From assembly GCA_903868795.1 (NCBI GenBank), contig CAIPWR010000049.1:1-44299 (forward strand): a stretch of DNA of 44,299 bases. The letters run 5' to 3'. Below, piece after piece: positions 1 through 44,299 of this stretch. Below the pieces are notes generated by a model. It was not told where the DNA came from. It saw only the letters and a program-made list of their open reading frames with translations, and made no database searches. Made by a program: the position numbers and the translations under genes. Numbering within the stretch: the first letter of the stretch is position 1; the number at the start of each line of letters is the position of its first letter. Source of the stretch: an uncultured Spartobacteria bacterium. GTDB taxonomy: Bacteria > Verrucomicrobiota > Verrucomicrobiia > Chthoniobacterales > UBA6821.

Positions 1-385
1 CGATGCGCGAGGGCATGCACTGATAGAACCAAATGTGGGAAACCGGCACGGCCAGATCAATGTGGCCCATGCGCTCGCGACGGACGCGGCTTAGGCAGAC
101 CTCGACGACGCAACGATCGCAGACAACATTCTTGTGTTTGATGCGCTTGTACTTGCCGCAGGAGCACTCCCAGTCCCGAGTGGGACCGAAGATACGCTCG
201 CAAAAGAGACCACCCTTCTCGGGCTTGAAGGTCCGGTAATTGATGGTCTCGGGATTCTTGATCTCACCTTTGCTCCAACTACGGATCGTGTCCGGGTTGG
301 CAACGGTGATACCTACCTCGTCAAAGGAGGCCTTGATGGGATCCATCAGAATTTCTGGTGCTGCCGCAAGTGCTGTGTCGCTCAT
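1..385 (-). CDS. rpoC: RNA polymerase beta' subunit, N-terminal part (cut by window edge)
   Basis: This is the first 128 codons of the RNA polymerase beta' subunit; the rest lies beyond the left edge. The ATG at 385 gives a start [18 protein letters not shown], followed by the beta' N-terminal block with [10 protein letters not shown] and [21 protein letters not shown]. The beta' zinc-finger cysteines are visible as CSCGKYK and CDRC at about residues 70-90, followed by the conserved [16 protein letters not shown]. The polypeptide would form the clamp and, further on, the catalytic Mg site. It starts 66 nt after rpoB stops and is clearly co-transcribed with it. Identity is certain from sequence; only the length is unknown. 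Confidence 0.97.
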
Positions 386-451
386 AGTAAGTGGAATGCT
401 ACTGGCTTGGTAAGTGGTGTAGGTCTGCTTCGCGTGTGGCTAGTTGCTCGT

Positions 452-3400
452 TTAAGCAGCTGAATCGATGAAGGAACGTGGTTCGTTCTTGCCTCCGACC
501 TGGACATCGAGTCCGAGTCCCTGCATTTCCTTGATGAGCACGTTGAAGGACTCGGGGATACCGGCCTCCAGGGAATTATCACCCTTGACGATGCTCTCGT
601 AGATTCGCGTACGTCCCTGCACGTCGTCTGATTTGACGGTGAGCAGTTCCTGAAGCGTGTAGGCGGCGCCGTAGGCTTCAAGCGCCCAGACTTCCATCTC
701 TCCGAAGCGCTGTCCCCCGTACTGAGCCTTTCCACCAAGGGGTTGCTGGGTGACAAGGGAGTAAGGACCAACGGCACGCGCATGGATCTTGTCGGCCACA
801 AGGTGTCCGAGTTTGAGCATGTAAATAATGCCGACAACGACCTCCTGATCGAACGCCTCGCCGGTTCGACCGTCGAAAAGCTGAGACTTGCCGTTCTCTT
901 GGATCCAAGAGAAACCCTCCTTCTGACCGGCTTCCTTGAGGTACTCGCGGATGCGGGTCTCGGGAATTCCGTCAAAGACAGGGGTAGCAACTTTGAAACC
1001 GAGGGCCTTGGCCGCGACACCCAAATGGGTTTCGAGAACCTGACCGACGTTCATGCGGCTAGGCACGCCCAACGGATTGAGCACGATATCGACGGGGGTA
1101 CCATCGGAAAGGAACGGCATATCCTCCTCGGGAACAATCTTGGCGACGACACCCTTGTTACCGTGGCGTCCTGCCATCTTGTCACCGACGGAAAGCTTAC
1201 GCTTGCTGGCGATGAAGACCTTGACCTGCTTGATGATGCCGGGATCGACGTCATCACCGCTCTCGACACGCCCGAGATTTTCTTCCTTCTCGTTCTCGAG
1301 GTCGGCGAAGCGGTGCTCGAACTGTCCGATGATCTCGCGGATCTTGTTGCGGATCGGGCTCGGATCGATCTCGACCACATTGTAGACGCCAGCCAGTTTT
1401 CGCAGAAGCATCTTGGTGATTTTGCGATTGGCGGGGATAATGATCTCACCGGTCTCGCCATTGACAACATCGAGAGGGATCTTCTCGCCGAGGAGCACGT
1501 TGGCAAGGCCTTCCGTGAGCTGCTCGAAGAGTTCTTCCTTACGCTTCTTGTTGTCGTCCTGGATCATCTTCTGCTGTCGCTTCGACTCGGACGGGGTCAT
1601 CTTGATCTTGGCGGCCTTCTCCTTGGAGGAGACACGCACATCCATGACGATGCCGTAGGTTCCGGATGGAACGGTGAGCGAGGTGTCCTTAACGTCTGCC
1701 GCCTTTTCTCCGAAGATGGCTCGGAGGAGACGCTCTTCGGGAGCCAACTCGGTCTCGCTCTTTGGAGTGATCTTTCCGACAAGGATATCGCCTGGCTTCA
1801 CCTCGGCGCCGATGCGGATAACACCGTCGGGTCCAAGGTTCAGAAGGGCTTCCTCGCTGACGTTTGGAATATCACGGGTAATTTCCTCAGGTCCAAGCTT
1901 GGTGTCACGGGCCCCGATCTCGAACTCATCGATGTGGATAGAGGTGTAGACATCCTCCTTGACCACACGCTCGGAGATCATGATCGCATCCTCGAAGTTG
2001 TAGCCGTTCCAAGGCATGAACGCGACGAGCACGTTACGACCAAGGGCGAGTTCACCATTCTCGGTGTTCGGACCATCCGCAAGCACATCGCCCTTCTTGA
2101 TCACCTGGCCCTTCTTGACGATGGGTTTCTGGTTGATGCATGTGCTGCTGTTGGAGCGCATGAATTTGCGCAGATCATAGACATGAACGCCGTTCTCGGG
2201 ATCATCCTTGATCTTCTTTTTGCCCTCGGGAAGCTCACCATCCTTGGTGACAATGATGCGCTGGGAATCAACGGAAGCAATCCTTCCATTGGACTCGGAG
2301 ACAATCACCGCACGAGAGTCACGGGCGACGCGACCTTCCATTCCGGTTCCGATAATCGGAGCGTCGGAGACAAGAAGAGGAACACCCTGGCGTTGCATGT
2401 TCGAGCCCATGAGCGCACGGTTGGCGTCATCGTGCTCAAGGAACGGAATAAGGCCGGCGGCAACGGAAACAAGTTGCTTCGGAGAGACATCCATGTACTG
2501 GACCTTCTCGGGCTCGATCTCGACGAAGTCGCCGCGGAAACGCGAGGAGACAGTCTCGCCGAGGAGTTTACCCTTGGCATCGACGGTTGAATTCGCCTGG
2601 GCGACATAGAAATTCTCATCGCGGTCGCCAGTGAGGTATTCGATATCATCGGTGACGCGACCATTGACCACCTTGCGGTAAGGAGTCTCGATGAAACCGA
2701 AGTCATTCACACGGGCGTAGGTGCTCAACGAGCTGATCAGACCAATGTTCGGACCTTCAGGAGTCTCGATCGGGCAGATACGTCCGTAGTGAGACGGATG
2801 AACATCCCGAACCTCGAAACCGGCGCGCTCACGGGAGAGACCTCCAGGCCCAAGGGCCGAAAGACGGCGCTTGTGGGTGAGCTCGGATAGAGGATTCGTC
2901 TGATCCATGAACTGGCTCAACTGGGAGCGACCGAAGAAGTCGCGCACAACGGCGCTCAGCGACTTCGGATTGATCAGCTTCTGAGGCGTGATGTGATCAA
3001 CGGAAGGATCGTACAGGGCCATACGCTCGCGGACCAAGCGCTCTGTTCGGGAGAGTCCGACGCGGCACTGGTTAGCAAGCAACTCTCCGACCGTGCGGAC
3101 ACGACGGCTACCGAGATGATCGATATCATCGAGCATCCCATCACCCTTGCGGAGTTTGAGAAGATAGCGCATCGACTCGACGATATCCTCCTTGCGAAGG
3201 ACGCGGTCCTCGATCTTGGGATCAAGACCGAGTTTCTGCTGAATTTTGTGACGGCCAACGCGACCCAAGTCGTAGCGCTTGGCGTCAAAGAAGAGACGCT
3301 TGAGCATGCCACGAGCATTCTGAACGGTTGGAGGATCGCCAGGACGCAGCTTGCGGTAGATATCCTTAAGGGCCTCTTCCTCGCTGTGGGCAGGGTCACG

Positions 3401-4252
3401 CTTGAGGGACTTAACAATCGTATCGTCATCCTTGGTGTCGATGACCTTGACTGTGCTGTGACCGGCACGGATCAGATCACGGATCACGGCAGGAGTCAGC
3501 GGTTCGTAAGCACGCGCTATGATCGCATCGCCTTCACGGACATCCGCAAGAAGCACCTTGGTGCTGATCTCTTCCTCGTCGAGTTTGTCGGAGAGTTTGA
3601 GGCTTTCGATTTTATAGAAGAGTGCTGCAATCTCCTCATCGGTGGGAAAGCCGAGAGCACGCAGGAACGTGGTCGCTAGGAACTTGCGGCGACGCTTGCG
3701 GCGGTCGAGATAAACATAGAGAAGATCGTTCGTATCGAACTGAACCTCGGTCCAGGAACCACGGTCAGGAATGATACGGAAGCCATGTAGCAGCTTACCA
3801 TTGAGGTGTATGTCGGACTCAAAACAGATACCGGGAGAGCGGTGCAACTGGCTCACCACAACGCGCTCGGCTCCATTGACCATGAAGGTTCCTGACTTGG
3901 TCATGAGAGGAATCTCTCCCATGTAGACCTTCTCTTCCTTCGTAGACTTTTCGTCCTTGTAACGGAAGGTGACGTAGAGCGGGGCGCTGTAGGTCTCACC
4001 CTCAATCTGGCATTCGAAAGGACCGATCTTCGGCTCCTCCAGATGATAGCTTACGAAATCGAGCGAGGACTTCTCCTCAAAACCATAGATCGGGAAGAAC
4101 TCACGGAAGACGGCCTGAAGGCCAACGTTCTTACGCTTGGAGGGCTCCACGCCCGTCTGGAAAAATTCCTCGTAGGACTTGATCTGCAGTTCGATGAGGT
4201 TGGGCGGTTGGATGGCCTCGTGAAGTTTGCCGAAGTTGATTCTTTCAGACAT
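452..4252 (-). CDS. rpoB: RNA polymerase beta subunit
   Basis: Full-length RNA polymerase beta subunit of 1266 residues, within the usual bacterial range. The N-terminus [21 protein letters not shown] and the rifampicin-site cluster at about residues 430-475 ([22 protein letters not shown]) are intact. These carry the wild-type Asp, His and Ser residues whose substitution usually gives resistance. The active-centre block [12 protein letters not shown] is at about residue 1030, and the C-terminal HARAVGPYS and [13 protein letters not shown] blocks contact beta'. ATG at 4252 is chosen because family homology starts there; the sequence upstream (GCACC before ATG) has no Shine-Dalgarno match. It is followed by rpoC and preceded by a 340-nt gap after rplL, so it probably has its own promoter or attenuation site. 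Confidence 0.98.
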
Positions 4253-4592
4253 GGTGCAGGATCTTGGGTGGCGCTTGGGTGACTATACGGGGTGCCTTGA
4301 TGGCGTTCTTTTCTTTACCGGCTAACGCCGGCTGAAAAGGGAGAGTGTTTTGTGCTCGGGGGAGAGACGGGAAAAACGGAAGGCAAAAGAGCCGCCAGTT
4401 GTGGAGTTCCCAAAAAGTACAGGGAAATCCGCGCGGGCGGCGAAAAGATGTGTTTGACTAAGCGTCGTGTGACCGTGTTGCAGGGCTCGGGACAGGTGGA
4501 ACTTTTCTTTTTACGTCGTTCCGGCCATCGAGTCAACCGGGAAACCCCAGAAAACAACGATGACCGGAAATGAATAACGTGGCAGTCGGAGA
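4253..4592. other. 340-nt rplL-rpoB intergenic region
   Basis: No coding region is supported here. It separates the ribosomal-protein genes from rpoB, where many bacteria place an attenuator, an RNA-processing site or an extra promoter. Visible items are a promoter-like pair on the minus strand at 4508-4536 and a 5-bp CCGGC/GCCGG hairpin at about 4319-4332 with no T-run on either strand, so it is not a convincing terminator. An rpoB leader from the candidate promoter would be about 250 nt long. Confidence 0.6.
4508..4536 (-). promoter_or_regulatory. Candidate sigma-70-type promoter for rpoB-rpoC
   Basis: On the minus strand TTGACT (4536-4531) is followed after exactly 17 nt by TAAAAA (4513-4508). 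The -35 matches the consensus at 5 of 6 positions and the -10 at 4 of 6. It lies between rplL and rpoB in the correct orientation. It is inferred from sequence only and could be a chance match. Confidence 0.4.
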
Positions 4593-4979
4593 CTACTTGA
4601 TCTCGACCTTGGCTCCAGCGGCCTCGATCTTCTTCTTGATCTCTTCGGCCTCTTCCTTGCTGGCGCCTTCCTTGATTGCCTTGGGAGCGCTCTCGACAAG
4701 GGCCTTTGCCTCTGCGAGACCGAGTCCTGGGACTGCAGCGCGGACTTCCTTAATGACTCCGATCTTGTTGGATCCGGCTTCCTTGAGGATGACGTCGAAG
4801 GAGGTCTTCTCCTCGGCTGCGGCGGCAGGTGCGCCAGCGGCACCACCACCAACGGCGGCGACGGCGACAGGAGCGGCGGCGCTCACGCCCCACTTCTCTT
4901 CGAGGGCCTTCACGAGATCAGCGATCTGGAGGACGGTGAGGTTGCTGAGTTGATCAACTAGTGCAGTGTTATCGGACAT
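4593..4979 (-). CDS. rplL: Ribosomal protein bL12 (L7/L12)
   Basis: The 128-residue stalk protein of the 50S subunit, which recruits translation factor GTPases. It has the three expected parts: an N-terminal dimerisation helix pair ([20 protein letters not shown]), an Ala/Gly-rich flexible hinge at about residues 35-57, and the globular factor-binding domain from [20 protein letters not shown] to the end VEIK. The ATG at 4979 gives the standard start. It lies 174 nt downstream of rplJ in the same orientation; the two proteins assemble together on the ribosome stalk. Confidence 0.97.
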
Positions 4980-5153
4980 GGTGTTGTTTGGATTTTGATG
5001 CTGTCGCGTCCCGAAGCCTCAGGACATTTGAGTCCGGCAGCCGCCGGCCCGACAGTTCATCGTGTTGTGTTTCCTTCACCCGTCGTGGCTTCGTACGCCG
5101 GGAGAAATTTTTTTGGTTAAAAGGTATTTGGAATGCTTAGAAAGTCCGACCGC

Positions 5154-5789
5154 TTACTCGGCAGCTGGAGTCTCCGTGGGAGCTGCTTCTGCCACGACTT
5201 CAGCAGCGGGTGCCTCGGTTGCAGGGGCATCCGTAACTGGAACTTCGGCAGCGGGAGCGGGCTCGGCTGCAGGGGCAGCAGGAGCCTTCTCGGCAATCGC
5301 CGCAAGGACGCGGGCCAGACTCGCGCCTGGCTCGTTGAGCGTACGCACCAGCTTGGTGGCTGGACTGAGTAGAAGACCGAGGAGCTGGGCTTGGAGGACT
5401 TCCTTGGGAGGAAGATCGGCCAAGGCGATCACCTGGGCGGTATCAAGAATTGAGTTATCAAGGATACCGACACGAATCTTTGGCTTCTCGAATTCCGCAG
5501 CAAAGGTCTTGAGGATCTTTGCGGAAGCGCAGATGTCTTTGTCACCAACAACGAACGCAGTCTGACCCGTCAGATGGGCATCGAGTTCTGGAAGACCGGC
5601 GTCCTTGATGGAACGGCGGAGGAAGGTGTTTTTGATGACGGTCAGAGAGGCTCCGGCACCACCGAGGCGGTTACGGAGTTCTGCAAAGTGATTCACGTTC
5701 ATCCCGCCGTATTCGACGACGATGAGGAAAGGAGAGTTGTTGAGGCGTAGCTTGACGTCCTCTACGATCGTGGGTTTCTCGGGGCGCAT
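5154..5789 (-). CDS. rplJ: Ribosomal protein uL10 with Ala/Pro/Glu-rich C-terminal tail
   Basis: Ribosomal protein L10, the base of the L7/L12 stalk. It begins MRPEKPTIVEDVKLRLNNS, and the L10 fold runs to about residue 165. Typical segments are the YGGMNVNHFAELRNRL block, the FLRRSIKDAGL segment, and the C-terminal helix region where bL12 dimers dock. At 211 residues it is longer than the common 165-175. The extra 45 or so residues are almost entirely Ala, Pro, Glu, Val and Thr (for example EKAPAAPAAEPAPAAEVPV), a low-complexity acidic tail. It follows rplA by 31 nt, leaving no room for a classical long L10 autoregulatory leader. Confidence 0.96.
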   Translation of the reverse strand: MRPEKPTIVEDVKLRLNNSPFLIVVEYGGMNVNHFAELRNRLGGAGASLTVIKNTFLRRSIKDAGLPELDAHLTGQTAFVVGDKDICASAKILKTFAAEFEKPKIRVGILDNSILDTAQVIALADLPPKEVLQAQLLGLLLSPATKLVRTLNEPGASLARVLAAIAEKAPAAPAAEPAPAAEVPVTDAPATEAPAAEVVAEAAPTETPAAE

Positions 5790-5820
5790 GGTGGTAGGTC
5801 CTTGGTTCCTCGTGGATGGG

Positions 5821-6522
5821 TTAGTTCTTCAGGAATGGTGCCGCATCGATCAGGATGCCGGGCAGCATTGTTGCAGCCAGGGTGACTGACTCGACAAAAG
5901 CACCCTTGGCTGTTGCGGGGCGCGACTTGATCACCGCCTCAATAACGGCGCGACCGTTGTCGAGAAGCTGTTCCTCGCTGAAAGAGAACTTGCCGACAGG
6001 AACAGCGATGTTGCCATTCTTATCGAGTTTGAACTCAACTCGTCCGGCCTTCACCTCCTGCACCGCCTTGGCGGTGTCGTCGCTGACTGTTCCGGTCTTC
6101 GGGTTAGGCATGAGACCGCGGGGTCCGAGAACCTTACCGAGCTTACGAACCTCGGTCATGGCTGCCGGAGTCGCAATCGCGACGTCGAAATCGGAAAAGC
6201 CGCCTTGGACTTTCTTCAGAAGGTCTTCAAATCCAACGAACTCTGCTCCTGCTTCCTGTGCTGCCGTGGCGGCTGCACCGGTTGCGAAGACAAGGACGCG
6301 AACGTTCTTACCGCTACCATGGGGGAGAGGGCAGGTGCCACGAACCATCTGGTCGCTCTGCTTGGGATCAACACCAAGTCGCATCGAGACGGTAACCGTC
6401 TGATCGAATTTGGTGGGAGGCATCTTCTTGAGGACGTTCAGAGCGTCGCTCAATGGATATTTGCGCCCCTGCTCAACGAGCTCATTGGCGGCGCGGTAAC
6501 GTTTGCTGCGGGTGTTTTGCAT
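5821..6522 (-). CDS. rplA: Ribosomal protein uL1
   Basis: Ribosomal protein L1 (233 residues, normal length), which forms the mobile L1 stalk at the E site and in many bacteria represses its own operon. Family blocks seen are KFDQTVTVSMRLGVDPKQSD near the N-terminus, RGTCPLPHGSGKNVRVLVF, and the hallmark LGPRGLMPNPKTGTV. The C-terminal end is VTLAATMLPGILIDAAPF. ATG at 6522 is the family start (MQNTRSKRYRAANELVEQG). It sits between rplK and rplJ as in the standard operon, 70 nt after rplK. Confidence 0.97.
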   Translation of the reverse strand: MQNTRSKRYRAANELVEQGRKYPLSDALNVLKKMPPTKFDQTVTVSMRLGVDPKQSDQMVRGTCPLPHGSGKNVRVLVFATGAAATAAQEAGAEFVGFEDLLKKVQGGFSDFDVAIATPAAMTEVRKLGKVLGPRGLMPNPKTGTVSDDTAKAVQEVKAGRVEFKLDKNGNIAVPVGKFSFSEEQLLDNGRAVIEAVIKSRPATAKGAFVESVTLAATMLPGILIDAAPFLKN

Positions 6523-6592
6523 TTCGTGGTGCAGTTCAAGCGGTCCGAAGACCTCCTGCGGTTGGTTGTTTTAAAATTACGCCTCGCCCTTT

Positions 6593-7018
6593 TTATGCCT
6601 CAATTTCAATGCCCATCTGGCGGGCGGTGCCGCAAAGGGTGCGGAAGGCAGCTTCCTCGCTGCGGGCATTCATGTCCTTCATCTTGATCTTCACGAGGTC
6701 CATGACCTGCTTCTTGGTAAGCTTGGCCACCTTGACTTTGTTCGGCTCCTTGGAACCGGAAGCAATCCCTGCGGCTTTCTTAAGAAGAACGCCTGCGGGA
6801 GGCTGCTTGGTGATGAAGGTGAAGCTCTTGTCCTTATAGACGGTGATGACCACAGGAAGAATATCGCCGGCCTGCTTCTGCGTGGCGGCATTGAACTCCT
6901 TGCAAAAGGCCATGATGTTGACACCCTGCTGACCGAGCGCTGGACCGACTGGAGGCGCTGGATTGGCCTGTCCGGCGGGGATCTGAAGCTTGATCTGTCC
7001 TGTGATTTCTTTGGCCAT
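6593..7018 (-). CDS. rplK: Ribosomal protein uL11
   Basis: Ribosomal protein L11 (141 residues), part of the GTPase-associated centre and needed for RelA-type stringent signalling. The N-terminal domain carries [20 protein letters not shown] and the [15 protein letters not shown] block. The RNA-binding C-terminal domain includes [18 protein letters not shown]. The ATG at 7018 gives the usual start [13 protein letters not shown]. It is the first gene of this minus-strand operon in the window. NusG, normally immediately upstream, is not present in the following 217 nt, which lead to divergent yqgE. Confidence 0.97.
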
Positions 7019-7235
7019 GGTTCGAGTTTGTGGAAGGAGTTAAGAAAGCGTGTGAAACGGTATTCGAGAGAGTTCCTAGTGCCGATTCCGGCGAAAAAGG
7101 TTGGCAATAAAAGCTGATCTGGTCCCTATGGGCAAGAGATTTCTTGATTTTTTTATTGCAGTGCCGAAGAAGCCTCCTTTCAAACGATCAAAATAAGAGC
7201 CCCTAGAGCCTCCCTTCCAAGTTCATGTTGATCTG

Positions 7236-7835
7236 TTGCCCGAGAAGGGTGAAAATAATGTTGTGCGCCTTCAACAACCTCATCAAACAGAAACCGAGCT
7301 GACAGGCTCACTGCTTGTGGCGTTGCCAAGTCTTGTTGATCCGAATTTCCGGCGCACGATCCTCTTTCTGACCCATCACGATCAGGAGGGTGCCATGGGC
7401 TTCATTCTGAACCGCCCCAGGAATGAACGCTTGGGACAATTGGCCAGCGCACCTGAGGAGGTAGCCGATGTACCTGTCTTCAGCGGCGGCCCCGTGGATC
7501 CGAAGAACCTCATCCTGACTCACTTGCTCTGGAAGAAATCAGGAGTGCGTTTCCAATCGCTAGGAGAGGAGGATCTGTCACTGTTGGATTCCGAAAAAAA
7601 TCCGAAAACGGACCAGACCCTCAGAGCCTTCACAGGTTATGCAGGATGGACCGGAGGGCAACTCGAACAGGAGATCGCTGAAAAATCATGGCACCTTCTC
7701 AAGCCCACGCCCGCAATACTTCAACCCGTGCACACCTTGGAGGATGGCATCAAGCTCTGGAAAGGAATCATGAAGGACTTAGGATCGATGTATTATCTGC
7801 TCGCACAGGCGCCAGATGATCTTTCGAGGAATTAA
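7236..7835 (+). CDS. yqgE: YqgE/AlgH (UPF0301) family protein
   Basis: A protein of up to 199 residues in the YqgE/AlgH family, widespread but without an agreed biochemical role. Family marks are GSLLVALPSLVDPNFRRTI, FLTHHDQEGAMGFILNRP, VFSGGPVDPKNLILTH and FTGYAGWTGGQLEQEI. The longest frame opens with TTG at 7236. There is no in-frame ATG before the conserved region, but a GTG at 7263 is an alternative start 9 codons in. It is transcribed divergently from rplK and its stop lies only 7 nt from the convergent stop of the reductase gene at 7843. Confidence 0.9.
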   Translation: MPEKGENNVVRLQQPHQTETELTGSLLVALPSLVDPNFRRTILFLTHHDQEGAMGFILNRPRNERLGQLASAPEEVADVPVFSGGPVDPKNLILTHLLWKKSGVRFQSLGEEDLSLLDSEKNPKTDQTLRAFTGYAGWTGGQLEQEIAEKSWHLLKPTPAILQPVHTLEDGIKLWKGIMKDLGSMYYLLAQAPDDLSRN

Positions 7836-7842
7836 TCCTTCG

Positions 7843-8838
7843 TCAGATCTTCCCCTGCTTCTTAAGCCAATCGGCCGTTGCGGCAAGAGTTCCGGAAAGT
7901 GATCTGGTGGGCTTCCAGCTAAACTCCTTCTCGAAAGGCTTCCCATCACAGACCCAGCGGTCGGGTAGGATCTCGCGAACCCGGTCACGCCCTAGACTGG
8001 GAGCAGCGGCACGCCACGCAGGTACGGCATCGATCACGACTGAAGCGAGTTGGATCACCAACTGAGGTAGCGACAGCGTGACCCCCCGAGCACTGATCAC
8101 CCGAGCCGCTGTAGAAATTAACTCTGTGTCGGTAATCGTGTTTTCTGAGCCGAGGTAAAAGGGTCCGTGTTTTGGCCAGTCAGCGGGCGCGACCAGTGCA
8201 GAGACAAGGATCGCATCGCAGAGATCCTCGACATCGATCCAGCTGTAATGCTTGGCCTTGAAACCGGGTTTAACCCTGATAGCTCCCGCCGCCATTTTGA
8301 AAAGCGGCAGGGTGGCGGCATCGCGGGGACCTAGAACCATTGGGGGACGCAGGATCAGGAGGCGAGGGCCGAGACGGTTGCGGAGCTCTCTTTCCATCGT
8401 GAGTTTTGAGGCTCCATAGAGCGAGACAGGTTGATCCTGATCATCCATCGAGCGGGCGACCTTCCCCCGCTGCGTAGGACCCCCAGCAGCCTGAGAGGAT
8501 AGGACAATGACCCGGGCCGTTCTTGGCAACTGGGCCATGAGACGCAGGGTTCCCTCCACATTCGTTTCAAAATACTCCTCGCGACGCCTCCCAAAGAGGA
8601 GTCCCGCCGCATGGATGACCAGATCAGGAGCGGAATCTGGAGGAAGCTCCCAGAAATTCCCAGTAACACGGCACGGAACAAATCGATCGTCGCGGATCCC
8701 CTCCCCATCCAACTGCGAGCTGAGCTTCTCGAGATCACGGACAGGGAGAATAATCCGACTCCAGCGCCGGTCACGCTGGAGCTTACGAAGAAGATTCCGT
8801 CCGACGAATCCCGTGGATCCGCTCAGGAGAAGTTCCAT
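7843..8838 (-). CDS. NAD(P)-dependent reductase, epimerase-like; probable ceramide reductase (CerR-like)
   Basis: A 331-residue extended short-chain dehydrogenase of the NAD-dependent epimerase/dehydratase type. The N-terminal nucleotide-binding loop GSTGFVGRNLL is at residues 7-17, and the YxxxK catalytic pair is in SLYGASK at about residue 139. The family alone would allow a sugar epimerase. The context argues for CerR, which in Caulobacter reduces the 3-keto group of N-acylated 3-ketosphinganine to give dihydroceramide: the two genes immediately upstream look like serine palmitoyltransferase and the bacterial ceramide synthase. It starts 23 nt after the acyltransferase gene stops, so co-transcription is likely. 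The SDR family is certain; the substrate is inference. Confidence 0.75.
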   Translation of the reverse strand: MELLLSGSTGFVGRNLLRKLQRDRRWSRIILPVRDLEKLSSQLDGEGIRDDRFVPCRVTGNFWELPPDSAPDLVIHAAGLLFGRRREEYFETNVEGTLRLMAQLPRTARVIVLSSQAAGGPTQRGKVARSMDDQDQPVSLYGASKLTMERELRNRLGPRLLILRPPMVLGPRDAATLPLFKMAAGAIRVKPGFKAKHYSWIDVEDLCDAILVSALVAPADWPKHGPFYLGSENTITDTELISTAARVISARGVTLSLPQLVIQLASVVIDAVPAWRAAAPSLGRDRVREILPDRWVCDGKPFEKEFSWKPTRSLSGTLAATADWLKKQGKI

Positions 8839-8861
8839 GGGGAGTGAAGGCGATCCCAGGA

Positions 8862-10016
8862 TCAGGCCAACGACTTCTCGTAGAGCTCGTAGGTGCGGGA
8901 ATGGTGTCCACCCATGAGTTCCGCCGCCTCGAGGATTTCCACATTGTTTGCCTCGACCCAGGAGACCTCAGAGAGTTCGTACTTGGCCTTGGCGATGCGG
9001 AAACTCTCGAAGAAGAGCAGGGCACTGAGTCCCTTGTCCCTGTAGGCCGGCTCGACTCCCAGAACGGTGAGGCGGTCGGTCTTGATCTTCTGGACCTGAA
9101 GTCGCAGGGCCATCTCGAGAAAACGGAAAACTCCCTTGCGTCCGCGAGAGGCATGGAAAACTTCGTTCACGTTCGGCAACGCCAGCGAAAAACCAACGTC
9201 GCGACCATCCACACAAACGAAGACAATAATGCTTGGATCGGCAATCGCCTTCAAGTCATCCGCCGCATGGAGCAAATCTTCCAAAGCAATCGGATAGAAA
9301 CCCCAATTGCGGTCAAGGCACTGGTTATAGAGGCGATGGATTGTCTCCAGTTCCTTGTTCAGGTTCTTCATGTCGATCGTGCGGATCGAAACATTGTTTC
9401 TTTTCTTAAGCCAGTTGACGATTTTGGTGACTCGGGCGGGCGGTTCCGCATGCAGAGGAACATCCCAAGCGTAGAGCGTCCTGATAATGCCAAGTCCAAC
9501 CGCATTGTAGACCTCATCGTAATACGTCGGATTCCACGGCATCGAAATGAAGGTGGGTCGGTCATTACCCTTTGTCAGCACGCCGCAATCATCATTGATC
9601 GAGGGGTTATAGGGCCCCCTCATGATAGTCAGTCCCTTATCCTTCAGGATCTTGGCAGCGGCATCGACCAGAGCCCTAGCCACCGAGGGGTCGTTGATAA
9701 AATCGAAAAATCCAAAGAAGCCGACCGAGTCCTTGTTGTGGCTGTTGTGGGAACGGTTGACGATTGCCGCAATGCGGCCAACGGGCTTCCCGTCGCGGCA
9801 AGCGATCAGGGGAGTGATCTCCCCGTGTTTTTTTAGGAAAACCGACTTCGGGCCAATAAGGCCGACGACGCTACCGGGAAACGGCGGCGTGAAGTTCGGA
9901 TCCGTTCCGTGAAGAATCTCCGGAATCGACTCGAACTTCTTCAGCTCCGCCGCGCTGCGGCAGGGCAAAATCGAAAACGTTCCGGCGGCGGCCTGGTTCT
10001 GTGTATGCTGGGTCAT
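8862..10016 (-). CDS. GNAT-like N-acyltransferase; probable bacterial ceramide synthase (bCerS-like)
   Basis: A 384-residue protein of the acyl-CoA N-acyltransferase superfamily. It opens with a YghO-like segment (ILPCRSAAELKKFESIPEIL, then GTDPNFTPPFPGS). The middle contains MRGPYNPSINDDCGVL, and the C-terminal GNAT-like fold has LTVLGVEPAYRDKGLSALLF followed by SEVSWVEANN. Long GNAT proteins of this kind next to serine palmitoyltransferase correspond to bCerS, which N-acylates 3-ketosphinganine before its reduction. Neighbours agree: spt upstream, the reductase downstream. The ATG at 10016 lies inside the end of spt, a 146-nt out-of-frame overlap, but the conserved N-terminal segment requires this start or one very close to it. 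Enzymatic assignment is inferred from context. Confidence 0.72.
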   Translation of the reverse strand: MTQHTQNQAAAGTFSILPCRSAAELKKFESIPEILHGTDPNFTPPFPGSVVGLIGPKSVFLKKHGEITPLIACRDGKPVGRIAAIVNRSHNSHNKDSVGFFGFFDFINDPSVARALVDAAAKILKDKGLTIMRGPYNPSINDDCGVLTKGNDRPTFISMPWNPTYYDEVYNAVGLGIIRTLYAWDVPLHAEPPARVTKIVNWLKKRNNVSIRTIDMKNLNKELETIHRLYNQCLDRNWGFYPIALEDLLHAADDLKAIADPSIIVFVCVDGRDVGFSLALPNVNEVFHASRGRKGVFRFLEMALRLQVQKIKTDRLTVLGVEPAYRDKGLSALLFFESFRIAKAKYELSEVSWVEANNVEILEAAELMGGHHSRTYELYEKSLA

Positions 10017-11202
10017 CGAAGGTTCCTAGTTCTCGGGCGATTTTAGCAAAAATGTCGAGCACCTTGTCGAGATCCTCATCAGTGTGGGTCGACATGAAGC
10101 TGGTACGGACAATCGCTTCGCCATAACGAACGGCTGGATAGATCGCTGGTATGGCAAAGACACCCTCCTCGAAGAGACGCTGGGCAAAGGCAAAGGCTTT
10201 GGCTTCGCTGCCAATGAGAATGGGAACAATGGGACTCTGGGTGGACCCAATCTTGAAACCGATTGACTTGAAACCCTCGTGCATCTTGCGGGTATTCTTC
10301 CAGAGCATCTCGATGCGCTCCGGTTCGGCCTGCATGATTTGGAGAGCTTTGAGAACTCCACCAGTCACGGCTGGAGCGAGTGAGGCGGTGAAGATAAAGC
10401 AGCGGGCCTTGTGCTTCACAAACTCAATGAGCTCGTTGGATCCGGAGATGAACCCTCCCATGGAGCCGAAGGACTTGGAGAACGTGCCCATGACGATCTC
10501 GACATCGTCATTGACCCCGAAGTGATGCACCACACCGCGTCCCTGAGGACCAACCACACCGAGTGAGTGGGCCTCGTCGACATACATGATGGCGCCATAT
10601 TCCTTGGCTGCCTCCACCATCGGGGGCAGATCAGCCATATCGCCCGACATACTGAAGACACCATCCATGATGATCAGGCGTCCGGAATCTTCGGGGATAC
10701 GCTTAAGACGATTGCGAAGAGCATCCACCGAGTTGTGGCGATAGGGAACAAGTTTGGCGGGAGCTACCTGGCATCCCTCGATGATCGAGGCATGATTCTC
10801 ACGGTCACAGAGAATGAAATCATCAGCCTCCGTGAGAGCGGCAAGGGCGCCTTGGTTGGCAAAGAAACCGGTCGAGAAAAGAAGGGCGCTTTCGCGGCCA
10901 AGGAATGCTGCCAACGCCTCCTCCAACTCATTGTGGAGAGAGATCGTGCCGTTCAGAAGACGGGAACCGGTGCAACCGGCGCCGAATTTGCGCGTCGCCT
11001 CGCAGGCCGCCTCGACAATGCGAGGGTCTTGGGCCAGGCCGAGGTAGTTGTTCGACCCGATCATGATCTTCTCCTCGCCACCGCAGACGACATGGTTGCC
11101 GTAGCTCTGCTCAATGCAGCGGAAATACGGGTAGAATCCTTGCGCCCGGGCATCTGCCGAATCGCTATACTCTCGGCACTTCTTGAAAAGGTCTCTGGCC
11201 AT
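9871..11202 (-). CDS. spt: Serine palmitoyltransferase-like alpha-oxoamine synthase
   Basis: A PLP-dependent alpha-oxoamine synthase that would condense serine with a long acyl thioester to 3-ketosphinganine, the first step of sphingolipid synthesis. It shows YFRCIEQSYGNHVV, GSNNYLGLAQDPR and GAGCTGSRLLNGT. The PLP-stacking His is in ENHASIIEG, the Asp/His pair in VDEAHSLGVVG, and the Schiff-base Lys in TFSKSFGSMGGF (about residue 241). BioF or Kbl are the alternatives; the ceramide-type neighbours favour SPT. ATG at 11202 (MARDLFKKCREY) is preferred because family homology starts there; an upstream ATG at 11253 adds 17 residues. About 48 C-terminal residues beyond the usual fold overlap the next gene in another frame. 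Confidence 0.82.
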   Translation of the reverse strand: MARDLFKKCREYSDSADARAQGFYPYFRCIEQSYGNHVVCGGEEKIMIGSNNYLGLAQDPRIVEAACEATRKFGAGCTGSRLLNGTISLHNELEEALAAFLGRESALLFSTGFFANQGALAALTEADDFILCDRENHASIIEGCQVAPAKLVPYRHNSVDALRNRLKRIPEDSGRLIIMDGVFSMSGDMADLPPMVEAAKEYGAIMYVDEAHSLGVVGPQGRGVVHHFGVNDDVEIVMGTFSKSFGSMGGFISGSNELIEFVKHKARCFIFTASLAPAVTGGVLKALQIMQAEPERIEMLWKNTRKMHEGFKSIGFKIGSTQSPIVPILIGSEAKAFAFAQRLFEEGVFAIPAIYPAVRYGEAIVRTSFMSTHTDEDLDKVLDIFAKIARELGTFDDPAYTEPGRRRNVFDFALPQRGGAEEVRVDSGDSSRNGSELHAAVSR

Positions 11203-11295
11203 TGCTACTGGGTGGAAAATCGCAGGAAATGGAAGGCGTGTAAATGCTTTCATGCACCCGCTGGAAGCGGGAACAGAGTAGGGAGGAGTAAAAAA

Positions 11296-11369
11296 TCGGG
11301 GCGACAGGATTCGAACCTGCGACTTCTTGGTCCCAAACCAAGCGCTCTACCAAGCTGAGCTACGCCCCG
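11296..11369 (-). tRNA. tRNA-Pro (anticodon UGG)
   Basis: The minus strand folds into a complete cloverleaf. It has a 7-bp acceptor stem CGGGGCG/CGCCCCG, a D-arm with AGCTCAGCTTGGTAGAGC, and an anticodon stem CTTGG/CCAAG enclosing the loop TTTGGGA with anticodon TGG. The T-arm is GCAGGTTCGAATCCTGT, and the discriminator base is A. CCA is not encoded; a T-run follows directly, serving as a simple terminator. It reads codons of the CCN box and lies upstream of spt in the same orientation. Confidence 0.96.
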
Positions 11370-11379
11370 TAAGTATGTG

Positions 11380-11409
11380 ATATTACTCTCATTGGTCGGG
11401 GATGTGCAA
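11380..11409 (-). promoter_or_regulatory. Candidate promoter of the tRNA-Pro gene
   Basis: On the minus strand TTGCAC (11409-11404) and TAATAT (11385-11380) are separated by 18 nt. The -10 ends 10 nt before the tRNA 5' end, a plausible distance for a short leader. The match is moderate (3 of 6 and 4 of 6). Confidence 0.35.
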
Positions 11410-11436
11410 GAAGCGTCTGGGGGCGCCTCTTATAAA

Positions 11437-11451
11437 CCGTTCCCTAAACGG
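11437..11451 (-). terminator. Weak terminator-like hairpin at the GH130 gene end
   Basis: On the minus strand CCGTT and AACGG pair around a 5-nt loop and are followed by TTTAT. The TAG stop of the GH130-like gene falls in the loop. The stem is only 5 bp, so termination here is uncertain. Confidence 0.3.
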
Positions 11452-12904
11452 ACTTCAGCAACGCGATCAAGGGATCCAACGGAACGCTGACCACAGCCGA
11501 GGCACGGTCGCTCACGGCAAATGGAAGAATCAGCTCTCGGCCATGAAGTAGAGAACCACAACTATAGACGACATTGGGGACATATCCCTCACGCTCAGCT
11601 CCGATAGGTGAGAGAAGAGGCTCACGAAGACGCCCGATCACCTTGGTGGGGTCATTCAAATCCAGCAGCGCAGCTCCGATACAATATTTGCGCATGGGCC
11701 CGACCCCGTGTGTGATGACAAGCCAACCTGCCTCCGTCTCGATGGGCGAGCCGCAATTGCCGATCTTCACCGACTCCCACATTTCGGAAGGGCGCAGGAT
11801 CACTTGCGGATCACTCCAATAATGAGGGCTATCCGAGAACATGATGAAGAGGTTCTCATCGTCCTGGCGCGAGAGCATGGCGTAACGCCCATTGATGTGA
11901 CGTGGAAAAAGTGCCATCCCCTTGTTCTGCACGGCACTTCCGTTAAGCGTCAGGATGCGGAAGTGCAGGAAATCCTTGGTTTCGATGAGCTGTGGCAGAA
12001 TGGATCGTCCGTTATAAGCCGTGTAGGTGGCATAATAGATGACCTTTCCATCATCTTCGATGAAGCGGACAAAACGGGCATCCTCAATCCCATTGCTCTC
12101 ATTCGTTGAAACGGGAAAAATAATCCGTTCACTCATCGCCAGTTTCTCTGAAAAAAGAAGTTCGTAGTTTGATTTAGCAAGCCACTTGACGCTCTCCAGC
12201 GTCCGCAGCATTTCATGGTTCGCCGGTTGCTGCTCACTCAGGATCGTGGCGATACTTTGGTTCAAATCGGCAAGAGTAAAGTCATCAGCAAGGTGCCCCA
12301 TGACGGCACCGACATATGATTCTTCCAGCCCCATCTCCGAAAGTTTCATGATGAAGAGTTGCTTCTGATAGCTCGGGTTTGGCACCACTTCCGGCACGGT
12401 CACAAAACGGGAGACCGGATCGAACGAGATGCCCCCTCCGGCAGCAATCACGCCTGACCGGAATTCAATGGAGGAAATATGACCCTCCCCGGTTGCACGC
12501 AGACTCATTACAAACCTGAGGGCCCCTTTCGGGAGATTGCTCTGATCGGGATGCGGCACCATGGAGGGATTGAAGATCGCCGCAGACTCGAGGGCATACT
12601 CCCCGGAAAACAACGCTCCGATCAGCAACTCCCTTTCACGGGAAAGCTGGCGGTGCGTGAACACATGATGCTTAACCCGTAAAAAATGAGCCTCCAGAAC
12701 TGATTGGGTATCCAAGTGCCGGGTCTCGAATTCTGCCAATACTGCGGCGAGTTGCATTCTCACCTCATCCTCGGTGAGGGCAAGAGCTCTGCCAATGATC
12801 GTGGTGACACGGTGAATCTCCGCAGGAATGAAAGGACGTATAATGACACGCGCACTTTCCGGAAGAAGTGTCACCTCATGGCGGCAAAGTCTAATGAGAT
12901 TCAT
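11444..12904 (-). CDS. GH130-like glycoside phosphorylase/hydrolase
   Basis: A 486-residue protein related to glycoside hydrolase family 130, whose members phosphorolyse beta-1,4- or beta-1,2-mannosides. It has an N-terminal helical extension (about residues 1-140) ahead of the five-bladed propeller. Propeller motifs are IFNPSMVPHPDQ, ISSIEFRSG, GIEDARFVRF (the position of the family's catalytic acid region) and GSPIETEAGWLVITHGVG with GPMRKYCIGAALLDL. It starts 9 nt after the GT4 gene stops, so the two are almost certainly co-transcribed. This pairing suggests turnover and synthesis of the same mannoside-type glycan. Substrate is not determined; no signal peptide is visible, so it should be cytosolic. 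Confidence 0.85.
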   Translation of the reverse strand: MNLIRLCRHEVTLLPESARVIIRPFIPAEIHRVTTIIGRALALTEDEVRMQLAAVLAEFETRHLDTQSVLEAHFLRVKHHVFTHRQLSRERELLIGALFSGEYALESAAIFNPSMVPHPDQSNLPKGALRFVMSLRATGEGHISSIEFRSGVIAAGGGISFDPVSRFVTVPEVVPNPSYQKQLFIMKLSEMGLEESYVGAVMGHLADDFTLADLNQSIATILSEQQPANHEMLRTLESVKWLAKSNYELLFSEKLAMSERIIFPVSTNESNGIEDARFVRFIEDDGKVIYYATYTAYNGRSILPQLIETKDFLHFRILTLNGSAVQNKGMALFPRHINGRYAMLSRQDDENLFIMFSDSPHYWSDPQVILRPSEMWESVKIGNCGSPIETEAGWLVITHGVGPMRKYCIGAALLDLNDPTKVIGRLREPLLSPIGAEREGYVPNVVYSCGSLLHGRELILPFAVSDRASAVVSVPLDPLIALLKSV

Positions 12905-12913
12905 TGTAATTGA

Positions 12914-15178
12914 TCAGGCAGCGATCGGTGCAGGAGGAATGAGATGTTCGGCGCGATTCATTTCCGCAAGTGCCAGATGGAAGGCAAGCGATGATTCGGC
13001 GCCCTGATTTTCACTGACCCGGTCGCAGTGCAATCCATCGCTGCATCCACCGGTGCTGAAATCATAAAGTGGCAGCCCCAGATCGTTGCGCCCCAGAAAC
13101 CACTCAAAAGATCGCCATGCCTCGTGCGTCCAGGCAATATCTTCCGTTGCAGCAAAAGCCTCGTGGCAGGCGGAAATCATCGCCAAGGCCTCCAGCGGTT
13201 GTTGGTCAAAATCGGCCCTTGCACCATCCTTTTTGTAAAATCCATTGCTGCCGATGGGTCGAAAACAGCCTGCCTGAGTTTTCTGGAGTGATGTCAGCCA
13301 GCGAAGCGATTTCAGTCCGATGGCAAGCGTCTCATCCTCTCTCATGGACTGACCGCTCAGGATGAGCGCCTGGCAGAACCTTGCATTATCATAGGTGAGA
13401 CTTGCCTCGAACCAAAGCCAGTCCTCCGTGGCGTATTCTTCCCAGAGCTTTAGGAGCCTTGAGACAAGGTGCCCACGCAGCAGACTTGTCTTTTTCTCCC
13501 CGGGAAACCGTCGCTGATATTCATGGATTCCCAAGAGGGAAAAATTCCAAGCCCTTGGCGAAGTGAATTCCTTCACCACACCCAATCCTTTCATGAAAAG
13601 CTGCTCGCAGAGCCGTCGGTGCCCTTCGTCATGTGAACGGCCGACGCCTGTGCCGAGAGCCCAGAGCGCACGCGCATGACTGTCCTCACTCCCGGCATCC
13701 TCAAGCCACTGCCTTCCATGACTCATGAAATTGCGGAATCGCCCGCTCCCATAATCAAGTGCCGCCGCTAGAAAGGCTAAATAGCTAGTGGCATGACCGG
13801 AAAGACTCTCCTCGGGTGATTCCCCCCCAACCTCATCCAGCAGATTGCAGAGAATATAGGCCCTGGCATTGTCATCGGTGCAGTAGCCTTCGTGGAAATT
13901 CGGCACATTGAAAATCGCGTGCTGAAAAATACCGGTTCCATCACTCATCCGAATGATGTGATCCAGTCGTAGAGGGGGAAGTTCTGATGGCCGACTACCG
14001 AGCGTCCACCCGGCGAAGGCTGCCCGTGGAAGGAAATTCCGGTCGGAACGGGCATGCTGGAACGTCTGCAGATACCGTTGCGCAACCGCCGGCCAGATCA
14101 TGGTGCGCCCGATTGCATAGGCCTCCCCACGGATTGCTTCCATGCGGGAGGGGTCATGAAGGAGACCGCAGACTCCTTCGGCGATGGCCTTGGAGTCCCG
14201 AAAAGGAACGAGTACACCGCGCTCCTCCGAAAGCAATTCCTGAGCATGCCAGTAGGGCGTGGAGACCACCACTTTCCCTGCTCCAAAAACATAGGCAAGC
14301 GTGCCCGAAGTCACCTGCGCAGCGTTCAGGTAGGGGGTAAGGTAAACGTCGGTTGCTCCTATGAATTCCTTCAGATCTTCCGACGAAACAAACCGATTGT
14401 AGAAGATCACATGTTCCTTCACTCCACGATCACGAGCAAGCCGTTCCAGACTCAATCGATAGCGTTCACCTTCGGTCGCTAGCTGATGAGGATGCGTCGC
14501 CCCCAGAACCAGATAGACGACATCCGGGTGTCTGCGGACAATCTCGGGCAACGCCTCGATCACATACTCGATCCCTTTGCCGGGAGAGATCAGCCCGAAA
14601 GTCAACAGCACAGTCCGCCCCTCCACTCCGAACTCGGCCTTGTAAAACGACGAGTCCTTGAAGGGAATATCTAGGATGCCATGAGGGATCACATCGATCT
14701 TTTCCTGCGGAACTTCATAGACCTCACGTAGAATCTCAGCTCCATGCTGCGCCATCACTACCAGACGGTCACTGCGACGAGTCAGTTCGCCCATCACCTT
14801 GCGCTGTGCAGGACTGGGCTCACGAAGGATAGTGTGTAGCGTCGTCACCACCGGCATCCGCACTTCCTTGAGCAAGGCCAGCAGATGACTTCCGGCAGCC
14901 CCGCCGTAGATGCCAAATTCATGCTGCACGCAGAGCACATCTGCCCTGTTAAAATTCAGAAAATCAGCGGCCCGTCTGTAGGAATCGAGATCTTTCTCCA
15001 ACAGTTCAAATCGAACCCTGGGCGAATAATCATACCCTTCCTGGCGATCATTTACCGCTCCAACAAAGCAGTCGGCCTCGGGAATCTCACGAGCGACCGA
15101 CTCGCACAAATCATGCGTGAAGGTCGCTATTCCGCAAAGTCTGGGCAGATAATCCCCCAGAAAGGCAATGCGCTGCAA
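12914..15178 (-). CDS. GT4 glycosyltransferase fused to a C-terminal helical-toroid domain
   Basis: A 754-residue two-part protein. Residues 1 to about 385 form a GT-B, family 4 glycosyltransferase: RIAFLGDYLPRLCGIATFT at the start, VQHEFGIYGG, VIPHGILDIPF, LLTFGLISPGKGIEYVIEAL and LTPYLNAAQVTSGTLAYVFG. Residues of about 400-745 are a separate domain with repeated helical motifs (CTDDNARAY, SHARALWALG, WEEYATEDWLWFE, FDQQPLEALAMI, GCSDGLH, NQGAESSLAFHLALAEM) resembling an (alpha/alpha) toroid of carbohydrate-active enzymes. The start is TTG at 15178: an in-frame stop lies nine codons upstream and the family N-terminus begins here. With the GH130-like gene it probably makes or remodels a mannose-containing glycan; the acceptor is unknown. 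Confidence 0.83.
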   Translation of the reverse strand: MQRIAFLGDYLPRLCGIATFTHDLCESVAREIPEADCFVGAVNDRQEGYDYSPRVRFELLEKDLDSYRRAADFLNFNRADVLCVQHEFGIYGGAAGSHLLALLKEVRMPVVTTLHTILREPSPAQRKVMGELTRRSDRLVVMAQHGAEILREVYEVPQEKIDVIPHGILDIPFKDSSFYKAEFGVEGRTVLLTFGLISPGKGIEYVIEALPEIVRRHPDVVYLVLGATHPHQLATEGERYRLSLERLARDRGVKEHVIFYNRFVSSEDLKEFIGATDVYLTPYLNAAQVTSGTLAYVFGAGKVVVSTPYWHAQELLSEERGVLVPFRDSKAIAEGVCGLLHDPSRMEAIRGEAYAIGRTMIWPAVAQRYLQTFQHARSDRNFLPRAAFAGWTLGSRPSELPPLRLDHIIRMSDGTGIFQHAIFNVPNFHEGYCTDDNARAYILCNLLDEVGGESPEESLSGHATSYLAFLAAALDYGSGRFRNFMSHGRQWLEDAGSEDSHARALWALGTGVGRSHDEGHRRLCEQLFMKGLGVVKEFTSPRAWNFSLLGIHEYQRRFPGEKKTSLLRGHLVSRLLKLWEEYATEDWLWFEASLTYDNARFCQALILSGQSMREDETLAIGLKSLRWLTSLQKTQAGCFRPIGSNGFYKKDGARADFDQQPLEALAMISACHEAFAATEDIAWTHEAWRSFEWFLGRNDLGLPLYDFSTGGCSDGLHCDRVSENQGAESSLAFHLALAEMNRAEHLIPPAPIAA

Positions 15179-15241
15179 TGGAGCAGAACGGTTCAGGAGG
15201 ACTCACCCTGCTCCCTTCGACCTTCAGTGGCAAGAAGCGAC

Positions 15242-16069
15242 TCAGAGCCTGTAAAAGCGGGTGCAGTTGCCACCGAGAATCGATTCCCGATTCTGAATCG
15301 GAAATTTATCGATGTAGTCGGTCACGATCTTCATCGTTGCCTCGTAGTCGGCAGAAAGATTGCAGACAGGCCAGTCCGAGCCGATCATCAGACGCTCCGA
15401 GCCGAAGGCGTTAAAAACAACATCGAGATAGCCGTGAAAATCTTCTAGCCTCCACTCCCCCCATGCTGCTTCGGTGACCATTCCTGAGAGCTTGCAATAA
15501 ACATTCGGGAATTTTGCGAGCACTCCAATATCTTCCTTCCAAGGTGAGAATTTCTGATTCTTAATCTCGGGCTTCGCGATGTGATCGATCACAAATGGCT
15601 GCTCGGGAAATTCCTCCACGAGTCGGGCTGCAATAGGGAGATGTTTGGGAAAGAGCAAGAGATCGTAGGTCAGTTTAAATTCCTTGAGCTGCCCGATACC
15701 GCGCCTGAACTCGGCCCCCATCATGAAATCATCATCCGGTTCATCATGGACAACATGGCGGACGCCCACGAACTTTGGATTTTTGGAAAATTCCTGTAAC
15801 TGTGACCGCAGCTCGGGCGAACGGAGATCGACCCAGCCGACGATACCCTTGATAAACGGATACTGGGCGGCAAGATCAAGCAGCCAGCAGGTCTCTTCTA
15901 GGCTCTGTCGCGCCTGCACGGCAACAGTGCCATCAAATCCAGAAGCCTTCAGTAACGACTCCAGATCATTAGGAAGGTAGTTGCGCTTGAGCACCGTCAT
16001 CCGATCATCCATCCAAATATGCTCGGTTGGGCTGTAGTTCCAAAAATGGTTGTGGGCATCGAGTTTCAT
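15242..16069 (-). CDS. Amidohydrolase-family (L-fuconolactonase-like) lactonase
   Basis: A 275-residue TIM-barrel hydrolase of the amidohydrolase-2 type. The N-terminal metal motif is DAHNHFW, the middle carries VAVQARQSLEET and VGWVDLRSPE, then FVIDHIAKPEI with its metal-site His. The C-terminal part has CKLSGMVTEA and the catalytic Asp block GSDWPVC. These features match L-fuconolactonase and related sugar-lactone hydrolases, so opening of a sugar lactone in the cytosol is the likely reaction. It precedes the glycosyltransferase by 63 nt on the same strand. Which lactone is hydrolysed cannot be told from sequence. Confidence 0.85.
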   Translation of the reverse strand: MKLDAHNHFWNYSPTEHIWMDDRMTVLKRNYLPNDLESLLKASGFDGTVAVQARQSLEETCWLLDLAAQYPFIKGIVGWVDLRSPELRSQLQEFSKNPKFVGVRHVVHDEPDDDFMMGAEFRRGIGQLKEFKLTYDLLLFPKHLPIAARLVEEFPEQPFVIDHIAKPEIKNQKFSPWKEDIGVLAKFPNVYCKLSGMVTEAAWGEWRLEDFHGYLDVVFNAFGSERLMIGSDWPVCNLSADYEATMKIVTDYIDKFPIQNRESILGGNCTRFYRL

Positions 16070-16088
16070 GATCGGGGAAAAAATTGAA

Positions 16089-16415
16089 TTAAGCGGGCTC
16101 TACGGTTACTGCCGTTCCGTAGCAGAGGACTTCGGTAGCGGAAAGATTGGCGCCAAGGTCTGAAGCATCATAGCGAACCCCGATAATGGCATTGGCACCA
16201 AGTTGTGCAGCATGGGCCACCATGGCGTCAAAAGCGTGTTGCCTGCCCTGTTCGCACATCTCTGTATAGGCACCGATCCGACCACCAATGATGCTTTTAA
16301 GTCCTCCTAAAATTCCCTGTGCAATGGTCGGAGAGCGAACAATGATTCCTCGCACCATGCCCTTGTGAGCCGTGATGCGATAGCCGGGAATGTCAAAGGT
16401 AGTTGAAGAGAGCAT
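16089..16415 (-). CDS. YbjQ (UPF0145) family protein
   Basis: A 108-residue protein of the YbjQ family, a small pentamer-forming fold often called a putative heavy-metal-binding domain but of unknown function. It shows the family opening [19 protein letters not shown], then [16 protein letters not shown] and the signature [17 protein letters not shown]. The end is GTAVTVEP. It lies between the pgm gene and the amidohydrolase, all on the minus strand; nothing in the context gives a role. Confidence 0.88.
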
Positions 16416-16444
16416 GGGTGGAGGAAACGTTAAAATCGTGAAAA

Positions 16445-16509
16445 AGTTGGAAGGTTACAAAGAATGGAGGGGATCAGTCTGGCGCATTTCACATTGTAAC
16501 TTTCTAACT
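16445..16509 (-). terminator. Long inverted repeat between pgm and ybjQ (terminator or small repeat element)
   Basis: Arms at 16445-16460 and 16494-16509 are complementary over 16 positions (14 Watson-Crick, 2 G-T when read on the plus strand). They enclose a 33-nt loop. In the direction of pgm transcription the second arm is followed by TTTT, so it can act as an intrinsic terminator after pgm. The large loop and long arms also suit a dispersed intergenic repeat. Confidence 0.5.
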
Positions 16510-16523
16510 CTTTTAACAAAGCA

Positions 16524-18479
16524 TCACTCCGCGCGTTTCACTGCATCCGCCTTCAGCCACTGCCAGAGGTTTTCGAGACCTGCTGCGACGCGCTGTTTGG
16601 TGGCGGCAAGCTCCTCGGGAGTGAACGTTCCTGTTGCAGGCCTCTCGGTGGCGTAGAGGTAATATTTGATCTTCGGCTCCGTGCCTGAGGGACGGACAGC
16701 GACTTTCAAACCACCGGCAATCTCAAAGACGATCATCGCCTCCTTGGGAATCAACTCCCCCTCGGAGTCATGAAGATCCTGGGTTGCGTAATTCAAGACG
16801 GAGAGCACCTCGGCTCCCTCGATCTCCGCGGGAGGAGTGCCTGCGTAAGAGTCGACCAATTTCTTGATCTTGGCAGCCCCCTCAGCGCCTTCGAAGGTGA
16901 GCGACTCACCACGCTCGAGATAGAAGCCGTATTCCGCGTAAATCCTATCAAGCAGAGTCACAACGGTGATGCCCTCGCTCGCGGCGTAGGCAGCCACCTC
17001 GGCGAAGCAGATGACGGCGGCGTTACCATCTTTGTCACGAACGAAATCGCCGGTGTTGTAGCCGTAGCTCTCTTCTCCACCGAAAACGAAGAAGAGAGAA
17101 TCCTTAAGGCGCGCTTCACGGGTCTCCTCCTCCGAGAGATTGCGGTAATGAGCCTGAATTTCAGCAGGGAGTTTCTCCTCGTAGGCACGCTGCTTGGAGC
17201 CAATGTACTTAAAACCTGTCAAGGTCTCGACGCACTTCACACCAAAGCCGAGCGCGATTTCCTTTTGAAGATCCGTGGTAACAAGACTCTTGATCACGAC
17301 GGCGTGTTCTCGGTTCTCCTCGGTCAGGATACCTTTCTCAAAAAGGCGCTTGAGACGATACCAGACCATGAGCGATCCGATTTGATTTCCGGTCAGTAGC
17401 AACAGCTTACCGGAGGCATCTCTCGCTGCGACTCCCATACGGTCATCATCAGGATCGGTCGCCTGCACAAGGTCCGCCTTCTCAATGTCGGCGAGTTCCA
17501 TACCGAGTTTGAGCGCTTCGGGATATTCTGGATTTGGAGATTTAACCGTCGGGAAGAGGCCATCCGGAACCATCTGCGAGGGAACAGGCCAGCATTCGAC
17601 TCCCAGACGATGAAGCATGGGAACAATGATCACACCTCCCACTCCATGGAGCGGGGTAAAGACCGTCTTGAGCGCGGGCTTACGGCGAAACAGCTCCGGG
17701 TCAACAATCAGCTTCTCGAGGCGCTCCATGTAGGCCTCGTCAATCTCGCGACCGATCTTGATCACCTGACCCCGATGAGCTTCCGGCAGGGGCTCGTAGG
17801 TATCGTCTCCGGCATTCACCAGGTCAATAATTCCCTGATCATGCGGGGCGACCACCTGTCCTCCGTCGTCAAAGTAAACTTTATACCCATTATAGCCCGG
17901 AGGATTGTGGCTGGCCGTGATGTTGATCCCGGCCGCGGCATTCTTGTACCGCACCGCAAAGGAAAGCTCCGGCGTGGAGCGGGGCCCCTCGAAAAGAAGC
18001 GCATCGCACCCGAGATCGGTCATCACTTTGGCGGCAAGATCGGCGAACTCTCGGGAGAAGAATCTGGTGTCGTAGCTGATCGCGATCGCAGGACGTCCGG
18101 GGCGATTCTCCCGCTCATGCCACTGCCGCACGTAGGTCGCGAGTCCGCGGGTAGCGCGGGCGATGTTGTAATCATTCATCGCGTTCGTGCCGATGCAGGC
18201 ATACTCGGGACGACCGTCAGGGCGACCTGGGCCGGCCTCTGCCGAGGTAATCACTTCACCAATGGTCTTACCCCGGAGACCTCCGGTCCCAAACGCCATC
18301 GTGCGGAAGAAGCGGTTATTTAATTCATCCCACCGCCCGGACTCAGCGAGTTGGGTAATCACGGTTTCAGCTAAAGGGGATGACCCTTTGGCAAGCATGG
18401 TGCGGATATTCTCCGCGGAGGACTTCAGGAGCGAACCGGAAGCCTCGGCCGCAGAGATGGATTCAAGGAGGGTGGTCAT
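16524..18479 (-). CDS. Phosphoglucomutase/phosphomannomutase
   Basis: A 651-residue alpha-D-phosphohexomutase interconverting hexose 1- and 6-phosphates. All four active-site elements are visible: phosphoserine loop ITASHNPPGYNGYKVYF (about residue 190), metal loop ATDPDDDRMG (about 345), sugar-binding FGGEESYGY (about 470) and phosphate-binding RPSGTEPKIKYY (about 598). The N-terminus has FRTMAFGTGGLRGKTIGEV, typical of the long PgcA-like branch. At 651 residues it is longer than the common 550-580. It supplies or drains sugar phosphates for the glycosyltransferase region downstream. An MFS transporter is divergent from it. Confidence 0.95.
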   Translation of the reverse strand: MTTLLESISAAEASGSLLKSSAENIRTMLAKGSSPLAETVITQLAESGRWDELNNRFFRTMAFGTGGLRGKTIGEVITSAEAGPGRPDGRPEYACIGTNAMNDYNIARATRGLATYVRQWHERENRPGRPAIAISYDTRFFSREFADLAAKVMTDLGCDALLFEGPRSTPELSFAVRYKNAAAGINITASHNPPGYNGYKVYFDDGGQVVAPHDQGIIDLVNAGDDTYEPLPEAHRGQVIKIGREIDEAYMERLEKLIVDPELFRRKPALKTVFTPLHGVGGVIIVPMLHRLGVECWPVPSQMVPDGLFPTVKSPNPEYPEALKLGMELADIEKADLVQATDPDDDRMGVAARDASGKLLLLTGNQIGSLMVWYRLKRLFEKGILTEENREHAVVIKSLVTTDLQKEIALGFGVKCVETLTGFKYIGSKQRAYEEKLPAEIQAHYRNLSEEETREARLKDSLFFVFGGEESYGYNTGDFVRDKDGNAAVICFAEVAAYAASEGITVVTLLDRIYAEYGFYLERGESLTFEGAEGAAKIKKLVDSYAGTPPAEIEGAEVLSVLNYATQDLHDSEGELIPKEAMIVFEIAGGLKVAVRPSGTEPKIKYYLYATERPATGTFTPEELAATKQRVAAGLENLWQWLKADAVKRAE

Positions 18480-18515
18480 GATTGGGTTGTAGTTTCCTTA
18501 ACATAGAAAACGAAC

Positions 18516-18539
18516 TCAAAAAAACTTTCGTTTTTTTGA
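18516..18539. promoter_or_regulatory. Perfect 10-bp palindrome in the pgm/MFS divergent region
   Basis: TCAAAAAAAC and GTTTTTTTGA form a perfect inverted repeat around the 4-nt loop TTTC. It sits midway in the 111-nt divergent promoter region, so it could be an operator or a strong local hairpin. No protein can be assigned to it. Confidence 0.4.
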
Positions 18540-18577
18540 AGATTGCTTCACGAGAAAAATTCCTGCTATTTTTTCAT

Positions 18578-18583
18578 TATAAA
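18578..18583 (+). promoter_or_regulatory. Candidate -10 box for the MFS gene
   Basis: TATAAA ends 7 nt before the ATG at 18591, which would place transcription start at or next to the start codon. No good -35 is found at 16-18 nt upstream. An alternative promoter is TTGCTT (18543-18548) with CTATTT (18566-18571) at 17-nt spacing, giving a short leader instead. Confidence 0.3.
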
Positions 18584-18590
18584 ATCCCCC

Positions 18591-19811
18591 ATGACTCCAA
18601 ATTCCTCCCGTCTGTTTCAAGCCAGTTGCGTTGCCCTAATCGTTACCGCCATGAGCTTTGCACTGCGCGGTGGAGCATCCACTGACTGGGGTGCCGAATT
18701 TCACCTCTCCAACGAACAATTAGGCTGGATTAACGGCACCGCTTTTTGGGGGTTCACCATTGCCATGGTCGTCGGAGGACCTCTTTGCGACGCACTCGGT
18801 CTGGCCTTCATTATGAGGGTTGCCTTTATTGGCCACTTGGTGGGCATCCTTCTGACCATCTTTGCCTGGGACTACAAAAGCCTCTATGCAGGCACCCTGA
18901 TTTTTGGAATCGCCAATGGATCAGTTGAGGCGGCCTGCAATCCCCTGATCGCAACACTCTTCCCCAATGACAAGACAACCAAGCTCAATGCTTTCCACGT
19001 TTGGTTCCCCGGCGGCATTGTGATCGGTGGTTTGCTGGCGTTCGCACTCGGTCATTTAGGCTTAGGATGGAAAATTCAGTTTGCCTGCATGCTCATACCA
19101 CTAGGAATCTACGGGGTGATGTTCCTTCGGGAGAATTTCCCTAAGACCGAGCGCGTCCAGCGCGGGGTCTCAACGGGTGCCATGTTCGCAGCCTGCCTGA
19201 ACCCAATCTTTATTCTCATGGTTGGCTGTATGCTACTTACGGCCGCCACGGAACTCGCCCCGAACCAATGGATCCCCAATATTCTAACGAACGCTGGGGT
19301 CTCGGGAATCCTCGTTCTAGTATGGATCACCGGCATTCAGGCGGTCGGTCGGATGTTCGCTGGTGTCTTCGTTCACCGGATTGCACCCGAGGGAATGCTC
19401 CTTGCCAGCGCGGCCATCAGCGCCCTCGGACTCTACACGTTGAGTATCAGTTCAGGTGTGATGCTGTTTGGGTCTGCCACAGTCTTTGCGATCGGCGTTT
19501 GCTTCTTCTGGCCAACAATGCTTGGGTATGTAAGTGAGCGTTTTCCTAGGACAGGTGCTCTCGGTCTCGCCATCATGGGAGGAGCGGGAATGCTGAGTGT
19601 CAGCGTGGTGCTTCCGATCATGGGACACTTTTATGATCAGGGAATAGCTTCCCGACTTTCTCCAGGAGAGAAGGCTAATGCTACTATCGAGGCAGCGGCA
19701 GGCCTTCAGACCCTCGGCAGAGTGTCGCTGTTACCCTGCCTGTTGATCGTTATTTTCCTGATCGTCTTTTTTCTTCAGAAGCGGTTTTCGGCTGATCTAA
19801 AGAAAACCTAG
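18591..19811 (+). CDS. MFS transporter, probably for a sugar or sugar derivative
   Basis: A 406-residue major facilitator with about 12 hydrophobic segments. The first half has FALRGGASTDWGAEFHLSNE, LGWINGTAFWGFTIAM and the loop-2 equivalent GGPLCDALG. Then come GTLIFGIANGSVEAACNPLI and FHVWFPGGIVIGGLL, resembling fucose/glucose-type (FHS) and related sugar permeases. ATG at 18591 (MTPNSSRLFQ) is chosen over an upstream in-frame start at 18543, because residues before it look like untranslated AT-rich sequence. It is divergent from pgm and its last 4 nt overlap the convergent apbE stop. Substrate is unproven; the surrounding genes suggest a carbohydrate. Confidence 0.85.
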   Translation: MTPNSSRLFQASCVALIVTAMSFALRGGASTDWGAEFHLSNEQLGWINGTAFWGFTIAMVVGGPLCDALGLAFIMRVAFIGHLVGILLTIFAWDYKSLYAGTLIFGIANGSVEAACNPLIATLFPNDKTTKLNAFHVWFPGGIVIGGLLAFALGHLGLGWKIQFACMLIPLGIYGVMFLRENFPKTERVQRGVSTGAMFAACLNPIFILMVGCMLLTAATELAPNQWIPNILTNAGVSGILVLVWITGIQAVGRMFAGVFVHRIAPEGMLLASAAISALGLYTLSISSGVMLFGSATVFAIGVCFFWPTMLGYVSERFPRTGALGLAIMGGAGMLSVSVVLPIMGHFYDQGIASRLSPGEKANATIEAAAGLQTLGRVSLLPCLLIVIFLIVFFLQKRFSADLKKT

Positions 19812-20662
19812 AAAATCGCGGTGAGTTTTCCTGTGGACCGCATCTCGCCTGCATCGTCCATAATAACGGCGCCGACAGAAGGATAATTGTAGCAAAAGTT
19901 CTGGATCTGATCCCAATTCATGTTCATCCAGGCAGTCGATAGAGCATCTGCCTCGGCTGCGGAATCGCTGATCGCCCAGCTACGTTGGTGGCGGTTTGAG
20001 GAAATCCCTGTTGCAGGATTGATAATGTGATCTCCACGCATGGCACTGCCTGATGTACCGATCCCTCCATGCGAAAGAAGTATCTCCAACCCTTGCTCCC
20101 CGTCGCCCAGTCTCACCCTCCATGCCTGATCACCCGAGGGCGGATCCCCTGCAAGGATGCTGCTTCCGGAACTCATCAGGAGGAATGACTCTATTCCCCA
20201 TTCCTCCATTTCAACGGATATCTGATCCAGGGTGTAACCTTTAGCAATAGCTCCGAGATCAACCCTGCATCCGCCAGAATCAGCAACAAATTCCCGTGTC
20301 CGAGAATCGAGGTGCCAGCGTGAAAGTGATGAACCATTCTGCCGAGTAGCGGCACAGACGTCAAAAGCTCCACCCGAAAATATCTGATACCTAGCAGCCA
20401 TCGAAAGGCATTCGAAAACGGGTGCTGAAACCAAATATCTTCCTCCTGCTGGGAGGGAGGACAAAATGGAAATCTCACTTCCCGCTCGGAACCGACTCAT
20501 CAGTGATTCCATCCTGTCAACAAGCGCAAAAGCCTCTTGGGCGGCCTGACTGGCATAAACTTCCTCCTCACCCGATATCCTGACCTGCCACCAGGTGCTC
20601 ATCGCGTGATGATTAAAGGCGTGAATGCCTTCCCCCAACCCATCAACATCCCCCTCCCCCAT
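19808..20662 (-). CDS. apbE: FAD:protein FMN transferase (ApbE family)
   Basis: A 284-residue ApbE-family flavin transferase, which covalently attaches FMN to Ser/Thr of target proteins using FAD and Mg. Family signatures are the opening HAMSTWWQV, the FAD-site VDLGAIAKGYTLD (about residue 140), GGIGTSGSAMRGDHIINPATG, and the metal-site SDSAAEADALSTA. No lipobox or clear signal peptide is seen at the chosen start, unlike many exported ApbEs, so localisation is uncertain. It is the last gene of the minus-strand run DUF1080-Gfo-ThuA-DoxX-Gfo-discoidin, 50 nt after the discoidin gene. No protein with an obvious flavinylation motif was recognised in the window. Confidence 0.9.
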   Translation of the reverse strand: MGEGDVDGLGEGIHAFNHHAMSTWWQVRISGEEEVYASQAAQEAFALVDRMESLMSRFRAGSEISILSSLPAGGRYLVSAPVFECLSMAARYQIFSGGAFDVCAATRQNGSSLSRWHLDSRTREFVADSGGCRVDLGAIAKGYTLDQISVEMEEWGIESFLLMSSGSSILAGDPPSGDQAWRVRLGDGEQGLEILLSHGGIGTSGSAMRGDHIINPATGISSNRHQRSWAISDSAAEADALSTAWMNMNWDQIQNFCYNYPSVGAVIMDDAGEMRSTGKLTAIF

Positions 20663-20712
20663 TCAGCTAGATCAGTTGAGGTAGGATGTCGGCCGCAAAA
20701 GCTGATGTGATT

Positions 20713-21384
20713 CTATTTTAGAGGCTTACCGTAGACTTCAACCTCAATGTAATGATTGCTCGTGTTGGAAGTGTTACCATTCGAGTACAGACGAACATAG
20801 CGGCCCTGCACTGGTTCCTTCACAGACATGAGCCGACCCTGGTTTGTCTCAATGTAGGCTGGATCTGTACCGACTCCCAGACCGTTGCTATTATCAGCAT
20901 CATTATTGTAGATGGTTTTGACACCATCGATAAAATCCGGATCGTCAGAGGCTTGAACAACTACTCCCTTGTAAGCACGGGCCTGCGAGTGAAAATGCCA
21001 GACCCATACGGCATAGATATCGGCCTTGGAGCCAAGATCGATCTGAACCCACTGCTTGCCGGGAGCAAGCTCCACGTAATTTCCCTCATCGGCATTCTTA
21101 ATGCCGTCGACAACCATGTCGAGGGTTCCTAGAAGGGGATCAGAGTCACTCGATTTAACCGGCTTTTTTAAGGCCAGATTGGTGGTTCCTGCAGGAACCA
21201 TCAACTCCTGCTTCTTGTTGGGATCTAAGGTTTCAAGATTGGGAACCTTAATAGGAACCGGCGTTCCGATAGAAAGCGGCGGAGGGAATTTTGTGGTGAG
21301 CGGGACCTTGGCGTCCTGTGCTTGCAAGTGGGTGGAAGCAACCAGTGTCAGGGCTGCAAAATACGTTAGGGATTTATTGAGCAT
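20713..21384 (-). CDS. Exported discoidin (F5/8 type C) domain protein
   Basis: A 223-residue secreted protein. Residues 1-22 are a Sec signal peptide (MLNKSLTYFAALTLVAS, cleaved near LQAQD). After a Pro-rich stretch, one carbohydrate-binding-type F5/8C domain occupies about residues 65-220. It includes NLALKKPVKSSD, MVVDGIKNADEGNYVEL, WVQIDLGSKADIYAVWVWH and the closing YVRLYSNGNTSNTSNHYIEV. Such domains bind glycans or cell surfaces. It lies 27 nt after the Gfo gene in the same direction, consistent with a periplasmic or surface role in the sugar-processing cluster. No catalytic domain is present. Confidence 0.85.
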   Translation of the reverse strand: MLNKSLTYFAALTLVASTHLQAQDAKVPLTTKFPPPLSIGTPVPIKVPNLETLDPNKKQELMVPAGTTNLALKKPVKSSDSDPLLGTLDMVVDGIKNADEGNYVELAPGKQWVQIDLGSKADIYAVWVWHFHSQARAYKGVVVQASDDPDFIDGVKTIYNNDADNSNGLGVGTDPAYIETNQGRLMSVKEPVQGRYVRLYSNGNTSNTSNHYIEVEVYGKPLK

Positions 21385-21411
21385 GAAAATAGATTGGTTG
21401 AGTGGCGTGGT

Positions 21412-22782
21412 TCAGGCGATGAAATCCTTTGGATCAAGATCCAGCATGCGTCGCGCCGTGACGGCCTCGTTGGCCATCATGATCGCATATTCGCTGCTGA
21501 AAGCCTCGTCTGCGGGACAATTCAGTTTCGCCTTGCCTCGAATGGAGTCAAAGAAGTTTTCGAGATGCGGTTGGTGGATCTTCTTGTTGAAACTGATTGG
21601 CATGTCGAATACCGCAGCCGCCGGAGTTTCACGGGCATCAACCTTGGCATCGTCCGCTTTTGGAGCTGCATAGGTAGGCTCCTGGGGCCGGATATAGTTT
21701 TTTGAAACCAGATTATCCCAAGAGGGAGCATTGGGCTCGCGCCAGATGGCGCTCAACCGTGGATCCTCGGACATCTTCAGGGAACCTTGATCACCCATGA
21801 AGTATTCCCAATAACCGCCGCCAGCACTGGTGGTCGTCTGGACCTGATAAAAGGCCCGCACGATTCCGGTCGGGAGGGGGTATTCATAGACAACCATCGC
21901 GTTGTCGAACCATTCATGATTGGGATAGTAGTCAACCCCGCCAGCAGCCATCACGGCTCGGGGATGGACGCCGAACCACCAGTTGAAGATATCGATCTGA
22001 TGGGCGCCAAGATCGCTGAGCGGCCCCCCTCCGAGGGCCTTGAACCAGCGCCAATTACGGAACTGATTCATGTCGGCGTAACCATATTTTTTGAGGATCT
22101 CATCTGGAATCTCCTTGCCCTTTGGCCATCCGAGATCGGGTGAAGCCGCTCTGTTCCACTGTGCCTGGGCAGCGGTAATGCGACCGCATATCTTTGCCTC
22201 ATTCATGAGGCGATTAAGAGCAAAGAGATAACGGGGATTACTTCGGCGCTGGTGGCCTATCTGGAGAAGCTTCCCTGTCTCCTTCATTGTCTGAACCATG
22301 GAGCGGGCACCCTCCACGGTATTGCTCATCATCTTTTCGCAATAGACGTTGATCCCAGTCTTGAGGCAAGCGTTAGTGATCGGAGCATGCCAAAAATCCG
22401 GGGTAGCCACAACAACCGCATCGAGGTTCTTCTCGGCGGCCAGCAGTTCCTCGTAATTCACGTACGCCTTCACGTCCAGATTGCTTTCGTTCTTCAGCTT
22501 TCGCTGAACGTATTTGCGCGGATAATCCCAGATATCACAGATGGCCACGAGTTGAATTCCCTGAATAACTTGGAGCGACTCAAGTAAAACGCGTCCTTCC
22601 ATGCCGAGTCCGATCAGGGCTATCTGCAGGCGATCATTGGCTGACTTTCCTACCTGGGCCCTAAGCGACGGTAGGGATGACAAAAACGCACCGGCACCGG
22701 CGGCCGTGGAGAGTTGAACGAAGCGACGGCGACTCATGTCGCCGACAATCTCGCCGGAAATAGGGGAATCAGAGGTTACCAT
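21412..22782 (-). CDS. Tat-exported Gfo/Idh/MocA oxidoreductase (first of four)
   Basis: A 456-residue NAD(P)-dependent sugar oxidoreductase. The N-terminus has a twin-arginine signal, MSRRRFVQLSTAAGAGAFL, so it is probably exported folded with its cofactor. The Rossmann motif is IALIGLGMEGRVLLES and the substrate side has DLGAHQIDIFNWWFG with GMEG replacing the more usual GCGG. The catalytic-Lys block reads VYCEKMMSN, EKM instead of EKP. The ATG at 22782 overlaps the doxX stop by 7 nt; ATG at 22737 (MSRRRF) is an equally good start. It probably oxidises a glycoside or sugar; substrate unknown. Confidence 0.88.
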   Translation of the reverse strand: MVTSDSPISGEIVGDMSRRRFVQLSTAAGAGAFLSSLPSLRAQVGKSANDRLQIALIGLGMEGRVLLESLQVIQGIQLVAICDIWDYPRKYVQRKLKNESNLDVKAYVNYEELLAAEKNLDAVVVATPDFWHAPITNACLKTGINVYCEKMMSNTVEGARSMVQTMKETGKLLQIGHQRRSNPRYLFALNRLMNEAKICGRITAAQAQWNRAASPDLGWPKGKEIPDEILKKYGYADMNQFRNWRWFKALGGGPLSDLGAHQIDIFNWWFGVHPRAVMAAGGVDYYPNHEWFDNAMVVYEYPLPTGIVRAFYQVQTTTSAGGGYWEYFMGDQGSLKMSEDPRLSAIWREPNAPSWDNLVSKNYIRPQEPTYAAPKADDAKVDARETPAAAVFDMPISFNKKIHQPHLENFFDSIRGKAKLNCPADEAFSSEYAIMMANEAVTARRMLDLDPKDFIA

Positions 22783-23300
22783 TTCTTGAGAAGGGCAAAA
22801 CGATTATTGTCCGCAAGGGCGAGTGCCATGGCGACTAAAACGATGTGGATCCCCAGGAAGGTGGCTCCGTCGTTCTGATTGATAAGCATCAAGCCGATTG
22901 TCAGCACGATGTAGAGAACACCCTGAAGAAAAAGGGAGATCCTTGTAAAAAGCCCCAAGAGCAGTGTGATTCCCAGAATGATCAGAGCAGGACCGAGAAT
23001 CGTATAGAAGGGTTTGAGGAGAAAGCCGGGAAGAAGCGGCTCCAAAGCAAACTTGTCTTGAAGCACCTGCGGAACGGCATGATACCTGTGCAGTCCGTAA
23101 ACCTTCTGGATCACATCGACCATCGCGCCGCTGGGATCCTGCATGCCGGTGACCGGATCCATCAGCGGTTTCTGAACCTTCACGGATTCGGAGTATTTAT
23201 CAATTCCGGCGATCAGGGCTCGGATACCGAGCCAACCGCGAAGGACGAGAAAGGCCAGAGTCTGTCCGTTCATTAATGAGGGTGAGTTTGTTGAGCTCAT
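22776..23300 (-). CDS. DoxX-like membrane protein
   Basis: A 174-residue inner-membrane protein with four hydrophobic helices: LAFLVLRGWLGIRALIAGID, the PFYTILGPALIILGITLLLG segment, the GVLYIVLTIGLMLI segment and the IHIVLVAMALALA segment. The layout and the GIDKY motif after the first helix match the DoxX/DoxD-like family, linked to quinone-dependent redox reactions. A loop of about 65 residues between helices 1 and 2 is longer than usual. It sits between the ThuA-HEAT gene (30 nt upstream) and a Tat-exported oxidoreductase (7-nt overlap), suggesting it could couple periplasmic sugar oxidation to the membrane, which is inference. Confidence 0.75.
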   Translation of the reverse strand: MSSTNSPSLMNGQTLAFLVLRGWLGIRALIAGIDKYSESVKVQKPLMDPVTGMQDPSGAMVDVIQKVYGLHRYHAVPQVLQDKFALEPLLPGFLLKPFYTILGPALIILGITLLLGLFTRISLFLQGVLYIVLTIGLMLINQNDGATFLGIHIVLVAMALALADNNRFALLKKW

Positions 23301-23330
23301 GCGTTGTGCGATCTAATTTTAGTCGTTTGG

Positions 23331-26300
23331 TTAAGGTTTCGTAACTGGGTTTTGTATGCCTGCGGAGTCGGGTGCCGGCACAGGGGCCGTGGGTGGAGTG
23401 ATTTGCTGAAGCAGTTCCTTGGCCTCCTTGCTCTTGGGAATCTTTTTTGCAGGAATTTTCTTCACCGCAGCACGAATAGCGGATTTCTCCTCGTCTCTCG
23501 AAGCAAGCTTCCAAGCAGTAAGATAAGCCTTAAAACGATCATTGTTGTTGAGATCCGAGAGCGCTTCGATCGTGTCGATATAACCCTTGAGCGCGAGAAT
23601 TTTCTCCGAGTTGCTCTGACCATTACCGGCGATCACGGGGAGCAGGGCTAGGGATGTGGCACTTCGAGCCGAAGAGAGGGCCCTGATGGCCTGTTTCCTT
23701 TGGTCAACATCCTGTGAATTGAGAATTGCACCCAACTTATCGGTAGCTTCCTTCACTTCCAATCGGGCCAACACATTGATCAGGATCTCTTTTTGGGAGG
23801 GATCCCCCTGATCGAAAGCAGAAACGATCTGCAACGCCGCTGCCGAAGGCGAAGGATCGAAGATTGTGGCACGGACAACGGCCTTCTGGAAGTTCTCGGC
23901 ATTCCTTCCCTTCACGCTTGAGACAAGCGTGAGGCACTTTCCAAGATCACCTGAGGCGGCAAGCCGCGAAAGAGCCTCACAACCCGCCGACTGCAATGCA
24001 GGATCGGAGGAATTCATTGCAGCGATTGCTGAATCGATCGCTTTGTGTTCCTGTCGGTCAGCGAGGATGGAGAGCAGGATGGCTGCCAAAGCCGGCTTGG
24101 AGGAAGCCTCGAGGGTGATCAGTTGAGCACCCACGTCGCTTCCCTTCAACGTGGCAACGCCACTTTTGGCAGCTAGCGCAACGGGTGCGTTGGAATCGGA
24201 AAGAAGCTGTGTCAGGGACTCGAGGTTCTTGCCGTCGCCACTCCGGGAGAGACCCCAGATAGCAGCAAGAAGGACATTACTATCTGCGTTGCCGAGAGCC
24301 TTCTGGTAAAGCGGGATCGAGGAAGCATCGGCATTCTGTCCGAGTCGCTTGAGGACAATAACCCAGGCATCCGGGCTGTCACTCCAGGAAACGGAGGCCA
24401 ATTGCTCGGGCGTCCCGAATTCGGCCAACGTCTTGGCAGCGCCGTTGCGGAGGCGGTAATCCTCGTTTTTGAGAAGCGCTACCGCTTCCTTTTGCCCGGC
24501 GGGAAGTTTAGCCGATGCCAGCACGCGCAGGGCGGAAAGTCGCTGAGCGTAGGGTCCCTCGGATCGGGCAATGGAGGCCAGTTTTTCCGAAGCTGCATCG
24601 GCCAAGGCGGTTCCCTTCGCCACCAACGACGAGGAGGCATTGATCACTCCGGCGTTCTTCAGGGCGCCGTTTCCTTTTGCTGCCTTCACCTCGAGGATGG
24701 CCTTCAGGGCCTCGACCGAGCCCAATGAGGCGAGGGTCTGAAAAGCCGATTCGGAAAGAGCGGGAGATTTCGAGGCCGCGACCTTGGAGAGTTCCGGAAT
24801 CGCCGTGGCGGCACCGCGGACCGCGATCGCGCTCATCACGGCCACTTGCCGGTCCTCCCTTCCGGAAGCGAGAAGATCCACAAGGGCCCGATCCGCGGAC
24901 TTGACGGGAATCGTGGCGAGGGCGCGGACAGCGTAGCCACCCGTATTGCCGGCAGCATTTGTGGGATCATTGGCGGTAGATTCCGCGAGTTTCGCCAAAA
25001 CAGGCACGGCGTCTTCGGAACCCATCCATCCGAGCCACCGGCAGATCGTCTCCTTGGCGGCCTCCGTTGTGGAGGGATCCTTCAGGATCGCTACCAGTTT
25101 GGGTTCAAATTGGGAGCGGGTTTCGGGAGTGCCTTTGCGAAGCGCTTCCAAAACGTTATAGGGAGCATCGGCAGCGTCACCGTAGTTGTACTTGGGAAGA
25201 TCCAGCAGGGATGACTCACCCAAAGCCTTCGCCTGATCTGGAGAAAGGGGGACCATAGCCTGTGAAGGTTTGGCGGTTGCGACCGTGTTTGCAGGCGGCG
25301 GTGTCGGAGCCACCGCATTGGTGCCTGCTTTTGGAGGTTCAGGGGCTGCCTGCACTTTCTGAAGCGTCTCCGTGCTTCCCTCGGGAGCAAGCACTGCGTT
25401 GGGCTGTGATTTAAGCGCTGCCGTCGGGACGTCATCGGCGGGGAGATCGCCAAGGGCATACTGGATGCCGTCCAGGTAGTGCTGGAGGATCTGGGGAACA
25501 AAGAAGATGTCCTTGTTGTGACCAAGCGAGGTGTAGAAGACACGGCCATTGCCCTCCTTTTTGATCCAGGAGATTGGGAAGTCGTTGTCGTTGCGGACAA
25601 TCTGGGGATTACCTCCCTTGTCGAGCAGTGGTTTGCCATCCTTATCGACCGTCTTCGCCTTGGTCTCCGGCTTGCTCATGTCGAGGCTCACCAGCTCACG
25701 TTGCTTCTCGCGACTATAGGGTCCGGTAATCTGGTAGATCTCTTCTTTAAGACGGAACCCCTGATTATTAAACCCCTTGTTGATCGGATGGGTGGGATCG
25801 TCCAGTTTGACCGCCACCAGATCACTGGCATGCCAGGGGTGACCATGAAAAACCCCTCCCATGAGTTCCTGTCCTTCGGGCCATGTAGGGAAATTGTCCG
25901 AAGCGGCGTGGATGCCGACGACTCCTTTGCCTGAAGCAACAAAATCGAGCAGGGCCTTGCGGTGGATGGGATTCACAAATTTCAACCCCGTGGTATTGAT
26001 GAAAATAATGACATCAAATTGCTTCAGAGTCTCGGGATCAAACGAGGCCATGTCGTCGCTGCAAACCGGAGTATAGGCCCCTGCCTTTTCACCAATCCGT
26101 TTCAGTGCCTGCACACCATACGGGATGGATTCATGAACATGTCCCTCGGCACGATAGAAGAGAAGTGCCTTATGCGGTTGCTTCGGCTCGGCAGTCGCCT
26201 TTGCTGGAAGGGCGGCTTCAATCGCTGCTAAATCGGCGGGAGAAATCGGTGGAAAAACAGGCCTGGTGTAAACCTTCGGAGTAGGTTTTGCCACTGCTGC

Positions 26301-26399
26301 AATAGGCGTCGCCGAGGGAGATGAAGATGGCGAAGGATCAGCCGCCAAAGCCGTGGTGGCGAGCGAACAGAGAAGGAGGAATCGGAACGAAGTATTCAT
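23331..26399 (-). CDS. Exported ThuA-domain protein with HEAT repeats
   Basis: A 1022-residue secreted protein. ATG at 26399 is chosen because a Sec signal peptide starts there (MNTSFRFLLLCSLATTALA); an upstream ATG at 26603 would add 68 residues that overlap the previous gene. After a Ser/Pro linker, a ThuA (trehalose-utilisation, glutamine-amidotransferase-like) domain runs from about residue 75 to 330: ALLFYRAEGHVHESIPYG, FDVIIFINTTG, GKGVVGIHAASDNF, MGGVFHGHPWH and GNGRVFYTSLGHN. A Pro/Ala linker leads to about 550 residues of HEAT/PBS-lyase-like helical repeats (for example YAVRALATIPVKSADRALVD). The ThuA part is tied to keto-sugar metabolism by context; the repeats are probably a binding scaffold. 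Confidence 0.88.
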   Translation of the reverse strand: MNTSFRFLLLCSLATTALAADPSPSSSPSATPIAAVAKPTPKVYTRPVFPPISPADLAAIEAALPAKATAEPKQPHKALLFYRAEGHVHESIPYGVQALKRIGEKAGAYTPVCSDDMASFDPETLKQFDVIIFINTTGLKFVNPIHRKALLDFVASGKGVVGIHAASDNFPTWPEGQELMGGVFHGHPWHASDLVAVKLDDPTHPINKGFNNQGFRLKEEIYQITGPYSREKQRELVSLDMSKPETKAKTVDKDGKPLLDKGGNPQIVRNDNDFPISWIKKEGNGRVFYTSLGHNKDIFFVPQILQHYLDGIQYALGDLPADDVPTAALKSQPNAVLAPEGSTETLQKVQAAPEPPKAGTNAVAPTPPPANTVATAKPSQAMVPLSPDQAKALGESSLLDLPKYNYGDAADAPYNVLEALRKGTPETRSQFEPKLVAILKDPSTTEAAKETICRWLGWMGSEDAVPVLAKLAESTANDPTNAAGNTGGYAVRALATIPVKSADRALVDLLASGREDRQVAVMSAIAVRGAATAIPELSKVAASKSPALSESAFQTLASLGSVEALKAILEVKAAKGNGALKNAGVINASSSLVAKGTALADAASEKLASIARSEGPYAQRLSALRVLASAKLPAGQKEAVALLKNEDYRLRNGAAKTLAEFGTPEQLASVSWSDSPDAWVIVLKRLGQNADASSIPLYQKALGNADSNVLLAAIWGLSRSGDGKNLESLTQLLSDSNAPVALAAKSGVATLKGSDVGAQLITLEASSKPALAAILLSILADRQEHKAIDSAIAAMNSSDPALQSAGCEALSRLAASGDLGKCLTLVSSVKGRNAENFQKAVVRATIFDPSPSAAALQIVSAFDQGDPSQKEILINVLARLEVKEATDKLGAILNSQDVDQRKQAIRALSSARSATSLALLPVIAGNGQSNSEKILALKGYIDTIEALSDLNNNDRFKAYLTAWKLASRDEEKSAIRAAVKKIPAKKIPKSKEAKELLQQITPPTAPVPAPDSAGIQNPVTKP

Positions 26400-26439
26400 G
26401 GGGAAAGAAAGGATAACGATAGAAAGGAAGCAGTGGTGG

Positions 26440-27777
26440 TTACACAGGAAGCACCCATGGCCCGCGATAGGAGCGGTGCAGGAGGGCATTGGCATCGGGA
26501 GCACCGACGATCTGCTCCGTGATACGGTCGAACTCCAACTGACTGCGTCCCGAGCGGAAGGCCGCATTGGCAAGATGAGCAGCTGATCCGGCAAAATGAG
26601 CATCCGCGATGGGATGAATCGGTGTTGTACGAGAGCGAATACAACTCAGGAAATTTTCCATGTGAGACTGATTCTCGACGCCGCAATGGAATCCATCAGA
26701 AGGAATTACGGCGAACTTCAGATCACCATTGCTGTAGCTCACGCCGCCACGACAGCACTCGACCCAACCGTTTTCTCCTTCAAAGCGAGTACCAGTCCCA
26801 CCCAGAATGGCAGTTCCATTCATCACATCAATGATCTGCCCATTGGCATAGCGCGCCTGAAATTTGTATTGAGTAGCCGTATTGAAGAGCGGACTCGGAG
26901 GATCAAATTGGGCTGAGGCATTCAAAATCTCGGTGGGTGATTCTGTATTCAATCCCATCCCCCAGAGGCCGATGTCGTAATGATGACTGACCCAATCGGT
27001 CACCTGTCCGCCGCCGTAGTCATAGGACCAGCGCCAGTTCCAGTCACAGCGCTCCTTGTAATAGGGAACAAAAGGTGCAGGCCCTAGCCAGAAGTTGTAG
27101 TCAAAATCAGGCGGAGGAGTTTGTGGTGCCATCGGTGGGATGAAAGGCCCGCCATGCTCCCCTCTCCCTTGAGGCATGAAGACAACGACCTTGGTGATTT
27201 TTCCAAGCATCCCGTTGCGTACCAGTTCCACCCCGCGATGGAAGTAGGGTGAAGAGCGTTGCTGTCCTCCAACTTGAACGACAGCTCCCGTGCGGCGCAC
27301 CGCCTCCACCATGGCGCGACTTTCGGGGATACTCGGCGCAGCGGGCTTCTCCACATAGACATCTTTTCCAGCATTCACCGCAGCAATCATGATGAGGGCA
27401 TGCCAGTGATCGGGAGTGCCGATAATGACGGCATCGAGATCGGGGCGGGCAAGAATTTCGCGGAAGTCCCTGTAGACGTCGCACCCTTTGTAGCTGCCGG
27501 AAGCCTTCTGGGCAGCATAAGCCGTCTCAACCTGCTCCTTCGCTGATTGGGCATGGGCGTCGTTCACATCACAGACCGCAATAACCTGCGCATTCACAGA
27601 GGCTAGGGCCTGGCTCATGTCACTGCGCCCCTGACCACCGCAACCGATCAGCCCGATGGTGATCCGCTCGTTCGGGGATTTCCTGACAGGCATCGAGCCA
27701 TCGGCGCGCAGAAGGGAGGGAAACACGGCCGAACCCGAGGTCAGGGCCATCATTCTGAGAAAGGAGCGTCTATTCAT
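26440..27777 (-). CDS. Tat-exported Gfo/Idh/MocA oxidoreductase (second)
   Basis: A 445-residue sugar dehydrogenase-type protein. MNRRSFLRMMALTSGSAV is a twin-arginine signal. The dinucleotide fold has IGLIGCGGQGRSD, CDVNDAHAQSA and VIIGTPDHWHALIMI. The catalytic-Lys motif is canonical here: DVYVEKPAAPS. The substrate domain has VTDWVSHHYDIGLWGMGL, with the family's active-site His region. The ATG at 27777 is supported by the signal peptide. It follows the DUF1080 gene by 47 nt and precedes the ThuA-HEAT gene by 40 nt, one transcription unit by spacing. Oxidation of a glycoside at C3 fits the neighbours. Confidence 0.9.
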   Translation of the reverse strand: MNRRSFLRMMALTSGSAVFPSLLRADGSMPVRKSPNERITIGLIGCGGQGRSDMSQALASVNAQVIAVCDVNDAHAQSAKEQVETAYAAQKASGSYKGCDVYRDFREILARPDLDAVIIGTPDHWHALIMIAAVNAGKDVYVEKPAAPSIPESRAMVEAVRRTGAVVQVGGQQRSSPYFHRGVELVRNGMLGKITKVVVFMPQGRGEHGGPFIPPMAPQTPPPDFDYNFWLGPAPFVPYYKERCDWNWRWSYDYGGGQVTDWVSHHYDIGLWGMGLNTESPTEILNASAQFDPPSPLFNTATQYKFQARYANGQIIDVMNGTAILGGTGTRFEGENGWVECCRGGVSYSNGDLKFAVIPSDGFHCGVENQSHMENFLSCIRSRTTPIHPIADAHFAGSAAHLANAAFRSGRSQLEFDRITEQIVGAPDANALLHRSYRGPWVLPV

Positions 27778-27824
27778 AGGAGGATGTAGTGGTGAAGGGT
27801 ATTGTAAAAAGAGGCTTGAGGAAA

Positions 27825-28766
27825 TTATAGATTCTCGCCCAAATGCATGGGCCGGATCCAGATATTGCGGAATCGGACGGGGTTGTTGTGGTCCTGAAGT
27901 TGGATAAAAACCTTGGAATCATGCGGGGGGGAGTACTTGGAAGCCGAATGATAAGGGACGGCTGGATTGATCCCATCGGTGCAGCCGACGAGTTCGTAGT
28001 GATACTGAGTCACCACCCCGTTATGGAGCACGGTGACGACGGCCTTCTTGACGAGTTCCCCTTTGGTATTCCAGCGAGGAGACTCGAAAAGAATATCGTA
28101 GCTCTGCCATTCACCAGGAGGCTTGCAGGCATTAACCAGCGGAGGCGACTGACCATAGACGGCGGAGGCCTGACCATCGGGATAAGTGGGGGCTTTGTAG
28201 GAATCAAGCACCTGAATCTCATACATGTTGTTGATCAAGATACCGCTGTTACCTCGGGCCTGACCCGTACCCTCGGGAGGATTCGGAGAAGCCCATTCGA
28301 CATGCAATTGAAAATCAGCCCATGTGCCACGCGTGCGGATACCTCCATCGTGCGGCTTGGTGGAGACGAAATCTTCCTGCGTTGGCCAGGTAGGTGTACC
28401 TCCTTTTGCGCTCTCCCATTTTGCAAGATCATGTCCGTCAAAAAGCACCTCCGCGTCGGAAGGTGCAGCCGCCCAAAGGCTGAAAGTCGCCCCGGGGGTG
28501 ACCACCTCCGGCTGCGGTCGCTTCATATCGTGTACAAACCATTTTCCCGCTGGCTCCATTGCCTCAGGGGGCTTTGGCTTGGGCTTGGGACTAGGAGACT
28601 GGCTTGCTAGAGGAGCAGGAGAAGCTGTTTGGGCAGATAGACCCACTGAGAGCATGGGAAGCAAGAACACCCCAATGGCTGCAAGCGTGGATGCTGAAAG
28701 CGAGGAAAACTGACTCACTGATTCAGCACGACAAATGTCGGCATGGTTTGTGTCAATTGTTGTCAT
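27825..28766 (-). CDS. Exported DUF1080 (3-keto-disaccharide hydrolase-like) protein
   Basis: A 313-residue secreted protein with one DUF1080/PF06439 beta-jelly-roll domain. An N-terminal hydrophobic segment (LAAIGVFLLPMLSVGLSAQ) and a Ser/Pro/Lys-rich linker precede the domain. The domain covers about residues 95-310: EVLFDGHDLAKWESAKGGTP, TWADFQLHVEWASPNPPEG, GNSGILINNMYEIQVLDSY and FRNIWIRPM. Members cleave or hydrolyse 3-keto-glycosides made by Gfo-type dehydrogenases, which follow here. ATG at 28766 is chosen; a GTG at 28781 would add five residues. It is the first gene of the minus-strand unit and diverges from the TIM-barrel gene. Confidence 0.88.
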   Translation of the reverse strand: MTTIDTNHADICRAESVSQFSSLSASTLAAIGVFLLPMLSVGLSAQTASPAPLASQSPSPKPKPKPPEAMEPAGKWFVHDMKRPQPEVVTPGATFSLWAAAPSDAEVLFDGHDLAKWESAKGGTPTWPTQEDFVSTKPHDGGIRTRGTWADFQLHVEWASPNPPEGTGQARGNSGILINNMYEIQVLDSYKAPTYPDGQASAVYGQSPPLVNACKPPGEWQSYDILFESPRWNTKGELVKKAVVTVLHNGVVTQYHYELVGCTDGINPAVPYHSASKYSPPHDSKVFIQLQDHNNPVRFRNIWIRPMHLGENL

Positions 28767-28960
28767 AGGGGGTGATGGCACTTAGGAAATCATTCAAAGC
28801 ACTGTTTGCCAGCACCAGAAATCATTAAGCGTGCTATTTTATTCGAACATTTGTCATTTATTGTCAAAGAAAAGATTGTTTTTGTTTTTACGCATTGCAC
28901 AAAGTTGACATCTCTTGCTATCTCAGAAACCTTCAGTCTCAAACCCCACCCCCATTCTTT
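28767..28960. promoter_or_regulatory. Divergent promoter region with 10-bp-spaced TTGTCA direct repeats
   Basis: This AT-rich 194-nt region separates the DUF1080 operon (minus) from the TIM-barrel/Gfo pair (plus). TTGTCA occurs at 28851-28856 and again at 28861-28866, one helical turn apart. The 19-nt block starting at 28851 matches the block at 35112 upstream of the PAS-AraC gene in 14 of 19 positions. A perfect -35-like TTGACA is at 28905-28910 on the plus strand but lacks a good -10 at 16-18 nt. The repeats are candidates for a shared AraC-type operator. Confidence 0.45.
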
Positions 28961-30010
28961 ATGCCTCGTCCTGTTACACTCTTCACCGGCCAATGGGCTG
29001 ATCTCCCCATCGCTGATCTGGCACTATTAGTCAAATCCATGGGCTACGACGGACTCGAACTCGCCTGCTGGGGAGATCACTTCGATGTTGTCGCAGCGGC
29101 TGCTCCGACAACTTCTGCCGAGTATTGCGACAAGCTTTGGCAGCTCCTCTTGGACAACGGACTCACCTGCTATTCCGTATCGACTCACCTTGTGGGACAG
29201 GCAGTATGCGATCTAATCGACGAACGCCATCAGGCCATTCTCCCTCCTGAGATTTGGGGCGATGGCGAAGCAGAAGGCGTAAGACAACGGGCAGCGGAGA
29301 GGATGATTCTCACTGCCAAAGCCGCAAGAAACTTTTTCAACCGAAAGCCAGGATTTACAGAAAACCCTCATCCCGTCGTCGTGAATGGCTTCACCGGCTC
29401 CTCCATCTGGCATTCGATTTATGCCTTCCCTCCCACCTCACAGGAATATTGGCAGCGCGGTTTTGACGATTTTGCCACCCGATGGATTCCAATTCTGCAG
29501 GCCTTCGATCAGGAAGATGTGAACTTCGCCCTGGAGGTGCATCCAGCCGAGATCGCCTTTGACATTGCCTCTGCGGATCGTGCCCTTGCCGCAGTCAATA
29601 ATCATCCCCGCTTTGGCTTCAACTACGATCCCTCTCACCTCGGTTATCAAGGTGTGGACTATGTGAAGTTCCTACGGCATTTTGGCAACCGCATCCTCCA
29701 TGCTCATATCAAGGATGCTTGGTGGGGCCATGGCGACGGCACGGTCGGCGTCTTTGGTGGCCACGCGAGCTTCGGCGACTCTCGTCGCTACTGGGATTTC
29801 CGCTCTGCCGGTCGAGGTGACATTCGATTCGAAGATGTGATTGTTGCCCTCAATGACATCGGCTACCAAGGCCCTCTCTCCGTCGAGTGGGAGGATAGCC
29901 GCATGGACCGCATCCACGGTGCCACGGAATCGGCCGCCTTCGTTCGCAATCTCGACTTCACGACGAACAAAGTCGCTTTCGACGCAGCCTTTGATAAATC
30001 TGGCAAATGA
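28961..30010 (+). CDS. Sugar phosphate isomerase/epimerase-like TIM-barrel protein
   Basis: A 349-residue cytosolic protein of the xylose-isomerase-like TIM-barrel superfamily (AP endonuclease family 2). It opens [19 protein letters not shown], then [16 protein letters not shown]. Probable metal ligands are the Glu in [13 protein letters not shown], the Asp and His in [12 protein letters not shown], the His in [10 protein letters not shown] and the Glu in [12 protein letters not shown] at 28961 (MPRPVTLF) is chosen because homology starts there; an earlier in-frame ATG at 28895 lies in the promoter region. It overlaps the next gene by 4 nt (ATGA), so the two are translationally coupled. Isomerisation, epimerisation or lyase chemistry on a keto-sugar is likely. 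Confidence 0.87.
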
Positions 30011-31182
30011 ACTCGGCTATCCCCGCCGCAAAGCGTAAAATCCGCATGGGAATGGTCGGTGGGGGCCGCGGGGCCTTCATCGGTGCCGTCCACCGCATCG
30101 CCGCCAACATCGACGGTCAGATTGAACTCGTTTGCGGGGCCTTCAGCAGCGATCCGCAGCGCTCCCGCGATTCCGGAGCCGATCTCTTCCTGCCGCCCGG
30201 GCGTTGCTACGGCACCTTCGAAGAGATGATGAAAGGGGAGGCCGCTCTACCGGTGGGTGAACGCATGGACTTCGTCTCCATCGTCACGCCTAACCACGTA
30301 CACTTCACCGCCGCCAAGTCGGCACTCGAACACGGCTTCCCCGTTATGTCCGACAAGCCGGCAACCTTCGATCTGGCGGAGGCCAGGGAACTCGGTGATC
30401 TCATCAGTCGCACAGGCCTCCTCTACGGACTGACGCACAACTACACCGGCTACCCGCTGATCAAGCAGGCCCGGGAACTCGTCCTCTCTGGACGTCTCGG
30501 TAAGATCCGCAAGGTCGTCGTGGAATATCCCCAGGGCTGGCTCTCAACGCGTCTCGAGGAGAGCGGTCAGAAGCAGGCCGCCTGGCGCACCGATCCAGCC
30601 CGCTCGGGAGCCGCCGGGTGTATCGGCGACATTGGCACCCATGCCGAGAATCTCGCCGAATACGTCACCGGCCTGAAGATCAAGGAACTCGCAGCAGACC
30701 TCACCACCTTTCTCGAGGGACGCGCCCTTGATGACGACGGCAACATCCTCCTCCGTTTTGAGAACGGGGCAAAAGGCGTACTCCATGCCTCACAGATCTC
30801 GGTCGGGGAGGAGAATAACCTGAACATCCGTGTCTATGGAGAAATCGGCGGCCTGGAATGGCATCAGAAAGAGCCGAACTCTCTGCTTGTCAAATGGTCG
30901 GACAAGCCGATGGAAGTCTGCCGAACCGGCATGGGCTACCTGAGCCCCATTGCCGCAGCCAACACCCGCACTCCACCCGCCCACCCCGAGGGATACCTCG
31001 AAGCCTTCGCCAATATTTATCGGAACTTTGCTAATCACCTTCGTGCAGTGCTCGATCACACCACGCCGGATCCCATCGCGCTTGATTATCCCAAGATCGA
31101 AGATGGCATCCGTGGCATGGCCTTTATCGAAGCCGTGGTCGAAAGCTCCAAGAATAACGCCCGCTGGACGCCGCTTGGGTAA
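30007..31182 (+). CDS. Cytosolic Gfo/Idh/MocA oxidoreductase (third)
   Basis: A 391-residue NAD(P)-dependent oxidoreductase without signal peptide, unlike the other three in the window. The dinucleotide loop is [18 protein letters not shown], followed by [11 protein letters not shown]. The catalytic-Lys motif reads [11 protein letters not shown] (DKP instead of EKP), and the substrate domain has [19 protein letters not shown] with the conserved Asp/His. The start overlaps the TIM-barrel stop by 4 nt. The coupled pair suggests that this enzyme and the isomerase act on the same intermediate, for example reducing or oxidising an imported keto-sugar. Confidence 0.9.
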
Positions 31183-31205
31183 GGCATCTTTAGAAAAAGA
31201 AATAG

Positions 31206-31266
31206 CCACAGGAGGCACAAAAAAACACAAAAGGAGAAGTCCTAATGCTTTCTGTGCATTTTGTGG
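31206..31266. terminator. Imperfect inverted repeat between convergent genes
   Basis: Arms at 31206-31223 and 31249-31266 pair at 16 of 18 positions (two G-T on the plus strand) around a 25-nt loop. It lies in the 100-nt gap between two convergent genes, where a bidirectional terminator is expected. The CCACA...CACAAAA composition also recalls short dispersed intergenic repeats; copies elsewhere cannot be tested from this window. Confidence 0.4.
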
Positions 31267-31282
31267 GAAGCACTTAAAAAAT

Positions 31283-33706
31283 CTAGGGAGTAATGGGTCG
31301 AATTTTGATGTTCTTAAACGAGATTGCGCCGTGGTCGCCTTGGAGTCCGATAAACCCTTCGGAGGCTTCCGCGAAGCCCGGCATCTTGCCGAACTTGCTG
31401 GCGGCCACGCGCCTCTTGAAGTCATCGCTGTTGAGCGTGTACTCAAAGTACTTTACGCCGTTAATCAAATGCTCACATTTCGCGGGGCTGACCACCAACC
31501 GGATATGGTTCCATTGTCCAACCGGCTTGGTGGCATCAAGGGTCTTGCCCGTGGCCGGGTCGAGCGGAGGTTGGTAGAGTGCATAGAGCCAGCCGCAACG
31601 CGTAGGATCCACTGCCAGTTGGTTGTCCTCGAGCTGGAATTCCGGGCCTGTCTCCCACATGCGTTTGTGTTTCCCGTCATCCACCACGCGGTACATGACA
31701 CCGCTATTTCCCGACGGGGTGATGTTGTAGTCGAGTTCCAGTTCGAACCATCCGTACTTCTTGTCGGTCACGATATCGCCAGCCTGGTGGGGATCTGCGC
31801 AGATGAGGCAACCATCCTCGACCCTCCAACCTGACTTCACAGTGTTCATTCCGAAGTTATGCCAGCCGGCGAAGTCCTTTCCGTTGAAGAGGAGTTGCCA
31901 TCCCGCTGCTTTCTCCTCAGGCGTCAGTGAATTCAAGGGATTGGAGACCGTTGTTTCCGTTGAGACAACCGGAGCCTTGATGACTGACATATCAATCTTG
32001 AGCTGGCAAAGCTGAAGCTTCGACGCATCGTTGATGAGTATAATCGGCCCCTTCTCTAAAGAAAATGGGCCGGCAATGACTTCCTTCTTGTCAACTCTGG
32101 GAGGGCCCATCGCCGTGATAGTTGTGAATTTTGTGCCCGAGATCATTTCGGGTACGGCTTTGCTCGATGGATCTGATGATTGTGGCTCATTTGTTGTGTT
32201 CGAAATTGCCGTATTCGCAATGACCGGAGCATTCGTGGGCATGGCCGTCGTAGTCGCTGCGTTGCTACCGTTGAGCGTGGGTGAGGTCTGCGGAGCAAAG
32301 ACCTTTTCAAGCGTCTTGTACGAGATCGTATTCATCAACTCGTGGTTGAGATAAACTTTCATGGAGGAGTCCCTTGCCTTGATCACCAAAGAGTTCCACG
32401 CGCCGGCCTTGATCGGAATCGGTCGGGTAGGTCCGAAACATGCTGGCGGATTGGTTCCCGATCCGCTTCCGATGACGACTGCGCCCGTAGTTTCGCGATC
32501 CTTGATGGGAGCACCACCGGCTATGACAATATCGATATCCTGAGCAGGGAATTTTCCCGGAGCTGATTTCAAATGCACCCTTGCACGTGATGCATCGGTG
32601 GCGAGGAAATCAAAGCTGAGAGTGTAGTTTTCATAAGAATGCTTCGTGGTGAGAGTTCCCGTGCCGGAGACCTCAAGGATTCCCTGATCGAGTTTCCACA
32701 ATCCGGCAGGAGAAGTCTCGGCATCTGCCAGGCCCCCAGGAAGCAATGGCGTGGGTTCCGGCCAACGGCCAGACTTCAAGGCTTCGGGATTGTGAATCTG
32801 CGTCTCGACCGTCTTGCTGAAACCGGAAGGCAGGTAAGAGGCGTTGATCAGGTCAGCGATCGGGGCTCTCATGGCACCCTCGAAATAGTTGACGCACTTC
32901 TTAAGGTTCTCCATGAGTTCCGGTGAGTTGTTCTCGTATTCCGCAAGCACGACCCCATCAAAACCCTGGCGACGCAATTCCGCGAGTTGCAGTCCGGCCC
33001 GGGAAATTCCGGTTCCCCAGGGCATGTCTTTGCCAAGTATATTGCCTTGGTCGAGATCCTTGAAATGAAGCTCGACGATGTGTCCTCGCAGCAAATGAAG
33101 AGCCTCCACAGGATTGAACCCAGTTCTGACCCAGTGACCGGTGTCGGCGCAGACACCGATGTTGTCACCGCTTCCCTGAAGTGCCTTGAAGGCGACATTC
33201 GGATCGGCATAGGGGTTTGATGGGTTGATGATGCCCGGAATGCCGGGGTGATTGTGGAGGGCGACCTTGACGCTGTATTTTTTGGAGAGCCCGTCCAGAT
33301 ATCCGAGGAGATCGGGAGTTGCCTGGCAATTGATCGAAATAAGATGGAGATCCTTGGCGAAGCCGAAGACCTCTTCCCAGTCCTGATTGTTTTTACCGGT
33401 GATGACCCCGTAGCTGACGAGCGTGACAGCATGATCCTTGGCCATCTGGAGCAACTTGGCCCGTCGGGCAGCATCAAGGGTGTGGCCGATTTTGGCATCG
33501 CCGGACGCATCGATCTTCTGTCCAGGATAGATCTCCATGTAATGGATGCCCAGGGACTGCACCTTCTGCAGGGCCGCATCGTAAGTGTAGCTTCTGAGCG
33601 TGTAGGCTTGGATGCCGAGCTTGGGGAGAGTTGGTTTGTTAAAACAACCGGTGAGACCAAGTGCCAGAAGACCGCTGGCAACGGCGGATAGAACAGTCTT
33701 TTTCAT
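31283..33706 (-). CDS. Lipoprotein fusing a TIM-barrel isomerase to two DUF1080-type domains
   Basis: An 807-residue exported lipoprotein. ATG at 33706 begins a lipoprotein signal MKKTVLSAVASGLLALGL with lipobox LTGC; an earlier ATG adds 29 unlikely residues. Residues of about 25-265 form a sugar-phosphate-isomerase TIM barrel (LGIQAYTLRSYTYDAAL, MEIYPGQKID, ALHNHPGIPG, GVCADTGHWVRTG, VELHFKDLD, VVLAEYENN). About 330-480 is a degenerate DUF1080-like jelly roll (LTTKHSYENYTLSFDFLA). A Ser/Thr/Pro-rich linker leads to a canonical DUF1080 domain at about 605-807 (LLFNGKDFAGWHNFG, GNSGVMYRVVDDGKH, FQLEDNQLA, GFIGLQGDHGAISFKNIKIR). It probably performs two successive steps on a keto-glycoside in the periplasm. 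It follows a Tat-exported Gfo gene by 8 nt. Confidence 0.88.
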   Translation of the reverse strand: MKKTVLSAVASGLLALGLTGCFNKPTLPKLGIQAYTLRSYTYDAALQKVQSLGIHYMEIYPGQKIDASGDAKIGHTLDAARRAKLLQMAKDHAVTLVSYGVITGKNNQDWEEVFGFAKDLHLISINCQATPDLLGYLDGLSKKYSVKVALHNHPGIPGIINPSNPYADPNVAFKALQGSGDNIGVCADTGHWVRTGFNPVEALHLLRGHIVELHFKDLDQGNILGKDMPWGTGISRAGLQLAELRRQGFDGVVLAEYENNSPELMENLKKCVNYFEGAMRAPIADLINASYLPSGFSKTVETQIHNPEALKSGRWPEPTPLLPGGLADAETSPAGLWKLDQGILEVSGTGTLTTKHSYENYTLSFDFLATDASRARVHLKSAPGKFPAQDIDIVIAGGAPIKDRETTGAVVIGSGSGTNPPACFGPTRPIPIKAGAWNSLVIKARDSSMKVYLNHELMNTISYKTLEKVFAPQTSPTLNGSNAATTTAMPTNAPVIANTAISNTTNEPQSSDPSSKAVPEMISGTKFTTITAMGPPRVDKKEVIAGPFSLEKGPIILINDASKLQLCQLKIDMSVIKAPVVSTETTVSNPLNSLTPEEKAAGWQLLFNGKDFAGWHNFGMNTVKSGWRVEDGCLICADPHQAGDIVTDKKYGWFELELDYNITPSGNSGVMYRVVDDGKHKRMWETGPEFQLEDNQLAVDPTRCGWLYALYQPPLDPATGKTLDATKPVGQWNHIRLVVSPAKCEHLINGVKYFEYTLNSDDFKRRVAASKFGKMPGFAEASEGFIGLQGDHGAISFKNIKIRPITP

Positions 33707-33714
33707 CAGGGGGA

Positions 33715-35061
33715 TTAGTAGAGGCGGTAGTTCTTGTTGATGATGGCGTCGGCCTCGGGAAGTCCGATGCAGGTTCCCGTCGCTGGATCCCAATCGATGG
33801 GCCGCCCCATGCGGAGGGCGACATTGCCCAACTGGACCATTTCGCTAAGATCGGCGGAATGATCGATGAAATTCGATCCGGGCTTCGGCCCACCTTTGCA
33901 GGCATTGATCCATTCAAGGTGCGGATTGGATCCGGGAACGCGAGGGATCACCTTGGGCGGACGATGCGGCAGGAACTCCTGCATGCGCGATTCCGGCAAA
34001 AGTCTTACCGTGGCATTATAATCTCCGGTCGTCATGATGATGCCTTTATCGCCAATGACATACGATCCGGTCTTCGGAAAAATACCGTTGCCGAGTTCCT
34101 TCGGAATCGGTGGTTTGAATCCTCCATCGTACCAGTGCATCGTGACGGCATCCCGCTCGGGAGTAGCAGCAAATTCATAGGTGATCTTGGATGCAGCAGG
34201 AGCAGAAATCAGACTGGCATCGCGAACCTCAGCGCTCACCTTGACCGGCCCTCGCAGATTCAAGGCCCAGAAGCAGGCATCCATGGTGTGGCAACCCATG
34301 TCGCCGAGGGCGCCCGAACCGAAATCCCAATAGGCCCGCCAATTGAAGGGGGCGATATTGTCCCGATAGTCGTGGTAGGTGGCGACACCGATCCAGAGAT
34401 CCCAGTCGATCGTAGGCGGGGGCGGCACTGGCTTCACCCAGATGGCAGGCTGCGGCCACACGGGTCGATCCGTCCAGATATGGGCCTCGGTCACCTTGCC
34501 GATCACCCCGGCATCGATCCATTCCTTGAAGAGGCGGGTTCCCTCGTTGGCATGGCCTTGATTTCCCATCTGGGTGACAACCCCGGTCTCAATGGCGAGT
34601 TTCTTGAGCGCCCTCGCCTCTCCCACCGAGTGGGCCATCGGCTTCTGGACATAGACATGCTTTCCCATCTCCATGGCAAGCCGTGCCACCGGATAGTGCA
34701 TGTGATCGGGAGTGCTGACCGTGACGGCATCGATCCCATCCCCCATCTCCATGAGCATCTGACGGAAGTCGCGGTAACGGGGAGCATTAGGAAAGTAGGC
34801 GAAGGTCTCCGAGGCCCGGGCAAAATCGACGTCGCAGAGAGCCACGATCTCCTCGCTGGAGGAATTGATGATGTCGGATCTGCCCTTCCCCCCGCATCCA
34901 ACAGCGGCGATGCGGAGTTTTTTGCCGGGGGAGATCAGGTTCTTGTAACCGGTGACCGCCGGAGCGTTCGTCTGGGCCCTGAGCCAAGAAGGCATACCTA
35001 AGGCAAGCGAGGTGGCTCCGAGTTGGCCGAGAAAACGTCGGCGCGTAATGATGTTGGTCAT
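33715..35061 (-). CDS. Tat-exported Gfo/Idh/MocA oxidoreductase (fourth)
   Basis: A 448-residue oxidoreductase. ATG at 35061 starts a twin-arginine signal (MTNIITRRRFLGQLGATSLAL, with RRRFLG); an earlier in-frame ATG at 35154 would extend into the regulator's promoter. The Rossmann loop is IAAVGCGGKGRSDIIN, then CDVDFARASETFAYF and VSTPDHMHYPVARLA. The catalytic-Lys motif is VYVQKPMAHSVGEA (QKP instead of EKP). The substrate domain has GALGDMGCHTMDACFWAL. It is co-transcribed with the downstream fusion lipoprotein, and its promoter region is shared with the divergent PAS-AraC regulator. The pair looks like a dehydrogenase plus lyase/hydrolase unit in the periplasm. Confidence 0.9.
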   Translation of the reverse strand: MTNIITRRRFLGQLGATSLALGMPSWLRAQTNAPAVTGYKNLISPGKKLRIAAVGCGGKGRSDIINSSSEEIVALCDVDFARASETFAYFPNAPRYRDFRQMLMEMGDGIDAVTVSTPDHMHYPVARLAMEMGKHVYVQKPMAHSVGEARALKKLAIETGVVTQMGNQGHANEGTRLFKEWIDAGVIGKVTEAHIWTDRPVWPQPAIWVKPVPPPPTIDWDLWIGVATYHDYRDNIAPFNWRAYWDFGSGALGDMGCHTMDACFWALNLRGPVKVSAEVRDASLISAPAASKITYEFAATPERDAVTMHWYDGGFKPPIPKELGNGIFPKTGSYVIGDKGIIMTTGDYNATVRLLPESRMQEFLPHRPPKVIPRVPGSNPHLEWINACKGGPKPGSNFIDHSADLSEMVQLGNVALRMGRPIDWDPATGTCIGLPEADAIINKNYRLY

Positions 35062-35111
35062 GGGGGAAAAGCGGGTGCTTGAAATGAGCAAGTAGTGTTT
35101 TCCAAAACAAC

Positions 35112-35151
35112 TTGTAACTGATTGTAACAGTCTGCTTTTTTTTTGTATAAT
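35112..35151 (+). promoter_or_regulatory. Promoter with tandem TTGTAAC repeats upstream of the PAS-AraC gene
   Basis: TTGTAAC is repeated at 35112-35118 and 35122-35128, 10 bp apart. The second copy is also a -35-like element (TTGTAA, 35122-35127), followed after 18 nt by a perfect TATAAT (35146-35151). The ATG at 35158 begins 6 nt after the -10, so the mRNA would start at or within a base or two of the start codon. The repeats overlap the -35, a place suited to autoregulation. Confidence 0.55.
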
Positions 35152-35157
35152 CAACGC

Positions 35158-35904
35158 ATGGATGCCGACTTGTTACGACAAGAGTTTTTTTCACGACTCA
35201 ATGGAATCCAGTCCCTAAAAGAGTTGCTGGATCAGCTTCCGGATGTCGCTTTCTTCATAAAGGATCGGAAAGGGCGCTTCATTTTGAACAACCGCCGTGG
35301 ATTCGAATGCTGCCGCGTCAACTCGGAGATGGAGACCATTGGCAAAACCGATTTTGATTTCTTTCCGAAGGATCTCGCGCTCCATTACCAAAAAGGTGAC
35401 CTGGAGGTCATGAACTCAGGGGTTCCGATCCTCAATGCTATCGAACCTGCTCCGGAGGAATCCGTCACGGACCAGTTGATCGTCTTCACGAAAATTCCGC
35501 TCAGAGACAAGAGAAGGCGCATCATTGGGATCGCCGGAATCCACAGGAAGCTCGATGCTGGTCCCGCCACCTCGCAGCGGTATGGACCGATGGCCCGTGC
35601 CATCCGGTTTCTGCATGACAACTATTCCGAAAAAATCGAGACAGGGCGTCTTGCCTCGATGCTGGGAATCTCAGGCAGTCAGTTTGCAAGGCGCTTCCGC
35701 AAGATCTTCGGTGTTTCGCCGAAGCATTACCTCCTCCGCATCCGCGTGAACAATGCCTGCACGTTTCTGGAACAAACAGGCAAACCGGTCACCGAAATCG
35801 CCATGGAAGTGGGCTTCTATGACAACCCTCACTTCACAAGAACCTTCACCAAACTGATGGGCATCACGCCGCTGGCTTACCGCAAAACCAAGCAAAACTG
35901 GTGA
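35158..35904 (+). CDS. PAS-AraC family transcriptional regulator (first)
   Basis: A 248-residue regulator. The N-terminal PAS-like sensor covers about residues 15-135 (LLDQLPDVAFFIKDRKGRFI, GKTDFDFFPKDLALHY, IVFTKIPLRDKRRRIIGIAG). The C-terminal AraC/XylS DNA-binding domain with two helix-turn-helix units covers about residues 150-245 (RLASMLGISGSQFARRFRKI, VSPKHYLLRIRVNNACTFL, VTEIAMEVGFYDNPHFTRTF, GITPLAYRK). ATG at 35158 is used; an upstream TTG at 35143 would overlap the -10 box. It is divergent from the Gfo/fusion-lipoprotein pair and is its likely regulator. This architecture is frequent among sugar-responsive regulators, but the ligand is unknown. Confidence 0.9.
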   Translation: MDADLLRQEFFSRLNGIQSLKELLDQLPDVAFFIKDRKGRFILNNRRGFECCRVNSEMETIGKTDFDFFPKDLALHYQKGDLEVMNSGVPILNAIEPAPEESVTDQLIVFTKIPLRDKRRRIIGIAGIHRKLDAGPATSQRYGPMARAIRFLHDNYSEKIETGRLASMLGISGSQFARRFRKIFGVSPKHYLLRIRVNNACTFLEQTGKPVTEIAMEVGFYDNPHFTRTFTKLMGITPLAYRKTKQNW

Positions 35905-35957
35905 CCATCCGTGCGCCCTTAGGAAAGAAAGCCTCACATGCGGCGGCGATCGATGCT

Positions 35958-35985
35958 TTTACAGCCTGCAAAAATAACTTAATTT
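35958..35985 (+). promoter_or_regulatory. Candidate promoter of the second PAS-AraC gene
   Basis: TTTACA (35958-35963) and TAATTT (35980-35985) are 16 nt apart, with the ATG 18 nt further on. The match is moderate. It implies that the second regulator can be transcribed separately from the first, across a 99-nt gap. Confidence 0.35.
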
Positions 35986-36003
35986 CAGTTACTTCCCCAT
36001 CTG

Positions 36004-36792
36004 ATGCACCCTCAAATCAATCCTGTCAAAAATACCGAGACGCACGAGGATCGCTTCTCCGAGTTCTTCCGGGAGTTAAAACCGGGCCAGTTTCTCGAGG
36101 CACTGTTCGAAGCGGTTCCCAACGCCCATCTCTTCATCAAGGACAGCGAGCGCAGGTTTGTCGCCGCGAGCGAGGGATTTGCACGTCAGATGGGAGCGGA
36201 CTCGGTAAGCTCCCTGCTCGGCAAGACCGATCATGACTTCACTCCACGCTTCATCGCCGACGCCTTTGTGAAGGATGACCTTTCCGTACTTCGCACTGGC
36301 ATGCCGATCCTTCAAAAAGTGGAACTCGTGCCCGCCCAGAACTCTCTCGACTGGCTGACCACAACGAAGATTCCGCTCTACGGGATCTCCGGAAAAATAA
36401 TCGGCCTCGCCGGGATCATCCGCAAAACAGAGGATTCCGACGAACTCTACCGCGAAAACCCGGTGATCCACCGGATCGTCGAACAGATCGGCGCTAACTA
36501 CTCGCGCAAGATTTCCGTCTGCGAAATGGCGGCCCATGCCGGCATTTCATCCAGCACGGTGGAACGGCTCTTCCGTAGCACCTTCGGGATATCGCCCCTC
36601 AAGTATGTGAAGAAAGTAAGGATGCACGCAGCATGCAGCATGCTTCGCAACTCCAAAAAATCCCTTGCCACCATCGCGAGGGAATGCGGATTCACCGATC
36701 CGACCAGCATGAGCCGGGACTTCCGCCTAGAACTCAAGATCAACCCGAGTTCCTACCGGAATTCGTTCGGAAAAAAGAAACCTCACAAGTAG
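36004..36792 (+). CDS. PAS-AraC family transcriptional regulator (second, paralogue)
   Basis: A 262-residue paralogue of the preceding regulator with the same layout. The PAS-like domain at about residues 25-145 has LFEAVPNAHLFIKDSERRFV, LLGKTDHDFTPRFIADAF and TTTKIPLYGISGKIIGLAGI. The AraC-type DNA-binding domain at about 155-258 has EMAAHAGISSSTVERLFRST, FGISPLKYVKKVRMHAACSM, LATIARECGFTDPTSMSRDF and LKINPSSYR. Sequence between the two has diverged considerably, most in the recognition helices, so they should bind different sites. It ends 46 nt before the ABC-2 permease gene. Ligand and targets are unknown. Confidence 0.9.
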   Translation: MHPQINPVKNTETHEDRFSEFFRELKPGQFLEALFEAVPNAHLFIKDSERRFVAASEGFARQMGADSVSSLLGKTDHDFTPRFIADAFVKDDLSVLRTGMPILQKVELVPAQNSLDWLTTTKIPLYGISGKIIGLAGIIRKTEDSDELYRENPVIHRIVEQIGANYSRKISVCEMAAHAGISSSTVERLFRSTFGISPLKYVKKVRMHAACSMLRNSKKSLATIARECGFTDPTSMSRDFRLELKINPSSYRNSFGKKKPHK

Positions 36793-36838
36793 AGGGATCT
36801 CACCGAATGTCGCGAACTGCCGAGGCAAAATCAGCCCC

Positions 36839-37660
36839 ATGAAGCTTTTTTCTGTAACGATGGACAAATACAGGGCCATCTTCTCGATCGGCCTACAGAA
36901 TACCTTTGTCTATCGCTGGAACTTCCTACTGCGTTCCCTTTTTGCATTGGTGCCGCTCTTCGGGACGGTTTTTGTCTGGCGTGCAATCTACGGGGACACC
37001 TCTGGGACGATCGCCGGATATGATTTCGGACAGATGATCTTCTACTTTCTCGTCGTGCTCCTGGTGGACAATCTGATCACGCCGACCGAGGACGAGTGGC
37101 AGATCGCGGCCGAGATCCGGGAGGGACAACTCAGCTCTTTCCTTCTCAAACCGTTCGACTTTCTTGCTTATCGATCCTGTATCTTCGTCGGTTCACGCCT
37201 GCTTTATACCGTGGTGACTCTTCTCCCCGTGGTGGCCGTTTTCTGGTGGTACCGCCAGTATCTCCACTGGCCCGCACATGACTCCACCTGGGGTTTTTTT
37301 GCCCTGAGTCTTGTGATGGCGGGGGCGATCCAGTTCCTGATTGCCTATGCCCTTGCAATGCTCGCCTTCTGGATTCTCGAAATCTCGACGGTGGTCTTCA
37401 TCCTCTACTCCTTCGAGTATTTCCTGAGCGGCAAACTCTTCCCCCTTGATACGGTGCCCGGCATTGCCGGCAAACTTCTACGACTGCTCCCCTTCCCCTA
37501 TGAGCTCTACTTTCCCGTGGCCGTTCTAATGGAAAAAATCCAAGGCCCTCGACTGTGGCAGGGGCTCATCATCCAAGCCACCTGGGTATCACTCTGCTAC
37601 CTGCTGGCCCGACTGCTCTGGAGATCGGGAGTGCGACGCTACGAGGGTGTGGGAATTTAA
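36839..37660 (+). CDS. ABC-2 type transporter permease
   Basis: A 273-residue integral membrane protein of the ABC-2 permease type (ABC exporters of the DUF990 kind). It has six hydrophobic segments, including FLLRSLFALVPLFGTVFVW, the FYFLVVLLVDNLI segment, LLYTVVTLLPVVAVFWWY and the STVVFILYSFEYFLSGKLFP block typical of the family. The motif IREGQLSSFLLKPFDFLAYR is characteristic of this permease group. These exporters normally need an ATPase and often a second permease encoded next door, but neither is in the window, so this is an orphan subunit or has distant partners. Its last 4 nt overlap the convergent L,D-transpeptidase stop. Confidence 0.85.
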   Translation: MKLFSVTMDKYRAIFSIGLQNTFVYRWNFLLRSLFALVPLFGTVFVWRAIYGDTSGTIAGYDFGQMIFYFLVVLLVDNLITPTEDEWQIAAEIREGQLSSFLLKPFDFLAYRSCIFVGSRLLYTVVTLLPVVAVFWWYRQYLHWPAHDSTWGFFALSLVMAGAIQFLIAYALAMLAFWILEISTVVFILYSFEYFLSGKLFPLDTVPGIAGKLLRLLPFPYELYFPVAVLMEKIQGPRLWQGLIIQATWVSLCYLLARLLWRSGVRRYEGVGI

Positions 37661-38220
37661 TAAATTCGTCGAAATAACGAATCTGTCTGTGGCAGATGAT
37701 CAGGGATGATTCGAACAGTGGCTCCTGTGGCAATACGATCGCAGAGCATCGCCACATCGGTCGATCTCATCCGGATACAACCGTAGCTTGCTGGATGACC
37801 TAACAACCTCTCCTGAGGGGTTCCATGGATGTAAATGCCGCGATTGAATGCGTTTTTATTGCCAGGTTCAGCCCCCTCAAGCCAGAGAATGCGGGTCACG
37901 ATCGGATCACGTCCGGGAGCGTTAGGTTTGAGAACCTCGCCGGTGGGAACTCTGGAACGAAACACCTCCCCAAGGGGTTGCCCCATACCGATCTTCATTC
38001 GAACAAGGAATTTACCCAGCGGTGTGGCATAACTACCCAATCGGTCGCCAATCCCGAATCGGGATGTGGAGACGGGATAGACAGCCTCCTTTTTACCATC
38101 AGTTTTCAGGAGCAGCGCCTGATCCTTCACACTGACGATGATCTCATGATGAGGATCCCCTTCGGCATAAAGAGGGGAAAAAAACAGGAGTAGTGCGGCA
38201 AGGGGCGTGAAAGGCTTCAA
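37657..38220 (-). CDS. L,D-transpeptidase (YkuD domain), secreted
   Basis: A 187-residue exported YkuD-fold enzyme. It starts with TTG at 38220 and a Sec signal peptide (KPFTPLAALLLFFSPLYA). The catalytic domain runs from about residue 27: IIVSVKDQALLLKTDG, YPVSTSRFGIGDRLGSYATP, RILWLEGAEPGN, then the active-site pair YIHGTPQERLLG and ASYGCIRM, with His and Cys (about residue 146) present. These enzymes form 3-3 peptidoglycan cross-links or attach proteins to the wall. No in-frame ATG exists before the catalytic domain. It is the distal gene of the hemB-LDT-LDT unit and a tandem paralogue of the next one. Confidence 0.9.
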   Translation of the reverse strand: MKPFTPLAALLLFFSPLYAEGDPHHEIIVSVKDQALLLKTDGKKEAVYPVSTSRFGIGDRLGSYATPLGKFLVRMKIGMGQPLGEVFRSRVPTGEVLKPNAPGRDPIVTRILWLEGAEPGNKNAFNRGIYIHGTPQERLLGHPASYGCIRMRSTDVAMLCDRIATGATVRIIPDHLPQTDSLFRRIY

Positions 38221-38222
38221 GG

Positions 38223-38241
38223 TTATAAGCTGGCCTTATAA
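38223..38241. promoter_or_regulatory. Perfect 7-bp palindrome just upstream of the L,D-transpeptidase start
   Basis: TTATAAG and CTTATAA flank a 5-nt centre, ending 3 nt before the TTG start at 38220. It could be an operator or an RNA hairpin occluding the start. Function is not known. Confidence 0.35.
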
Positions 38242-38277
38242 GATTGATCCGTCAACCCGCTCCCGTTGCTTTTATTC

Positions 38278-38829
38278 CTACAGTCCGGTCTCTTTCAAAT
38301 GTCCATCGGTGATCGTGACCCGAGCCCCCGTGCCGACGAGCTCATAGAGCTTCTTCACATCGGAGGAACTCATACGGATGCAACCGTAGCTCACCGGAGT
38401 TCCAAGAAGCGATTCCTGGGGTGTGCCATGAATATAAATGCAGCGACTGAAGGCATTGCTGTTGTGCGTCTCAAGCCCCGCCAGCCAAAGAATACGGGTC
38501 ACGATCGGATCACGTCCCGGGGCATCGGGGATGAGTATCTCGCCGGTAGGTTTTCGTGAATGGAAGACGGTTCCAAGAGGAAATCCCCCGCCGATTTTCT
38601 TACGGACACAAAGATGACCAAGGGGCGTGGTGTAGCTGCCCTCGCGGTCACCTGTTCCGTATTTTGAGGTGGAAACCCTGTACAGGGCGACAGGCTTGCC
38701 ATCCGTAAGGACGAGCATTTTCTGATCGGGAACGCTCACGATCACACGGTGATGCGTGTCCTCCGCGCAACCGGAGAGAAGCAGCAGGATGCCGCAGGCA
38801 AGGGCGGAGTGAAAGAGTCCTTTACTCAC
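38278..38829 (-). CDS. L,D-transpeptidase (YkuD domain), lipoprotein paralogue
   Basis: A 183-residue paralogue of the downstream L,D-transpeptidase. It starts with GTG at 38829 and a lipoprotein signal (SKGLFHSALACGILLLLSGC, lipobox LSGC), so it is membrane-anchored whereas its neighbour appears soluble. The YkuD domain has VIVSVPDQKMLVLTDGKP, YRVSTSKYGTGDREGSYTTP, RILWLAGLETHN and the active-site motifs YIHGTPQESLLG and VSYGCIRM. The GTG start overlaps the hemB TGA by 4 nt, indicating coupling. The pair arose by tandem duplication followed by separation of localisation. Confidence 0.9.
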   Translation of the reverse strand: MSKGLFHSALACGILLLLSGCAEDTHHRVIVSVPDQKMLVLTDGKPVALYRVSTSKYGTGDREGSYTTPLGHLCVRKKIGGGFPLGTVFHSRKPTGEILIPDAPGRDPIVTRILWLAGLETHNSNAFSRCIYIHGTPQESLLGTPVSYGCIRMSSSDVKKLYELVGTGARVTITDGHLKETGL

Positions 38830-39842
38830 TTCAGTGATTCCGCAACCTCCGATGCAAAATACGTCAGGATCATGTCTGCTCCGGCTCGTTTAATGGCAAG
38901 GAGCGATTCGTCACGCGTCGCTGCATAATCCAACCATCCGAGCTTTGCCGCGGCGTGGATTTGGGCGTACTCACCGGAAACCTGATAAGCCGCAAGAGGG
39001 AGGCGCGTGACGTCATGCACCGCTTTGATGACATCGAGATATGGCCCTGCGGGCTTTACCATCACCATGTCGGCACCCTCCTGCTCATCGAGTTGCACCT
39101 CAAGAAGGGCTTCGCGCACATTACCCGGATCCATTTGGTATCCGCGTTTGTCGAGTTTGTGAGGCTTGCCTGACTGACCATCACCGCTCTTCACCGCGTC
39201 GCGGAAGGGACCGTAGTACGCGGAGGCGTATTTGGCGGCGTAGGCCAGAATTCCGACTCTATGAAATCCCGCAGCATCCAGTGCCAAACGGATCGCCTTC
39301 ACCCGGCCATCCATCATATCGGAGGGGGCCACGATATCCGCTCCGGCCTCAGCCTGCGCAACGGCTAACCGCTTGAGCGACTCCACCGTGGAATCGTTCT
39401 CCACATCACCGCGCTCATCGAGCAAGCCGTCATGGCCGTGGCTCGTGTAGGGATCCAGAGCAACATCAGTGATCACAGCCAGATCGGGAGATGCCGACTT
39501 CACGGCACGGATGGCTGCAAAGAGAATATTTTCCGGGGAATGGGCATGGGAGCCCTCTGGGTCTTTCTTTGAGGAGTCAATGCAGGGGAAGAGAGCGATG
39601 GCCTTGATGCCGTTCTGCTCCAGCCTCTGACACTCTTCCGTAAGGGTATGCACCGTATGGCGCACTATCCCGGGCATCGACTCCACAGGTTCGGGTGTGC
39701 CGTCACCTGCACGAACAAAGAGCGGTTGGATCAGATCCTCTGAATGCAGAGCAGTCTCCCGAACAAGCGAACGGACGGCAGGAGTGGCGCGGTTACGCCG
39801 CATCCTACGAAGTAGATCGTGTCCTGTTCGTTGCGTATTCAT
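38826..39842 (-). CDS. hemB: Delta-aminolevulinic acid dehydratase (porphobilinogen synthase)
   Basis: A 338-residue porphobilinogen synthase, condensing two 5-aminolevulinate molecules in tetrapyrrole synthesis. The two active-site lysines lie in YAAKYASAYYGPF (about residue 204) and MVKPAGPYLD (about residue 261). The metal segment DVALDPYTSHGHDGLL (residues 122-137) has Ala, Asp and Asp where zinc enzymes have three cysteines, so this is a magnesium-type enzyme, as in Pseudomonas and plants. IAPSD-type and SGEYAQIHAAAKLGWLD blocks are intact. ATG at 39842 is used. It is the first gene of the minus-strand unit; nothing in the sequence links heme synthesis to the two transpeptidases downstream. 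Confidence 0.96.
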   Translation of the reverse strand: MNTQRTGHDLLRRMRRNRATPAVRSLVRETALHSEDLIQPLFVRAGDGTPEPVESMPGIVRHTVHTLTEECQRLEQNGIKAIALFPCIDSSKKDPEGSHAHSPENILFAAIRAVKSASPDLAVITDVALDPYTSHGHDGLLDERGDVENDSTVESLKRLAVAQAEAGADIVAPSDMMDGRVKAIRLALDAAGFHRVGILAYAAKYASAYYGPFRDAVKSGDGQSGKPHKLDKRGYQMDPGNVREALLEVQLDEQEGADMVMVKPAGPYLDVIKAVHDVTRLPLAAYQVSGEYAQIHAAAKLGWLDYAATRDESLLAIKRAGADMILTYFASEVAESLK

Positions 39843-39924
39843 CCCCTTATCTTCCTTGATGAAGAGCCCGAGTCAAGGAAGTGGCGCTCTTGATCTGACT
39901 CGGTCATTCCCTCGACCCCGGCTC

Positions 39925-39941
39925 AAACCCTACGGGTTTTT
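39925..39941 (+). terminator. Short hairpin with T-run, possible terminator
   Basis: AAACCC and GGGTTT form a 6-bp stem with a 3-nt loop, followed by a run of T on the plus strand. It lies in the gap between hemB and the element junction. The stem is symmetrical, so either strand could be served; evidence is weak. Confidence 0.3.
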
Positions 39942-39968
39942 ATGTCCTGCGGACTCGCCACTGAAAAG

Positions 39969-39991
39969 TGGCGACCCTAACGGGATTCGAA
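39969..39991 (-). repeat. tRNA-Glu 3'-end fragment (attachment-site half of an integrative element)
   Basis: On the minus strand this 23-nt block begins TTCGAATCCCGTTAGGG and ends TCGCCA, reading as the T-loop, T-stem 3' half, acceptor 3' half, discriminator G and CCA of a tRNA. It matches the layout of the tRNA-Glu 3' end (in E. coli TTCGAATCCCCTAGGGG then ACGCCA). The 5' side of the T-stem is not complementary (ACGTA instead of ACGGG), so identity stops at the T-loop, as expected at an att junction. The recombinase gene starts 50 nt away. Confidence 0.7.
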
Positions 39992-40040
39992 TACGTTCGG
40001 AATACAGAGAGGAATCGTCAAAAAGTGGCTTGCAGGACAG

Positions 40041-41387
40041 ATGCAGGACAAATATGCTGTGGATAGTTCCCCCATGGCATCCAAATCCCAAAAGAAGAGT
40101 CGAGGTCCTGTAGAGGTCATTGAAGGCAAGGGTATCAAGGTTCCCATTTATAGCAGCCCCGTGCGTGGGGTGACGAGTTTTCAGCTTTCCTATTACAAGG
40201 AGGGAAAGCGCGAACGGGAGAGAACCTCCTCGATCGAGTCAGCGAGAAAAAGGGCTCGAGAACTCATTGAAGAACTCGCCAGTGGTAAGGCTCATGGCGG
40301 GGTCACATTTTCAGCCGCCCAGGCTGCCATCCTCAAAGAGGCTGGGGAATCGCTCAAAGAGTTCGATATTCCCCTGACCCGAGCCGTTCGGGAATACATC
40401 GAGGCTCTCAGAATTCTCAATGGGCAAGGTACCCTTTCAGAAGCGGCGCAGTTCTTTGTCCGTGAGGACAAAAAGCGGAAAATCCCCCAGATCAAATTCC
40501 AGGAATTGGTGAACAAGTACCTGCTTTCCATCACGGACAACTCCTACAGGTATAAGCAGGATACTCAGGCTCGTCTCAGGCTAGCTGCCAAAGCGTTTTC
40601 GACGGATATCCAGGATATCACAACGACCAAGATCGATGAGTGGTTGGACTCCATCAATGCAAGGGGGAGGACTCGAAACAACTACCGGACTTCGCTGGCC
40701 AGCCTGTTCTCCTATGCCCGTAATCAGGGCTACCTGCCTGATAACGAGAGAACGGCTGTCGAAAGGGTGAAGAAGGTCAAAGCGGCTGCGAACAAGGCAC
40801 CAGGCATCTACACCCCGCAGGAGATCAAAAAACTCCTCACCTCCATTGACGACAGGTGGGTTCCCTTTGTGGCTATTGCCGCATTCACTGGGATGCGGTC
40901 AGCAGAACTTCACCGGCTGGACTGGAAGGATGTCTGGCTGGAGAAGGGGTATATCGAGGTGGCTGCACAGAAGGCAAAAACCGCCAGCAGGCGTCTTGTG
41001 CCTATCTTGCCGAACCTCAAAGCGTGGCTGACCCGATACAAGGATAAGGGCGATACGCCCTGCCCCCGGTTTGCCCATGACTCGACGCTGATGACAGAGT
41101 TCAGCCAATCGGCGGATCTCGTCCCTTTTGCCCGGGTCCATAACGGATTCCGTCACTCCTTCGCTTCCTACAGGCTCGCTCAAACCCAGAATGCAGCCCA
41201 GGTGGCCTTGGAAATGGGAAACAGTCCCAGGAAGTTGTTTGAGAACTACCGCGAGTTGGTCACTCCAGAAGACGCTGAGGAGTGGTTCGGCATCTTGCCG
41301 ACTATCAGGGGTAAAGCACGTCAGGGAGGCGCTACTGTTTCCGGCAAGAAGACCTCGAAGAAGGTCTCTGCTAAAAAACCCAAGTAA
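40041..41387 (+). CDS. int: Tyrosine recombinase/phage-type integrase
   Basis: A 448-residue site-specific recombinase. The N-terminal half contains an arm-type region and a core-binding domain (KFQELVNKYLLSITDN, then TTKIDEWLDSINARGRTRNNY). The catalytic domain has box I AAFTGMRSAELHRLDW with Arg at about residue 286, box II VHNGFRHSFASYRLAQ, and the nucleophile Tyr in LFENYRELV at about residue 403. The usual His of HxxR is Asn (NGFR), and the later His/Trp position is Asn (EMGNSPRKLF), a variant seen in some integrase branches. The C-terminal tail is Lys-rich. ATG at 40041 is given; ATG at 40074 (MASKSQKKSRG) is an alternative. It lies next to the tRNA-Glu fragment. Confidence 0.92.
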   Translation: MQDKYAVDSSPMASKSQKKSRGPVEVIEGKGIKVPIYSSPVRGVTSFQLSYYKEGKRERERTSSIESARKRARELIEELASGKAHGGVTFSAAQAAILKEAGESLKEFDIPLTRAVREYIEALRILNGQGTLSEAAQFFVREDKKRKIPQIKFQELVNKYLLSITDNSYRYKQDTQARLRLAAKAFSTDIQDITTTKIDEWLDSINARGRTRNNYRTSLASLFSYARNQGYLPDNERTAVERVKKVKAAANKAPGIYTPQEIKKLLTSIDDRWVPFVAIAAFTGMRSAELHRLDWKDVWLEKGYIEVAAQKAKTASRRLVPILPNLKAWLTRYKDKGDTPCPRFAHDSTLMTEFSQSADLVPFARVHNGFRHSFASYRLAQTQNAAQVALEMGNSPRKLFENYRELVTPEDAEEWFGILPTIRGKARQGGATVSGKKTSKKVSAKKPK

Positions 41388-41393
41388 GGAGGC

Positions 41394-41687
41394 TCACCGC
41401 AGGATCTCGTCCCAAGTGGCTCTTCGAGTCGCTCCAATTGCTTTAAGAAGCTCGCATCGCCGAAACAGCCGGTGCTTGCCGATCTTGTAGCTGGGAAGCT
41501 GTCCCATCTGGACGTACTGGAGGAAGGAGCGGAGCGGTAGGCCCATCCATGCCGCCGCTACTTTGGAGCTGATGAACTCGGCGCTGGGATGAACCCCTGG
41601 CGGATCACCTTTGGGGACTTCTGAGGTGCTGATCTTCAAAACGGCTTCAGCCGCCCCTTCAAACACCTTGATTTCCTGCTCTTCCAT
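41394..41687 (-). CDS. Excisionase-like winged-helix DNA-binding protein
   Basis: A 97-residue protein with a MerR/Xis-type (HTH_17) DNA-binding domain at about residues 38-90: FISSKVAAAWMGLPLRSFLQ, then VQMGQLPSYKIGKHRLFRRC. The order helix, turn, recognition helix, wing with PSYKIG and an Arg-rich wing tip is typical of excisionases and plasmid helper proteins. It is convergent with the integrase, stops separated by 6 nt, which suits a recombination directionality factor. The start ATG at 41687 has AGGGG eight nt upstream on the minus strand, within the 3' arm of the adjacent hairpin. Function as Xis is inference. Confidence 0.7.
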   Translation of the reverse strand: MEEQEIKVFEGAAEAVLKISTSEVPKGDPPGVHPSAEFISSKVAAAWMGLPLRSFLQYVQMGQLPSYKIGKHRLFRRCELLKAIGATRRATWDEILR

Positions 41688-41694
41688 GAAAAAT

Positions 41695-41720
41695 GCCCCT
41701 GCCCGTTGCCGGACAGGGGC
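41695..41720 (-). terminator. Intrinsic terminator overlapping the excisionase-like gene's ribosome-binding site
   Basis: On the minus strand GCCCCTG and CAGGGGC form a 7-bp stem, extended by three inner pairs after one mismatch, followed by ATTTTT. It starts 9 nt after the stop of the gene at 41730 and ends 7 nt before the ATG at 41687. The 3' arm contains AGGGG, the best ribosome-binding match of the downstream gene, so the hairpin could both end transcription and hide the start. Confidence 0.7.
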
Positions 41721-41729
41721 TTTCCTTAA

Positions 41730-42089
41730 TCAGCTGAGCTTCACGCCTGTGTTTTTGATGAAGTTCTTGGCTTGGTTGACGATGAGCTGCTCTTGGCGCT
41801 CGGGCTTCATGACCGGGCTGATCATGGAGCGGATCGCCTTGAGCACTTCTGCCTGTTCGGGCTTTTCCAGCCAGGCTTTGACCTTGGCCGTGTAGCCCTC
41901 CCTTTGCTGCTGATCCTGCATCTTGCGGAGAAGGAACTTCCTTTCCAGTTGCTCCCTCGGGATCTGCTTCACGAAATCCACGAGCCCGGGTTCCGACCTC
42001 ATGAAGACTTCCAGCTTCGCATTGATCTCGGGGTTAATTCTGAACTGCTGCTGCAGTTCCTCCTTCTGTTTGGGTGATGTGATTGCCAT
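41730..42089 (-). CDS. Hypothetical protein, Lys/Gln/Glu-rich and helical
   Basis: A 119-residue protein I do not recognise. It is rich in Gln, Lys and Glu with no signal peptide or membrane segment; segments such as EELQQQFRINPEINAKLEVF and ERKFLLRKMQDQQQREGY are strongly helical and could form coiled coils. ATG at 42089 gives MAITSPKQKEE. It lies in the transfer-gene strand 63 nt after the ribbon-helix-helix gene and is followed by a strong terminator, so it is the last gene of that operon. A role in element transfer or maintenance is possible from position only. Confidence 0.6.
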   Translation of the reverse strand: MAITSPKQKEELQQQFRINPEINAKLEVFMRSEPGLVDFVKQIPREQLERKFLLRKMQDQQQREGYTAKVKAWLEKPEQAEVLKAIRSMISPVMKPERQEQLIVNQAKNFIKNTGVKLS

Positions 42090-42152
42090 TGGTATCCTAG
42101 TTTTGGCGCACGGCGTTTTGGTTCCCGTAGCCGTGCAGGTTGACGGTCATTC

Positions 42153-42395
42153 TCAGGCCCTCTGCCCAACCGTTTCCCCACTCGGGGAAACCTTGATCTG
42201 CCGGACAACCGACTTGAGAAAACGCTGGGCGATCTTCCGGGGGTTCTGCCTCCGGATTTCGTCGTGAAGGTAGTGTTGAACCAGATGGCCGACCGTGACC
42301 TTGGCTCCTGCACTTTCGGCAAGAGCCATGGCCTCCTTGAAGATTCCATAGCTCTCGGGATCCAGGGTAACGGCGACAGTGGTGGGTTTGGTCAT
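42153..42395 (-). CDS. Small ribbon-helix-helix-like protein
   Basis: An 80-residue protein. The start TKPTTVAVTLDPESYGIFKE followed by a helix and the VTVGHLVQHYLHDEI stretch resembles the beta-strand, helix, helix plan of ribbon-helix-helix DNA-binding proteins, such as relaxosome or partition accessory factors. The basic C-terminal tail (NPRKIAQRFLKSVVRQIK) fits nucleic-acid binding. Its ATG overlaps the stop of the lipoprotein gene by 4 nt (ATGA), indicating translational coupling within the transfer operon. The assignment rests on composition and pattern, not a clear family motif. Confidence 0.5.
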   Translation of the reverse strand: MTKPTTVAVTLDPESYGIFKEAMALAESAGAKVTVGHLVQHYLHDEIRRQNPRKIAQRFLKSVVRQIKVSPSGETVGQRA

Positions 42396-43066
42396 GGTGT
42401 GATGGTGTTGAGGAAAGCGTTGTCGATAAGAACGAGACGCCGCCTTCCCTCTAGTGCGTCGAGTTCCCCATTAAGTTCATCGTTGAGCTTCATCTCGCTG
42501 ATGAGATCCCCCTGCGGGTCCTCCTCCGTGAAACCGGCCGGTTTCTCCTCAACGGGTTGGTTCTTCGGTGCCGGAGTCGATAAAGGTTCCGCATCCAACT
42601 GCTGCTTCAGCTTGTCCACCTGCTGCTGGAGGGCAGGCACCTTCCCTGCCTCCTGCTGAAGCGATTCGATCCGCTTCTTCATGGCTGCGTTCTGTTCCTC
42701 CAGAGCTGCCGCATAGGCTTTCTGCTGGGCATTACGCTGATCCCCGTCCGTTTTGACGTAGTAGGAGGGAGTGGGGTCCGACACCACGAGCGGGTAGGCG
42801 TAGGGGCCACCTGGCCTGTAATTCCAATCGGCCGACTGTTCCTTCCGATAGACCGTATGTCGCTCATGCATTTCCTCCGGGAAGTCGGGATCGGTGTAGC
42901 GTCCCGTCGGATAGCTCTTCACGTCCTCTGGAGTACGGACACGTCCTAGAGTGCTTTCCGGAACACTCGTTCCGGCAACAGCCGGATAGTTTTCAGGTTT
43001 CACGGTCTTATGAGTGGCGCATCCCGAGACAAGGCCCAGGAGGAGAACGGGGATCAGGTGTTTCAT
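42392..43066 (-). CDS. Transfer-region lipoprotein with coiled coil
   Basis: A 224-residue lipoprotein: signal MKHLIPVLLLGLVSGC with lipobox VSGC, followed by a Pro/Tyr-rich region (residues 20-100) including SADWNYRPGGPYAYPLVVSD. A predicted coiled coil lies at about residues 110-155 (AALEEQNAAMKKRIESLQQE, QQQVDKLKQQLD) and an acidic C-terminal part follows. No catalytic motif is seen. Its ATG overlaps the stop of the virB10-like frame by 4 nt, so it is probably a structural outer-membrane component of the same secretion system, in the position where VirB7/TraV/TrbH-type lipoproteins occur. Family not recognised beyond this. Confidence 0.6.
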   Translation of the reverse strand: MKHLIPVLLLGLVSGCATHKTVKPENYPAVAGTSVPESTLGRVRTPEDVKSYPTGRYTDPDFPEEMHERHTVYRKEQSADWNYRPGGPYAYPLVVSDPTPSYYVKTDGDQRNAQQKAYAAALEEQNAAMKKRIESLQQEAGKVPALQQQVDKLKQQLDAEPLSTPAPKNQPVEEKPAGFTEEDPQGDLISEMKLNDELNGELDALEGRRRLVLIDNAFLNTITP

Positions 43067-44047
43067 TTGTTGGATGTGGTGGAAGTGAGTCCCCGAGCCG
43101 CCTTGTTGAGGTCGACCGTCTGGGTGACGTAGAGGTAGAAGAGCGTCCCGGCAGGAACGCGGACGTAGTAGGGGTTCTTCTGCATTCCTTCTAAGAGCCT
43201 CTGGGCATAGAGCTGCCCACCGGCTTGGAGACCAGCAGAGAGTGCCTGGGTCATTCCTCCCCCTTGAAGCTGGGTGGCTCCCCCCGTCAGTGGGGAGATG
43301 ATGTTGGTGACTCCCGGAAAAGCCCCTGCTCCTGCGGAAACCATCGAGGCAAGGATCGCCTTGGCCTCGGCATACTTATCAGCCGCAATCTTGTACCCCC
43401 TGAGTCCTGCCGACCCATCGCTCTCTTGCCAGCGACCCGGCTCCTTCTCATCAGGGAGCGTAGTCGAGCACCGTCCCGGCCAAAGGGAGCTGCTTGCCAT
43501 CTTGGAAGACGAGCATCCATTCGTGATCGGAACCGACCCGATCCCTCGCAGGGCTATTCTTGGCAGCTCCATGAACTTCGGTCCCAGCCGGGATGATGAG
43601 CCTCCCATCTCTCCAGACATCCTCGGTAACAAGTCCGATGATCGGTGTCTCCAAGTTGATCGAGTCGACCGTGTTCACGAGTTCGCACTTCAGCAGCCGT
43701 CCGTAAGGGAGATAGTTCTCACTCAGGGAGCTTTCCTTCATCGCAAAGATCGCCTGAGGAATCGGAGGTGGGGTCTTCAAGGCTACCGGCCTTCCTTCCG
43801 ACATCGTGGGCAGAGGGGTAGGTGTCGGTGTCGGCCTGATCGGTTTGATGTCGGGAATTCCCTCATCAATCGTGTAGCTCTTAGCCGTGGTGGCTTGTGT
43901 CGGAACAGCCGGTGTCACCTTGGCGGTTGTTCCACCCCCTCGATGCATCAGCACGAAGGCCAGGATCACCCCTCCGGCAAAGAGAAAGAGGATGAGCCGA
44001 CCGGTCGGCTTATTCAGGAGCTCCGTCTTGAAATCGCGAAGATTCAT
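43063..44047 (-). CDS. VirB10/TrbI-like type IV secretion protein, interrupted by a +1 frame change
   Basis: The parts of a VirB10-like scaffold protein lie in two frames. Part one (44047-43454, 198 codons) has a membrane anchor (GRLILFLFAGGVILAFVL), a Pro-rich stretch (PIRPTPTPTPLPTM), and the barrel opening YGRLLKCELVNTVDSINLET with GRLIIPAGTEVHGAAKN. It ends LAGTVLDYAP then TGA. The C-terminal part (43452-43063, 129 codons) continues as DEKEPGRWQESDGSAG and finishes with NPYYVRVPAGTLFYLYVTQTVDL, the family's last strand. Skipping one T after CCC at 43454 joins them into 327 residues. The lipoprotein ATG overlaps the second frame's stop, so readthrough seems to be the ancestral state. Sequencing error, mutation and programmed frameshift all remain possible. 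Confidence 0.7.
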
Positions 44048-44299
44048 CGCACGACGTTCTTGTTGGAGATTCCCGTGGCCACCTTGGCTGCCTGTCGCGA
44101 CTCAGCACGAACAACCAGCACGTTCCACTTGTTGTGGGGAGCGAGGTGATTGCGTCCTCCCTGCCCGTTCCCCGTAATTGCAAAGAATGCTGGAGTCACC
44201 GATTTCGGGGGCATCACCCCGGAAGCATCCGCGAGAGACTCCGTGTAGATCCGTTCATCAAGCCTTACCGCCAGATCCTGCGGCTTGTAGTAGATCGCC
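44044..44299 (-). CDS. C-terminal part of an unrecognised transfer-operon gene (cut by window edge)
   Basis: The last 84 or so codons of a gene whose start lies beyond the right edge. The visible part includes YYKPQDLAVRLDERIYTE, GVMPPKSVTPAFFAITGNGQ and KWNVLVVRAESRQAAKVATG, ending SNKNVVR. Its TGA overlaps the virB10-like ATG by 4 nt (ATGA). In conjugation operons the gene before virB10 is often virB9/trbG/traK, but no diagnostic motif is visible, so the identity is left open. Confidence 0.5.
   Translation of the reverse strand, partial: AIYYKPQDLAVRLDERIYTESLADASGVMPPKSVTPAFFAITGNGQGGRNHLAPHNKWNVLVVRAESRQAAKVATGISNKNVVR

Follow-up and report, generated by a model that had tools for sequence, protein, structure and literature searches.

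A three-gene locus in a freshwater Verrucomicrobium of the Spartobacteria type (Chthoniobacterales-like) raises two questions: does it specify a complete route to ceramide, and can one piece of DNA truly encode both the end of its first enzyme and the beginning of its second? Throughout, the window denotes the whole 44,299-nt stretch of DNA that we analyzed. On its minus strand, in gene order, lie spt (9871..11202; 443 amino acids [aa]), encoding a serine palmitoyltransferase (SPT)-type alpha-oxoamine synthase with its PLP lysine, K243, in TFSKS; cerS (8862..10016; 384 aa), encoding a tandem-GNAT N-acyltransferase of the bCerS/YghO family; and cerR (7843..8838; 331 aa; YGASK), encoding an extended SDR reductase. 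The original prediction described three consecutive same-strand open reading frames (ORFs) bearing the motifs TFSKSFGSMGG and YGASK, the first two overlapping, in one compact operon. All three ORFs are found at these positions, spt and cerS overlap by 146 nt (9871..10016, minus strand, phase +1), and a 23-nt spacer (8839..8861, minus strand) separates cerS from cerR in an order that relatives share. No terminator-like site was reported on the same strand between cerS and cerR, and a promoter scan gave no match. All 16 same-genus genomes have the same gene order, strand, and spt/cerS overlap, which excludes a chance arrangement. Homology, trees, and gene order together support the predicted ceramide-type Spt-CerS-CerR unit, and we put at roughly 80% the probability that this organism carries a complete three-enzyme ceramide operon; ceramide production itself is a prediction.

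The first ATG of the spt ORF lies at 11253. We consider 11202 the better-supported start, because the ORF from the equivalent upstream ATG ends after 15 to 16 codons in two same-genus genomes (L007 and L011) and most other same-genus loci give a 443-aa Spt from the 11202 equivalent. The PLP enzyme had been called SPT-like, with placement among BioF/Kbl proteins as the feared outcome of a phylogeny. That placement did not occur: our tree puts Spt in the SPT clade with the Sphingobacterium and Sphingomonas SPTs at 100/99 support, apart from BioF/Kbl, and a separate BioF-like paralogue resides elsewhere in the same genome, which together rule out a BioF/Kbl identity. The best PDB match of Spt is the Sphingobacterium SPT (4e-120, 404 bits); the highest-scoring BioF/Kbl-type entry reaches 316 bits and E. 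coli Kbl 262 bits. The PLP lysine (K243), the stacking His (H137), the Asp/His pair (D209/H212), and the carboxylate Arg (R366) are invariant in a 40-sequence alignment. Sphingobacterium/Bacteroidota-type SPT (PDB 3a2b and 8guh) is the closest solved enzyme and shares its catalytic residues with Spt, but it is without the C-terminal extension that, for Spt here, is encoded inside cerS. The best NCBIfam model, SerpalmtaseCFB, gives 492.7 bits and does not reach its cut-off of 640; since the Spts of Myxococcus (514.8 bits) and Rubrobacter (443.8 bits) likewise miss this SPT equivalog cut-off, the model is narrow, and reaching its cut-off does not define the enzyme.

For the trio as a whole, we used Sphingomonas and E. 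coli B orthologues as references, standing in for the three proteins of Caulobacter (in which CerS is CC_1154/CCNA_01212). The predicted GNAT-type, bCerS-like acyltransferase proved to be a full-length homologue of Sphingomonas CerS (29%, 1e-47), which sits in a cerR-acpR-spt...cerS cluster, and of YghO (29%, 4e-46), which lies beside aasR-cerR-acpR-spt in E. coli B; identity to the two is 28.8 to 29.0% across 368 to 383 aa. In E. coli K-12, the annotated yghO region contains yghO and an IS5 element and lacks spt. The AF2 model of CerS (pLDDT, 88.5) retrieves tandem GNAT enzymes as its top Foldseek matches (E 1e-13), and an NCBIfam search with CerS and with E. coli YghO found no model that matches either. 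CerR matches Pfam Epimerase at 2e-19. The Caulobacter CerR is periplasmic; CerR here, like that of Sphingomonas, opens directly with the Rossmann motif (MELLLSGSTGFVG). It did not group with sugar epimerases in our tree, in keeping with the CerR-type reductase that had been proposed: a 100/99 branch separates CerR and 24 other cluster CerRs from GalE, RfaD, RfbB, Fcl, Gmd, and the C138 SDR of the same genome, which rules out a sugar epimerase identity.

With these assignments, Spt would condense L-serine with a long-chain acyl-CoA to form 3-ketosphinganine, CerS would N-acylate that product, and CerR, as an NAD(P)H Rossmann reductase, would yield dihydroceramide by reducing the 3-keto group. 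The placing of N-acylation before reduction is taken from the Caulobacter model, as sequence cannot tell the order. The same logic of condensation, acylation, and reduction could serve a related N-acylated amino-lipid, for example, a 1-deoxyceramide if alanine were used or a sulfonolipid if cysteate were. Alpha-oxoamine synthases do vary in the amino acid they take, and a cysteate acyltransferase of the same fold (28eh) is among the matches to Spt; its score of 233 bits, however, stands against 404 bits for the SPT match, and the protein is placed in the SPT clade. The choice among serine, alanine, and cysteate is not settled by sequence, but we regard such an amino-lipid as unlikely and continue to read the trio as a ceramide pathway.

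The original prediction also held that the window contains no dedicated acyl carrier protein (ACP) or acyl-ACP synthetase, and this now extends to the draft genome, in which we found no AcpR/AasR-like locus. No ACP adjoins spt. Three ACP-like loci and three AMP-ligase loci (an acetate-CoA ligase, a long-chain-CoA-ligase-like protein, and a C108 cluster ligase) occur elsewhere in the draft genome; none is AcpR/AasR-like, and a comparison of AcpR queries with the ACP and AMP-ligase loci examined gave no match. This absence is expected, not puzzling, because the Spt here is of the non-rhodobacterial type, characterized members of which use acyl-CoA (PMC9386255, PMC11324152). The type of Spt and the lack of an AcpR/AasR pair thus make acyl-CoA the likely substrate.

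The spt-cerS pairing is widespread, occurring in 58 of 80 named loci across many phyla and often with cerR, so loci of this type are already known and the trio is not special to this organism. The compact loci of Rubrobacter, Streptomyces, Myxococcaceae, and Mucilaginibacter share this gene content and order; there, however, the spt/cerS overlap does not exceed 4 to 8 nt or a small gap separates the two genes, with no dual-coded stretch. The rhodobacterial cluster (aasR-cerR-acpR-spt plus cerS/yghO in Caulobacter, Sphingomonas, and E. coli B) encodes homologous Spt, CerS, and CerR with the same inferred chemistry. Rhodobacterial cerS belongs to a different transcription unit, and acyl-AcpR is the preferred substrate of rhodobacterial Spt (PMC11324152, PMC9386255), whereas here spt-cerS-cerR forms one tight unit without acpR or aasR. 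The published remark that cerS is "always" in another operon therefore does not hold outside Rhodobacteria, and cases in which cerS is not transcribed separately from spt bear on the published separate-cerS argument for a salvage pathway. A literature search for Spartobacteria ceramides found none among the papers covered; Chthoniobacterales-like freshwater Verrucomicrobia now join the probable ceramide makers.

The weightier result concerns the overlap, in which a single stretch of DNA supplies, in two frames, the last 48 spt codons and the first 48 cerS codons. Its length is exactly 146 nt in 16 of 16 genus genomes and ranges from 41 to 146 nt across the order. The end of Spt is a lineage-specific C-terminal extension (9874..10022, minus strand; beginning GTFDDPAYTEPGRRRNVFDF), delimited by alignment with the Spts of other phyla, which lack it and end at or near its start, mostly in an "ELG(L)I"-like sequence; the Spts of Myxococcaceae, outside that alignment, have an unrelated C-terminal tail. 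Spt residues 405 to 443 are predicted to be disordered (AF2 pLDDT of <50), and the last ~25 codons are lost in three relatives (L019, L020, and L023), which marks the far end of the tail as dispensable. Just upstream of cerS, the sequence TAGGA (10024..10028, minus strand) combines a Shine-Dalgarno-like AGGA, 7 nt 5' of the cerS ATG, with a TAG stop in the CerS frame, which shuts that frame upstream of the start. Of 21 family members examined, 20 have CTA or TTA as the Spt Leu codon at this site; nine order members from other families have neither, and eight of those nine start cerS further downstream. At the other end, the spt stop, TAG (9871..9873, minus strand), is made by the CerS Gly-Ser codons (GGT AGY) of a PFPGS motif; it occupies this position in 25 of 30 loci examined, and in three genomes with an earlier spt stop the Gly codon there is GGA, GGG, and GGA, respectively. 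We do not favor a programmed frameshift yielding an Spt-CerS fusion, given the TAG three codons before the cerS ATG (20/21 family members); a frameshift inside the overlap itself could possibly produce one.

Might the overlap be an annotation artifact, with spt ending near codon 395 or cerS starting past the spt stop, the second frame going untranslated? Such skepticism has precedent in a survey of 338 genomes, in which all 715 same-strand overlaps longer than 60 nt were judged to be misannotations (PMC2478687). Here, however, the family-wide conserved N terminus of CerS falls within the overlap, and no start after the spt stop restores it. An alternative cerS start, TTG at -98, would still leave a 98-nt overlap and is absent in two genomes. 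The spt stop keeps its position in the 25 loci, and the identical overlap length over 16 genomes excludes sequencing error. With both frames constrained and negative controls unaffected, as detailed below, an artifact is highly improbable.

Sequence evolution demonstrates that the overlap behaves as protein-coding DNA in two frames at once, both of them constrained. Synonymous variation is about three-fold lower in each frame: diversity in the CerS frame is 0.143 in the overlap versus 0.488 outside (p = 8e-15), and that in the Spt frame is 0.145 versus 0.464 (p = 7e-14), from codon statistics that treat columns as independent and genomes that are related. Controls, namely, the cerR 5' end (p = 0.70) and the non-overlapping cerS of Myxococcaceae (p = 0.46), show no drop. 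Since the overlap holds a translation initiation site, low synonymous variation might instead reflect a general effect at gene 5' ends or a conserved RNA element, for example, a coupling hairpin or a riboregulator, and RNAalifold does predict some pairs. The covariation term is negligible, however, at -1.19 of -29.4 kcal/mol, so that an RNA structure behind the conservation of the overlap is not supported, and the unaffected 5' ends of cerR and Myxococcaceae cerS speak against a general effect. Variation in the overlap tracks the codon positions of both frames, and where spt stops early, diversity at CerS codons 26 to 48 rises to 0.35 from about 0.18, a partial release of constraint. We consider an RNA-level or 5'-end explanation very unlikely and retain dual coding. 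In the AF2 models, order and disorder are reciprocal: the overlap-encoded Spt tail is disordered where CerS is ordered.

Such dual coding is very unusual for neighboring same-strand bacterial genes. The longest genuine same-strand overlap in the survey, holD/rimI of Enterobacteria, is likewise partial and lineage conserved but spans 32 to 56 bp (PMC2478687), so that the 146 nt of spt/cerS is more than twice the longest overlap accepted there as real. A literature search for a described spt/cerS overlap found none among the papers covered. The novelty of the locus lies in this overlap, a clean natural example, under strong conservation, of how bacterial DNA can code twice over a long stretch of one strand, and it outweighs the addition of another group of ceramide makers.

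In this lineage, the overlap came about through the addition of a C-terminal tail to Spt and of a short N-terminal leader to CerS; each addition is mostly disordered at positions where the partner protein is structured or conserved. Translation of CerS would start at the internal Shine-Dalgarno site within spt, opened by ribosomes finishing spt, and such internal initiation would tie CerS output to that of Spt. We tentatively propose, at a little under even odds, that a true dual-coding overlap sets the Spt:CerS stoichiometry in this manner and that the Spt tail may assist the transfer of 3-ketosphinganine to CerS within a complex of the two enzymes. Because sister lineages have shortened the overlap, ideas on the origin, cost, and enzyme ratio of such overlaps are testable.

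Elsewhere in the window, a second apparent long overlap (26440-26603) is probably an over-called start, since the ThuA domain does not start until residue 145 of the ORF.

The 3' end of spt, a gene for a PLP enzyme (9871..11202, minus strand), and the 5' end of cerS, which encodes a tandem-GNAT acyltransferase (8862..10016, minus strand), share 146 nt (9871..10016) in phase +1. This overlap, named in passing in the original prediction of a three-gene ceramide unit, is real and recurs in all 16 of 16 same-genus genomes, including that of the window. Elsewhere in the order, the families with both genes have overlaps of 41 to 146 nt. In the named loci of other phyla, spt and cerS either overlap by just a few bases or are separated (the starts at one Gemmatimonadales locus are ambiguous); a long overlap is also found in two MAGs titled Bdellovibrionales and Deltaproteobacteria, although such titles are unreliable here. 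The aligned Spts of other phyla terminate at or near the point where the window Spt tail begins. Because the conserved N terminus of the CerS family falls within the overlap, cerS cannot simply start further downstream. Myxococcaceae Spts (L069, L072, L077, L092, L094, and L101) carry a C-terminal tail of ~115 residues, followed by a nonoverlapping cerS.

Both reading frames are constrained across the shared stretch. In tests that treat codon columns as independent, within-genus synonymous diversity in the CerS frame was 0.143 inside the overlap versus 0.488 beyond it (p = 8e-15), and that in the Spt frame was 0.145 inside versus 0.464 outside (p = 7e-14). Neither control showed such a fall: values were 0.58 versus 0.56 for the first 48 codons of cerR, the SDR gene (p = 0.70), and 0.199 versus 0.196 for the first 75 codons of the Myxococcaceae cerS, which lacks the overlap (p = 0.46). 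Variation is Spt-like in the first third of the overlap and CerS-like in the remainder, the wobble of the other frame still being damped. In AlphaFold models, the Spt tail encoded by the overlap (residues 405 to 443) is disordered, with pLDDT below 50, and CerS is disordered only at residues 1 to 11, with order over residues ~12 to 48. The covariation term of -1.19 kcal/mol makes an RNA element a poor account of the conservation.

Relatives that differ at the ends of the overlap serve as a natural experiment. TAG, the usual stop of spt, arises where the PFPGS motif of CerS has its Gly-Ser pair encoded as GGT AGY, and GGT accounts for 16% of Gly codons elsewhere in these cerS genes. Three sister-genus genomes have an spt stop 72 nt earlier and encode this Gly as GGA, GGG, and GGA; the CerS codons thus released have a synonymous diversity of 0.35 versus about 0.18, albeit in a small set of sequences that includes one with a disrupted cerS frame. 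At the other end, 20 of 21 genomes of the window's family encode the Spt Leu ahead of the cerS ATG with CTA or TTA, yielding TAGGA, which resembles a Shine-Dalgarno site and also contains a stop codon closing the CerS frame. Neither codon occurs there in any of nine members of the order from outside this family; in eight of these, cerS starts further downstream.

In a survey of 338 genomes, Palleja et al. (PMC2478687) judged none of 715 same-strand overlaps longer than 60 bp genuine, and the longest case they accepted, holD/rimI, is 32 to 56 bp, against 146 nt here. Later work counts overlaps of 10 to 60 nt as long and ties short ones to coupled translation and the formation of complexes (PMC10666635), and base composition accounts for phase +1 being the commoner among long overlaps (PMC2542354). 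E. coli has longer overlaps on record that are embedded or antisense, so spt/cerS is not the sole long overlap in bacteria; judged by sequence comparison, it is a long, deeply conserved same-strand overlap of two recognizable enzymes. An apparent 164-nt overlap elsewhere in the window (26440-26603, minus strand), between ORFs 23331-26603 and 26440-27777, probably reflects an over-called start of the former, because the ThuA domain of that ORF begins at residue 145.

Sequence comparison supports the proposed identities of all three proteins. The best solved relative of the window Spt is the Sphingobacterium serine palmitoyltransferase (about 405 bits), followed by a BioF/Kbl-type enzyme (316 bits), Sphingomonas-type SPTs (about 300 to 306), and E. 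coli Kbl (262). Our maximum-likelihood tree places it in one 100/99 clade with the Sphingobacterium and Sphingomonas-type SPTs and the cerS-adjacent Spts of other phyla, apart from BioF and Kbl of E. coli, from entry 7poa, and from a BioF-like paralogue encoded in the same genome. The Pfam GNAT match of the acyltransferase is weak. With Sphingomonas and E. coli B proteins standing in for Caulobacter's own, it aligns full-length with CerS from a plasmid cluster of Sphingomonas parapaucimobilis (cerR-acpR-spt...lptF-lptG...cerS) and with the YghO protein of strain AS19 of E. coli B, and its model (pLDDT 88.5) resembles tandem GNAT enzymes, in keeping with a GNAT-type ceramide synthase. The AS19 yghO adjoins spt and genes for an ACP, a fatty acyl-AMP ligase, and an SDR, a five-gene set described as the ceramide genes of E. 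coli BL21 and Caulobacter (Padilla-Gomez et al., PMC9386255). In E. coli K-12, YghO carries the annotation of a putative DNA-binding regulator but is homologous to CerS; an IS5 element adjoins its gene (L133), and AS19 retains aasR-cerR-acpR-spt next to yghO (L155). The window SDR and 24 other cluster CerRs lie on one side of a 100/99 branch, opposite the sugar enzymes GalE, RfaD, RfbB, Fcl, and Gmd and an SDR from contig C138 of the same genome.

All three predicted ORFs are present at exactly the positions proposed, cerR occupying 7843..8838 (minus strand), 23 nt from cerS and convergent with an algH/yqgE-like gene. Although the PLP enzyme ORF has its earliest ATG at 11253, the end originally given, 11202, is the better start, because the ORF opening at the 11253-equivalent ATG stops after 15 to 16 codons in two same-genus genomes and most of the remaining same-genus loci encode a 443-residue Spt from the equivalent of 11202. 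A tRNA-Pro(TGG) gene (11296-11369, also on the minus strand) precedes spt by 93 nt, and spt may therefore share its transcript. The operon is neighboured by a gene resembling GH130 mannoside phosphorylases and by a two-part glycosyltransferase (11444-15178, minus strand).

As originally noted, no ACP gene lies beside spt, and queries with AcpR and AasR, the dedicated acyl carrier protein and acyl-ACP synthetase of rhodobacterial clusters, found no convincing orthologue when compared with the three ACP-like and three AMP-ligase loci of this genome. One of the AMP-ligase loci resembles long-chain-fatty-acid-CoA ligases. A need for AcpR is known only for rhodobacterial Spts, and Bacteroidota Spts take acyl-CoA (PMC11324152). 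The window Spt falls outside the rhodobacterial branch of the maximum-likelihood tree, which makes acyl-CoA its likely donor. Contig C108 of this genome carries a cluster of two ACPs, an AMP-ligase, and FAD-dependent enzymes (L047), possibly for aryl-polyene or pigment biosynthesis.

Clustering of ceramide genes has been noted in general terms, and 22 Verrucomicrobiota MAGs are among the probable producers (PMC11334938). The genomes compared here are drafts, some with mislabelled titles. Within the window's order, two genomes that are single contigs of 0.9 Mb (G028 and G038) lack cerS, and larger members of their genus (G046 and G054) retain it, which looks like loss during genome reduction. 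When we scanned named genomes with a CerS alignment (n = 80 loci), spt lay upstream of cerS on the same strand in 58 of 80, within about 400 nt in all but one, and cerR lay downstream on the same strand in 22. These loci include Myxococcus, Mucilaginibacter, Ignavibacteria, Gemmatimonadota, Nitrospirota, Elusimicrobiota, and Chloroflexota, and plasmids of Rubrobacter and Streptomyces carry spt-cerS-cerR in the same order as the window.
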